DNA of 40,264 nucleotides from Sphingomonas sp. (GTDB taxonomy: Bacteria; Pseudomonadota; Alphaproteobacteria; Sphingomonadales; Sphingomonadaceae), in NCBI GenBank assembly GCA_025935515.1, contig JAICVC010000003.1, forward strand, positions 1-40,264. Reading direction: 5' to 3'. Both the position numbers and the translations under genes were made by a program. Under the pieces are notes generated by a model. The model saw only the letters and a program-made list of their open reading frames with translations, was not told the DNA's origin and made no database searches. Shown piece by piece: positions 1 through 40,264 of the stretch (position 1 is its first letter; the number at the start of each line of letters is the position of its first letter).

Positions 1-683
1 ACGATCGGAACGCTGTCGGCGATCCCATGCTCGCGCATCGTGTCGCGAAGCGCCTTCACACGCGGATACGGCGGCTGCGGTGCGCGAGGGTCTTCCGCGT
101 TCGACAGGCCGTTATGGCCGCCGGCCAGCCACGGGTCCTCATAGACGACGGCGGCGAGCCATTCCGCGGACTTGTGATAAGCGCGCTTCCACAAGGCGCT
201 GAACGCGCGCGCGGAGCTGATGATCGGCAGGTAATTGACGCCGTAGGAGGCCGCGATTTCGCTCAGCTTGTAGGGCATGCCCGCGCCGCAGGTAACCCCG
301 CTGACGAGCCCCTTGGTGCGCTCTAGCACGCCGTGGAGCACGCGCTGCGCGCCGCCCATTTCCCACAGCACGTTGATGTTGATCGCGCCCTTGCCCGACG
401 CCATCTCGTAGGCGCGCTGGACCTGCGCGACGGCGCCGTCGACGGCATATTTGATCAGCTCTTCGTGACGCTCGCGGCGAGTCAGGCCCGCGTAGATTTG
501 CGGGATGATCCGACCTTCGGGATCATAGCTGTCGGCGTTGACCGCGGAGACGGTGCCGATGCCGCCGGCCGCCGCCCAGGCGCCGCTGCTGGCATGGTTG
601 GTGGCCGACACGCCCTTGCCGCCTTCGATCAGCGGCCAGACTTCGCGGCCGCCGTAGAGGATGGGCTGGAGGCCCTTGAACAA
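1..683 (-). CDS. Nitronate monooxygenase family flavoprotein (partial, C-terminus off the window)
   Basis: This frame is absent from the supplied ORF track because it runs off the left edge; I read it directly. The translation begins LFKGLQPILYGGREVWPLI and contains AAGGIGTVSAVNADSY, a VTCGAGMPYKL segment and GGHNGLSNAEDP. These match the FMN-binding TIM-barrel of NAD(P)H-dependent flavin oxidoreductases of the nitronate monooxygenase (2-nitropropane dioxygenase) family, which oxidise alkyl nitronates. I chose the TTG at 683 because GGGAG lies about 8 bases upstream and because homologues start at this FKGLQPI block. An in-frame ATG at 725 would add 14 residues but has no visible ribosome-binding site. 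The true substrate cannot be told from the sequence, and the end of the protein is missing. Confidence 0.82.
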   Translation of the reverse strand, partial: MFKGLQPILYGGREVWPLIEGGKGVSATNHASSGAWAAAGGIGTVSAVNADSYDPEGRIIPQIYAGLTRRERHEELIKYAVDGAVAQVQRAYEMASGKGAININVLWEMGGAQRVLHGVLERTKGLVSGVTCGAGMPYKLSEIAASYGVNYLPIISSARAFSALWKRAYHKSAEWLAAVVYEDPWLAGGHNGLSNAEDPRAPQPPYPRVKALRDTMREHGIADSVPI

Positions 684-746
684 AATCCGTCTCCCAGGCG
701 CCCCTGCGCCATTCGCCGCGCCCATATAGGGACGCTTGGCCGGCAA

Positions 747-793
747 TGCGCTAAAAAATTAAGCGGGACCCCGGTTGGTTCCGGGGCCCCGCT
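747..793 (-). terminator. Rho-independent terminator of the glycine-zipper gene
   Basis: On the minus strand a GC-rich hairpin (AGCGGGGCCCCGG pairing with CCGGGGTCCCGCT, one mismatch, 762-793) is followed directly by TTAATTTTTTAG. It lies about 30 bases past the stop of the gene at 822-1292 and before the monooxygenase start, so it separates the two transcripts. Confidence 0.85.
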
Positions 794-821
794 GCGTGAG
801 ACAGTTTTTGCTGTCGTGGCT

Positions 822-1292
822 TCAGCACTGCTGCGAGGCGACGGCCCCGCCGAGGATCGCGCCGATCACCGCGCCGGCGATCGCGCCGTCGGTGCTGCCG
901 CCACGATGGCGATAGCTGTAGCGATAGCGGCGATGGCCGTTGCTGCCGATCGCGCTGCCGATGGCCGCGCCGGCAACTCCGCCGATGGCCGCTCCGCCAA
1001 GCGGGGCGGTGCAACGGTAGCCGTTGCGATAATAGCGGTTGGAATAGCCGTAGTTGCTGTAGCCATACGCCGGATAGCCGTAATTCCCGTAGCCATAGCC
1101 CGGATAGCCGGAACCGTAATTGCCGTAGGCCGGATAGCCGTAGCCATAGGATGGAGCGCCGTAGCCATAGTTGTGCCCGTAGGCCGGGTAACCGTAGCCA
1201 TACCCGCCATAATATCCGCCGCGGGCTTCCGCGCCGGCGGGAATGGCGACCAGCGCGGCTGCGGACAATGCCAGTGCGATTTTCCTGATCAT
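822..1292 (-). CDS. Exported Gly/Tyr-rich protein with glycine-zipper C-terminus
   Basis: A 156-residue protein with a clean signal peptide (MIRKIALALSAAALVAIPAGAEA). Residues 25-90 are low complexity, built from variations of YGYPAYG and NYGYG. After that come two glycine-zipper segments (GGAAIGGVAGAAIGSAIG around 100-116 and GAIAGAVIGAILGGAVA near the C-terminus), separated by a basic, Tyr/Arg-rich linker. Glycine zippers of this type are common in small outer-membrane or periplasmic proteins of unknown role. GAGGAG sits 7 bases upstream of the ATG, and a strong terminator follows. The gene stands alone between divergently different functions. The function is not known; a structural or envelope-associated role is an inference from composition only. 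Confidence 0.85.
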   Translation of the reverse strand: MIRKIALALSAAALVAIPAGAEARGGYYGGYGYGYPAYGHNYGYGAPSYGYGYPAYGNYGSGYPGYGYGNYGYPAYGYSNYGYSNRYYRNGYRCTAPLGGAAIGGVAGAAIGSAIGSNGHRRYRYSYRHRGGSTDGAIAGAVIGAILGGAVASQQC

Positions 1293-1418
1293 CGGAACGC
1301 TCCTCGATTTCGGCCGCCTGGGAAGGACTCGCGGCCATCTGGCGGCGCAATTACGCCTGCCAAGCTGTCGCCGCTGTGAACGTTGCGGTTCGGAATCGAT
1401 AAGCCTGCCTACTATCGT

Positions 1419-2264
1419 TCAGGCGAGCGAATAATCGAGGCCGATATCCACCGCAGGCGCCGACTGCGTGATGCGGCCGACCGAGATGAAATCGACGCCG
1501 GTCTCGGCGAGAAAGCGGATGGTTCCGAGCGTCACTCCGCCCGAGGCTTCGAGCGGCACCCGGCCGGCGACAAGCTCCACTGCCTCGCGCAGCTTGGCCG
1601 GGTCCATGTTGTCGAGCAGCAGCCGGTCGGCGCCGGCAGCGAGCGCCGGCTCGATCTGATCGATCCGGTCGACCTCGACCTGCACCTGAAGCCCGGTAGT
1701 GGCGGACTTCGCGCGGCGCACGGCCTCGGCGACTCCGCCGCAGACCGCGACATGATTGTCCTTGATTAGCACGCCATCATCGAGCCGCATCCGATGATTC
1801 TGCGCACCGCCCATCCGCGCCGCATATTTTTCGAGGACGCGCAGGCCCGGGATGGTCTTGCGCGTGTCGAGCAGCACCGCGCCGGTTCCGGCGATGGCGT
1901 CGACATATTGCCGTGTCATCGTCGCGATGCCCGACAGGTGTTGGAGCGTGTTCAGCGCAGAGCGTTCCGCGGCGAGCATTGCGCGCGCGTTGCCGCTCAC
2001 CAGCATCAGCGTTTGGCCATGCTCAACGCGTTCGCCATCATTTGCGAGAATCTCGAGATGAACGTCGGGATCAAGCACGCGGAAGAATGCTGCGGCGATT
2101 TCCAGTCCGGCGACGACGATCATCTGGCGCGCATTCATCTCCGCAGCGAAGCGGGCATCCTCGGCGATCACCGCCTTTGACGTGACGTCGCCGCCCTTGC
2201 CGAGATCTTCGGCAAAGGCGCGCCGTACAAATTCGTCGAGATCGAAACCTTCCGGAAGCGCCAT
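1419..2264 (-). CDS. nadC: Nicotinate-nucleotide pyrophosphorylase (carboxylating)
   Basis: Quinolinate phosphoribosyltransferase converts quinolinate and PRPP to nicotinate mononucleotide in de novo NAD synthesis. The 281-residue length is normal for the family. Visible signatures are EDLGKGGDVTS (19-29), the AERSALNTLQHLSGIAT helix (99-115), DTRKTIPGLR (133-142), GGAQNHRMRLDDGVLIKDNH (152-171), EVD (197-199), LLLDNM (215-220) and EASGGV (239-244), covering the phosphate and quinolinate-binding basic residues and the acidic metal-site residues. It is the most downstream gene of a long minus-strand run that begins with lemA. No nadA or nadB is present in the window. The start ATG has GGAG only one base away, so a slightly different start cannot be excluded, but the N-terminal sequence is as expected. 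Confidence 0.95.
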   Translation of the reverse strand: MALPEGFDLDEFVRRAFAEDLGKGGDVTSKAVIAEDARFAAEMNARQMIVVAGLEIAAAFFRVLDPDVHLEILANDGERVEHGQTLMLVSGNARAMLAAERSALNTLQHLSGIATMTRQYVDAIAGTGAVLLDTRKTIPGLRVLEKYAARMGGAQNHRMRLDDGVLIKDNHVAVCGGVAEAVRRAKSATTGLQVQVEVDRIDQIEPALAAGADRLLLDNMDPAKLREAVELVAGRVPLEASGGVTLGTIRFLAETGVDFISVGRITQSAPAVDIGLDYSLA

Positions 2265-2296
2265 GCTCCGCGTCTAGACGAGCGCGGCGGTCAAAT

Positions 2297-3130
2297 TCAA
2301 TGCGCTGGCTCGGCTGTTTTGCGGAGTACCCATCGGCCCTCGCGCCAATCGTACCGCTGCGCGTCCTTCGCCTTGAAGTCCTCGCCGATCCAGGCGTGAA
2401 CCGTGATGGTCGCGCTGCCCTCGACAATGTCGATCGTGTTGAAGCTCTGCTCCTGCTCGCGGACGCGCGTCGACGTCGCGGTGCCGGCCTGGACGACCAG
2501 CACGCCGCCGGCGCGGGTGACCAGATCGCCGGCATCCTGGCTGACCGCATGATGCGCGTGACCGGCGAGCAGCATGTCGACGCCCGAGTCCTCGATCGCG
2601 TTCAGCGCCAGTTCCTGGCGCCCGATCGCGCGCTCCACCTCGTCGCCGATCCGGAGCGCGAAGAGCGGATGGTGAGTGACCAGGATCCGGAATGATTCGC
2701 TCGGCGTGCGCGAGAATGTTTCGCTGATGAAAGCGACCTGGTCCTGATTGATCCGCCCGTCCTTAAACGTCAGCGAGCGGGCGGTGTTGATGCCGAGCAC
2801 CGCGACGCCGGGAAGCTCGATGAACGGGCACAAGGTATCGTCGATGAAGCGCCGGTAGCGCGCGAGCGGCGACAGGAAGCGCCGCAACACGTCGTACAGT
2901 GGAACATCGTGATTGCCCGGCACGCCGAGCACTTCGTGGCCCCGCTCGCGAAGCCCGTCGAGGAACGCGCAGGCGTCGCGAAACTGCTCGGTCCGCGCAC
3001 GCTGCGTGAAGTCGCCGCTGATGACGATGAGGTCGGGCTTGAGCTGGTCCGCCTGCCAGTCGACCGCCTCGACGAGGCGATCGTCATGGGCGCCGAAATG
3101 CAGGTCCGAAAGATGGAGGATGCGGGTCAT
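2297..3130 (-). CDS. Calcineurin-like metallophosphoesterase (CpdA/Icc-like)
   Basis: The N-terminus MTRILHLSDLHFG carries the first metal-binding motif (DxH), followed by VVISGDFTQRA (GD), LGVPGNHDVP (GNHD), VTHHPLF (H) and LAGHAHH (GHxH). This is the complete metallophosphoesterase set. Members similar to this act on cyclic nucleotides or other phosphodiesters in the cytoplasm; the substrate here is unknown. I start at the ATG at 3130, because the family begins with this strand and the upstream 12 residues of the ORF track (from a GTG at 3166) are basic and unlike the family. The GTG does sit one base past the stop of the upstream M3 peptidase, so translational coupling from there remains possible. 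The gene is about 277 residues, normal for the family. Confidence 0.88.
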   Translation of the reverse strand: MTRILHLSDLHFGAHDDRLVEAVDWQADQLKPDLIVISGDFTQRARTEQFRDACAFLDGLRERGHEVLGVPGNHDVPLYDVLRRFLSPLARYRRFIDDTLCPFIELPGVAVLGINTARSLTFKDGRINQDQVAFISETFSRTPSESFRILVTHHPLFALRIGDEVERAIGRQELALNAIEDSGVDMLLAGHAHHAVSQDAGDLVTRAGGVLVVQAGTATSTRVREQEQSFNTIDIVEGSATITVHAWIGEDFKAKDAQRYDWREGRWVLRKTAEPAH

Positions 3131-3167
3131 GGGCGGAGAAACGCGTCTCCGCCCCTTCCGGTTCACC

Positions 3168-5330
3168 TCAGTCGGTCGGGAATCCCCGGCGCTTCAGCAG
3201 CGCCGACACGTCCGGATCGCGGCCCCGGAACTGGCGATACGCCTCCGCCCGATCGGTCTCGTTCCCGGTTGCCAGCAGGATGGTCTTGAAACGCTCGGCC
3301 GTCGCCTTGTCCCACACGTTACCGGTTTGCTCGAACGCGGCCCAGGTGTCCGCGTCCATCGTCTCCGACCACAGGTAGGAATAATAGCCGGCCGAGTAGG
3401 CGTCCGAGGAGAACAGGTGATTGAACTGCGGCAGGCGGTGCCGCATCACGATCTCCTTGGGCATCCCGATCTTCGCCAGCGCCTCGCGCTCGAACTTGTC
3501 TGGATCGGCGACACCGTTGGGGTCGGTGTGCATCATCATGTCGACGATCGCCGAGGAGAGATATTCGACCGTCGCGAAGCCCTGGTTGAAGGTGTTCGCC
3601 TTCTCGATCTTGTCGACCAGCGCCTGCGGCATCGGCTGACCCGTCTGGTAGTGCTTGGCGAAGCGGTTGAGGACGGCTGGCGTCAGCAGCCAGTTCTCGT
3701 TCACCTGGCTCGGATATTCGACGAAGTCCCGCTGCGACCCCGCGAAGTTGGGATAGCGGACGTCCACCGTCAAATAATGGATCGCGTGCCCGAACTCGTG
3801 GAACATCGTCTCGGCGTCGTCGAGGCTGATGAGCACCGGCTGCCCGGGGCTCGGCTTGGTGAAATTGTTGTTGTTGGAGTTGAGGACGATCTTCTGATCG
3901 AGGAGTCCGATCCGCGCGCGATAGGCATTGTGCCACGCGCCGGAGCGCTTGCCGGTGCGGGCGTAGGTGTCGAGGTACCAGAGGCCGACGACATGGCCGT
4001 CGTTGCGATCGGTCACCTCGAACGTCCGCACGTCGGGCTGGAAGACCGGAATCGAGCCCGTATTCTCCTTGAAATCGTAGCCGTAGAGCTCGCCCGCGGC
4101 CCAGAACATGCCTTTCAGGATGTTGTTGAGCTCGAAGTACGGCTTCACCTCTTCCTGGCTGAAGTCGAACTTATCCTTGCGGACCTTCTCCTGGTAGTAA
4201 CGATAGTCCCACGGCTCGATCGTGATCTTGTCGCCGCGCTTGTTGGCGAGCGCCTGCTGGTCGGCGACCTCTTCCTTCACTCGAGCCACCGCCGCCGGCC
4301 AGACCTTCATCATCAGCCTCATGGCGTTGTCCGGCGTCCTCGCCATCGTGTCCTGCATCCGCCACGCGGCGTGGCTCGGATAGCCGAGCAGCCGTGCACG
4401 GTCCGCGCGCAACTTGACGATCTCGGCGATGGTCGAATTGGTGTCGTTCTTGTCGCCGTTGTCGCCGCGGTTAACGAACGCCCGCCACACCTTCTCGCGG
4501 AGCGCGCGATTGTCGGCGAAGGTCAGGATCGGATCGACCGCCGAGCGCGTGTTCATGATCGCATATTGGCCGGCCGGGAGCTTGTGCTCCTTGGCCGATG
4601 CCAGCGCAGCGTTCTTCACGTCGTCGGGAACACCGTTGAGCTGCGCCGCTGTGGCGACGGTATATTTGGATTCGTCCGCCAGCACCTTCTCGCTGAAGGT
4701 CGAGAAGGCCTTGGCGAGCTGCTGGTTGATCGCGGTGAGCTGCTGCTTCTGCTGCGGATCGAGGTTGGCGCCGTTGCGGACGAAGGACTCATAGTAGCGC
4801 GTGACCAGCCGCTGCTCCTTGGCCGGAAGGCTTGCACGCGCGTCATAGACCGCCTTGATCCGCTGGAAGAGCTGGGGGTTGAGCGTGATCTCGTCCTGCG
4901 CGGCCGAGAGCTTCGGCGACCATTCCTTGTCAAGCGCCTGATATTCGGGCGTCGTCACATTGCTGGTCATCACGCCGAACAGCGTACCGACGCGGTCGAG
5001 CCGCTGGCCCGCCTTCTCCATCGCGACGATGGTGTTTTCGAAGGTCGGTGCCGCCGAATTGTTGGCGATGGCCAGATATTCGCGCCGCTGCTCGTCGATG
5101 GCGAACTGGAAGGCCCCGGGGAACAGCTCGGGCCTGACCTTATCCCATGGCGGAACGCCGCCGTACGGCCCGGTCCACTCACCCAGGAGCGGGTTGTTGG
5201 GCACCACGACGTTTGGCGTGGCAACCGCCGGGGTTTGTGCGGCAGCTGGGAGCGCTGCTGGCAGCGTTTCGGCGATTGCGTCGCCGCCAAAGGCTGCGGC
5301 GGCGCAGCCCAGCAGGAAAATCCGGTTCAT
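3168..5330 (-). CDS. Exported M3-family zinc metallopeptidase (peptidyl-dipeptidase Dcp-like)
   Basis: A 720-residue thimet-type peptidase. The zinc site HEFGHAIH is at about residue 511, followed by VEYPSQVNENW, which supplies the third (Glu) ligand region. Upstream the conserved WDYRYYQEKVR and GLWYLDTYARTGKRSGAW blocks are present, and the substrate Tyr/His loop (SAGYYSYLWSE) lies near the end. The N-terminus looks like a signal peptide, so a periplasmic peptide-degrading role is likely. I use the ATG at 5330, with GAGGGA 6 bases upstream, rather than the ORF-track start ten codons earlier. The family removes C-terminal dipeptides or cleaves short oligopeptides; exact specificity cannot be read. 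It is the gene upstream of the metallophosphoesterase and lies downstream of the NUDIX gene with a 77-base gap. Confidence 0.93.
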   Translation of the reverse strand: MNRIFLLGCAAAAFGGDAIAETLPAALPAAAQTPAVATPNVVVPNNPLLGEWTGPYGGVPPWDKVRPELFPGAFQFAIDEQRREYLAIANNSAAPTFENTIVAMEKAGQRLDRVGTLFGVMTSNVTTPEYQALDKEWSPKLSAAQDEITLNPQLFQRIKAVYDARASLPAKEQRLVTRYYESFVRNGANLDPQQKQQLTAINQQLAKAFSTFSEKVLADESKYTVATAAQLNGVPDDVKNAALASAKEHKLPAGQYAIMNTRSAVDPILTFADNRALREKVWRAFVNRGDNGDKNDTNSTIAEIVKLRADRARLLGYPSHAAWRMQDTMARTPDNAMRLMMKVWPAAVARVKEEVADQQALANKRGDKITIEPWDYRYYQEKVRKDKFDFSQEEVKPYFELNNILKGMFWAAGELYGYDFKENTGSIPVFQPDVRTFEVTDRNDGHVVGLWYLDTYARTGKRSGAWHNAYRARIGLLDQKIVLNSNNNNFTKPSPGQPVLISLDDAETMFHEFGHAIHYLTVDVRYPNFAGSQRDFVEYPSQVNENWLLTPAVLNRFAKHYQTGQPMPQALVDKIEKANTFNQGFATVEYLSSAIVDMMMHTDPNGVADPDKFEREALAKIGMPKEIVMRHRLPQFNHLFSSDAYSAGYYSYLWSETMDADTWAAFEQTGNVWDKATAERFKTILLATGNETDRAEAYRQFRGRDPDVSALLKRRGFPTD

Positions 5331-5407
5331 GAAATCCCTCGAGTTGGAATGGCCGGTCAATGGGGAGGGCGGCGCCGAACCGCAACCGCTCGTTCGACGA
5401 ACGGCCG

Positions 5408-5923
5408 CTAGAAGTTGAGCAGCAACAGCAACTTGACGTCGACGCCCAGGCCCTCGGCCCGTTTCTCCTCGAGGACGTTCGGAATCTCCGCCCGCGGCAC
5501 CAGATGTACAGTGATGTCCTCGCTATCGGTTCCTCCCCCCTCCCCGATCCTGCGGACGCCGTGGGCACGGACCAGCGTGAAGCTTTCCGAGAGCATTCCC
5601 GGCGAGGCATAGAAGTCGCCGAGCCGGTCGACATGGCTGGCAGTGAACCCGGTCTCCTCCTCTAGCTCCTTGATTGCGGCAGTTTCCGGCGTGGCGGCTG
5701 GATCGTCGTCGCCGACCAGCCCCGCGGGAAGCTCGATGCAGCGGCAACCGAGCGGCACTCGCGGCTGCTCCACCAGGATTACCTTACTCTCATATTCGGC
5801 AAGGATGACGACCGCGCGGATGCCGCCCGTGCGGCCGGCATATTCCCATTTTCCGCGGCGCAGCGCACGGACGAACTTGCCTTGCCACATGACCTCCAGT
5901 GGAGGCAGGTCGTCCAGGTTCAT
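5408..5923 (-). CDS. NUDIX hydrolase, ADP-ribose pyrophosphatase-like
   Basis: A 171-residue NUDIX protein. The Nudix box spans residues 67-94: a conserved ELPAGLVG lead followed by ETAAIKELEEETGF, where KELEEETGF corresponds to the REUXEEXGU core with Lys replacing Arg. The N-terminal beta-rich region (WEYAGR, AVVILAEYESKVILVEQPRVP) is typical of the ADP-ribose/NDP-sugar pyrophosphatases that cleave nucleoside diphosphates linked to other moieties. An acidic insert with DDDPAAT precedes the catalytic helix. The gene overlaps the upstream TPM gene by four bases (ATGA), so the two are probably translated together. Its substrate is not proved by the sequence. Confidence 0.9.
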   Translation of the reverse strand: MNLDDLPPLEVMWQGKFVRALRRGKWEYAGRTGGIRAVVILAEYESKVILVEQPRVPLGCRCIELPAGLVGDDDPAATPETAAIKELEEETGFTASHVDRLGDFYASPGMLSESFTLVRAHGVRRIGEGGGTDSEDITVHLVPRAEIPNVLEEKRAEGLGVDVKLLLLLNF

Positions 5924-6597
5924 AGCTCGATCAGCTTGTCCGGAATTTCATTGGTGTCGCTCGTCGAGCGCGGGAAATGTTCGGCCAGCACCGCCCCGAC
6001 CCGCTCGACCGCGGCCACAATCCCGTCCCCGACGCGGCCCTGCTTCACTTCGACCAGCAACGCGGCCATCGCCTCGCCCCAGGTCTCGGGGGTGGTAACC
6101 TTGGTGATCGCCTCATCGCCGATGATCTCGGCGCGCCGCTCCGCCATCGACAGATAAACGAGGATTCCGGTGCGTCCAGAAGTGCGGCGTTCGGCGGCTG
6201 CCTTGAAGATCGCAATTGCCCGGCGGCGGACCCGGCGATGTTTGGTCGCGGCTGGGGTCAGCGCGATCCTGAGCGGCATCCATTTCATGATCAGCAGCGC
6301 AACGGTGAATTTCAGCGCCGCGAACACCATCAGCAGCGTGAGCAGCTGGCTGAGCGTCGGATCGGGCTGCCAGCCGCCAAGCAGCAGATTGTACCACCAG
6401 GCGAGCGCCGTCGGCCGCCAAGCGGCCCACGCCAGGACCGCGAACAGGGGGATCAGCGCCCAATGCAGGCCGACGTCGTGATAGGGATCGCTGATCGGCG
6501 TCGCGACCGCGACGATCTCGCCATTGCTGCTTGCCTCCGCCGCGGCGATAGCAGCCGAAATCTTTTCGTGATCGGCGACGGACAGCCGCATCACCAT
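5920..6597 (-). CDS. TPM-domain membrane protein (second TPM gene of the LemA locus)
   Basis: The ORF-track start at 6759 is a shadow of the neighbouring glycine-rich tail. The real protein begins MVMRLSVADHEKISAAI at 6597, or at the ATG at 6591 that touches the upstream stop (TGATG). The 225-residue protein has an N-terminal half TPM (TLP18.3/Psb32/MOLO-1) domain with SNGEIVAVATPIS, then two or three hydrophobic helices (ALIPLFAVLAWAAW, LLTLLMVFAALKFTVALLIM), then RTSGRTGILVYLSMAERRAEIIGD, which is the core of the TPM fold, and a final helical part. So the domain is interrupted by membrane segments. It overlaps both neighbours and lies in one transcription unit with lemA and the first TPM gene. 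TPM domains have been linked to phosphatase activity in plants; in bacteria the role is undefined. Confidence 0.85.
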   Translation of the reverse strand: MVMRLSVADHEKISAAIAAAEASSNGEIVAVATPISDPYHDVGLHWALIPLFAVLAWAAWRPTALAWWYNLLLGGWQPDPTLSQLLTLLMVFAALKFTVALLIMKWMPLRIALTPAATKHRRVRRRAIAIFKAAAERRTSGRTGILVYLSMAERRAEIIGDEAITKVTTPETWGEAMAALLVEVKQGRVGDGIVAAVERVGAVLAEHFPRSTSDTNEIPDKLIEL

Positions 6598-7445
6598 GAG
6601 CCCGAGGCTCCGCCGCCGCCGAAGCCGCCGCCACCAAAGCCGCCGAAGCCGCCGCCTCCTCCGCCGCCGAAGCCGCCTCCCCCTCCCCAAGAGCCTCCGC
6701 CCCAGCCGCCACGGCGCGAACCACGGCTCAGCTCGTTCAGCCCCCACAGGATCACCCATGGGCTGATCCCGCCGCGGCGCGTGCGGTAACGGCGCCCGAC
6801 CGCGCGGCGGAACTGCGACAGGATCACGAAGCCGATCACGAACACCCAGAAGATGATCGGCAGCGGGTTGCCGCCCGAACGCTCGCGCTGCTGCTGCGCC
6901 TGCGCGGCGGACGCGGCATTTTTCTGCGCTTCCTCTGGCGGCAGGCTCATCTGCTTGATGATTGCGTCGGCGCCCGCCTCGATCCCGCCGCCGTAATCGG
7001 GCGGGTTCTGCTTGAAGTGCGGCAGGATCGCTTCGCGGATGATGATCCCCGACATGGCGTCGGTCATGTACCCGCCGGCGCCATAGCCGGTGGCGATCGA
7101 CACCTTGCGCTCAGCCGGTGCGACCAGCAGCAGGACGCCGTCATCGTTCTTGGCGCTGCCGAGCTTCCAGTAACGGCCGAGGCGGTAGGCATAATCCTCG
7201 ACCGGATAGCCTTCGAGGCTCTTGACTGTCGCGACTGCGAACGCCCGCCCGCTCTGCGCGTAAAGCGCTTCGGCCTTCGACTTCAGTTCGGCGACTTGCT
7301 CGGGCCGCAGGATGCCCGCCTGGTCGACGACCGGCGATCCGTTGTTGGCCGGGAACGTCTGCCCCGCAGCGGGGCCCGCCAAGCAGAGCAGAACTGTCAT
7401 TGCGAGCGCAGCGAAGCAATCCAGGATGCGCCTCTGGATCGCCAC
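6591..7445 (-). CDS. TPM-domain protein with glycine-rich tail (YgcG-like)
   Basis: A 284-residue exported membrane protein. After the signal sequence comes the TPM domain (about residues 38-165) with VVDQAGIL, the classical opening of the family, and VEDYAYRLGRYWKLG, NDDGVLLLVAPAERKVSIATGYG and TDAMSGIII. A transmembrane helix follows (PIIFWVFVIGFVILSQF), and the tail is almost pure Gly/Phe ending GGGGASGSW, as in other YgcG-like proteins. The start is unusual: the GTG at 7445, its GAGGAA ribosome-binding site 9 bases upstream, and the hydrophobic signal peptide (LDCFAALAMTVLLCLAGPAAG) all lie within a dispersed palindromic repeat (7396-7468). An alternative ATG at 7397 has no ribosome-binding site. 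Lies 34 bases downstream of lemA and overlaps the second TPM gene. Confidence 0.88.
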   Translation of the reverse strand: MAIQRRILDCFAALAMTVLLCLAGPAAGQTFPANNGSPVVDQAGILRPEQVAELKSKAEALYAQSGRAFAVATVKSLEGYPVEDYAYRLGRYWKLGSAKNDDGVLLLVAPAERKVSIATGYGAGGYMTDAMSGIIIREAILPHFKQNPPDYGGGIEAGADAIIKQMSLPPEEAQKNAASAAQAQQQRERSGGNPLPIIFWVFVIGFVILSQFRRAVGRRYRTRRGGISPWVILWGLNELSRGSRRGGWGGGSWGGGGGFGGGGGGGFGGFGGGGFGGGGASGSW

Positions 7446-7468
7446 GTCGCTGCGTTCCTCGCGATGAC
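7396..7468. repeat. Dispersed palindromic repeat of the CHCERSEAIQ type (copy 1)
   Basis: The two arms, gtcattgcgagcgcagcgaagcaatcc and the reverse complement of ggatcgccacgtcgctgcgttcctcgcgatgac, form a long imperfect inverted repeat. One reading frame gives NCHCERSEAIQ, the hallmark of this alphaproteobacterial REP-like family, and the opposite strand gives the familiar LDCFAALAMT. It overlaps the 5' end of the TPM gene. A second copy is at 24743-24818. Confidence 0.88.
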
Positions 7469-7479
7469 GGTTCAGTGAC

Positions 7480-8076
7480 TTAGCTCGCGTTGAAATTGAC
7501 GCTGGGCGCTTCCTGCGCCGCGGCTGCAGCCTCGAACGGGACCTTGGGCTTGGCGCCGTAGAAGACCTTCGCGCCGATCGCGTCGGGGAAGGTGCGGATG
7601 CGGGTGTTATAAGCCTGGACCGCGCCGTTGTAGTCGCGTCGCGATGCGTTGATGCGGTTCTCGGTGCCCTCCAGCTGGTCCTGCAGCGCCAGGAAGTTCT
7701 GGTTGGACTTGAGGTCCGGATAGGCTTCCTGCAGCCGCTGCAGCGGGATGATGGCCTGGGTCAGCCGGCCCTGCGCATCGTTGAAGGCCTTTACCTTGGC
7801 CGGGTCATCGAGGTCGCCCGGGGCGAGCTGCACACGGCCGGCCTCGGCGCGCGCCTGCGTGACGGCGATCAGGACGCCGCTTTCCTGCTTGGCGTAGCCC
7901 TTCACCGTTTCAACCAGGTTGGGAATGAGGTCGGCACGGCGCTGATAATCGGCCTGGAGGTTACCCCAGGCAGCGTTGACCTGTTCCTCGGCGGTGGGGA
8001 CGCTGTTGAGCCCGCAGCCGGCGAGGCTGAAGGCGGCCAGCGGCGCGAGCAAACCAAAGCGGCGAACTGCAGTCAT
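7480..8076 (-). CDS. lemA: LemA-family lipoprotein
   Basis: The translation MTAVRRFGLLAPLAAFSLAGCG ends in a lipobox (LAGC), so the protein is probably lipid-anchored. The mature part is the four-helix LemA domain: VNAAWGNLQADYQRRADLIPNLVETVKGYAKQE is the family signature, followed by two long helices and NRINASRRDYNGAVQAYNTRIRTFPD. I use the ATG at 8076 because GGAGG lies 5 bases upstream; the adjoining ATG at 8079 is nearly as good, while the ORF-track start at 8133 is not supported. LemA was named from a Listeria antigen; its molecular role is unknown. It heads a probable operon with two TPM genes and faces a second LemA gene across a 180-base divergent gap. Confidence 0.92.
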   Translation of the reverse strand: MTAVRRFGLLAPLAAFSLAGCGLNSVPTAEEQVNAAWGNLQADYQRRADLIPNLVETVKGYAKQESGVLIAVTQARAEAGRVQLAPGDLDDPAKVKAFNDAQGRLTQAIIPLQRLQEAYPDLKSNQNFLALQDQLEGTENRINASRRDYNGAVQAYNTRIRTFPDAIGAKVFYGAKPKVPFEAAAAAQEAPSVNFNAS

Positions 8077-8258
8077 CATTCCCTCCCAACGGTGGTTGCG
8101 CGCATACGTAGATTTACCGCCGTTCAGATTCAATAAGCTGTCCTATCCGCGCAACACACACTGGCCCGGCTTTGCCTCGCGCTGGCCCGTCGGCGGTAAT
8201 GCAAATTTAACGGCGGCTGGGGCAAATTACTGGGCGCAGAGGGTCGAAAGGGACGGGC

Positions 8259-8861
8259 ATGGCTGAGGTGTTTCTAGCAAACTTGTTTGCGTGGATTGTG
8301 GAGAATTGGCAGATTCTGCTCGCCATCGGCGTCGCAATCATCCTCGCGGCGACCTTCTGGATCCAGCAGGACCTGCTGGCCAAGCTCGACGAGCGCTGCA
8401 ATGCCGCCTGGTCGGACATCGATTCCCTGCTGGTCCAGCGCCACGACCTCATTCCCCCGCTGGTGGAAGCGGTCAAAGGCTTCATGAAGCATGAAGCCAG
8501 CGTCCTCGGCGATGTCATCCGCGCCCGGGCGATGGCGATGCGCGCCGTCGGCAATCAGAAGGTGGAGGCAGAAGCTCAGCTCGGGCAGTCGCTCGCGACC
8601 CTGTTCAGCGTCACCGAGGATTACCCCCAGATCGCGGCATCCTCGCATTTTCGCGAGCTCCAGCAGGAACTGGTCCGGATCGAGGACAAGCTCAACGCGG
8701 CGCGCAGCTTCTACAATCTGTCGGTCGAGGAAATGAACGGCACCCGCCGCACCTTCCCGTCGAACGTGGTCGGCTGGATCGCGCGCATCGAGAAGCGCGT
8801 CTTCTTCACCATCGCCGGCCCGCGCGAGCATTACGAGCAGCCGGCCGAGGTGAAATTCTAG
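8259..8861 (+). CDS. LemA-family membrane protein (second paralogue)
   Basis: A 200-residue protein with one N-terminal membrane helix (IVENWQILLAIGVAIILAATFWI) in place of the lipobox of its paralogue, followed by a LemA helical domain: CNAAWSDIDSLLVQRHDLIPPLVEAVKGFMKHE, then long helices and NAARSFYNLSVEEMNGTRRTFPSNVVG. So the topology is a cytoplasmic stub and a periplasmic four-helix bundle, or the reverse. An AAAGGGA box precedes the ATG. The gene ends 19 bases before an M48 protease gene on the same strand, and this LemA-M48 order is seen in other bacteria. The 180-base gap to the divergent lemA must hold both promoters. Confidence 0.9.
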   Translation: MAEVFLANLFAWIVENWQILLAIGVAIILAATFWIQQDLLAKLDERCNAAWSDIDSLLVQRHDLIPPLVEAVKGFMKHEASVLGDVIRARAMAMRAVGNQKVEAEAQLGQSLATLFSVTEDYPQIAASSHFRELQQELVRIEDKLNAARSFYNLSVEEMNGTRRTFPSNVVGWIARIEKRVFFTIAGPREHYEQPAEVKF

Positions 8862-8880
8862 GACGGCCGAGCGAACGACG

Positions 8881-10281
8881 ATGGCGGTTCGCGGTTTCGT
8901 CACCCAGGCCCGGCGGAACGACCGGCTGACGCTCCTCATGTTCGGAGGGTTCATGCTGGCCGTCGAGCTGCTCGGTGCGCTGGTGCTGACATTCTTCACG
9001 ATCATGTTCGACCCGGCGCACACGGTCTTCGTGCATCCGCTCGCTTATCTCGCCCGCTATTTCCTGCCGGTCAGCGCGGCCGGCGCCGCCGTCTTCGCTC
9101 ACTTTTACTTCGGTCATGCCGACCAGGTCCGCGACGCGCTGGGCAGCCGTCTCGTCGACCGGCAGCTCGAGCCGCGGCTGTGGCGGATTGTCGAGCTCCA
9201 GTGCGCCGCGCTCGGAATCCGCGATCCGCGGGTCGCGGTCATCGAGACCGAAGTGCCCAATGCTTTGTCCTGCGGCGCGACCGGAAAGAGCGCGCTGATC
9301 ATCGTAACCAGGGGGCTACTCGACAGCCTCGACGACGACGAGCTCGGCGCGGTGATCGCCCACGAATGCGCGCACCTTCGCAATCACGACACCCGCACGC
9401 TCGCCGCGGCGCACGCCTGGATGTGCAGCGCCCTGCGCTTCCAGACCCATAACGTCCTGCGCATCGAGGACTGGCGGCAGCTCTTCTATTTCCTGGTGTG
9501 GCCGGGGCTGCTCCTGCTGTCACTGCTTGGCGGCGGCCTGACCATGCTGGCGTTGCGTATCAGCCGCTGGGCGCACCGCGGCATCGCCCTCGCCCGCGAC
9601 CAGATCGCCGACGGCGAGGCGGTGCGTGCGACCAAGGACCCGGCAGCGCTGCTCGACGCGCTTCGCAAGATCCATGGCGGCGGAGCGGTCAAGGACAGCG
9701 AGAATTTCGACGCGATGCTGTTCGCGGGGTGCCGCAGCGAGGCCGCGGAGCACGCGCAGGAACGGCACCAGGCCATCGCCGCGCTCGCCGGATCGATGCT
9801 CGGCGCGCCGCGCTTGCGTCGCGACACCCGCGAAACCGGCCCGAGCCTCAAGCCGGCCGCCGGGGGCTTCGGCCGCAAATGGACCGCCGCGCCGGTTGTC
9901 GTGCCCGCCGCACCGGCAGCGCCATCGATCGCTCGGGGCGATCCAGCGCCCGAGCGGCTGACCTTCACGATGATGCTAACCGACTGGGACAAGTTCCGCC
10001 GTCTTTGCGCCGAGAGCCAGCGCTACGCCGAATGGCGCGAAGAAGACAATCGCAACATGTTCGGGCTTGCGCCGCGGATGCAGATCCCGGTCGCCGCGCT
10101 AGCGATGTTCCTGCTGGTCTTTCATTGGCCGACCAACGGCGACTTTACCAAGATGAAACGGGCGTTCAGCCCGCTTGCGCTGATGGAAGTCTTCGAGCCT
10201 GCCGCCGACGAGCTTGTCCACGGACCTTCGATCTGCAGCGGCAAGAGTTGCCACTATCTGCGCGAGGCGAAAGCACACTAG
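8881..10281 (+). CDS. M48-family membrane metalloprotease (HtpX-like) downstream of LemA
   Basis: A 466-residue protein with two N-terminal membrane helices (about residues 17-42 and 59-77), a protease core with the zinc motif HECAHLRNH at 161-169, and a second membrane pair (LFYFLVWPGLLLLSLLGGGLTMLAL) following the motif as in HtpX. After a Pro/Ala linker the C-terminal third, beginning near FTMMLTDWDKFRRLC, is unfamiliar and carries another hydrophobic segment (IPVAALAMFLLVFHWP). The third zinc ligand region reads RDQIADGEA where HtpX relatives have RExxAD, so Asp may replace Glu; activity should not be assumed. HtpX-type enzymes degrade misfolded membrane proteins. It forms a two-gene unit with the LemA gene ahead of it. 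Confidence 0.88.
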   Translation: MAVRGFVTQARRNDRLTLLMFGGFMLAVELLGALVLTFFTIMFDPAHTVFVHPLAYLARYFLPVSAAGAAVFAHFYFGHADQVRDALGSRLVDRQLEPRLWRIVELQCAALGIRDPRVAVIETEVPNALSCGATGKSALIIVTRGLLDSLDDDELGAVIAHECAHLRNHDTRTLAAAHAWMCSALRFQTHNVLRIEDWRQLFYFLVWPGLLLLSLLGGGLTMLALRISRWAHRGIALARDQIADGEAVRATKDPAALLDALRKIHGGGAVKDSENFDAMLFAGCRSEAAEHAQERHQAIAALAGSMLGAPRLRRDTRETGPSLKPAAGGFGRKWTAAPVVVPAAPAAPSIARGDPAPERLTFTMMLTDWDKFRRLCAESQRYAEWREEDNRNMFGLAPRMQIPVAALAMFLLVFHWPTNGDFTKMKRAFSPLALMEVFEPAADELVHGPSICSGKSCHYLREAKAH

Positions 10282-10351
10282 CGCGGCACCCTTCACATCG
10301 TTCGCAACAGCGTTACTGTCACCCACCCGACGGAAAGCTCAGGAGGGCGCG

Positions 10352-10774
10352 ATGCTGAAAGAATTTCGCGAGTTCATCGCCAAGGGCAATGTGCTCGATC
10401 TCGCCGTCGCGGTGATCATCGGCGCAGCCTTCGCCAAGATCGTCGCCAGCCTCACCGACGACATCATCATGCCGATCGTCGGCAGGATCTTTGGCGGGCT
10501 CGATTTCTCGAGTTATTTCATCCTGCTCGGCCCCGTCCCCGCCGGCTATCGCGGCTCGATGACCGATTATGCCGCGCTCAAGAAAGCCGGCGCGCCGGTG
10601 CTGGGCTGGGGCTCGTTCGTGACCGAGCTCGTCAGCTTCCTGATCCTCGCCTTCATCATCTTCCTGATGATCAAGGCGGCCAACAAGGCGATGCGCAAAG
10701 GGCCGGACGCGCCGGCCGCTCCGAGCGAGGTCGAGCTGCTGACCGATATCCGCGACGAGCTCCGGAAGCGCTAA
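10352..10774 (+). CDS. mscL: Large-conductance mechanosensitive channel
   Basis: MscL opens under membrane tension to release solutes during hypo-osmotic shock and acts as a homopentamer in the inner membrane. The 140-residue protein starts MLKEFREFIAKGNVLDLAVAVIIGAAFAKIVASLTDDIIMPIVG, which is the amphipathic N-terminal helix and pore-lining first membrane helix, and continues to the second helix (FVTELVSFLILAFIIFLMIKAANK) and the C-terminal helical bundle (EVELLTDIRDELRKR). AGGAGG is 5 bases upstream of the ATG, so the longer ORF-track start at 10214, inside the upstream protease gene, is rejected. It converges on the amidohydrolase, with 3 bases between stops. Confidence 0.97.
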   Translation: MLKEFREFIAKGNVLDLAVAVIIGAAFAKIVASLTDDIIMPIVGRIFGGLDFSSYFILLGPVPAGYRGSMTDYAALKKAGAPVLGWGSFVTELVSFLILAFIIFLMIKAANKAMRKGPDAPAAPSEVELLTDIRDELRKR

Positions 10775-10777
10775 CTA

Positions 10778-12817
10778 CTACTTCGGCATGCCGGTGAGGC
10801 CGCTCGCCTTGCGAAGCGCGTCTCCATCGAGCCGGTAGCCGTCGAGGAAGACGGTGCGGACGTGACGGAGATTGCCGAGCTTCTTCGAGACGTCGCCGTC
10901 GACCAGGATGATGTCCGCGGTCTTGCCCGGCTCGATCGAGCCCGTCCGGTCGGCCATTCCGACCATCCTGGCCGGGACGATTGTCGCGGTCTGGATGGCT
11001 TCGGGATTGGTGAGGCCCGCGATCTGATAAAGCTCGAGCTCGCGCACGAGCTCGAGGCCGTAACCGTCGGTGCCGGCGACGATCCGGACGCCGGCCTGGT
11101 GGAGCTTCCCGACGACGCCGACCATCTTGTCGAAGCTCTTCTTGAAATCGTCGCGCGTGAGGCCGCCGAACAGCGGATAACCACCGATCTTCCAGCCGCG
11201 CGCGACGGAGGGTGGAGCGATATCGGCGAACGGCGCATATTCGGGTGAGATCGTCGTGCCATCGGACGTCATCAGCGGCTCCCAGACGCTGAGCGTCGGA
11301 TCGATGATCGTGCCGCGCCTGGCCAGCTCGGCGTAAAATGCCTTCATCGCCGGGGAGTCGAGGTCGACGTCCTTGCCGTATTTGGCCGGCCCTTCGAGCC
11401 GAGCCGCGGTGTTGGCCTTGTCGACAACCTCCTGCGGCATTGCCTGCATCATGATGAAGTTGATGTGCGTAACTTCGTCATAGCCGGCGCGGACCGCGTC
11501 GAGGGGCCGCATTCCGGCAGGAACGTGCCCGTGGACGTGAAGCCCGAGCCGGTGCGCCTCCGCCGCGCCCGGCGCAATCCAGGCGGGATTCATCGAGGTA
11601 TAGAATTTGACCCCCCACAGGCCGGCAGCCTTGACCTTGTCGACCGCGGCGATCGTCTCGGCCGCCGAATTGACGGTCAGAGCGCCTTGCGCGGCAAGCG
11701 GGTCCTTGCGGTCGATGATCACGGAGATTTTGCCGTCGGGCGCGAGGAGGTCCCCGGCCGCGCGCCGCTTGATGATGTCGAGCGCCTCGTCGATCAGGGT
11801 CCCGGGGCTGCGGTAATTGGTCATGCCCGTCGCGAGGTTCTGAAGGAGGTTCCAGTCGCCTCCCACGTGCTGGTGCGAGTCCCACAGGCCCGGCAGAAGC
11901 GTCTTCGCCCGGCCGTCGATGACCGTTGCGCCGGCGGGTGCCTTGATCGAGCCACCGGCGCCGACCGCCGCGACCTTGCCGTCAACGATCAGCACCGCGC
12001 GGTCGGGAAGGTACCGGCCCGCGACCGAGTCGAACATGAGCACATGGTCGACCAGCGTCGGCGTCCGGTTGGCCGGGCTAAGGAACTGGTGGGCGATGTC
12101 CCGCACCATCGCCGCGGTCGCCTTGTCCTGGATATCCTTGAGCTTCGGCCCGGCTTTTTCATAGCCTTCGGGAAGCAGCGAGATGACTCCGGCATTGCCG
12201 AAGAAACGATTGTCGCTGTCGAGCCAGAATGGGCTCGGCGAGAAGCCGTAGCCTTTGACATAGGCCAGCTTGACCGTCTTCGGCCCTTGCGGGCCGTCGA
12301 TCTGCACCGACTGGCCGATGGTCATGGTCGCGTGGCCGTTGGGAAGCAGGTCGATGCCCTTGTCGCCGGCCCTGACCAGGGCTTCGATGTCCTTTTCGCC
12401 GGTCAGCCAGGGCCCGCCATAGGTATTGTAACGCTTGCCGGCGAACGGCGCCGAGCCTGAATCGACCACGGTCTTCCAGTGCGCCACGCCATTGCCGTCG
12501 ACGTTGAAGTCCTCGGTCGCGTCCCCCTGGTCGGTGTAGCCGCGGATCGCGATCGCGATGGGCCGGCCATCAGGCCCGAGCGTCATCAGCGAGTCATCCT
12601 CGGTGATCCAGCCGCGCAGCGACATCGACATGCGATACGCGACCTTCCCGTCGGGCCGGGTCCACGACCAGATGTCGCCGTGCTTCCCGGCGGTCGAACT
12701 GATCGTGTAGTGCCGCGCACCGGCGGGCGGCGTCATCAGCTGTTCCTTCGGTGTCGGAGCGGCCGCCGCAATCGAGGCAGTCGCGGCGAGCAAGGCGGCA
12801 AGAGATGGTCGGCGCAT
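10778..12817 (-). CDS. Exported amidohydrolase with extra N-terminal domain
   Basis: A 679-residue protein with a signal peptide (MRRPSLAALLAATASIAAAA). Residues 30-255 form a beta-rich N-terminal region that I cannot assign. The C-terminal amidohydrolase barrel begins near residue 258 with a metal-dependent-hydrolase beta sandwich (AVLIVDGKVAAVGAGGSI), then DSHQHVGG (HxH metal motif, 315-317), VKFYTSM (probable Lys region), HVHGH, EVTHI, AGTDGYG (metal Asp) and PGKTADIILVDGD. The metal site therefore looks complete, as in imidazolonepropionase- and prolidase-like amidohydrolases. GGGGGA lies about 8 bases before the ATG. Substrate unknown; cleavage of a peptide or cyclic amide in the periplasm is an inference. 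Confidence 0.85.
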   Translation of the reverse strand: MRRPSLAALLAATASIAAAAPTPKEQLMTPPAGARHYTISSTAGKHGDIWSWTRPDGKVAYRMSMSLRGWITEDDSLMTLGPDGRPIAIAIRGYTDQGDATEDFNVDGNGVAHWKTVVDSGSAPFAGKRYNTYGGPWLTGEKDIEALVRAGDKGIDLLPNGHATMTIGQSVQIDGPQGPKTVKLAYVKGYGFSPSPFWLDSDNRFFGNAGVISLLPEGYEKAGPKLKDIQDKATAAMVRDIAHQFLSPANRTPTLVDHVLMFDSVAGRYLPDRAVLIVDGKVAAVGAGGSIKAPAGATVIDGRAKTLLPGLWDSHQHVGGDWNLLQNLATGMTNYRSPGTLIDEALDIIKRRAAGDLLAPDGKISVIIDRKDPLAAQGALTVNSAAETIAAVDKVKAAGLWGVKFYTSMNPAWIAPGAAEAHRLGLHVHGHVPAGMRPLDAVRAGYDEVTHINFIMMQAMPQEVVDKANTAARLEGPAKYGKDVDLDSPAMKAFYAELARRGTIIDPTLSVWEPLMTSDGTTISPEYAPFADIAPPSVARGWKIGGYPLFGGLTRDDFKKSFDKMVGVVGKLHQAGVRIVAGTDGYGLELVRELELYQIAGLTNPEAIQTATIVPARMVGMADRTGSIEPGKTADIILVDGDVSKKLGNLRHVRTVFLDGYRLDGDALRKASGLTGMPK

Positions 12818-12903
12818 GGATCAATCCCCCGGAGATGGCGTGACGGCAGACTGACAAGCCCGGCCCGTTCGCGCAACTCGCGCTTCGAGGAACCGCTTCG
12901 ATG

Positions 12904-13800
12904 CTAGAGGCGGATGAGCGTCTCGGGGATCTTCTTCGAGGACGCGTCGATATCCCAATGAAGCGCGCGACCGCGCGGTCCCGCCGACGGCCCGTCTTCG
13001 CTGTTGTTGGTCAGTATCTCGCCATCGGTCGTCACCGTGAAACGGCCATTCGCGCGCGAGATAGGCGAACCCTTCGTCGATCCCGCTAATCCGGCAGCCC
13101 TGGTCCCGAGCGGCCCTGTACCGCCGACGAACTCCGGCGCCGTCACGAGAACCGATCCATCGGCGCGCCGCCTGATCGCGATGAACGGAATCAGGAAATC
13201 ATTGTCCGGAAGCGCCGGGAATACGAAGTCCTGCTTCGCGCTTCCGACGAAGTGATAGTCGACGTCGAACACGCCGTTGCCGCGGTAGGTGACCGATCGC
13301 CATCCGGCATATTTCATCAACTTCGCCGCAAACTCGCGGCTCGAGGCGTCGTCGATACCCGGCATGCCGAACATCTTGGCCATGTTCTCCGCATCGGCGC
13401 GCTTCTTTTCGGCCGTAGTCGCCTGGTTCTTCTCAAACGCCTGCCTCTGCTGGGCGATTTCCGCCGGAGTACAAGTGCGCTGCTTCGGCGGAACATAGGC
13501 GGGCGCTGGCGTTCCCAATCCTGGCGGCGCCGGCGGCGGAGGAGCAATCACGACCGGAAGCGTTCCCGGGCTCTGAAGGGAGCTCTTTCCGACGTAGCAA
13601 TAGGCTTGGCTGTCGGTCCACGGCTTCGGCGAAAATTCGTCCTGCGGGATCTGCAGAACAATCTCGCCGCGATAATCGAGGACGAAGCTTCCGTCCCGGT
13701 GCAAGACCAAGTCCGATTTGAATTTGCCCGGCCCCCACAGGCAGCCGGTGAGCAGCAGCGGCGCAGCGATTGCGAACAGCAACTTGGACAAACGGCGCAT
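12904..13800 (-). CDS. Lipoprotein of unknown function
   Basis: The N-terminus MRRLSKLLFAIAAPLLLTGC is a lipoprotein signal peptide with lipobox LTGC, so Cys20 is the predicted lipidation site. I do not recognise the 279-residue mature domain. It contains SDLVLHRDGSFVLDYRGEIVLQIP near the start, a Pro-rich stretch (APPPPAPPGLG), a charged helical section (FEKNQATTAEKKRADAENMAKMFG) and a C-terminal portion with YHFVGSAKQDFVFPALP and RFTVTTDGEILTNNSEDGP. AAGGAGG stands about 9 bases before the ATG. The gene lies between the amidohydrolase and the tmRNA gene, all on the minus strand, with 86 bases to the former. No partner suggests its job. Confidence 0.8.
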   Translation of the reverse strand: MRRLSKLLFAIAAPLLLTGCLWGPGKFKSDLVLHRDGSFVLDYRGEIVLQIPQDEFSPKPWTDSQAYCYVGKSSLQSPGTLPVVIAPPPPAPPGLGTPAPAYVPPKQRTCTPAEIAQQRQAFEKNQATTAEKKRADAENMAKMFGMPGIDDASSREFAAKLMKYAGWRSVTYRGNGVFDVDYHFVGSAKQDFVFPALPDNDFLIPFIAIRRRADGSVLVTAPEFVGGTGPLGTRAAGLAGSTKGSPISRANGRFTVTTDGEILTNNSEDGPSAGPRGRALHWDIDASSKKIPETLIRL

Positions 13801-13860
13801 ATGAAAAGGCCTCCTTTGTGGGAGGCTTATCGAACAACAGTACGGACGAGAAGTTAAGGT

Positions 13861-14207
13861 GGGGGACTTCTGTTGCCCGGCGTCCCCCGTGCCGCTGGAA
13901 TCCCCTTCTGTTGCCCGGTGGGGTCCGACCGCGCTTTAGCTTTGTAACTTCAGTCCGCTAGGACGTCAGTTACGCGGCAAGAGCGAGCGCCTCGTTATCG
14001 TTGGCACTTGTGGTTATGAGCCGTCACGGTGGCATCCATACCGATCGGCAATCGGGCCTTTATTGCACTCGTCGATCCTATTTCGCCCCCATCAACAGCC
14101 CTCGCGAAAGCGGGGGTTGATGGTGGAGGCGCCGGGGTACTGCCCCCCGGGTCCGAAGTGCCTATTCCACCTGACAGTCTACCGACATAGCCGGTTGCCC
14201 GGCTCCC
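13861..14207 (-). ncRNA. ssrA: Circularly permuted two-piece tmRNA
   Basis: Not in the ORF track. On the minus strand the acceptor piece comes first and ends with a T-arm-like GGGGGGCAGTACCCC and CGCCTCCACCA. A short intervening segment follows (TCAACCCCCGCTTTCGCGAGGGCTGTTGAT). Then the coding piece opens with GGGGGCGAAATAGGATCGACG near 14090, equivalent to the 5' end of standard tmRNAs. The tag frame GCC AAC GAT AAC GAG GCG CTC GCT CTT GCC GCG TAA (about 14012-13972) encodes ANDNEALALAA. This is the permuted alphaproteobacterial gene form, in which two RNA pieces are made by processing; the product rescues stalled ribosomes and tags the nascent chain for ClpXP. Both outer ends are estimates: the 5' end from the promoter, the 3' end from the last stem-loop. 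It occupies the only stretch of over 300 bases without a protein gene. Confidence 0.93.
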
Positions 14208-14209
14208 TT

Positions 14210-14238
14210 TAGATAGGGATTTTGGAGGTGAATCTCAA
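14210..14238 (-). promoter_or_regulatory. Sigma-70-type promoter of the tmRNA gene
   Basis: On the minus strand TTGAGA (14238-14233) and TATCTA (14215-14210) are separated by exactly 17 bases, and the inferred transcription start near 14204 is just ahead of GGAGCCGGGCAACCGGCT, the first stem of the acceptor piece. Spacing and sequence fit a housekeeping promoter, as expected for an abundant stable RNA. Confidence 0.7.
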
Positions 14239-14293
14239 GCTCGCCGCTGTTATTGGGACCAATTCTCAACTGCTTTTGGGGAACGAAAAAGCA

Positions 14294-14566
14294 ATGAAAA
14301 GACTGGTATTTGCGTGTCTTGGAACAGCCGCGTTGGCGCTTGCGGCGTGCAACAACAGCAATCAGGACGCGGTCCAGAATGCCGAGATCAACCAGCCCGG
14401 CGCCGACCAGCTGAATGAGCTCGCCAACCAGGCGGCGATGGACGCGGCCAACGCGCAGGCGGCTGCCCAGGCCAATCTGCAGAACCAGATGCAGCAGGAA
14501 AACGCCGCGATCGACAACACTGTCAATCCAACCGACGCGGACGAGCAAAACGTCAGCGGCATGTAA
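14294..14566 (+). CDS. Small lipoprotein, Asn/Gln/Ala-rich
   Basis: The real start is the ATG at 14294, giving MKRLVFACLGTAALALAACNN: a lipoprotein signal peptide with lipobox LAAC. The ORF-track start at 14222 adds 24 residues with no signal-peptide logic. The 90-residue precursor has a mature part dominated by Asn, Gln, Ala and Asp (NEINQPG-like, DQLNELANQAAMDAANAQAAAQANLQNQMQQ), predicted to be one long helix, and ends in an acidic tail (NPTDADEQNVSGM). Such small helical lipoproteins resemble Lpp in length only; I cannot assign a family. It is divergent from the tmRNA promoter and about 16 bases ahead of the NUDIX gene, so the two may share a transcript. Confidence 0.78.
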   Translation: MKRLVFACLGTAALALAACNNSNQDAVQNAEINQPGADQLNELANQAAMDAANAQAAAQANLQNQMQQENAAIDNTVNPTDADEQNVSGM

Positions 14567-14581
14567 GCGGCGCGCCGGCCG

Positions 14582-15322
14582 GTGAGCGACGACGCGATCC
14601 CGGCCGCCACGCTGATCGTGGTCCGCGAGCGGCCGGGCGGCGCGCCGGAGCTGCTGATGGTCGAACGCGCGGGCGGGATGGCGTTCGCCGCGGGGGCCTT
14701 GGTCTTTCCCGGCGGCCGGATCGACGAGGCCGACCGCCGGCTCGCCGAGGATCTCGGGATCGAGGCCGCAGCAATCGCTGCAATCCGTGAGACGATGGAA
14801 GAAACGGCGGTGCCGGTGGCGCTGTCGCCGATCCCCGATGCGATGATCTCGCAAGAGATTCAGGATGCGCTGGTCGCCGACGTTCCCCTCATCGACGTGT
14901 TGCGGGACCACCGTCTCGAGCTCGACGCCGCCGCGCTGATCCCCTTTGCGCGCTGGGTACCTAAATTCCACGCCGTCCGCCGGTTCGACACGTTGTTCTT
15001 CGTCGCGCGCTGCCCCGCCGGGGAGTGGGCGCCGCGAGTGATCGAGGGCGAATGCGCGGGCGCTGCCTGGTCGAGCGCAGCGGAGGTTCTGGACCGCGAC
15101 GCGCGCGGCGAGGCGTGGTTAATCTTCCCCACGCGCCGTAACCTCGAGCGTCTCGCCCAGCATTCCTCGTTCGATGAAATTCAGGCCGATGCGCGGGCTC
15201 ATCCGATCGAGCCGGTGACGCCGTGGGTCGAGGAGCGCGAGGGCGAGCGATTCATTACGATCCCGGATCATCTCGGCTATCCGGTCACGCAGGAGCGGCT
15301 GGACGGCTTGTGGCGCGGCTGA
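14582..15322 (+). CDS. NUDIX hydrolase (NUDT19/CoA diphosphatase-like)
   Basis: A 246-residue NUDIX protein starting at GTG 14582, 15 bases after the lipoprotein stop. The Nudix region is VFPGGRIDEADRR followed, after an insert of about 14 residues, by AAIRETMEETAV, which fits REUXEEXGU with Ala in place of the final Gly. A long insert between the glycine-rich lead and the catalytic helix is characteristic of the NUDT7/NUDT19-like proteins. The C-terminal half has RWVPKFHAVRRFDTLFFVARCP and ends with HPIEPVTPWVEEREGERFITIPDHLGYP. Substrate is not certain; acyl-CoA or nucleotide-linked diphosphates are plausible. The start codon has no clear ribosome-binding site, so coupling to the upstream gene is possible. 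Confidence 0.85.
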   Translation: MSDDAIPAATLIVVRERPGGAPELLMVERAGGMAFAAGALVFPGGRIDEADRRLAEDLGIEAAAIAAIRETMEETAVPVALSPIPDAMISQEIQDALVADVPLIDVLRDHRLELDAAALIPFARWVPKFHAVRRFDTLFFVARCPAGEWAPRVIEGECAGAAWSSAAEVLDRDARGEAWLIFPTRRNLERLAQHSSFDEIQADARAHPIEPVTPWVEEREGERFITIPDHLGYPVTQERLDGLWRG

Positions 15323-15352
15323 GCGCCTGCCGAGTCGCCAACATTTGTCTAC

Positions 15353-15382
15353 AAAAAAGGGGACCCGCGGAGCGGATCCCCC
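15353..15382 (-). terminator. Rho-independent terminator of the SWIB-domain gene
   Basis: On the minus strand GGGGGATCCGC and GCGGGTCCCC form a hairpin with a short loop and are followed by TTTTTTGTAG. It lies 25 bases beyond the stop of the gene at 15407. Confidence 0.88.
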
Positions 15383-15406
15383 TTGTCGTCCGGAACCTTC
15401 CCGAAC

Positions 15407-15673
15407 TTACTTCAGGTGGTTCGACAGATGCTTGTTCATTTCGAACATGCTGACCCGATCCTTGCCCCCAAAGACCTTCTTCAGCTTGTCGTCGGCAAGA
15501 ATTTCCCTTTTGTTTTGAGGGTTTTGCAGGTTGTTCTTGCGGATGTGGTCCCAAATCTTCGAAACGACCTGGCTGCGCGGAAGCGGTGCGCTTCCGGTAA
15601 TCGCCGCGAGATCCGCCGAAGGTTGAACCGGGCGGGCCAGTCCGCCCCCTGCCTTACGTGCGCCTTGTGCCAT
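15407..15673 (-). CDS. SWIB/MDM2-domain protein
   Basis: The real start is the ATG at 15673, with AGGAGGG 6 bases upstream; the long ORF-track extension to 15901 overlaps the next gene and is spurious. The 88-residue protein has a basic, Gly-rich N-terminus (AQGARKAGGGLARPVQPS) and then a full SWIB domain with LPRSQVVSKIWDHIRKNNLQ, NKREILADDKLKKVFGG and VSMFEMNKHLSNHL. SWIB domains in eukaryotes belong to chromatin-remodelling complexes; in bacteria they are found in chlamydiae and many alphaproteobacteria as free-standing small proteins, where they may bind DNA or topoisomerase. A strong terminator follows, so the gene is monocistronic. Confidence 0.93.
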   Translation of the reverse strand: MAQGARKAGGGLARPVQPSADLAAITGSAPLPRSQVVSKIWDHIRKNNLQNPQNKREILADDKLKKVFGGKDRVSMFEMNKHLSNHLK

Positions 15674-15749
15674 CGTGGCCCTCCTGTTGTTCCTGTCTGT
15701 GGATAGAGCGCAAAGCGGGCTGCTTTGCAATGCTATTGCAGAGGGAAAT

Positions 15750-16562
15750 TCAGTCATTTCTCCAACGAAACGGAACCACCCGATTTTGAGCGTCGTGACC
15801 GATATCCGCCCGGCCCCCAAATGGGATACCTGACCGTGCGCACCATTGTTCGACGATCGCTGTTTCGTCGCCGGCAAAGGGGGGGGCGTTGGGGAGCACA
15901 TCGCTCACCCTTCCAAGCCGCAGCCGGCGCACCTTTCGGACCGCCGGGCTGGCAGTGACGTGAAACATCGAACGGTCGATCCGGTAGAGGTGCTCGCCGA
16001 TGTCCTCGATGAGCAGATCGACGCCCGAAAAGTCCGGCTCGAGCGACGTTCCGAGCAGGTTGGAGAGGACGGTCAGGTTGAACGCCATCGCCGGCCCGTC
16101 GAGCGCGGGCTCGAGCGCGGCCCGATCGCGCCGCACGATCCAGTCGAGCGCGCGGTTGACCGCCGCCTCGCCGCCCGTTCGAAGAACGTCCTGCGGCATC
16201 GGCCCCCAGGCGACCTCCAGCCCGGCCTTATGGAAACCTCCATGGAGGAATCCGGCGTCGCTGTAGCCGAGATAGAGCTTCGACGAGGCAGCCGCCGGCA
16301 AGTCGGCAAGGACCGCCTCCGCGATGCGATTGGAGCCGTAGCCGCCGCGGGCAAACCAGACCGCGTTGACCGAAGGGTCGGCCATGACCTCGAGCAAGGC
16401 CAGCAGCCGCATCTCATCGGACCCCGCGAAGTGACCGTCGCTCTCAAAGCATTGCGGGTGGATGACGAGCTCGCAGTCGCCACGCGAGGCGGCAATGGCC
16501 TGCATCGCTTCGGCGGCCTCGCGATTCAGCGTGCAGCTGGGGGCGACAACGGCGATGCGCAT
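15750..16562 (-). CDS. ldcA: LD-carboxypeptidase (murein tetrapeptide carboxypeptidase, peptidase S66)
   Basis: The 270-residue protein begins MRIAVVAPSCTLN, the S66 opening, and has VWFARGGYGSNRI, then YLGYSDAGFLHGG (nucleophile Ser in the GxSD motif), DLLIEDIGEHLYRIDR (catalytic Glu) and GRADIGHD (catalytic His). Together these complete the Ser-His-Glu triad of S66. The enzyme removes the terminal D-Ala from murein tetrapeptides released during turnover, a cytoplasmic recycling step that feeds Mpl. An Mpl/MurC-type ligase is also in this window (22387-23784), although not adjacent. The start ATG agrees with homologues. Confidence 0.9.
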   Translation of the reverse strand: MRIAVVAPSCTLNREAAEAMQAIAASRGDCELVIHPQCFESDGHFAGSDEMRLLALLEVMADPSVNAVWFARGGYGSNRIAEAVLADLPAAASSKLYLGYSDAGFLHGGFHKAGLEVAWGPMPQDVLRTGGEAAVNRALDWIVRRDRAALEPALDGPAMAFNLTVLSNLLGTSLEPDFSGVDLLIEDIGEHLYRIDRSMFHVTASPAVRKVRRLRLGRVSDVLPNAPPFAGDETAIVEQWCARSGIPFGGRADIGHDAQNRVVPFRWRND

Positions 16563-16623
16563 CGGTGGCGCTTATGGATGGACAGTCGGGGCAGGCGCAA
16601 TGGGTGCCGCGGAGGGCGCGCGG

Positions 16624-18246
16624 TCAGCGCCGACCTCCGGACGCGCGGCGCTTCCGATCTCTTCGCTCATTCGCCGGAGTCTCGGGCGCTTCGACGGGCT
16701 CGGTGTTGCTGGCGCCATCGGGAATGCCGAGACTGGCTCTCACGGTGCTTCCCGAGACCGCCTTGCCGAACAACCAACCCTGTCCGTCGGAGCAACCCAA
16801 TTGCGACAATCGCGCCTTGGTCCCGGCGTCTTCGATACCCTCGGCCGTAATCGGCAGATGCAATGCGCGGCCGAGCGACAGAATGGTGCTCACGATCGCA
16901 TCGCTCTGGCTGTCGGACAGCAGCGACGTGACGAAGCTCTTGTCGATCTTGATGCGGTCGAACGGCAGCGACTGGAGCTGCGAAAGCGAGGCGTAGCCGG
17001 TACCGAAATCGTCGAGCGAAATCGTCACCCCCATGTTCTTCAGGCTCTCGACGATCGCGAGCGCCGTTTCGCGGTCCTCGAGGAAGGATGATTCGGTGAT
17101 CTCGACTTCGAGACGGGAAGGCGGAAAGTTTGTTTCCGTCAGCAGCTTCAGAATCCGTTCGGCCAGATGCGGATCCCGGAACTGGATGGGCGAGATGTTG
17201 ACGGCGATCTTCAAATGGCCCGGCCAATCGCGGGCCTCGGTCAGCGCCTGGACCATGACGCTGAGCGACAATTCGGAGATCATGCCCGAAGCTTCGGCGA
17301 CGTCCATGAATGCCGACGGCTCGAGCAGCCCCTTGATCGGCGAATTCCATCGCGCGAGCACTTCGAAGCCGGTGAGTTCACCCGTCCCGAGATCCATCTG
17401 CGGCTGATAGAAAGGCACGAATTCGCACGCCTCGACGGCATTGCGAATCTCATCCTCGAGCTGCGTGCGGGCGAGCAGCTCCTGCTCCATTTGCCGGTCG
17501 AACCAGACCCTGCAATTGCGGCCGGCGCGCTTGGCCGAATACATCGCGATGTCGGAGCGGCGCAGGCAGTCCTCAGCGGTCATTCCGGGTTCCACCGGCG
17601 AAATGCCGACGGATGCGGAAACGTGTACCGTGGCGGTGCCAAGTGTCAGCGGTTCGGCGATCGAGCGGATGATGTCGGCGACGGACTCTGACACCAGACC
17701 GCCGTCGATCGGAGGAACCAGGACCGCAAACTCGTCACCGCCCAGGCGCGCGCAGCAGGAGCCTTCCGGCGCGCAGGTCCGAATGACCTTGGCGACATGC
17801 TTCAGCACTTCGTCGCCAACGACGTGACCGTATAGATCATTGACCTTCTTGAAGAAATCGAGGTCGAGCAGCAGCAGCGTGCTGCCCTTGTCCCGCAGCG
17901 CTCCGTCCGAAAGCACGCGCATCAGCTCGCGCCGGTTGGCGAGGCCCGTCACGTGATCGATATACGCGTTGTCGTGAGCCGATTGTTGGGCGATCTCATT
18001 CGCCGCCAGCGCTGCCTGAAGGTCCTTCGAGCGGCGCCAGGCGAACAGGATCACGGCGATGTTCAGCAGGAATGCGACGGTCATCTGCGAGTCGATCGGC
18101 GCGGTCGACGACTGGTCGAACATCGCCGCGACGATCCGCTGCCCGATGGGAATGAACACGAACAGCGCGGCAAGCGCTGCGCAGCTGGTGATCAGGTGGC
18201 TGCTCGCCAGCTGGCGGGCCGCCTCTAAGGTCGAGCGTCGATCCAC
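16624..18246 (-). CDS. GGDEF-EAL cyclic-di-GMP protein
   Basis: A 540-residue membrane protein: two N-terminal helices (about 17-35 and 56-70), a GGDEF domain (about 95-250) and an EAL domain (about 258-510). The GGDEF site is intact (ARLGGDEFAVL, 169-173, plus DLDFFKKVNDLYGH). I see no RxxD inhibitory I-site ahead of it. The EAL set is also intact: EVLARW (295-300), VNISP, EITES, LDDFGTGYASL, IKIDKSF, ITAEGIED and DGQGWLFGK. The protein could both make and degrade cyclic-di-GMP; which dominates cannot be read. The start is a GTG with GGGAG upstream. It is divergent from a PilZ gene, a natural effector partner. The basic, disordered tail ends RRDRKRRASGGRR. Confidence 0.93.
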   Translation of the reverse strand: MDRRSTLEAARQLASSHLITSCAALAALFVFIPIGQRIVAAMFDQSSTAPIDSQMTVAFLLNIAVILFAWRRSKDLQAALAANEIAQQSAHDNAYIDHVTGLANRRELMRVLSDGALRDKGSTLLLLDLDFFKKVNDLYGHVVGDEVLKHVAKVIRTCAPEGSCCARLGGDEFAVLVPPIDGGLVSESVADIIRSIAEPLTLGTATVHVSASVGISPVEPGMTAEDCLRRSDIAMYSAKRAGRNCRVWFDRQMEQELLARTQLEDEIRNAVEACEFVPFYQPQMDLGTGELTGFEVLARWNSPIKGLLEPSAFMDVAEASGMISELSLSVMVQALTEARDWPGHLKIAVNISPIQFRDPHLAERILKLLTETNFPPSRLEVEITESSFLEDRETALAIVESLKNMGVTISLDDFGTGYASLSQLQSLPFDRIKIDKSFVTSLLSDSQSDAIVSTILSLGRALHLPITAEGIEDAGTKARLSQLGCSDGQGWLFGKAVSGSTVRASLGIPDGASNTEPVEAPETPANERRDRKRRASGGRR

Positions 18247-18411
18247 GGTCCCACTCCCACGTCGCCAATTTGCGTGGACAGCGTGAAGATGAAGTAAACG
18301 GTCGCGTGGCCCGCCCGGCCCGCGCGGTAATCACTTCGCAATCACTCGGGGCGTAGCCTCATCGGGGCCGAAGCTCGAGGCAGCCTCGGCAAGAAGGGGT
18401 TGGAGCGGAAC

Positions 18412-18930
18412 ATGTCGGACGTACGGGTCTTCGAGCGGGCATCACCTTCCTTCGCGGCGGGCCTCGCGCAGCGAGGACACCACATCGTCTATCGCGCCAA
18501 TGCGGAAAACCATTGCCCCGGGTGCGGCCGCTCGCACTGGTATATCGGGCGAGTGAGCGCCGAATGCGGTTTCTGCGGCACCGCGGTTCCGCTCGCCGAG
18601 GCGCGGCACGATGACGCGCCCTCGCCGGCTCCCCGTCCTCGCACCACCTCGTCGGCCGACCAGCGCCAGCACCCGCGCATGCCCGCCAGGGGACGCAAGC
18701 TCCAGCTGTTGATCGAGGGCTCGCCGGCCAGCTTCGCGCTGCAGAACATTTCCGAAGGCGGCGCGATGGGCAGCAACGCCGCCGACCTCGCTCCAGGCGC
18801 CAAGGTCCATGTCCGCTTCGAGGGCGGGCTCCTGGTTCCGGCCGTCGTCAAGTGGGCCGAGGACGGAATGGTCGGCCTGGCCTTCATCACGCCGGTGATG
18901 CTCGACCGTTCGAGGAAGAGCGCGAACTAG
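18412..18930 (+). CDS. PilZ-domain protein with N-terminal zinc ribbon
   Basis: Start at ATG 18412, with GGAG 6 bases upstream (the TTG four codons earlier is less likely). The 172-residue protein has an N-terminal CPGCGRSHWYIGRVSAECGFC segment, i.e. CxxC-x13-CxxC, a probable zinc ribbon (Cys35, 38, 52, 55). After a disordered linker rich in Pro/Ser/Thr, a PilZ domain follows with RQHPR (RxxxR, 85-89) and NISEGG (D/NxSxxG, 112-117), the two loops that bind cyclic-di-GMP. The gene is divergent from the GGDEF-EAL gene, about 165 bases apart, suggesting a signal-effector pair. Its output is unknown. It converges on the methyltransferase-like gene, with a 4-base overlap. Confidence 0.9.
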   Translation: MSDVRVFERASPSFAAGLAQRGHHIVYRANAENHCPGCGRSHWYIGRVSAECGFCGTAVPLAEARHDDAPSPAPRPRTTSSADQRQHPRMPARGRKLQLLIEGSPASFALQNISEGGAMGSNAADLAPGAKVHVRFEGGLLVPAVVKWAEDGMVGLAFITPVMLDRSRKSAN

Positions 18931-19679
18931 CGCTTCGGCTTCACGAATTTCAGCGCGTACTGGTCCGTCTTGCCGCGGATCGACGGGTCGAAGATCGGCT
19001 TTGAATGGTCGTCACCCGAGCGACGCAGGAATTTTCCTTCTGCGGCGAGCCTGAAGCCGGCTGAAGTCACTTCCTTGACGACTTGGTCGCGATTGATCCG
19101 ATGCAGCCTTTCGATCTGCGGATTCGTCAGACCAGGCGCACCCTGATGGTCGAGGATGAAATAGATCCCGCCGGGCTTCAGCGCCTTGTAAACCGCGCGG
19201 TTGAAGGCGACCGTGTTGACCCTGCCGTACTTGGCGATCTTCATGTCATGATAGTTCTGGCTGACCCAGGCGAGGTCGAGCGGTCTTGGGAATTTGACCG
19301 TGCCGAACGGCTGGACGTCGATCGACACGTTCTTCCATTTGCCCTCGGCGAGCATGACCTTGTCGTCCCTCGCCGAGTCCGCCCAGGCAGCGTTCTCGAT
19401 TCCATAGATGCGGCCATTTGGACCGACCACGTCGCTCAACATGCGCGTGAAATAGCCGCCTGCGGGATAGAACTCGCCGACAACCATGCCGGGCCGAACG
19501 CCCGAGAAGGCCAGGGTTTCGGCCGGTTTTCGATAAGCGTCCGCCGCGCGGTAGGCCGAGGGCCGCGCCGGATCGGCAACCGCGGCTCTGATTACCGCGG
19601 AAAGATTTCGTGGCGCCGCATCCGCCGCCAGCGGCGCTGTGGCGATTAACGAGACCAGCAGGACTGTGATGCCTCTCAT
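18927..19679 (-). CDS. Exported methyltransferase-fold protein (paralogue A)
   Basis: Start at ATG 19679, with GGAGAG upstream; the ORF-track extension lies over the next gene's 5' region. The precursor (250 residues) has a good signal peptide (MRGITVLLVSLIATAPLAADA). The mature part has a class I SAM-methyltransferase outline: PGMVVGEFYPAGGYFTRMLSDVVGPNGRIYGIE in the motif I region, DLAWVSQNYHDM, ALKPGGIYFILDH and a C-terminal SAGFRLAAEGKFLRRSGDDHSKPIFDPSIRGKTD. A close paralogue lies at 29795-30553; both end with IRGKTD and FVKPKR/FKKPR. Because SAM is not expected outside the cytoplasm, catalytic methylation in the periplasm would be surprising. Function unknown. Confidence 0.85.
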   Translation of the reverse strand: MRGITVLLVSLIATAPLAADAAPRNLSAVIRAAVADPARPSAYRAADAYRKPAETLAFSGVRPGMVVGEFYPAGGYFTRMLSDVVGPNGRIYGIENAAWADSARDDKVMLAEGKWKNVSIDVQPFGTVKFPRPLDLAWVSQNYHDMKIAKYGRVNTVAFNRAVYKALKPGGIYFILDHQGAPGLTNPQIERLHRINRDQVVKEVTSAGFRLAAEGKFLRRSGDDHSKPIFDPSIRGKTDQYALKFVKPKR

Positions 19680-19833
19680 GGAGCTCTCCACTTCCGGGTA
19701 AGGCCGTGGCTCTAGTCGAAACCGCGTCGTGTTGAAGTGGAATTCTACGGAGGGTTGCGCTGCGACTGCCGACCGCATCGCATTGCACACCGCATCAGGA
19801 TGGGGCAGCTTCGCGGCGCTCGAGGGGGCTTTG

Positions 19834-21543
19834 ATGAAGAAACCGACCACGCTCGCGTTCGTTCTCGCCGGCCTGCTCGTCACATCGGCAGCGCCGCCGC
19901 CCGCCGACTACAGCGTGCTCATTCGCGGCGGCACCGTCTACGACGGCTCGGGCGGGGCACCTTATGTCGGCGATGTCGCGATCAAGGGCGACAAGATCGT
20001 CTATGTCGGGCCGCACGCGCCGGGCAGCGCCGCGCGAACCCTTGATGCTACCGGCAAGGCCGTCTCGCCGGGCTTCGTCAACATGCTGAGCTGGGCCACC
20101 GAAAGCCTGATCGCCGACGGTCGCGGGATGAGCGACACCGTGCAGGGCGTGACCCTGGAAGTGATGGGCGAAGGCGATTCGATGGGGCCGCTGACGCCGG
20201 CGATGAAGGCGCGCGCCGTGAAGCGGCAGGGCGACATCAAATATCCGATCCGCTGGACTAGCCTCGCCCAATATCTCGAATATCTTCAGCGCAATGGCGT
20301 CACACCCAACGTCGCCTCGTTCGTCGGAGCGACGACCGTGCGGGTCCACGAACTCGGCGAGAAGGACGTCGATCCGACGCCCGCACAGCTCGACCGCATG
20401 CGCGCGCTGGTGCGGCAGGCGATAAAGGACGGCGCGCTCGGCGTCGGCTCGTCGCTGATCTACGCGCCCGCGACCTATGCCGAAACGCCGGAGCTGATCG
20501 CGCTGACCAGCGAGGCTGCGAAGTGCGGCGGCATGTACATCAGCCACATGCGCTCGGAGGGGAACAAGCTTCTTGAGGCGATCGACGAGCTGGTGACGAT
20601 CAGCAAGGAGTCCGGCGCACCGGCCGAAATCTATCACTTCAAGCAGGCGGGCCAGCCCAACTGGGGCAAGCTCGACGCGGCGATTGCGCGTGTCGAAGCG
20701 GCGCGGGCGGCCGGCCAACGCATCACCGCCGACATGTACACCTACACTGCCGGAGCGACCGGCCTCGACGCCGCCATGCCGACCTGGGTGCAATCGGGCG
20801 GGCTGGAGGCTTGGATCAAGCGGATGAAGGACCCCGCGACGCGCGCGCGGCTGGTCAAGGAAATGCGCACTCCGTCCAACGATTGGGAGAACCTGCTGCT
20901 CCTCGCCGGAAGCCCGGACCGGGTGCTGCTCATCGCTTTCAAGAACCCGAAGCTGAAGCCATTGACTGGCAAGACGCTTGCCGAGGTCGCGAAGATGCGC
21001 GGCAAAAGCCCCGAAGAGACGGCGATGGACCTTGTCATCGAAGACGGCAGCCGGGTCGGCACGGTCTATTTCCTGATGAGCGAGGACAATGTGAAGCGCG
21101 AGGTCGCTTTGCCGTGGATGAGCTTCGGCTCGGACGAGGCATCGGAGGTTCCCGAAGGCGTGTTCCTCAAATCGAGCAGCCACCCGCGCGCCTACGGCAA
21201 TTTCGCGCGCGTGCTTGCCGAATATGTGCGCAAGGACAAGGTCGCGCAGCTGCCCGACGCGATCCGCCGGCTGACGTCGCTTCCGGCCTCGAACATCGGC
21301 GCGCGCAACCGAGGCTGGCTCGCACCCGGCTATTACGGCGACGTCGTCGTGTTCGATCCCGCGAAGATCCAGGACCACGCGACCTTCGAGAAGCCCAAGC
21401 AGCTGGCGACCGGCGTCGACGACGTGTTCATCAACGGCGTGCAGGTCCTCGCCGACGGCAAGCACACTGGCGCCAAGCCGGGGCGCGTCGTCCACGGCCC
21501 CGGCTGGACCGGCTGGCCGGGCGGAGGCGCGTGTAAGCCGTGA
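19834..21543 (+). CDS. D-aminoacylase-like amidohydrolase, metal HxH motif missing
   Basis: Start at ATG 19834, preceded by GAGGGGG. The 569-residue precursor has a signal peptide (LAFVLAGLLVTSAAPP) and a fold typical of N-acyl-D-amino-acid deacylases: SVLIRGGTVYDGSGG, YISHMRSEGNKLLEAIDE, EIYHFKQAG and VYFLMSEDNVKREVALPWMSFGSDE. At the usual GFIDxHxH position the sequence reads SPGFVNMLSWATES, so both His residues of that metal motif are absent, and the following GNCG-type motif is VMGEGD with Glu. Two His, the Glu and the Asp of GSDE remain, which could bind one metal. It is therefore a divergent member; substrate and even activity are uncertain. Ends two bases before a direct repeat. Confidence 0.85.
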   Translation: MKKPTTLAFVLAGLLVTSAAPPPADYSVLIRGGTVYDGSGGAPYVGDVAIKGDKIVYVGPHAPGSAARTLDATGKAVSPGFVNMLSWATESLIADGRGMSDTVQGVTLEVMGEGDSMGPLTPAMKARAVKRQGDIKYPIRWTSLAQYLEYLQRNGVTPNVASFVGATTVRVHELGEKDVDPTPAQLDRMRALVRQAIKDGALGVGSSLIYAPATYAETPELIALTSEAAKCGGMYISHMRSEGNKLLEAIDELVTISKESGAPAEIYHFKQAGQPNWGKLDAAIARVEAARAAGQRITADMYTYTAGATGLDAAMPTWVQSGGLEAWIKRMKDPATRARLVKEMRTPSNDWENLLLLAGSPDRVLLIAFKNPKLKPLTGKTLAEVAKMRGKSPEETAMDLVIEDGSRVGTVYFLMSEDNVKREVALPWMSFGSDEASEVPEGVFLKSSSHPRAYGNFARVLAEYVRKDKVAQLPDAIRRLTSLPASNIGARNRGWLAPGYYGDVVVFDPAKIQDHATFEKPKQLATGVDDVFINGVQVLADGKHTGAKPGRVVHGPGWTGWPGGGACKP

Positions 21544-21544
21544 G

Positions 21545-21573
21545 CTAATGTCCGCTTAGGGTGGAAAGCTGCC
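21545..21573. repeat. Direct repeat copy A flanking a small membrane-protein gene
   Basis: ctaatgtccgcttagggtggaaagctgcc matches copy B (21873-21901) at 24 of 29 positions in the same orientation. The copies bracket the gene at 21575-21850. The core resembles a Sphingomonadales intergenic element around GGGTCGAAAGC, an impression from memory and not a search result. Confidence 0.7.
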
Positions 21574-21574
21574 G

Positions 21575-21850
21575 TTAGAGCGAGTCTCCTGTCACCTTCA
21601 TCAGCGCCACAAGTAATAAGGCAGCAAGGGTTACGATGCTTGCCGCCGAAGCTACGAACGCCGCCCAAGAACGCGTCAAAAAAACAACGGCCATGTGCAA
21701 TGCGACGGCCACGGCAATAAATACCAGCACGGCAACACCAAAGGGTCGGCTGGTTATGAAAGCCGTATTCGGGCTCATGAACAGTGCTCCAATGCAAGTC
21801 AGATACACTGCGACAATGGCACAAAGGAGAAGGCGAACAGCTGTGGACAT
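21575..21850 (-). CDS. Small three-helix membrane protein, unknown function
   Basis: The likely start is the ATG at 21850 (MSTAVRLLLCAIVAVYLTCIG), giving 91 residues. Almost the whole protein is three hydrophobic helices: residues about 5-25, 37-57 (FGVAVLVFIAVAVALHMAVV) and 65-85 (AAFVASAASIVTLAALLLVALM). No family is recognised. The ORF-track extension upstream to 22231 reads through repeat DNA (SFRPIADIRSHWQ, a familiar translation of sphingomonad repeats) and is not believed. No good ribosome-binding site is visible. The stop codon is two bases outside direct repeat copy A. GC content looks lower than in neighbours. It may be a real small gene or the passenger of a repeated cassette. Confidence 0.6.
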   Translation of the reverse strand: MSTAVRLLLCAIVAVYLTCIGALFMSPNTAFITSRPFGVAVLVFIAVAVALHMAVVFLTRSWAAFVASAASIVTLAALLLVALMKVTGDSL

Positions 21851-21872
21851 GGAAAGTGTCTGCCAGTGGGAC

Positions 21873-21901
21873 CTAATGTCTGCAATGGGTCGAAAGCTGC
21901 C
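21873..21901. repeat. Direct repeat copy B
   Basis: ctaatgtctgcaatgggtcgaaagctgcc, the partner of copy A at 21545-21573, offset by exactly 328 bases and in the same orientation. It lies 22 bases upstream of the start codon of the small membrane-protein gene. Confidence 0.7.
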
Positions 21902-21989
21902 ACCACCAATCTGATAAAAGACTGTCCTACAGGCGCCCGAATGTGCTTGACTGCGCGGTCGATCGACGAAATGGACAGGAAAGCCTTCC

Positions 21990-22376
21990 GTGCATCTTCT
22001 CTCCCGCCCTCGCCGTCCACGCCGCTCCGGTGAATGGACGTCCGATGGGGCTGTTACCTTCATTGTCACCCTCGCCGTGAGCCGGTCTGTCACCCTCGCC
22101 GCCCGTAAGGCGGGCATGAGCCGCAAATCGGCGTACGCGCTCAAAGGCCGCGATCCGGTCTTTGCCTCTCCCTGGGCCGCCGCAATGCAAGCGCGCCAAG
22201 TGCGTGGCCTGAGCTCGTCGAAGGGTGACAAAGTGAAAGAAGTACACGAACCCTCGGTTTCACCACGTCACGGTGACACGTCACCCTCGCGACTGGACCG
22301 TGAACGAGCGTTCGCCGGCCTCGTCGCCAGGCTCCGCGAATCGCCTCCGCTTGCTCCCCGCGCGTCCGCCCAATAG
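21990..22376 (+). CDS. Small helix-turn-helix protein
   Basis: A 128-residue ORF from GTG 21990. The central part, VSRSVTLAARKAGMSRKSAYALKGRDPVFASPW, looks like a helix-turn-helix of the kind found in small phage-terminase-like or transposase-like DNA-binding proteins of sphingomonads: a first helix ending SVTLAARKAG, a turn, then a recognition helix SRKSAYALK. The C-terminus is charged (GDKVKEVHEPSVSPRHGDTSPSR) and ends LRESPPLAPRASAQ. No good ribosome-binding site is visible and the true start may be further downstream. The stop is 10 bases before the start of the Mur-ligase gene on the same strand, so co-transcription is possible, though regulation of that gene is not shown. Confidence 0.6.
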   Translation: MHLLSRPRRPRRSGEWTSDGAVTFIVTLAVSRSVTLAARKAGMSRKSAYALKGRDPVFASPWAAAMQARQVRGLSSSKGDKVKEVHEPSVSPRHGDTSPSRLDRERAFAGLVARLRESPPLAPRASAQ

Positions 22377-22386
22377 GGCCGCGCTG

Positions 22387-23784
22387 ATGATCGATTCACC
22401 AGTGTTTTTCAGCGGCATCGGCGGCAGTGGGATGTTGCCGCTCGCATCGATCGTCCGGGCCGGCGGCGCCAAGGTCGCGGGCTCGGACCGGTCGCTCGAC
22501 GCGGGCCGCACGCCGCACAAGTTCGACTATCTGCGCTCGCTCGGGATCCAGCTGTTCCCGCAGGACGGCTCGGGGCTCCAGGACGGCATGACCCTGGTCA
22601 CGTCGGCGGCGGTCGAGGCGACGGTGCCCGACGTGGTGCGCGCGAAGGAGCTTGGCCTGCCCCACCTCACCCGGCCCGAATTCCTCGCTGGCCTGCTCAA
22701 CTCCGCGCAGCGCAGCGTCGCCGTCGGCGGGACGAGCGGCAAATCAACCGTCACCGGCATGATCGGCTGGATCCTCCAGGCCGGCCATCGCCAGCCGACC
22801 GTAATGAACGGCGCGGTGATGAAGAATTTCGTCACGCCGAGCGCGCCTTTCGCAAGCGCGCTGGTCGGCGACCCCGAGCTGTTCGTTAGCGAGGTCGACG
22901 AAAGCGACGGCTCCATCGCGCTTTACCAGCCGGAGATCGCGGTGCTGACCAACATCAGCCTCGACCACAAGGAAATGGACGAGCTTCGCTCGCTGTTCGC
23001 GCATTTCCTCGGCCGCGCGCGGAAAGCCGTGCTCAACCTCGACGACCCGGAGACGCGGGCGCTGTCCGAAACCGTTCCCGCCGACAAGGTCCTCGCTTAC
23101 GGCTTCGACAGCCCGGGCGCCGATTTCATGGGGAAGGATCTTCAGCTCCTGCCCGACGGTGTGACCTTCGCGCTCGAGGCCGAAGGCGAGCGGCACGAAG
23201 TTCGGCTTGCGGTTCCCGGCCGACACAATGCCTCAAACGCCCTTGGCGCGATCGCCGCGGCTGGTTCGCTCGGCGTGCGCATCGAGGATGCGGTGATCGC
23301 GATCGGCCGGTTCGAAGGTCTCAAGCGCCGGCTCGAAACGGTCGGCGAGGCGGGCGGCGTGACCGTCATCGACGATTTCGCGCACAATCCGGACAAGATC
23401 GCCGCCACTCTGGCGACGCTCCGCGCGCAGCCGGGGCGGCTGCTGATCATGTTCCAGCCGCACGGTTATGGGCCCCTCGCCAAGATGGGCGAACCGCTCG
23501 CCGAGAGCCTCGCCGACGGAATGGCGTCCGAGGACCGGCTTTACCTGCCCGATCCGGTCTATCAGGGCGGCACGGTCGAAAAGGTGCGCGGGTCCGACTG
23601 GCTTGCCGAGCAAGTCCGCGAGCGCGGCAGGCAGGCAGAGCATCTCGCCGACCGACCGAAGATCGGCGATGCGCTGATCGCCGAAGCGCAGCCCGGCGAC
23701 CGTATCCTCATCATGGGCGCGCGCGACGACACGCTGATCGAGTTCGCCCGCGGGCTCGTCGAGCGGCTAGGCTCGTCATCCTGA
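22387..23784 (+). CDS. mpl: Mur ligase, Mpl/MurC type
   Basis: Start at ATG 22387, with AGGG upstream; the longer ORF-track start overlaps the HTH gene. The 465-residue protein has the three Mur-ligase domains: an N-terminal Rossmann-like region (FFSGIGGSGMLPLASIV, GSDR), the ATP-binding VGGTSGKSTVTGMIGW (P-loop) with EVDESDGS and TNISLDHKEMD, and a C-terminal domain (GRFEGLKRRLE, VIDDFAHNPDKI, FQPHGYGP). Mpl joins recycled L-Ala-D-Glu-mDAP tripeptide to UDP-MurNAc, while MurC adds L-Ala; the free-standing position outside a dcw cluster favours Mpl or a related recycling ligase, but this is an inference. The last codons and stop lie in a dispersed palindromic repeat whose first hairpin also acts as terminator. 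Confidence 0.85.
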   Translation: MIDSPVFFSGIGGSGMLPLASIVRAGGAKVAGSDRSLDAGRTPHKFDYLRSLGIQLFPQDGSGLQDGMTLVTSAAVEATVPDVVRAKELGLPHLTRPEFLAGLLNSAQRSVAVGGTSGKSTVTGMIGWILQAGHRQPTVMNGAVMKNFVTPSAPFASALVGDPELFVSEVDESDGSIALYQPEIAVLTNISLDHKEMDELRSLFAHFLGRARKAVLNLDDPETRALSETVPADKVLAYGFDSPGADFMGKDLQLLPDGVTFALEAEGERHEVRLAVPGRHNASNALGAIAAAGSLGVRIEDAVIAIGRFEGLKRRLETVGEAGGVTVIDDFAHNPDKIAATLATLRAQPGRLLIMFQPHGYGPLAKMGEPLAESLADGMASEDRLYLPDPVYQGGTVEKVRGSDWLAEQVRERGRQAEHLADRPKIGDALIAEAQPGDRILIMGARDDTLIEFARGLVERLGSSS

Positions 23785-23862
23785 ACTCGTTTCAGGATCC
23801 ATTTTTTTGAGCAACGCGGCACACATCGGCGGAATGGATGCTGAAACAAGTTCAGCATGACG
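23774..23862. repeat. Dispersed palindromic repeat overlapping the mpl stop codon
   Basis: cgtcatcctgaactcgtttcaggatcc at the left and ggatgctgaaacaagttcagcatgacg at the right form an inverted pair, each arm itself a hairpin (ATCCTGA..TCAGGAT and TGCTGAA..TTCAGCA). The right arm includes the familiar TGAAACAAGTTCA core of sphingomonad intergenic repeats. The left arm contains the final codons and TGA of mpl; the right ends 13 bases before the next ATG. Confidence 0.8.
23778..23809 (+). terminator. Terminator formed by the repeat after mpl
   Basis: ATCCTGA-actcgtt-TCAGGAT is a 7-base-pair hairpin, followed by ccATTTTTTTG. It overlaps the mpl stop codon and would end that transcript on the plus strand, separating it from the 2H/HAD gene pair. 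Confidence 0.6.
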
Positions 23863-23875
23863 TTGTTGGAGTCTC

Positions 23876-24253
23876 ATGGCCAAGCCCGGAACCGTCACTG
23901 GCTGGAAGCTTCCAGGCGATGAGCGCGCCCTGCTGCTTCAGCGCTTCGCCCCTAGGTACGAAAACGTGGTCGCCGATCACGTGACCCTGCGCGTCGGCGC
24001 GACACCCGAAACGCCTTTGCCGCGCAAACCCGACGCGCAGATCGTCGGCTACGCAGACGACGGCGACAGTCTCGAATGCCTGGTCGTGGCGCTCGACGGG
24101 ACGACCGACCGCCCGGACGGCTCGACCTATCACATCACCTGGTCGCTCGGCTCCGGGCGGAAAGCGCGGGAGAGCAACGCCGTGATCCGCGATCAGGGCT
24201 GGAAGCCGATACCCGCCCCCATCGATGTTACTTTGGAGCCCGCCCGGTTCTGA
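23876..24253 (+). CDS. 2H-phosphoesterase-like protein
   Basis: A 125-residue protein with no family I recognise at sight. It has two His-x-Thr motifs, DHVTLRVGA (about 34-42) and YHITWSLGS (about 85-93), each in a hydrophobic strand. That is the defining pattern of the 2H phosphoesterase superfamily (LigT, cyclic-nucleotide phosphodiesterase, fungal tRNA-ligase phosphodiesterase). The spacing of about 50 residues is compact. So a role on cyclic phosphates or 2'-5'-linked RNA ends is a reasonable inference, not a demonstration. The ATG has GAG 4 bases ahead. Its stop overlaps the start of the HAD-phosphatase gene (TGATG), suggesting the two products work in one pathway. Confidence 0.7.
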   Translation: MAKPGTVTGWKLPGDERALLLQRFAPRYENVVADHVTLRVGATPETPLPRKPDAQIVGYADDGDSLECLVVALDGTTDRPDGSTYHITWSLGSGRKARESNAVIRDQGWKPIPAPIDVTLEPARF

Positions 24254-24741
24254 TGTCCGAACCAAGGCTCTTCCTGGACGCCGACGGAGTCCTCGCCGAT
24301 TTCGACCGCGGCACGCAGCGGCTGCTTGGGATGAAACCCAAGGCTTTCATCGCGAAGCACGGCCGGGGGGCATTCTGGAAGCGGCTTGCCAACGCGAAGA
24401 ACTTCTACGGCACGCTTCCGAAGATGTCCGACGCTGAGCTGTTGTTCGACGCGGTCAAGCATTTGAAGCCGACGATCCTGACCGGCCTGCCGCTCGGCAA
24501 TTGGGCGGCCGCGCAGAAGGTCGAATGGGCGGCCGAGCATTTCCCCGGCGTGCCGATCATCACCTGCATGGCGCGGGACAAGCACAAGCATATGCATCCC
24601 GGCGACGTGCTGGTGGACGACCGGGAAAAGCACCGCGAGGCCTATGAGGAAGCCGGCGTGGTCTTCGTCCATCACAAGAATGCCGAGGACAGCCTCAGGC
24701 AGCTGGCGAAATTCTTTCCGTCGGTGGGGGTGCTTGCCTAG
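24253..24741 (+). CDS. HAD-superfamily phosphatase (5'-nucleotidase-like)
   Basis: The true start is ATG 24253, overlapping the previous stop by one base; the ORF-track start 177 bases earlier is in another gene. The 162-residue protein begins MSEPRLFLDADGVLADFDRGT, the HAD motif I (DxDGV) with the nucleophile and acid-base Asp. A helical cap follows (FIAKHGRGAFWKRLANAKNFYGTLP), then LTGLPLG (motif II region), and motif IV DVLVDDREKHREAYEEAG. It resembles the compact deoxyribonucleotidase-like HADs. Substrate is not known. Coupling to a 2H-phosphoesterase-like gene suggests successive removal of cyclic and terminal phosphates. It ends two bases before a CHCERSEAIQ-type repeat. Confidence 0.85.
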   Translation: MSEPRLFLDADGVLADFDRGTQRLLGMKPKAFIAKHGRGAFWKRLANAKNFYGTLPKMSDAELLFDAVKHLKPTILTGLPLGNWAAAQKVEWAAEHFPGVPIITCMARDKHKHMHPGDVLVDDREKHREAYEEAGVVFVHHKNAEDSLRQLAKFFPSVGVLA

Positions 24742-24742
24742 C

Positions 24743-24818
24743 CGTCATTGCGAGGAGCGAATGCGACGAAGCAATCCAGTGCGTGCTTCTGGATTGCTTC
24801 GCTACGCTCGCAATGACG
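24743..24818. repeat. Dispersed palindromic repeat of the CHCERSEAIQ type (copy 2)
   Basis: cgtcattgcgaggagcgaatgcgacgaagcaatccag and its inverted partner ctggattgcttcgctacgctcgcaatgacg form a long imperfect hairpin. It lies between two convergent genes, close to both stop codons, where it could act as a bidirectional terminator or RNA-stabilising structure. It is the same family as 7396-7468. Confidence 0.88.
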
Positions 24819-24826
24819 CTAAGCGT

Positions 24827-25378
24827 TTAGGCCGCGGCCTTGAGGTCGACCTTCTCGACCCACTCCGGCCAAAACACCGGCTCGCGGCTCGACCAGCCTG
24901 GCGCGGTCGCGGCGCTCTCGCTGATCGACTGGAGCAGGGTCCGGCGGCGGTCCGGGTGTAGGTGCGGCAGCGCCGCGGCAGCGCAGAAGGCGCTCGGCAG
25001 CCACGGCCGGGAGGAAGCGCCGATCAGCCGCTCGTACAGGAAGCGGTAGGCGGCGAAATTGGGCAAGCGGTCCTGCCCGAGATCGAACGCCGAAAGCGTG
25101 ATCAGCATGCCGACGAACGGCTCGATCATGTCGAGGCCGCTGTCGTCCGGCACCTGCAGCCGCAGATGGTCGAGCTGCTTGTAGAGACGGGCCTGGGCGC
25201 GGATCGACGCGGCTTCGCCTTCGTCGCGGGCCCAGCATTCGATCGGGTCGCGGCGGCCGTAGGCCACATCGAGCGACCGGCGGATGTAGCGCTGGGTCGC
25301 TTTGGCGAAGCTTGCGAACTCCTTCATTTCGGAGATCAGCATGGCCCCACTCGCCGGCTGACTGGTCCGCGTAATCAT
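24827..25378 (-). CDS. Conserved hypothetical protein
   Basis: Start at ATG 25378, with GGGAG about 9 bases upstream; the ORF-track start at 25450 has nothing to support it. The 183-residue protein has no signal peptide or membrane helix and I do not recognise it. It is helical in character: SEMKEFASFAKATQRYIRRSLDVAYGRRDPIECW, then LYKQLDHLRLQVPDDSGLDMIEPFVGMLITLSAFDLG and LPNFAAYRFLYERLIG, with a C-terminal HLHPDRRRTLLQSISESA and EWVEKVDLKAAA. It is monocistronic, convergent with the HAD gene across the repeat, and divergent from the signalling genes at 25.6-27.9 kb. No function can be proposed from context. Confidence 0.75.
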   Translation of the reverse strand: MITRTSQPASGAMLISEMKEFASFAKATQRYIRRSLDVAYGRRDPIECWARDEGEAASIRAQARLYKQLDHLRLQVPDDSGLDMIEPFVGMLITLSAFDLGQDRLPNFAAYRFLYERLIGASSRPWLPSAFCAAAALPHLHPDRRRTLLQSISESAATAPGWSSREPVFWPEWVEKVDLKAAA

Positions 25379-25585
25379 GATTCCGACTCCCGTTCCACAG
25401 GCGGGATCATGCGGCTCTATTGGTTTCGAGAAACTTAACCACAGTCCCACCCCCCGTTCAGATTGAATCAGAGGGGAGTCACCGCGTCTAGGTAAGAAAT
25501 TGGCGAGACGCCGGAAAACTGTGGATTGTTGATTATTTGCAACGGCGAGGCATTTTTGTGACGCAGCCGTTACCTTCGCTAAACG

Positions 25586-25804
25586 TTACTCGGGGAATCC
25601 CGACGACGGCGCTGGATCGTCTGAGCTTCCAGGCTGCGCCGCGGCCGGCGGGTCCGACGCATCCATCGATTCATCGCTGCCGACGTCGGCCTTGGCATCG
25701 GGGTCGCCGGGGTGGCGCTTCAGCTTACGCTCGAGCTCGCGTCCGGGCGGACCGGAGATCACCGGCGGGGGCGCGCGGCCATCACGTTCTTTCGCTGCAT
25801 TCAC
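25586..25804 (-). CDS. Small charged protein with DESMDASDP motif
   Basis: The real start is a GTG at 25804 (GTG AAT GCA), with GGAGG 7 bases upstream, giving 72 residues. The ORF track shows only a spurious extension of this frame far into the histidine-kinase gene. The sequence is soluble and disordered-looking: PPPVISGPPGRELERKLKRHPGDPDAKADVGSDESMDASDPPAAAQPG. The DESMDASDP core is found in a widespread but uncharacterised family of small alphaproteobacterial proteins (from memory). It is divergent from the histidine-kinase gene. Function unknown. Confidence 0.75.
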   Translation of the reverse strand: MNAAKERDGRAPPPVISGPPGRELERKLKRHPGDPDAKADVGSDESMDASDPPAAAQPGSSDDPAPSSGFPE

Positions 25805-25948
25805 AGCCGAACCTCCATCGGTATAACATTGCAGCCCGGAAACGAGCAGAGAGGCTTCGGCGTTCCGCGATAGGCGATGTTTCGACCGGCAGCGGCAGTG
25901 GTTCTGCCAACGGGCAAGCGGCGGTTTCCGGGAAGGGAGTTTTGGGAC

Positions 25949-27175
25949 ATGACGGTGCCAATGCTCATGATGCCCCCACCGATCGCGCGGACGAAGTTCT
26001 GCGACTGGCCGTTCGCGCTCAAGTCGATCGTCGGCTTTTGGCTGTTCTATGCCCTGACCGTTGCCGCCCGCGCGTTCCTCGGCTCCGACCCGTGGACGAT
26101 CCTCGAGAACAAGCTGCTGGTGGTCGGCATCGGCATTGTCATCAATTGCTTCATCTATCTCGCGATCAGTGCCTGGAGCAGCGGCAACAATATCCGTCGC
26201 AAGGCGGTCGTCGCCGGGCTCAGCTGCGCGTTCGGCTCGCTGGCGCTGGGCGGGCTGGTGGTCATGTCCGAGGACTGGATGCGGGAGAGCAAGGAAGAGT
26301 TTCGCTTCCAGGCCCGCGAAGGCTTCACGGTGGTCGAGCAGGGCAACCAGATCCGGATCGAGCGCACGGCGCAGGAGCCGCTCGTCCTGACCATGCCCAA
26401 GGTCCACGAGCTCGATCCGATGAAGCGGGTACGCTACGCGCTGGATTTCGCGGTCACCTGGCTGTTCTTTTTTATCGGCTGGAGCGCTTTCTACATCGCC
26501 AACCAGGCCCAGGCCGAAGCACTCGGCGCGCAGCGAAGGCTTGCCGACGCCGAAAGCGCGGCACAGGCCGCGCAGGTCCGGGCGCTGCGCTACCAGGTCA
26601 ATCCGCACTTCCTGTTCAACACGCTGAACTCGCTCTCGTCGCTGGTCATGACCGGGCGCTCAGATCGGGCCGAGACGATGTTGCTGGCACTTTCGACCTT
26701 CTTCCGGACCAGCCTGTCGCTCGATCCCAGCGCCGACGTCAGCCTGGCCGAGGAAATTGACCTCCAGCGGCTCTATCTCGACATCGAGATGGCGCGGTTC
26801 CCCGATCGCCTGACGGTCGAGATCGACGTTCCGCAGGAGCTCGAGCAGGCCCGGCTTCCAGCGCTGCTGCTGCAGCCGATTGTCGAGAACGCGATCAAAT
26901 ACGGCGTGTCGAAAAGCCGCAAGGCGGTCTTGATCCGGATCGAGGCGCGTCACCTCGACAATCACCGGATGCTGCTCGAAATCAGCAATCGAATGAAGCA
27001 TGGCGGCAAGGAGGAGCTACCGGCCGCCACCCACGAAGGAACCGGCCTCGGCCTCGCCAACGTTTGCCAGCGCCTCGAAGCGCGCTGGGGCAGCCGGGCG
27101 AGCTGCCGTTATGGACCGATGACCAGCGGCGGGTACAAGGTGTCGCTGACTATGCCGGTGGAGACGAATGGCTGA
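25949..27175 (+). CDS. Sensor histidine kinase, LytS/YehU type
   Basis: Start at ATG 25949, since the N-terminus then begins just before the first membrane helix and GGGAG lies upstream; the ORF-track start is 24 codons earlier. The 408-residue protein has four predicted membrane helices (about 27-42, 55-74, 86-105, 163-185) with a soluble loop of about 55 residues between the third and fourth. The His_kinase domain then has RYQVNPHFLFNTLNSLSSL (phospho-His220), LLLQPIVENAIKYGV (N box) and GTGLGLANV (G box). No other sensory domain is seen. It overlaps the response-regulator gene by 8 bases, so the pair is translated together. The stimulus is unknown; membrane-embedded sensing is likely. Confidence 0.92.
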   Translation: MTVPMLMMPPPIARTKFCDWPFALKSIVGFWLFYALTVAARAFLGSDPWTILENKLLVVGIGIVINCFIYLAISAWSSGNNIRRKAVVAGLSCAFGSLALGGLVVMSEDWMRESKEEFRFQAREGFTVVEQGNQIRIERTAQEPLVLTMPKVHELDPMKRVRYALDFAVTWLFFFIGWSAFYIANQAQAEALGAQRRLADAESAAQAAQVRALRYQVNPHFLFNTLNSLSSLVMTGRSDRAETMLLALSTFFRTSLSLDPSADVSLAEEIDLQRLYLDIEMARFPDRLTVEIDVPQELEQARLPALLLQPIVENAIKYGVSKSRKAVLIRIEARHLDNHRMLLEISNRMKHGGKEELPAATHEGTGLGLANVCQRLEARWGSRASCRYGPMTSGGYKVSLTMPVETNG

Positions 27176-27914
27176 AGCTGACCCGCTGCGCGTCCTGATT
27201 GCCGATGATGAACCGCTGGCTGCCGAACGGCTGCAGCTACTGCTGGCTCGCGCCGAGGGCGCGCAGTTGGTGGGCACCGCCAGCGACGGCGACAGCGCGA
27301 TCAACCTGACCGAGGCGCTGCACCCGGACCTGCTGCTGCTCGACATTGCCATGCCCGGGCTCGACGGGATCGGCGTCGCCCGGGCGCTGGCGGCGCAGAA
27401 TCCGTCGCCCGCAGTGGTGTTCGTGACCGCGTTCGACCAGTTCGCCGTGGCTGCCTTCGAGGTCGAGGCCGTCGACTATCTGATGAAGCCGGTCGATCCC
27501 AGCCGGCTGCAGCGCGCGCTTGACCGCACCCGCGCCTATCTCCTGCAGCGGAGCGCGCAGCCGGCGCCGGGCAAGGCGTCACAATGGCTCGAGGAATTCT
27601 GGGCCTCGGACTTGTCGGGCCTGGTCAGGATCGCCGCGCGCGACGTCGACCGGGTCTCGGCGGAACGCGACTATATGCGCCTGCACGTCGGCCGCCGAAG
27701 CTGGCTGATCCATCATTCGATGGCGGCGCTGGAGGAAGGGCTGGATCCCGAGTTGTTTGTCAGGCTTCACCGCTCGGCGATCGTGCGCAAGGATTTCATC
27801 GCCGGATTCACGCGCAATCCTTCAGGACGCTGGATCGCGCGTCTCGCCGACAGCACCGAGCAGCCGGTCGGCCGCCTCTATTCGGACCGCGTCCGAGCGA
27901 TCGCCGGGCGCTAG
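27168..27914 (+). CDS. LytTR-family response regulator
   Basis: A 248-residue protein with an N-terminal receiver domain (IADDE acidic pocket at 11-15, phospho-acceptor Asp in LLLLDIAMPG at 59, conserved VFVTAFDQFA and YLMKPVD) and a C-terminal LytTR DNA-binding domain (about 150-248) with SAERDYMRLHVGRRSWLIHHSMAALEEGL and VRLHRSAIVRKDFI. LytTR regulators bind direct repeats ahead of their targets and control extracellular products in many bacteria. The start overlaps the kinase gene by 8 bases. Targets cannot be identified here. The gene ends 61 bases before the urcA stop on the other strand. Confidence 0.95.
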   Translation: MAEADPLRVLIADDEPLAAERLQLLLARAEGAQLVGTASDGDSAINLTEALHPDLLLLDIAMPGLDGIGVARALAAQNPSPAVVFVTAFDQFAVAAFEVEAVDYLMKPVDPSRLQRALDRTRAYLLQRSAQPAPGKASQWLEEFWASDLSGLVRIAARDVDRVSAERDYMRLHVGRRSWLIHHSMAALEEGLDPELFVRLHRSAIVRKDFIAGFTRNPSGRWIARLADSTEQPVGRLYSDRVRAIAGR

Positions 27915-27917
27915 GCA

Positions 27918-27963
27918 CAAAAAAAGACCGCCGCGCGTCCGGGGAAGTGGATGCGCGGCGGCC
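27918..27963 (-). terminator. Rho-independent terminator of the urcA gene
   Basis: GCCGCCGCGC and GCGCGGCGG form a long hairpin, and on the minus strand the sequence after it is TCTTTTTTTGTG. It lies 13 bases past the stop of the UrcA-family gene. It also sits just after the response-regulator stop, where the T-tract is on the wrong side. Confidence 0.88.
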
Positions 27964-27975
27964 CCTGGTTGCCGG

Positions 27976-28323
27976 TCACTGGGCGGTGACGATCAGCGCT
28001 GCGGTATCCAGCACCTCGACGCTTGGCCGGCGAGCCTTGCCAATCGCTGCCAGGATCGCCGGCTGAGCGGCGGAGATTGCACCGGAGCGGCATCCGGCCA
28101 CCTCGCGCTCCAAGTTCAGGTCGAGCGGCGCGGCGGTGTCGCAGACCAGCGTCGCAGCATGCGCGACACGACGCTGCAGCTTGCTTTGCCCGAAGTCGGT
28201 CCTGAGATTGAGGTCCGCGTAGGAAACGCGCACCGAATTGCGCTCCGCGGCCTGGCTGACTGTGGGCACCACGAGTGCGGTGCTGATCGCGAGTGCGGCG
28301 AGCGCGGGAATGGTCTTGAACAT
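27976..28323 (-). CDS. urcA: UrcA-family exported protein
   Basis: A 115-residue protein with a signal peptide (MFKTIPALAALAISTALVVPTVSQA), then the UrcA signature: VRVSYADLNLRTDFGQSKLQRRVAHAATLVC, with a later Cys in EVAGCRSGAI that may pair with it. UrcA proteins are small periplasmic proteins of proteobacteria, without a known activity. GGGAGAAGTAGG precedes the ATG. A strong terminator follows, so it is a single gene. A 12-base perfect inverted repeat lies just upstream of the coding region (28341-28388). Confidence 0.88.
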   Translation of the reverse strand: MFKTIPALAALAISTALVVPTVSQAAERNSVRVSYADLNLRTDFGQSKLQRRVAHAATLVCDTAAPLDLNLEREVAGCRSGAISAAQPAILAAIGKARRPSVEVLDTAALIVTAQ

Positions 28324-28340
28324 CCTACTTCTCCCTTTTC

Positions 28341-28388
28341 GCGACGCGGGGCGGCTGGGGAAACCGAGAGGGGATTGCCCCGCGTCGC
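28341..28388. repeat. Perfect 12-base inverted repeat in the urcA leader
   Basis: GCGACGCGGGGC and GCCCCGCGTCGC, 24 bases apart, lie 18 bases before the urcA ATG. As RNA it would be a stable stem-loop just ahead of the ribosome-binding site. Whether it is an attenuator, a stabilising 5' hairpin or an operator cannot be told. Confidence 0.6.
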
Positions 28389-28514
28389 AAGGGCCGTATG
28401 CGCCGCGATCGTTAGGCGGTCGCGCCTGGCTCGATGGCGGGGCGGCGACTTGTCGGCGACTGGACGAAGGCCCTTCGTCAGCCGGTCAATCGACGAACGG
28501 TGGTCAGCGGGCGT

Positions 28515-29798
28515 TCAGCTTTCGGGCGGCGATCGGCTGCCGCGGTCGACGATGGTCGCAAGCGCGACATCGTGGGTCACATTACCCACCGTCCGGAAGA
28601 TGTCGGGAATCATCTCGACCGCCACCAGCAGCCCCAGCGGCGCGATCGGAACCCCCAATGCCAATGCGATGGGCGCGATCGAGCTGATATAGCTGACCTC
28701 GCCGGGCAGGCTGACCGCGCCGTAGCTCATTACCGCGCCCACCGCGGTCGCGGCGATCATCTGCGCCATCGTGGGTTGGAGCCCCAGCCAGTGGGCGACG
28801 TAGAACGCCACCGCCGTATTCATCGCCGGACCGGTCGCGCGGAACAATGCAACCGCGATCGGCAGGGTCACGTCGCTGACCTCTTCGCGAATACCCATGT
28901 CACGGGCCCCGTCCAGCATCGCCGGCAGCGAAGCCAGCGACGAGCGCGTCGAGATGGCTACCGTCTGCGGCGCGATCAGGCCGCGCGTAAAGCGACCCAT
29001 GCGCACATCGCCCGCCATCGCCGCCAATGGATAAGCGGCGATCGTCACGAGGATCCCGATCGCGGAGATGATGACGACATAATGGCCAAGCCCCGCGAAG
29101 GCAGCGCCGCCGGCGGCGGACCCGACCGTGAAGGCCAGGGCAAACACGCCGATGGGCGCCACCGCGAGCACCCAGGTGATGACCACCAGCAGCGCTTCGC
29201 CGATCGCGTCGAAGAAATTGACGACGGCCCAGCGCCCGTCCGCGCCGATCCGCGTGAGTGCGAGTGCGAACAACACCGCGAAGACCGTCAACGGCAGGAT
29301 ATCGCCGTTGTTGGCGGCGGCGACGACGTTCGCTGGCACCACCCCCTTGAAGAATTCCATGGCGCCCGGAACCGGCCCCGACGCCGTCTGCTCGACCTTG
29401 CCGAGCGCGCCCTGGAGCAGCTGGGCCGTCTCATGGGAGAGCGGGAAGGTCCGCGTCAGCGCGACCGCGGCAATGGCTCCAAACACCGATGAGGCGGTGC
29501 AGATGATGACGATCCACAGGACAGAGCGCCCGGCGATTCGACCGGCCTGGGCGGCTTCGGCGCTCCTCGCGATGCCGACCACCAGCAGCGCCACCACCAG
29601 CGGGATGACCGTCATCTTCAGGGCGTTGAGCCACAAGGTCCCGACGAATGAAGCAACCGCGAGCGCGTTGTCGCGCACCGCTTCGGCCAGCTCGCCCGCG
29701 AAAATGCCGGCGATCAGCCCGAGGACCAGCGCGGCCAGCGCGTAATAGGCTTGGAAGCTGCTCCCGCCCGCGCGGGACGTGCTCGCGGGAGCGGTCAA
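28515..29798 (-). CDS. Dicarboxylate/amino acid:cation symporter (DAACS family)
   Basis: A 427-residue, highly hydrophobic protein of the sodium/proton:dicarboxylate symporter family. Signatures are WLNALKMTVIPLVVALLVVGIARS near 56-79, the reentrant-loop STRSSLASLPAM (serine-rich hairpin HP1), ATGPAMNTAVAFYVAHWLGL (the TxN segment for sodium and substrate binding) and AVMSYGAVSLPGEVSYISSI (HP2). It imports C4-dicarboxylates or Glu/Asp/Ser; specificity is not clear. The start appears to be TTG 29798, overlapping the upstream methyltransferase-like stop (TTGA), because no ATG or GTG is available before residue 62. It thus seems translationally coupled to that gene. Confidence 0.9.
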   Translation of the reverse strand: MTAPASTSRAGGSSFQAYYALAALVLGLIAGIFAGELAEAVRDNALAVASFVGTLWLNALKMTVIPLVVALLVVGIARSAEAAQAGRIAGRSVLWIVIICTASSVFGAIAAVALTRTFPLSHETAQLLQGALGKVEQTASGPVPGAMEFFKGVVPANVVAAANNGDILPLTVFAVLFALALTRIGADGRWAVVNFFDAIGEALLVVITWVLAVAPIGVFALAFTVGSAAGGAAFAGLGHYVVIISAIGILVTIAAYPLAAMAGDVRMGRFTRGLIAPQTVAISTRSSLASLPAMLDGARDMGIREEVSDVTLPIAVALFRATGPAMNTAVAFYVAHWLGLQPTMAQMIAATAVGAVMSYGAVSLPGEVSYISSIAPIALALGVPIAPLGLLVAVEMIPDIFRTVGNVTHDVALATIVDRGSRSPPES

Positions 29799-30553
29799 CG
29801 CGGCTTCTTGAACTTGAACACTGCGCGGTCGGTCTTGCCCCGGATCTTGGGGTCGAACACCAGCAGGCTATGGTCGTCCGCAGGGTTGCGCAGCATGTCG
29901 CTGGTGCCCACCAGGACGAAGCCCGCGCGCTTGAAGTCCGCCGCGATCACGTTGGGATCGATCCGGTGGAGCTTCTCCACCGTCGCCCGGGTGTCGCTGT
30001 TCGGAGCGGCGACATGGTCGACCACGCCAACGATGCCGCCGGGCTTCATCGCGGCATAGAGCGTCTTCAGCCATGCGTCGGGATCCATCCGGACAATCTT
30101 GCGCTGCGGATTCTCCCAATAGACGTCGTGATAATCGAGGTTGATGAGGGCGAAGTCGAACTTGCCCTTGGGAAGGTCGGGCGCCTCGAACGGGCTCGAG
30201 ATCAGGTTTACGTTGGGGTGCTTGGCGGCAAATTCCTCGAACGGTCCGCGATTCTTGTCGGTCAGGAACTGCGCCGCCTGCCAGACCGTCACATGACCCT
30301 TCGGCCCGACGGCGGGCGCCATGATCTCCGACCAATATTTGTTGGCGCCGAACATATCGAGCACCTGCATTCCCGGCCGAAGACCGAAGAATTGCAGCAA
30401 TTGCGCGGGCTTCCGGCCTTCGTCGAGCTTCACATTGTCCGGCGTACGATTGGCCCTGTCGGCAACCGCGGCGGCGATGGGCGACGGAGCCGGCTTGGCG
30501 GCCGCTGGTGAAGCGAAAGCCAGCGAAATGGCAAAGACTGTGGCGAGGCGCAT
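29795..30553 (-). CDS. Exported methyltransferase-fold protein (paralogue B)
   Basis: Start at ATG 30553, with AAGGGG 8 bases upstream; the TTG at 30559 is rejected. The 252-residue precursor has a signal peptide (MRLATVFAISLAFASPAAA). The mature part follows paralogue A (18927-19679) in every block: PGMQVLDMFGANKYWSEIMAPAVGPKGHV at motif I, FALINLDYHDV, AMKPGGIVGVVDH, and the end HSLLVFDPKIRGKTD..FKFKKPR. The motif I glycines are largely gone, so SAM binding is doubtful. It overlaps the start of the symporter gene, suggesting linked expression. A catalytic role in the periplasm is not expected for a SAM enzyme; it may have kept the fold for another function. Confidence 0.85.
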   Translation of the reverse strand: MRLATVFAISLAFASPAAAKPAPSPIAAAVADRANRTPDNVKLDEGRKPAQLLQFFGLRPGMQVLDMFGANKYWSEIMAPAVGPKGHVTVWQAAQFLTDKNRGPFEEFAAKHPNVNLISSPFEAPDLPKGKFDFALINLDYHDVYWENPQRKIVRMDPDAWLKTLYAAMKPGGIVGVVDHVAAPNSDTRATVEKLHRIDPNVIAADFKRAGFVLVGTSDMLRNPADDHSLLVFDPKIRGKTDRAVFKFKKPR

Positions 30554-30613
30554 GCGCAAATCCCCTTCGGTGGTGAGGACCTTCTATTGCCGCAAGCGAC
30601 TGCGCGCCAGCGT

Positions 30614-32185
30614 CTAGGCGGCGCTCGCCTTGGCCATCGCAGCGACCAGCTTCAGCGCCTCGTGCGCCGACAGCGCCGCGCCTTCCTGCCAGAGCCCTTG
30701 GTAGCTCAAATGCTCGCCGGCGAAGACGATCGGACCCTCCGGCTTGAGGAGTTCGGCATATTGCCCCCCGCGTGCCCCATTCCCCCCAGGGCCGTCCGGC
30801 CACAGCGCGCCGACGCCTTCGGAATAAGGCACCAGCCCCCAGCCGACCGACACGCCCTTGGACAGCAGCTTTGAGCGGCCGGGATGCAGGGCCTCGATGG
30901 AATCGCGGCAGACCTCGAGGCGCTGTTCGTTGCCGTAGCCGGCGAATTTCTGCGGATTGTCCCGGTTAGTCCAGCCCGCGACGTAGGCCGCGACCAGAAC
31001 GCCCCTTGCGGCCCCGAAGTTGTTGGACGGATAGATCACATTCTCATTGGCACGATCGGTCCACGCGAGGCCGCCGAAAATGTTGTCGTCGCTCTCCCAG
31101 AAGCGGGGCGCCTCAAAGCCGACCTTCACGCTCGCCAGGTAATTGACCCCCTTGAGGGCCGCCTTCTTGGCGGGCGAGAAATCGTTGGGAATTTTCTCGA
31201 GCAGGTTGGCGCCGAGCGTGCACACGCAATGATCGGCCTCGGTCATTTGGCTCCCGGGACCATGCTCGATGCGTACGCGGTCGCCGGAACGCCGGATGGC
31301 CGTGACCGGCGAGCGCAGCCGCACCGACGGCTTCACCTGCTGGTAAATCGCGTGGGCGATGCGATCCATCCCGCCGACCGGCTGGAGCATGGTCGATTGC
31401 ATGTCCCAGATATGCTCGAACAAGTAGGGCAAGGTGACTGCCGGGGACGGCGCCAGGTCGTTGAAGGCAAGTCGCGGCAAGGGCACCGGCGCCTGGGCAT
31501 AGCCGCCGCCGTCGACGGACCAGCCCGACGATCCTCCCGGTGCATATCGGCCCTTGTCGTCGAGCGAGGCGTACGGAACCAGGAACCGGCGAACGGCGGC
31601 CAATTCGTCCTTTGAGACCTGGCCGTCGAGCGCGTGGGCGTCGATCGCCTTGGCCAGCAGCTCGCCGAGCTGGCCGCGCATGTCCTCGACCATCCGCCGT
31701 TCGCGCTGGACCTTGCCGCCGAAATCCCAGCCCGCGTTGCGGTTGACGTTGACGAAGGTTTCCAGCCCGACGCCGAACTTGCGCGCGTAGCCGAGGATGA
31801 CCCGGTGGGTGGACGGGATGCGCGCCGGGCCGGCGTTGAAATAAAGGCCGGGCGAGAAGCTCGCGCGCTGGTCAGGCCGCCCGGTTTGGACGATGCGGTC
31901 GCCGTTGCGGATCGACCAGGCCCGTCCGCCAATCCGGTCGCGTGCTTCGAGCACCGTCACCCGATAGCCGGCGCGCTTCAGCTCATAGGCGGAAACGAGG
32001 CCTGAAATACCTGCCCCCAGGATGACGACGGACCGGCCGTCGCCGCTTCCTCCCGGAAGCTTGAAATTCTCCGCGCCCGCGGCAGTCGGGATCGCCAAGC
32101 CCAGCGCTTCCATCGCGAGATAGGCTGCGCCGAGCCCGCCAACCGTGCCGATATGTTCGAGCAGCGCCCTCCGCGTCAGTGCCAT
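30614..32185 (-). CDS. Flavin monoamine oxidase / L-amino-acid oxidase-like protein
   Basis: A 523-residue flavoprotein. The first residues, LTRRALLEHIGTVGGLGAAYLAMEALGLAIP, resemble a Tat-type signal with twin Arg and a long hydrophobic stretch, so it may be exported folded with FAD. The FAD-binding VVILGAGISGLVSAYELKRAGYRVTVLEARDRIGGRAWS (about 52-90) is the amine-oxidase dinucleotide fold. Near the C-terminus, GPIVFAGEHLSYQGLWQEGAALSAHEA is the second FAD-binding block. Such enzymes oxidise amines or L-amino acids to imines and hydrogen peroxide. The substrate is unknown. It lies next to, but 60 bases from, the methyltransferase-like gene, on the same strand. Confidence 0.9.
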   Translation of the reverse strand: MALTRRALLEHIGTVGGLGAAYLAMEALGLAIPTAAGAENFKLPGGSGDGRSVVILGAGISGLVSAYELKRAGYRVTVLEARDRIGGRAWSIRNGDRIVQTGRPDQRASFSPGLYFNAGPARIPSTHRVILGYARKFGVGLETFVNVNRNAGWDFGGKVQRERRMVEDMRGQLGELLAKAIDAHALDGQVSKDELAAVRRFLVPYASLDDKGRYAPGGSSGWSVDGGGYAQAPVPLPRLAFNDLAPSPAVTLPYLFEHIWDMQSTMLQPVGGMDRIAHAIYQQVKPSVRLRSPVTAIRRSGDRVRIEHGPGSQMTEADHCVCTLGANLLEKIPNDFSPAKKAALKGVNYLASVKVGFEAPRFWESDDNIFGGLAWTDRANENVIYPSNNFGAARGVLVAAYVAGWTNRDNPQKFAGYGNEQRLEVCRDSIEALHPGRSKLLSKGVSVGWGLVPYSEGVGALWPDGPGGNGARGGQYAELLKPEGPIVFAGEHLSYQGLWQEGAALSAHEALKLVAAMAKASAA

Positions 32186-32330
32186 CGACTCGCCCCTTCA
32201 TGGCCAATGCGGGCGGCAGACTGACAGCAATTCGGGCCGGACGGCGATGATTTTTCGACCGGCGGTCCGCATCGCCTCGCGAAGTTGAGCGTTGTCCCTC
32301 CGAACCAATCCCCAGCAAGCGGAGAAGACG

Positions 32331-32795
32331 ATGGCCGAACATTCAACCGAAATCAGCACGCTCAATACCCTGATCGCGACGACGATCGACAGCATCACGG
32401 GCTATGAAGACAGCGCCCAGAACATCGACAATGAGCGATTCCGCGAAATCTTCCGCCAGCGCGCCAACGAGCGGCAACAGGTCGTCGAGCAGCTGCGCGC
32501 CGAAGTCCGCCGGCTCGGCGGCAACCCCGAGGACGACGGCTCCTTCCTCGGCAAGGCGCACCAGCGCTTCGAGGATTTGAAGGCTGCGATCACCGGCCGC
32601 GACGAGAAAGCGATCATCAATGAGGTCGAGCGCGGCGAGGACTATCTCAAGGATAAGTTCGAGGCGGCGCTCAACAGCGACGAGCTCACCGGCGAGAGCC
32701 GCTCGGTCGTCGAGCGCTGTTATCAGTCGGTCCGCTCAGGCCACGACCAGATGAGCCAGCTCAAGCATGGGATGGAGGCATCGCCCCAGGCGTGA
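32331..32795 (+). CDS. PA2169-family four-helix-bundle protein (DUF2383)
   Basis: Start at ATG 32331, with GGAGA upstream; the ORF-track start 13 codons earlier is unsupported. The 154-residue protein is all-helical: STLNTLIATTIDSITGYEDSAQNI, FREIFRQRANERQQVVEQLRAEVRRLGGNPEDDGSFLGKAHQRFEDLK and two more helices with ERGEDYLKDKFEAAL and VVERCYQSVRSGHDQM. This is the ferritin-like bundle of the PA2169/DUF2383 family, which is often stress-induced. No function is established. It converges with folE. Confidence 0.88.
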   Translation: MAEHSTEISTLNTLIATTIDSITGYEDSAQNIDNERFREIFRQRANERQQVVEQLRAEVRRLGGNPEDDGSFLGKAHQRFEDLKAAITGRDEKAIINEVERGEDYLKDKFEAALNSDELTGESRSVVERCYQSVRSGHDQMSQLKHGMEASPQA

Positions 32796-32840
32796 ACCGT
32801 CAAATGTAATGAACCGCCCCTTAGAAACGGGGTGGGGCGC

Positions 32841-32871
32841 GGGGCGATCCTCAGGCCAGCGGGATCGCCCC
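32841..32871. terminator. Possible bidirectional terminator between convergent genes
   Basis: GGGGCGATCC and GGATCGCCCC are a perfect 10-base-pair inverted repeat with an 11-base loop between the PA2169-family gene and folE. There is no T-tract on either side, so factor-independent termination is uncertain. Confidence 0.35.
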
Positions 32872-32889
32872 GATCGCTAAGCGGATCGC

Positions 32890-33519
32890 TCAGTAACCCA
32901 TCAGCGCCAGCACTTCGCGGCGGCTGCGTTCGTCCTCGCGGAAGGTGCCCATCATCCGGCTGGTGGTCATCATGACCCCGGGTGTCGAAACGCCGCGGGC
33001 CGTCATGCAGGCATGGGTGGCCTCGATCACCACCGCGACTCCCTTGGGCTGGAGATGCTCCCAGATCGCGTCCGCGACCTGCGCGGTCAGCCGCTCCTGC
33101 ACCTGCAACCGCCGGGCAAAGCCGTGGAGGACCCGCGCGAGCTTGCTGATCCCGACGACCTTGTCCTTGGGCAGATAGGCGATCGCCGCCTTGCCGATGA
33201 TCGGCGCCATGTGATGCTCGCAATGCGACTGGAACGGGATGTCCTTGAGCAGCACGATCTCGTCATAACCGCCGACCTCCTCGAAGGTTCGGCTGAGATG
33301 AACCGCGGGATCTTCCGCATAGCCCCTGGCATATTCGCGCCAGGCGCAGGCGACGCGGCGCGGCGTGTCGAGCAGCCCTTCGCGGTCGGGGTCGTCGCCG
33401 GTCCAGCGGATCAAGGTCCGGATCGCCTCCTTGACCTCCGCCGGAACCTGCTTTGTCTCGCGTGAATCGTCGACGAGGTCGCCGTCTTCCGGCTCGCCAT
33501 GCTCGAACCGCGGGTTCAT
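32890..33519 (-). CDS. folE: GTP cyclohydrolase I
   Basis: The enzyme converts GTP to 7,8-dihydroneopterin triphosphate, the first step of folate/pterin synthesis. The 209-residue protein has the conserved [23 protein letters not shown] (41-63), [35 protein letters not shown] (97-130; Cys100 and His103 are the zinc ligands) and [11 protein letters not shown] (Cys171, third ligand). The gene is just downstream of a YdhS-like FAD-protein gene (4-base overlap, ATGA), so the two are probably translated together. No other folate genes are nearby. Confidence 0.96.
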
Positions 33520-34841
33520 GCGGCAAGCTCCCGCTGGATGTCATCGGCCACCTGGGCGGCCTGCTCGCGGATGTCCGGCACGGCAATGATCTCCCAGTAG
33601 CGGCCCTTGGTCAGTGGGCCCATCGCCCATAGATGCTCGCCGGCGCGGCAGGTTCCGTCGATCTCGATGCCGATGCCGAGATGATCGGGCCGAATCTCGC
33701 CCCCGTCGAGCAGGCTGCGGAGCAGCGGGTCTTTCGACCGGGCGATGGAATGCAGCGGCCCGGTGCAGTTGAAGGCGTAGGCGAAGGTTTCGGCATGCAC
33801 GTCCTGCTTGCCACGCCCCCGGTACCCCACCTTCAGTCCTTCGGGAACCGCGTCGACCGTCACGATTCGTGCAGCCACGATCTCGAGCCGGCCGTCGCCG
33901 ACCATGCGCGCGATCGTCGCGGCGACTTCCGGCGCAATCCGGTGGCGGTGGACGTCCCACCACGGCCGGACATGGCGCAGGAAGCGGCGCTGCTGGTCTT
34001 CGCCGAGGCTCTGCCAGAGCGGGTGGCTGTGCGGCCTCAGGCTGTCCACCGCCGCCCGCCAGCCCACCTCTGCGCTCCTGCGCCTCAGCCAGCGCCACAG
34101 GCTGCCGACGCTTCCGGAAGGTACGTCGTCCCGCTCGACTGGCGCAGGGTCGAAATCGGCATGAGAACGGGGGATCAACCCTCGCCGCGACAGCGCAAGA
34201 ATCTTGCCCTGGTGCCCGCCGGCATCCAGCGACAGCACCAGGTCCACCATCGTCAGGCCGGTGCCGATCAGCAGCGCCGAGCTTCCGCTGCTTGCAACAT
34301 CCTCGACCGCGGCGCGGGCCGCCTCACCCCAGGGGTTGCGGATGAAGCGGTCGCCGATGCCGGCGAAGGCGCTCAGCGGTTCCGGCTCCTGGTTGCCGAC
34401 GGCGAGGACCAGCGCTTTGGTCTCGATTGCCGAGCCGCCGTCAAAATCGACCCGCCATCCGTCCTGGTTTCGGATCCCGCGCATTGCCGTCGCCTCGACG
34501 ATTTCCGCGTGCCCGCTCCGCACCGCTTCATCGAGGATCCCACCGAGATAGCGCGCGAAAAAGCGCCGCTGTGCGAAATCCCGCGGCTCCCCTCCATCGG
34601 CCGCGAACGCCCGCGCGAAATGGTCGGGCTCGCCCGCGATCGCGCTCATTCCCTCGGCGCGGACGTTCAGCAGGTGCGCCGGCTCGGTCGTCGAATAAGC
34701 GACACCCTTGCCGACGCGGCCGCTACCGTCGATCAGGAACGACTTGATGCCTCGGCGCGCGAGCTGCGCGGCAAGGATCGTTCCCGATGCGCCGCCGCCG
34801 ACAATCGCGACCGCCCCCTGGCGGTCAGATTTCGTAGTCAG
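33516..34841 (-). CDS. YdhS-like FAD/NAD(P)-binding protein with CTG start
   Basis: The ORF track starts at ATG 34649, but the same frame continues upstream and encodes the N-terminal FAD-binding fold: [30 protein letters not shown]. That is required for the family, so the start must lie above 34649. Between the in-frame stop at 34881-34883 and the fold, no ATG, GTG or TTG exists. The best candidate is CTG 34841, with GGAG 7 bases upstream, giving L(M)[13 protein letters not shown]. The resulting 441-residue protein belongs to the NAD_binding_9/YdhS group (FAD-dependent, uncharacterised). Further motifs are [22 protein letters not shown] and the C-terminal [19 protein letters not shown]. The end overlaps folE by 4 bases; the start overlaps DUF6356. 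Confidence 0.85.
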
Positions 34842-35106
34842 GCCAGTTCTCCGGATTTGCGGCGCCCGCCTTGCGCTTGTTCATATGGTCATACATGCCG
34901 GTGATGGTCTTGCCCGCCGTCTGCGTGAAGAGTCCCGGAACAACCGCATGGACGAGGCAGGCGAGCCCGGCGCCGACAAGCTTCGCGCCGATTGCCACCG
35001 CTCCAATACCATGCGCTGCCCAGCTCATTCCCAGCGAACGCGGGTGCTCGAACAACATGCGACCGGCCAACCCCGGCCGATGCTCGTCCTCTTGCTTGGT
35101 CGCCAT
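34825..35106 (-). CDS. DUF6356 family protein
   Basis: A 93-residue protein with GAGGG 8 bases before the ATG. It has FEHPRSLGMSWAAHGIGAVAIGAKLVGAGLACLVHAVVPGLFTQTAGKTITGMYDHMNKRK, one or two moderately hydrophobic helices between conserved polar ends. This resembles the alphaproteobacterial DUF6356 family (name from memory). No activity is known. The last 17 bases overlap the 5' end of the YdhS-like gene, which may couple them. Confidence 0.8.
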   Translation of the reverse strand: MATKQEDEHRPGLAGRMLFEHPRSLGMSWAAHGIGAVAIGAKLVGAGLACLVHAVVPGLFTQTAGKTITGMYDHMNKRKAGAANPENWPDYEI

Positions 35107-35127
35107 CCGTCAGCCCTCACAAATAGC

Positions 35128-35204
35128 TGGCGACCCCGACAGGATTCGAACCTGTGGCCCTCAGATTAGGAATCTGATGCTCTATCCTGCTGAGCTACGG
35201 GGTC
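35128..35204 (-). tRNA. tRNA-Arg (anticodon CCT)
   Basis: The minus strand folds as a full cloverleaf: a 7-base-pair acceptor stem (GACCCCG/CGGGGTC), D arm with TAGCTCAGCAGGATAGAGCA, anticodon stem-loop CAGATTCCTAATCTG (anticodon CCT), T arm ACAGGTTCGAATCCTGT, and an encoded CCA. It reads the rare Arg codon AGG. It lies between DUF6356 and DUF1178 genes, inside the minus-strand gene run. No integrase or truncated copy suggests use as an attachment site. Confidence 0.97.
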
Positions 35205-35254
35205 GCTGGCGCATCGAATAGGGGCAGCCGCGCGACCAATCAATTGACCGGCAA

Positions 35255-35656
35255 TCAATTGACCTGGTTCGGAGGAGTGACCGGCAGCGGCAGGGGAGCG
35301 ACCGGGATCCCGTCGTCGGCCAGCGATTTGGCTTGCTCGAGCGTGGCGTTGCCGTGGACCTGCTGGCGCTCGATCTCGCCGCTGTGCATGGCGCGGGCGG
35401 TGTCGGTGAATTCGTCGCCGACCCAGCGCGAGTTCTTGAGCAACTCGCCCTGGAACGCCGCCAGCCTCGCCATCGGTGAATCGGCGCCCTTGATTGGCAC
35501 GCGCGGTGCCATCGGCGCCTTGCCGACATTGGCCGACCGGCAGACCGGGCATTGCACCAGTCCGGCCTGGCGCTGCTCGTCGAAGTCGGCATTCGAACGG
35601 AACCAGGCTTCGAACGTCTCGCCCCCCTCCCGGCATTGAAGATCGAACACGATCAT
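35255..35656 (-). CDS. DUF1178 family protein
   Basis: Start at ATG 35656; the ORF-track extension lies in the nitrilase gene. The 133-residue protein begins MIVFDLQCREGGETFEAWFRSNADFDEQRQAGLVQCPVC, where Cys8 and CPVC make a probable zinc knuckle, followed by a Lys/Pro-rich piece (GKAPMAPRVPIKG), a helical middle and a Pro-rich tail. DUF1178 is a conserved alpha- and betaproteobacterial family of unknown role, commonly next to the nitrilase and glutaredoxin, as here. The start overlaps the nitrilase stop by 4 bases (ATGA). Confidence 0.92.
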   Translation of the reverse strand: MIVFDLQCREGGETFEAWFRSNADFDEQRQAGLVQCPVCRSANVGKAPMAPRVPIKGADSPMARLAAFQGELLKNSRWVGDEFTDTARAMHSGEIERQQVHGNATLEQAKSLADDGIPVAPLPLPVTPPNQVN

Positions 35657-36480
35657 AAGCTTACCGCGTCGGGGATAGGCCGGCGGTGGTTGAGTGCCGG
35701 GATACGCGAGCGCACCTCGACGATCCGCTTCAAATCGATGTCGGCGAAGCCGACGCCGGATTCCTCGCCCATGTCGAGCAGGATGTCGCCCCACGGGTCG
35801 GCGACCAGCGAATGGCCAAATGTGTTGCGCCCATCTTCATGATGCCCGACCTGGGCCGCCGCGACCACGAACAGGCCGGCCTCGATGGCCCTCGCCCGGA
35901 GCAGCACGTGCCAGTGCGCCTTGCCGGTCGGGACGGTGAAAGCGGCCGGGACGGCGATCACGTCGGCGTAGGATTCGGCGAGCCGCGCATACAGGCCCGG
36001 GAAGCGACGGTCGTAGCAGATGGTGAGGCCGAGCTTGCCGATCGGCGTGCCGTTGACCAGCACGACGCCGCCGCCGGCGGAATAGACATTGGACTCCCGC
36101 CAGCTCTCGCCTGTCGGCAGGTCGACGTCGAACAAATGGATCTTGTCATAGGTCGCGCGCACCTCGCCCTCGCGATCGATGACGAAGCCGCGGTTTGCCA
36201 CCTTGCCGTCGCCGGCGAGGACCGCGAGCGAGCCGACATGGAGCCAGATGCGGTGCTGCGCCGCCGCCTCGCGGACCGCGGCAAGCACCCGGTCCTCGTC
36301 CTGCGGCCAAAGCACCTTTGCGGCGCGCTGAGCGTCGCGGTCGAGAAGCCCGGACATTTCCGGCGTGAACAGCATTTCCGCGCCGCCCGCGACCGCCTGC
36401 TCGATTGCCAAAACCAGCGAGCGCGCGTTGGCTTCGGGATCGATTCCCGTATTCGACTGAAAAAGCGCGATGCGCGTCAT
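35653..36480 (-). CDS. Carbon-nitrogen hydrolase (Nit1/Nit2-like)
   Basis: A 275-residue nitrilase-superfamily hydrolase. The catalytic triad is visible: Glu41 in LFTPEMSG, Lys113 in YDKIHLFDV and Cys155 in LTICYDRRFPGLY, followed by PAAFTVPTGKAHWHVLLRARAIE. The YDKIHLFDVD sequence and overall length match Nit1/Nit2, which hydrolyse deaminated glutathione and similar omega-amides, so a repair role for glutathione by-products is plausible. The neighbouring glutaredoxin gene fits the glutathione theme. It overlaps both neighbours by 4 bases, so the operon is translated as a unit. Confidence 0.93.
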   Translation of the reverse strand: MTRIALFQSNTGIDPEANARSLVLAIEQAVAGGAEMLFTPEMSGLLDRDAQRAAKVLWPQDEDRVLAAVREAAAQHRIWLHVGSLAVLAGDGKVANRGFVIDREGEVRATYDKIHLFDVDLPTGESWRESNVYSAGGGVVLVNGTPIGKLGLTICYDRRFPGLYARLAESYADVIAVPAAFTVPTGKAHWHVLLRARAIEAGLFVVAAAQVGHHEDGRNTFGHSLVADPWGDILLDMGEESGVGFADIDLKRIVEVRSRIPALNHRRPIPDAVSL

Positions 36481-36731
36481 TGGCCGAAGAGTTCGTCCAG
36501 CTTGCCCGAGCGCTCGAGCGCAACCAGGTCGTCGCAGCCGCCGACATGGTGTTCGCGGATGAAGATCTGGGGGACCGTGCTTCGTCCGTTCGCGCGCTGG
36601 ATCATCAGCGCGCGCGCTTCTCCGCCATAGTCGACGGGAATCTCCTCATATTTGACGCCTTTCGCCTCGAGCAGCTGCTTTGCGCGCCAGCAATAAGGGC
36701 AAAACGCCTTGGTATAGATTTGAACGGTCAC
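36477..36731 (-). CDS. grxC: Glutaredoxin 3
   Basis: An 84-residue glutaredoxin: MTVQIYTKAFCPYCWRAKQLL contains the redox site CPYC (11-14), followed by STVPQIFI (cis-Pro loop) and VGGCDDLVALE (glutathione-binding GG). It reduces disulfides or glutathionylated proteins with glutathione in the cytoplasm. The gene follows comF by 36 bases and overlaps the nitrilase start by 4 bases. Confidence 0.96.
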   Translation of the reverse strand: MTVQIYTKAFCPYCWRAKQLLEAKGVKYEEIPVDYGGEARALMIQRANGRSTVPQIFIREHHVGGCDDLVALERSGKLDELFGQ

Positions 36732-36767
36732 GGTCGGTCCTTCACGCCGGATAGTTAGGCACTCGCA

Positions 36768-37502
36768 TCAACGCATCAACTGCAAAGGTTTCACCACGCG
36801 CGCCCAGCTTACCAGCTCAACCCGGGCTGCCCCGGCGCGCCTGAGCGTCCGAGCGCAGGCCTCCGCCGTGCTTCCAGTGGTCAGGACGTCATCGACCAGG
36901 ATCACGGTCTTCCCGGCGATTGCCGATTTGTCCCTGACGCGAAAGGCGCCGGCGACCGTCCTCCGCCGCTGGAGCGGGCTCATCCCCTTGAGCGGCGGCG
37001 TCCGCCGGATTCGTGTGAGCGCCAATGGATTGGCAGCGATCCCAAGCCGTCGAGACAGTTCGCGCGCGACCAGCGCCGACTGGTTGAACCCACGCCGCCA
37101 CAATCGCGTCCGGTGCAACGGCACTGGGACCAGCAGGCGATCACCCCCCTCGCCGACCAGCGGCGCCATGTACCGCGCCATCGTCCGGGCGATCGCGACC
37201 TTGCGCCCATATTTCAGGCGGATCGCCAGGCTCCGCGAGAGATCGTCGTACGCGACCGCCGCGCGAGTGCGGGCAATCCTCGGCGGCCGTGCCAGGCAGA
37301 CGCCGCAGCTGGTCTCCTCGGTGGCCTGCAGCGGCAACCCGCAGGTCGAGCAACCCGAGTGGCCGAGAAATTCAATCTGCTTCCAGCAATCGGCGCAGAA
37401 GCTGTGCACGTCGGCGACGATGGTCCCGCAGACGGCGCAGCGCGGCGGCAGCGCGAAATCGAGCGCCCAGTGCGCGGCGACACGGACGGCATTGCCAATC
37501 AT
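36768..37502 (-). CDS. comF: ComF-family phosphoribosyltransferase-like protein
   Basis: Start at ATG 37502; the 288-base ORF-track extension overlaps the divergent methyltransferase gene. The 244-residue protein has an N-terminal double zinc finger (CAVC..CADC and CSTC..CGVC) and a C-terminal phosphoribosyltransferase domain with LLVPVPLHRTRLWRRGFNQSALVARELS and the PRPP loop VILVDDVLTTGSTA. ComF proteins take part in DNA uptake in competent bacteria, yet are widespread in noncompetent species. It is the first gene of the comF-grxC-nitrilase-DUF1178 operon. Only 38 bases separate it from the divergent gene. Confidence 0.93.
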   Translation of the reverse strand: MIGNAVRVAAHWALDFALPPRCAVCGTIVADVHSFCADCWKQIEFLGHSGCSTCGLPLQATEETSCGVCLARPPRIARTRAAVAYDDLSRSLAIRLKYGRKVAIARTMARYMAPLVGEGGDRLLVPVPLHRTRLWRRGFNQSALVARELSRRLGIAANPLALTRIRRTPPLKGMSPLQRRRTVAGAFRVRDKSAIAGKTVILVDDVLTTGSTAEACARTLRRAGAARVELVSWARVVKPLQLMR

Positions 37503-37540
37503 TGCGCGTCTTGTCGCTTGGTCGCGGCCAGCGCACAAGC

Positions 37541-38314
37541 GTGTCAGTGCCCGCGCTCTTCGACATGGAGCTCCGCGCGCTGCGGCGCGACCGCGCCGCC
37601 CGCGCGGGCGCCGACTTATTCCTTCATCAACGCGCCTTCGACGATTGCCTCGAGCGCCTCGCGCTGATGCAGCGGCGGTTCGAGCGCGCGCTGCTGATCG
37701 GCTGTCCGGATGCGTCCTGGCCCGGTCGGCTGGCCGTTGCCGGCCAGCTCGACGTTCGCGATCCGGGCCCCTTGTTCTCAGCCGGGGCAAAAGGGGAAAC
37801 GATTGTCGAGGACCAGTGGCATCCGCCTGAAGCGGCTTACGACCTCGTGCTCGCCATCGGCACGCTCGATACAGTCAACGATCTGCCGCTGGCGCTGCGG
37901 CTGATCCGCCACGCAATGCGCGATGGCGGGCTGTTCATCGGCGCGCTGTCAGGCGGCGACACGCTCCCGCAGCTTCGGCACGCGATGCGCGCCGCCGACG
38001 CCGCCTCTGGCACAGCCGCACCGCATGTTCACCCGCGCATCGAAGCGGCGGCGCTTGCGCCGCTTTTGACCAACGCCGGGTTCATCGATCCGGTGGTCGA
38101 TGTCGACCGCATATCCGCCTCTTATGCTTCTCTGAGCCGGCTGGTCGCCGACCTCCGGGCGATGGGCGCCACCAGCCTGTTGACCGCGCGCCCGAAATTC
38201 GTCGGCAAGTCCGCACGTGCTGCAGCGCTCAGCGCCTTCGCGAGCCGCGGCGACGGCGCGCGGACGGTCGAGACTTTCGAGGTTCTGCATTTTGCCGGCT
38301 GGACGTCAAAATAA
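37541..38314 (+). CDS. Class I SAM-dependent methyltransferase (BioC/NDUFAF5-like)
   Basis: The start is uncertain: GTG 37541 (VSVPALFDMELRALRRDRAA) fits the usual SxPxxFD opening of the family; GTG 37547 and ATG 37565 are alternatives. The 257-residue protein has RALLIGCPDASWPGRLAVAG (motif I region), YDLVLAIGTLDTVNDLPLALRLIRHAMRDGGLFIGALSGGDTLPQLRHAM (motifs II-III) and a C-terminal helical region. This resembles the BioC/NDUFAF5-like methyltransferases which in alphaproteobacteria lie divergent from comF. The cytoplasmic substrate is unknown. Motif I is less glycine-rich than in canonical enzymes. Confidence 0.85.
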   Translation: MSVPALFDMELRALRRDRAARAGADLFLHQRAFDDCLERLALMQRRFERALLIGCPDASWPGRLAVAGQLDVRDPGPLFSAGAKGETIVEDQWHPPEAAYDLVLAIGTLDTVNDLPLALRLIRHAMRDGGLFIGALSGGDTLPQLRHAMRAADAASGTAAPHVHPRIEAAALAPLLTNAGFIDPVVDVDRISASYASLSRLVADLRAMGATSLLTARPKFVGKSARAAALSAFASRGDGARTVETFEVLHFAGWTSK

Positions 38315-38408
38315 AGAGCTGAAAGTCCATTAACTGTAGTCGTCGAAAGACTTGTTAACCCTCAGTCACGTAAACCCGCCGCGTGGACGTGGACCAGAGG
38401 AGGGTGGC

Positions 38409-38594
38409 GTGAGCGCTATCCGAAAGATCTTGCGCAGGTTCGGCGCCGACGAGCGCGGAGCAACTGCGATCGAATACGGGCTAATCGTCGGACTGATTGC
38501 AGTCGCCTCGATCGGCGGCATGCAGCAGCTCGGCGGGGGCGTCGGCGGCAAGTGGGGCAATCTCGCTTCGACCGCGAATACCTATATGCCCTGA
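38409..38594 (+). CDS. Flp-family type IVb pilin
   Basis: Start at GTG 38409, with GGAGGG upstream; the ORF-track start is in the leader. The 61-residue prepilin has a basic leader (SAIRKILRRFGADERG), cleavage at the conserved Gly, then ATAIEYGLIVGLIAVASIGGMQQLGGGVGGKW, the hydrophobic helix with the Glu five residues after the cleavage site. Flp pilins build tight-adherence (Tad) pili for surface attachment. No tad/cpa assembly genes are in this window, so assembly would need genes elsewhere. Confidence 0.93.
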   Translation: MSAIRKILRRFGADERGATAIEYGLIVGLIAVASIGGMQQLGGGVGGKWGNLASTANTYMP

Positions 38595-38603
38595 GCTATC
38601 GGC

Positions 38604-40052
38604 TCAGCTTCGTCGCGTCCCGTAAATGACCAGCTTGACCTTGCGGCCTGGCACCAAAGTGCTGTTGGCCGCAAGGCCATTTAAGGACAGGAACCGCTCG
38701 ACCTTGAAATCGCGATAGGCCATCCGGTTGCTGAGCGACTGGATGGTGTCGCCCGGCCTCACCGTTTCGATGTGTATGATCCTCGGGCGGATCGCCGCTG
38801 CTTCGGCGGGCGTAACGCGGCGCAGCGAATTGATCATCGGCGCGAACGGCCCGACGCCGTAACCGCCCGGCGTCAGCATTACGAAATAATAGATGCGCTG
38901 GGCATCCCACTGATAGGCGGCGACGCTCGCGTCGATCAGGCCGGAATCGGTGTTCACGCGCGCGGTCGTGATCGCCGCGGGCATCCCGTTGATTGTGACA
39001 TGCTGCGGCTGCGGAACCGGGAAGTTCGCCTGTCCGCGCGTGAGTTGGCGGAAGGCGAGCAGGATCGCATTATCAAGCGTCCCATTATACTGGCCGCCGC
39101 GGAACTGCGCCTTGCCCGCCGATCCGGAGATGGTCACCGCGTCCGTGCCGTTTGACATCAGATAACCTTGGGGCACGCTGAACTGGATGCGCAGGTCGGG
39201 ATGGGTGAAGGTCGCCCCTTCGATGACGCCCTGGGCCGGATCGTCGTCGACATAAAGCCCTTCAAGCTCCCTCAGGAAGACGTCGCGGTTGCGGATGCCG
39301 GTGCCGAGCCTCCCGGTCGCGCGGCCGGCGGCAAGGGCGCGTTGCATGCGGTTCTCGCTAAGGGGGTGAGTGCTCGCCCACTCGGGTGTCTGGCGGTTGC
39401 TTCTCCCCTGGACCCTGGCCTGCAAGGCGCTCTGGCGACTGAGTGCGGCGAGAATGCCGGCGGCTCCGGCAGGATCGTAGCCGGCGGCGAGCATGTAGCG
39501 CAGGCCGAGCGTGTCGGCCTGATATTCCTGGTCCCGCGAGAAGCTCAACGTATCGAGCCGCGCCCGCGCCTGGAGAACGTCGGTGATGCCCGGGCCGAAA
39601 ATCGCCCCGATGATCTGGCCGAACACGCCCAGCGGATTGCGCTGCGCATATTGCTCGCGGATGTGGGCATGGTTTGCGGCGACATGACCGACCTCATGGC
39701 CCAGTGCGAACGCGAGCTGGGACTCGTCTTCCATCAGGCCCATCAGCTGGCGGGTGATGTAGACGTAGCCGCCGGGCACCGAGAAGGCATTCTCTACCGC
39801 CGAATTGAGGGTGGTGAAGTGCAGCGCCTGGCCGGGATTTCCGATGCCGGATACGGCGCCGACCCGGCGGCCCACGGACTCGACATAGGTTGCGCGGGGG
39901 CCGGTCTCGGCGCCGCCAAGCTCGCGCACCAGTTCCGCATGGTCGCGCTGCGCTTCGGCAACGTCCTGCGGGTTGAGATAACGGAGACGCTGCGCCGCCG
40001 CGGGCGTGATCGCCAGAGCGGCGGCGGCAAGCAACAGGATGGTTCTACGCAT
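38604..40052 (-). CDS. Exported M48-family metalloprotease (BepA/LoiP-like) with C-terminal LysM-like region
   Basis: A 482-residue protein with a signal peptide (MRRTILLLAAAALAITPAAA). The protease domain has ENAFSVPGGYVYITRQLMGL, the zinc motif HEVGHVAANH at 119-128 and SRDQEYQADTLGLRYM, with the intact Glu ligand in the REYxAD-type motif. This arrangement matches periplasmic outer-membrane-quality-control M48 proteases such as BepA and LoiP. The C-terminal third is unusual: a beta-rich region (GATFTHPDLRIQFSVPQGYLM), then HIETVRPGDTIQSLSNRM..FLSLNGL, a LysM-like peptidoglycan-binding motif. It converges on the Flp pilin gene with 9 bases between stops. Confidence 0.92.
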   Translation of the reverse strand: MRRTILLLAAAALAITPAAAQRLRYLNPQDVAEAQRDHAELVRELGGAETGPRATYVESVGRRVGAVSGIGNPGQALHFTTLNSAVENAFSVPGGYVYITRQLMGLMEDESQLAFALGHEVGHVAANHAHIREQYAQRNPLGVFGQIIGAIFGPGITDVLQARARLDTLSFSRDQEYQADTLGLRYMLAAGYDPAGAAGILAALSRQSALQARVQGRSNRQTPEWASTHPLSENRMQRALAAGRATGRLGTGIRNRDVFLRELEGLYVDDDPAQGVIEGATFTHPDLRIQFSVPQGYLMSNGTDAVTISGSAGKAQFRGGQYNGTLDNAILLAFRQLTRGQANFPVPQPQHVTINGMPAAITTARVNTDSGLIDASVAAYQWDAQRIYYFVMLTPGGYGVGPFAPMINSLRRVTPAEAAAIRPRIIHIETVRPGDTIQSLSNRMAYRDFKVERFLSLNGLAANSTLVPGRKVKLVIYGTRRS

Positions 40053-40138
40053 AGGGCCTGGATCACTTTCCCGTTTCGCAGCAACTAAAGCGCGGCGATT
40101 TTGAACGGAAAATGACTGGTCGAGGTTCCTGGCGCGAC

Positions 40139-40264
40139 CTAGCCGATGGCGAGGAACTTGGCGCGACGCTGGGCCCGGAGCTCGTCGGGGCCGAGGTTGC
40201 CGCAGCCGTCCAGCTCCTCGATCAGCGCGCCTTTCAAGGCGCCGATCGCCGCGTCGGGGTCCCG
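40139..40264 (-). CDS. accA: Acetyl-CoA carboxylase carboxyltransferase subunit alpha (C-terminal fragment)
   Basis: Not in the ORF track because it enters from the right edge. The 41 visible residues, RDPDAAIGALKGALIEELDGCGNLGPDELRAQRRAKFLAIG, then TAG, match the C-terminus of alphaproteobacterial AccA (RRAKFLAIG ending). AccA with AccD transfers carboxyl from biotin to acetyl-CoA, making malonyl-CoA for fatty acids. Identification rests on the short tail alone, so confidence is moderate. Confidence 0.72.
   Translation of the reverse strand, partial: RDPDAAIGALKGALIEELDGCGNLGPDELRAQRRAKFLAIG

Follow-up and report, generated by a model that had tools for sequence, protein, structure and literature searches.

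A predicted exported methyltransferase-fold protein with a remodelled motif I and its probable translational coupling to an SDF/SLC1-type symporter in sphingomonads

Introduction

Exported methyltransferase-like proteins occur in several genera of the Sphingomonadaceae and are of the type annotated as 'predicted methyltransferase', which we take to be COG4798. Our literature searches on COG4798 and on exported or periplasmic methyltransferases returned nothing. The relatives from other genera share 45-55% identity with the protein described here (MT2), carry a signal peptide or a lipobox and the same His, Asp and Arg residues, and are expected to have the same fold. Unlike MT2, they keep a D-x-x-[ATPS]-G-x-G-Y loop, stand in other gene contexts and have no symporter partner. 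Among solved proteins, the methyltransferase 3dh0 of Aquifex aeolicus is the best match of MT2 both in fold (TM 0.76 by target length) and in sequence, but it is 18% identical, has a glycine-containing motif I and is not described as exported. SpnF (4pne) and RdmB (1qzz) are also among the fold matches and constitute a precedent for altered chemistry on a methyltransferase fold; unlike MT2, both are cytoplasmic biosynthetic enzymes, and RdmB was solved with SAM bound. A degenerate motif I may be compatible with SAM binding in other class I proteins.

The second protein of the locus resembles GltPh, GltTk, DctA and GltP, with which it shares the PF00375 domain and residues matching D394, R397, T398 and N401 of TM8. 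It differs from them in TM7, where RATGPAMN stands in place of NMDGT, and in sharing its start codon with the end of an upstream gene for an exported protein. Overlaps of this -4 type have been described as sites of termination-reinitiation (PMC6728339, PMC10666635).

Here we analysed a window of Sphingomonas sp., by which we mean the whole stretch of 40,264 nucleotides, lying on contig 60 of a 1.89 Mb assembly that is 77% complete. Homologues were taken from 61 genomes of the same genus, 201 of the family and 251 of the order, these sets being overlapping. The named relatives are Sphingomonas sediminicola, S. alba, S. cremea, S. hankyongi, S. caseinilyticus, S. arenae and Sphingomicrobium nitratireducens.

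Results

MT2 is encoded at 29795-30553 on the minus strand, from an ATG start to a TGA stop, and has 252 residues. Its N-terminus reads as a Sec signal peptide, MRLATVFAISLAFASPAAA (30497-30553, minus strand), with a hydrophobic core and an AxA motif, and the putative cleavage falls between this segment and the following KP. In agreement, residues 1-20 have low pLDDT in the AlphaFold2 model, and a simple script, not SignalP, found a hydrophobic N-terminal core in all 38 orthologues of the group defined below and a lipobox in 7 of 27 glycine-bearing relatives. From these features we infer that MT2 is exported. The model, built from 14 homologues, has a mean pLDDT of 92.2 and a pTM of 0.86, and Foldseek against the PDB returned class I methyltransferases, with 3dh0 on top (E 3.4e-11); the same entry is a weak phmmer match of the MT2 sequence in the PDB. 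On the strength of this model we are confident that MT2 has a class I Rossmann-like methyltransferase fold, and the matches point to this fold and not to the two-lobed one of substrate-binding proteins. In profile searches MT2 stays below all Pfam and NCBIfam cut-offs. Its orthologues likewise miss every Pfam methyltransferase cut-off, while several glycine-bearing relatives score above that of PCMT or Methyltransf_11. A first exported paralogue is present in the window at 18927-19679 (minus strand); it is 36% identical to MT2 along its whole length (tblastn E 3e-37), and its motif, EFYPAGGYF, retains the glycine at +6. This paralogue belongs to a separate clade with counterparts in four genomes.

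The distinctive feature of MT2 is its motif I, VLDMFGANKYW (residues 64-74; 30332-30364, minus strand), recognized by orthologue alignment as the signature D-x-F-G-x-N-x-Y-W. There is no glycine at four or six residues after the Asp, and MT2 has neither an E/D-x-G-x-G-x-G motif nor the G-x-G of its family. We compared 38 orthologues forming one genus-level sphingomonad group, named FGxN after this loop, with the 27 glycine-bearing relatives at 45-55% identity. All 38 show the loop D-x-[F/A]-G-x-N-x-Y-W, with G69, N71, Y73 and W74 kept throughout, whereas the loop of the 27 relatives is D/E-x-x-[ATPS]-G-x-G-Y-[YWF], with glycine at position 72 (motif +6) in every one and at position 70 in 26. 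Within the FGxN group +4 is variable and the Asn at +5 is invariant; the +6 glycine is substituted in 34 of the 38 sequences, mostly by Leu, Arg, Ala or Lys, and present in the other 4, and none of the 38 has G-x-G with a free residue 71. In a tree computed with the motif columns left out, the change of loop falls on a single branch (SH-aLRT 99), which rules out several origins of the signature: it arose once. The group is under purifying selection, with a pairwise dN/dS of 0.08-0.18 (about 0.1), and this value together with the invariant signature rules out the reading of MT2 as a decaying gene or pseudogene. As the His/Asp/Arg pocket of the family is unchanged, we speak of remodelling and not of decay. 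In this sense, the earlier note on this DNA, which had described a second exported methyltransferase-fold paralogue with an eroded SAM motif devoid of its glycines, agrees with the signal-peptide features, the model, the 36% identical paralogue and the alignment; the term 'eroded' misleads, as the loop forms a new and invariant signature.

Does MT2 still use SAM? It could be an enzyme whose altered loop still accommodates SAM, SAH or a related nucleoside, and a mere operon neighbour of the symporter. Asp66 and the entire downstream pocket are retained, since H142, D143, D179, H180, H196, R197, D226, G239 and T241 are identical between the FGxN and glycine-bearing groups, which also have R36, D44, R47, P49 and R243 in common; the motif II position is mostly Glu, Gln or Asn in both; and a distant glycine-bearing homologue, L069, can occupy the same operon position. 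The loss of the +6 glycine from most FGxN sequences and the variable +4 speak against such an enzyme, and so does its location, as we know of no periplasmic SAM pool in these bacteria. We therefore regard this explanation as rather doubtful, and the loop suggests that MT2 most likely does without canonical SAM use.

Downstream of MT2 lies a gene for an SDF/SLC1-type symporter of 427 residues with a TTG start (28515-29798, minus strand; PF00375, E 2.3e-71), related to aspartate transporters (E 1.5e-35). It had been called a dicarboxylate symporter. The family assignment stands, and the substrate label is uncertain because the residues matching the aspartate site in TM8 of GltPh (Asp394/Arg397/Thr398/Asn401) are conserved while the NMDGT motif of TM7 is replaced by RATGPAMN (28818-28841, minus strand). 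Asp394, Arg397 and Asn401 have roles in the substrate site of GltPh, and NMDGT serves both Na+ and substrate (PMC4900748). By these residues, an amino-acid-like substrate appears at least as likely as a dicarboxylate. The replacement, RxTGPAMN or a close form, is found in 50 of 51 symporter orthologues with or without an MT2 neighbour, so the coupling ion may differ from that of known SDF transporters. The symporter of genome G009 lies in two frames (L021:222-1441), a possible frameshift or assembly error, and two other loci have two consecutive symporter genes.

The MT2 stop and the symporter start overlap in the sequence TTGA (29795-29798, minus strand), and the TTG is the sole start codon of the symporter frame ahead of TM1 in the window, which rules out an independent start there. 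An MT2 orthologue of at least 54% identity stands immediately upstream of the symporter in 30 of the 61 genus genomes, and wherever such an orthologue occurs in the genus the symporter directly follows it (30/30). In 30 of 35 distinct linked pairs the first start codon of the symporter lies within an NTGA overlap (18 TTG, 10 ATG and 2 GTG); of the remaining ones, 1 has GTGA with an interrupted frame and 4 are in another frame. CTGA, in which the start is lost, was found in none of the 35 symporter-linked genes and is the commonest context in unlinked homologues (16/57). Accordingly, A, G or T precedes the TGA stop in 31 of 35 linked genes versus 10 of 57 unlinked ones (Fisher p 1e-11, for sequences that are related to one another), and on these counts the start-preserving overlap exceeds chance.

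Coupled starts have no Shine-Dalgarno sequence above background, their mean anti-Shine-Dalgarno energy being -2.7 kcal/mol versus -3.5 at random positions. Symporters without an MT2-type neighbour do have their own: their uncoupled starts average -6.4 kcal/mol (p 4e-6 against the coupled ones; 18 genomes, the best of 1-3 candidate starts being taken, which favours that group slightly). A short overlap with a conserved start and no strong Shine-Dalgarno of its own is thus what the symporter shows, and these data together form the pattern expected of termination-reinitiation. Since the pair is conserved, the NTGA overlap is kept and the coupled starts are devoid of Shine-Dalgarno sequences, translational coupling of MT2 and the symporter is well supported at the sequence level. 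The earlier note had reported the TTGA overlap and asked whether the pair is conserved and the TTG used. The overlap is as it described, the adjacent pair recurs in the genus, and use of the TTG is favoured by its position before TM1 and by the NTGA pairs, evidence that comes from sequence; neither of the observations it had named as counting against its proposal, a pair that is not conserved and an independent symporter start, was made.

The same data bear on a coincidental operon, in which MT2 would have been inserted between an oxidase gene and the symporter and genome compaction would have preserved the overlap between functionally unrelated genes. The FGxN hosts are Sphingomonas-like bacteria with small genomes, and the genes are lost independently, as such a history would have it. 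However, a start codon survives in spite of exchanges between TTG, ATG and GTG, C never being seen in its first place, the symporter's own Shine-Dalgarno is missing when it is coupled, and a second, distant family member is found in the same coupled position. We consider coincidence very unlikely. This second member, L069:7-762 in genome G045 (6% contamination), is glycine-bearing (DIFGGGGYY) and has the TTGA overlap; it is possibly a gene replacement or a contaminant contig. Its placement within the FGxN clade is disfavoured (AU p 0.025, long branch). As it occupies the coupled position, coupling does not need the FGxN loop.

How tight is the partnership? The earlier note had proposed that MT2 could act as a substrate-binding or regulatory partner of the symporter, and a dedicated extracytoplasmic subunit would explain the strict adjacency where both are present and the conserved -4 overlap. 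Short-overlap pairs are enriched for complex subunits, which in E. coli make up 30% in such gene pairs versus 7% (PMC10666635). The distribution of the genes argues otherwise. The symporter occurs without MT2 in 18 of the 61 genus genomes, among which are several complete assemblies of a single contig. In most of the 18 it lies at the same locus, beside the genes of a LytTR response regulator (27168-27914, plus strand) and a LytS-type histidine kinase (25877-27175, plus strand), which serve here as syntenic anchors beyond the symporter by domain match and synteny. Conversely, five genomes carry the FGxN protein without an adjoining symporter; they form one nested clade, which implies a single loss, and MT2 outlives it under selection (dN/dS 0.08 for the pair L067/L068). 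Across the 61 genomes the two genes show no significant co-occurrence (p 0.18-0.33), so that the constant partnership of a substrate-binding protein with its transporter is not seen, and the independent losses rule out an obligate pair. Moreover, SDF/SLC1 transporters such as GltPh and the EAATs to our knowledge work without a binding protein. The dedicated subunit is thus unlikely, and this part of the earlier proposal is not supported: MT2 is auxiliary to the transporter and not an obligate subunit of it. With the symporter alone in 18 genomes and MT2 alone in one clade, the functional tie may be loose.

Directly upstream of MT2 there is a gene for a flavin amine oxidase (30614-32185, minus strand), whose nearest solved relative is the L-amino acid oxidase 2jae (E 1.7e-71); an N-terminal RR suggests that it is exported by Tat. 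It adjoins MT2 at six further loci and is absent from this position in other genomes. The oxidase also neighbours a glycine-bearing homologue of another genus, and at three loci that lack MT2 it is the immediate neighbour of the symporter. Some relatives, like the window (27976-28323), have a small exported protein of the UrcA family between the symporter and the LytTR regulator. At four loci, of this genus and others, glycine-bearing homologues come immediately after a uvrB-like gene, identified by eye from its N-terminus.

Discussion

We tentatively favour an explanation in which MT2 has an exported, non-SAM role on a small molecule within a module for amino-acid use, with synthesis of the transporter tied to it by reinitiation; we consider it quite possible. 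MT2 belongs to a sphingomonad family of predicted secreted proteins with the class I methyltransferase fold. In the ancestor of the genus-level group, the SAM-binding glycine loop was swapped once for the invariant FGxNxYW, the remaining pocket being kept. On this view the periplasmic ligand or substrate of the protein is most likely a small molecule resembling an amino acid, MT2 being either a binding protein or a non-methylating enzyme, and the module would comprise MT2, the SLC1/SDF-type transporter and often the predicted Tat-exported flavoprotein resembling L-amino acid oxidases. A ribosome ending on MT2 would reinitiate at the overlapping NTG, and transporter output would therefore be tied to MT2 translation. 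A bolder version, in which a methyltransferase fold became the periplasmic partner of an SLC1/SDF-type transporter, feeding or gating it and being made at a ratio to it fixed by translational coupling, seems to us unlikely. If true, it would give an extracytoplasmic accessory to a transporter family that ordinarily works without one.

The FGxN group offers a clean example of a cofactor loop that underwent a single rewriting and became fixed in a predicted exported protein, with close glycine-bearing relatives at hand for comparison, and a transporter whose translation appears linked to such a protein. Exported methyltransferase-like proteins sit where no SAM pool is expected. If MT2 indeed works without SAM, it may provide a clue to the role of the many proteins of this kind that these bacteria export.
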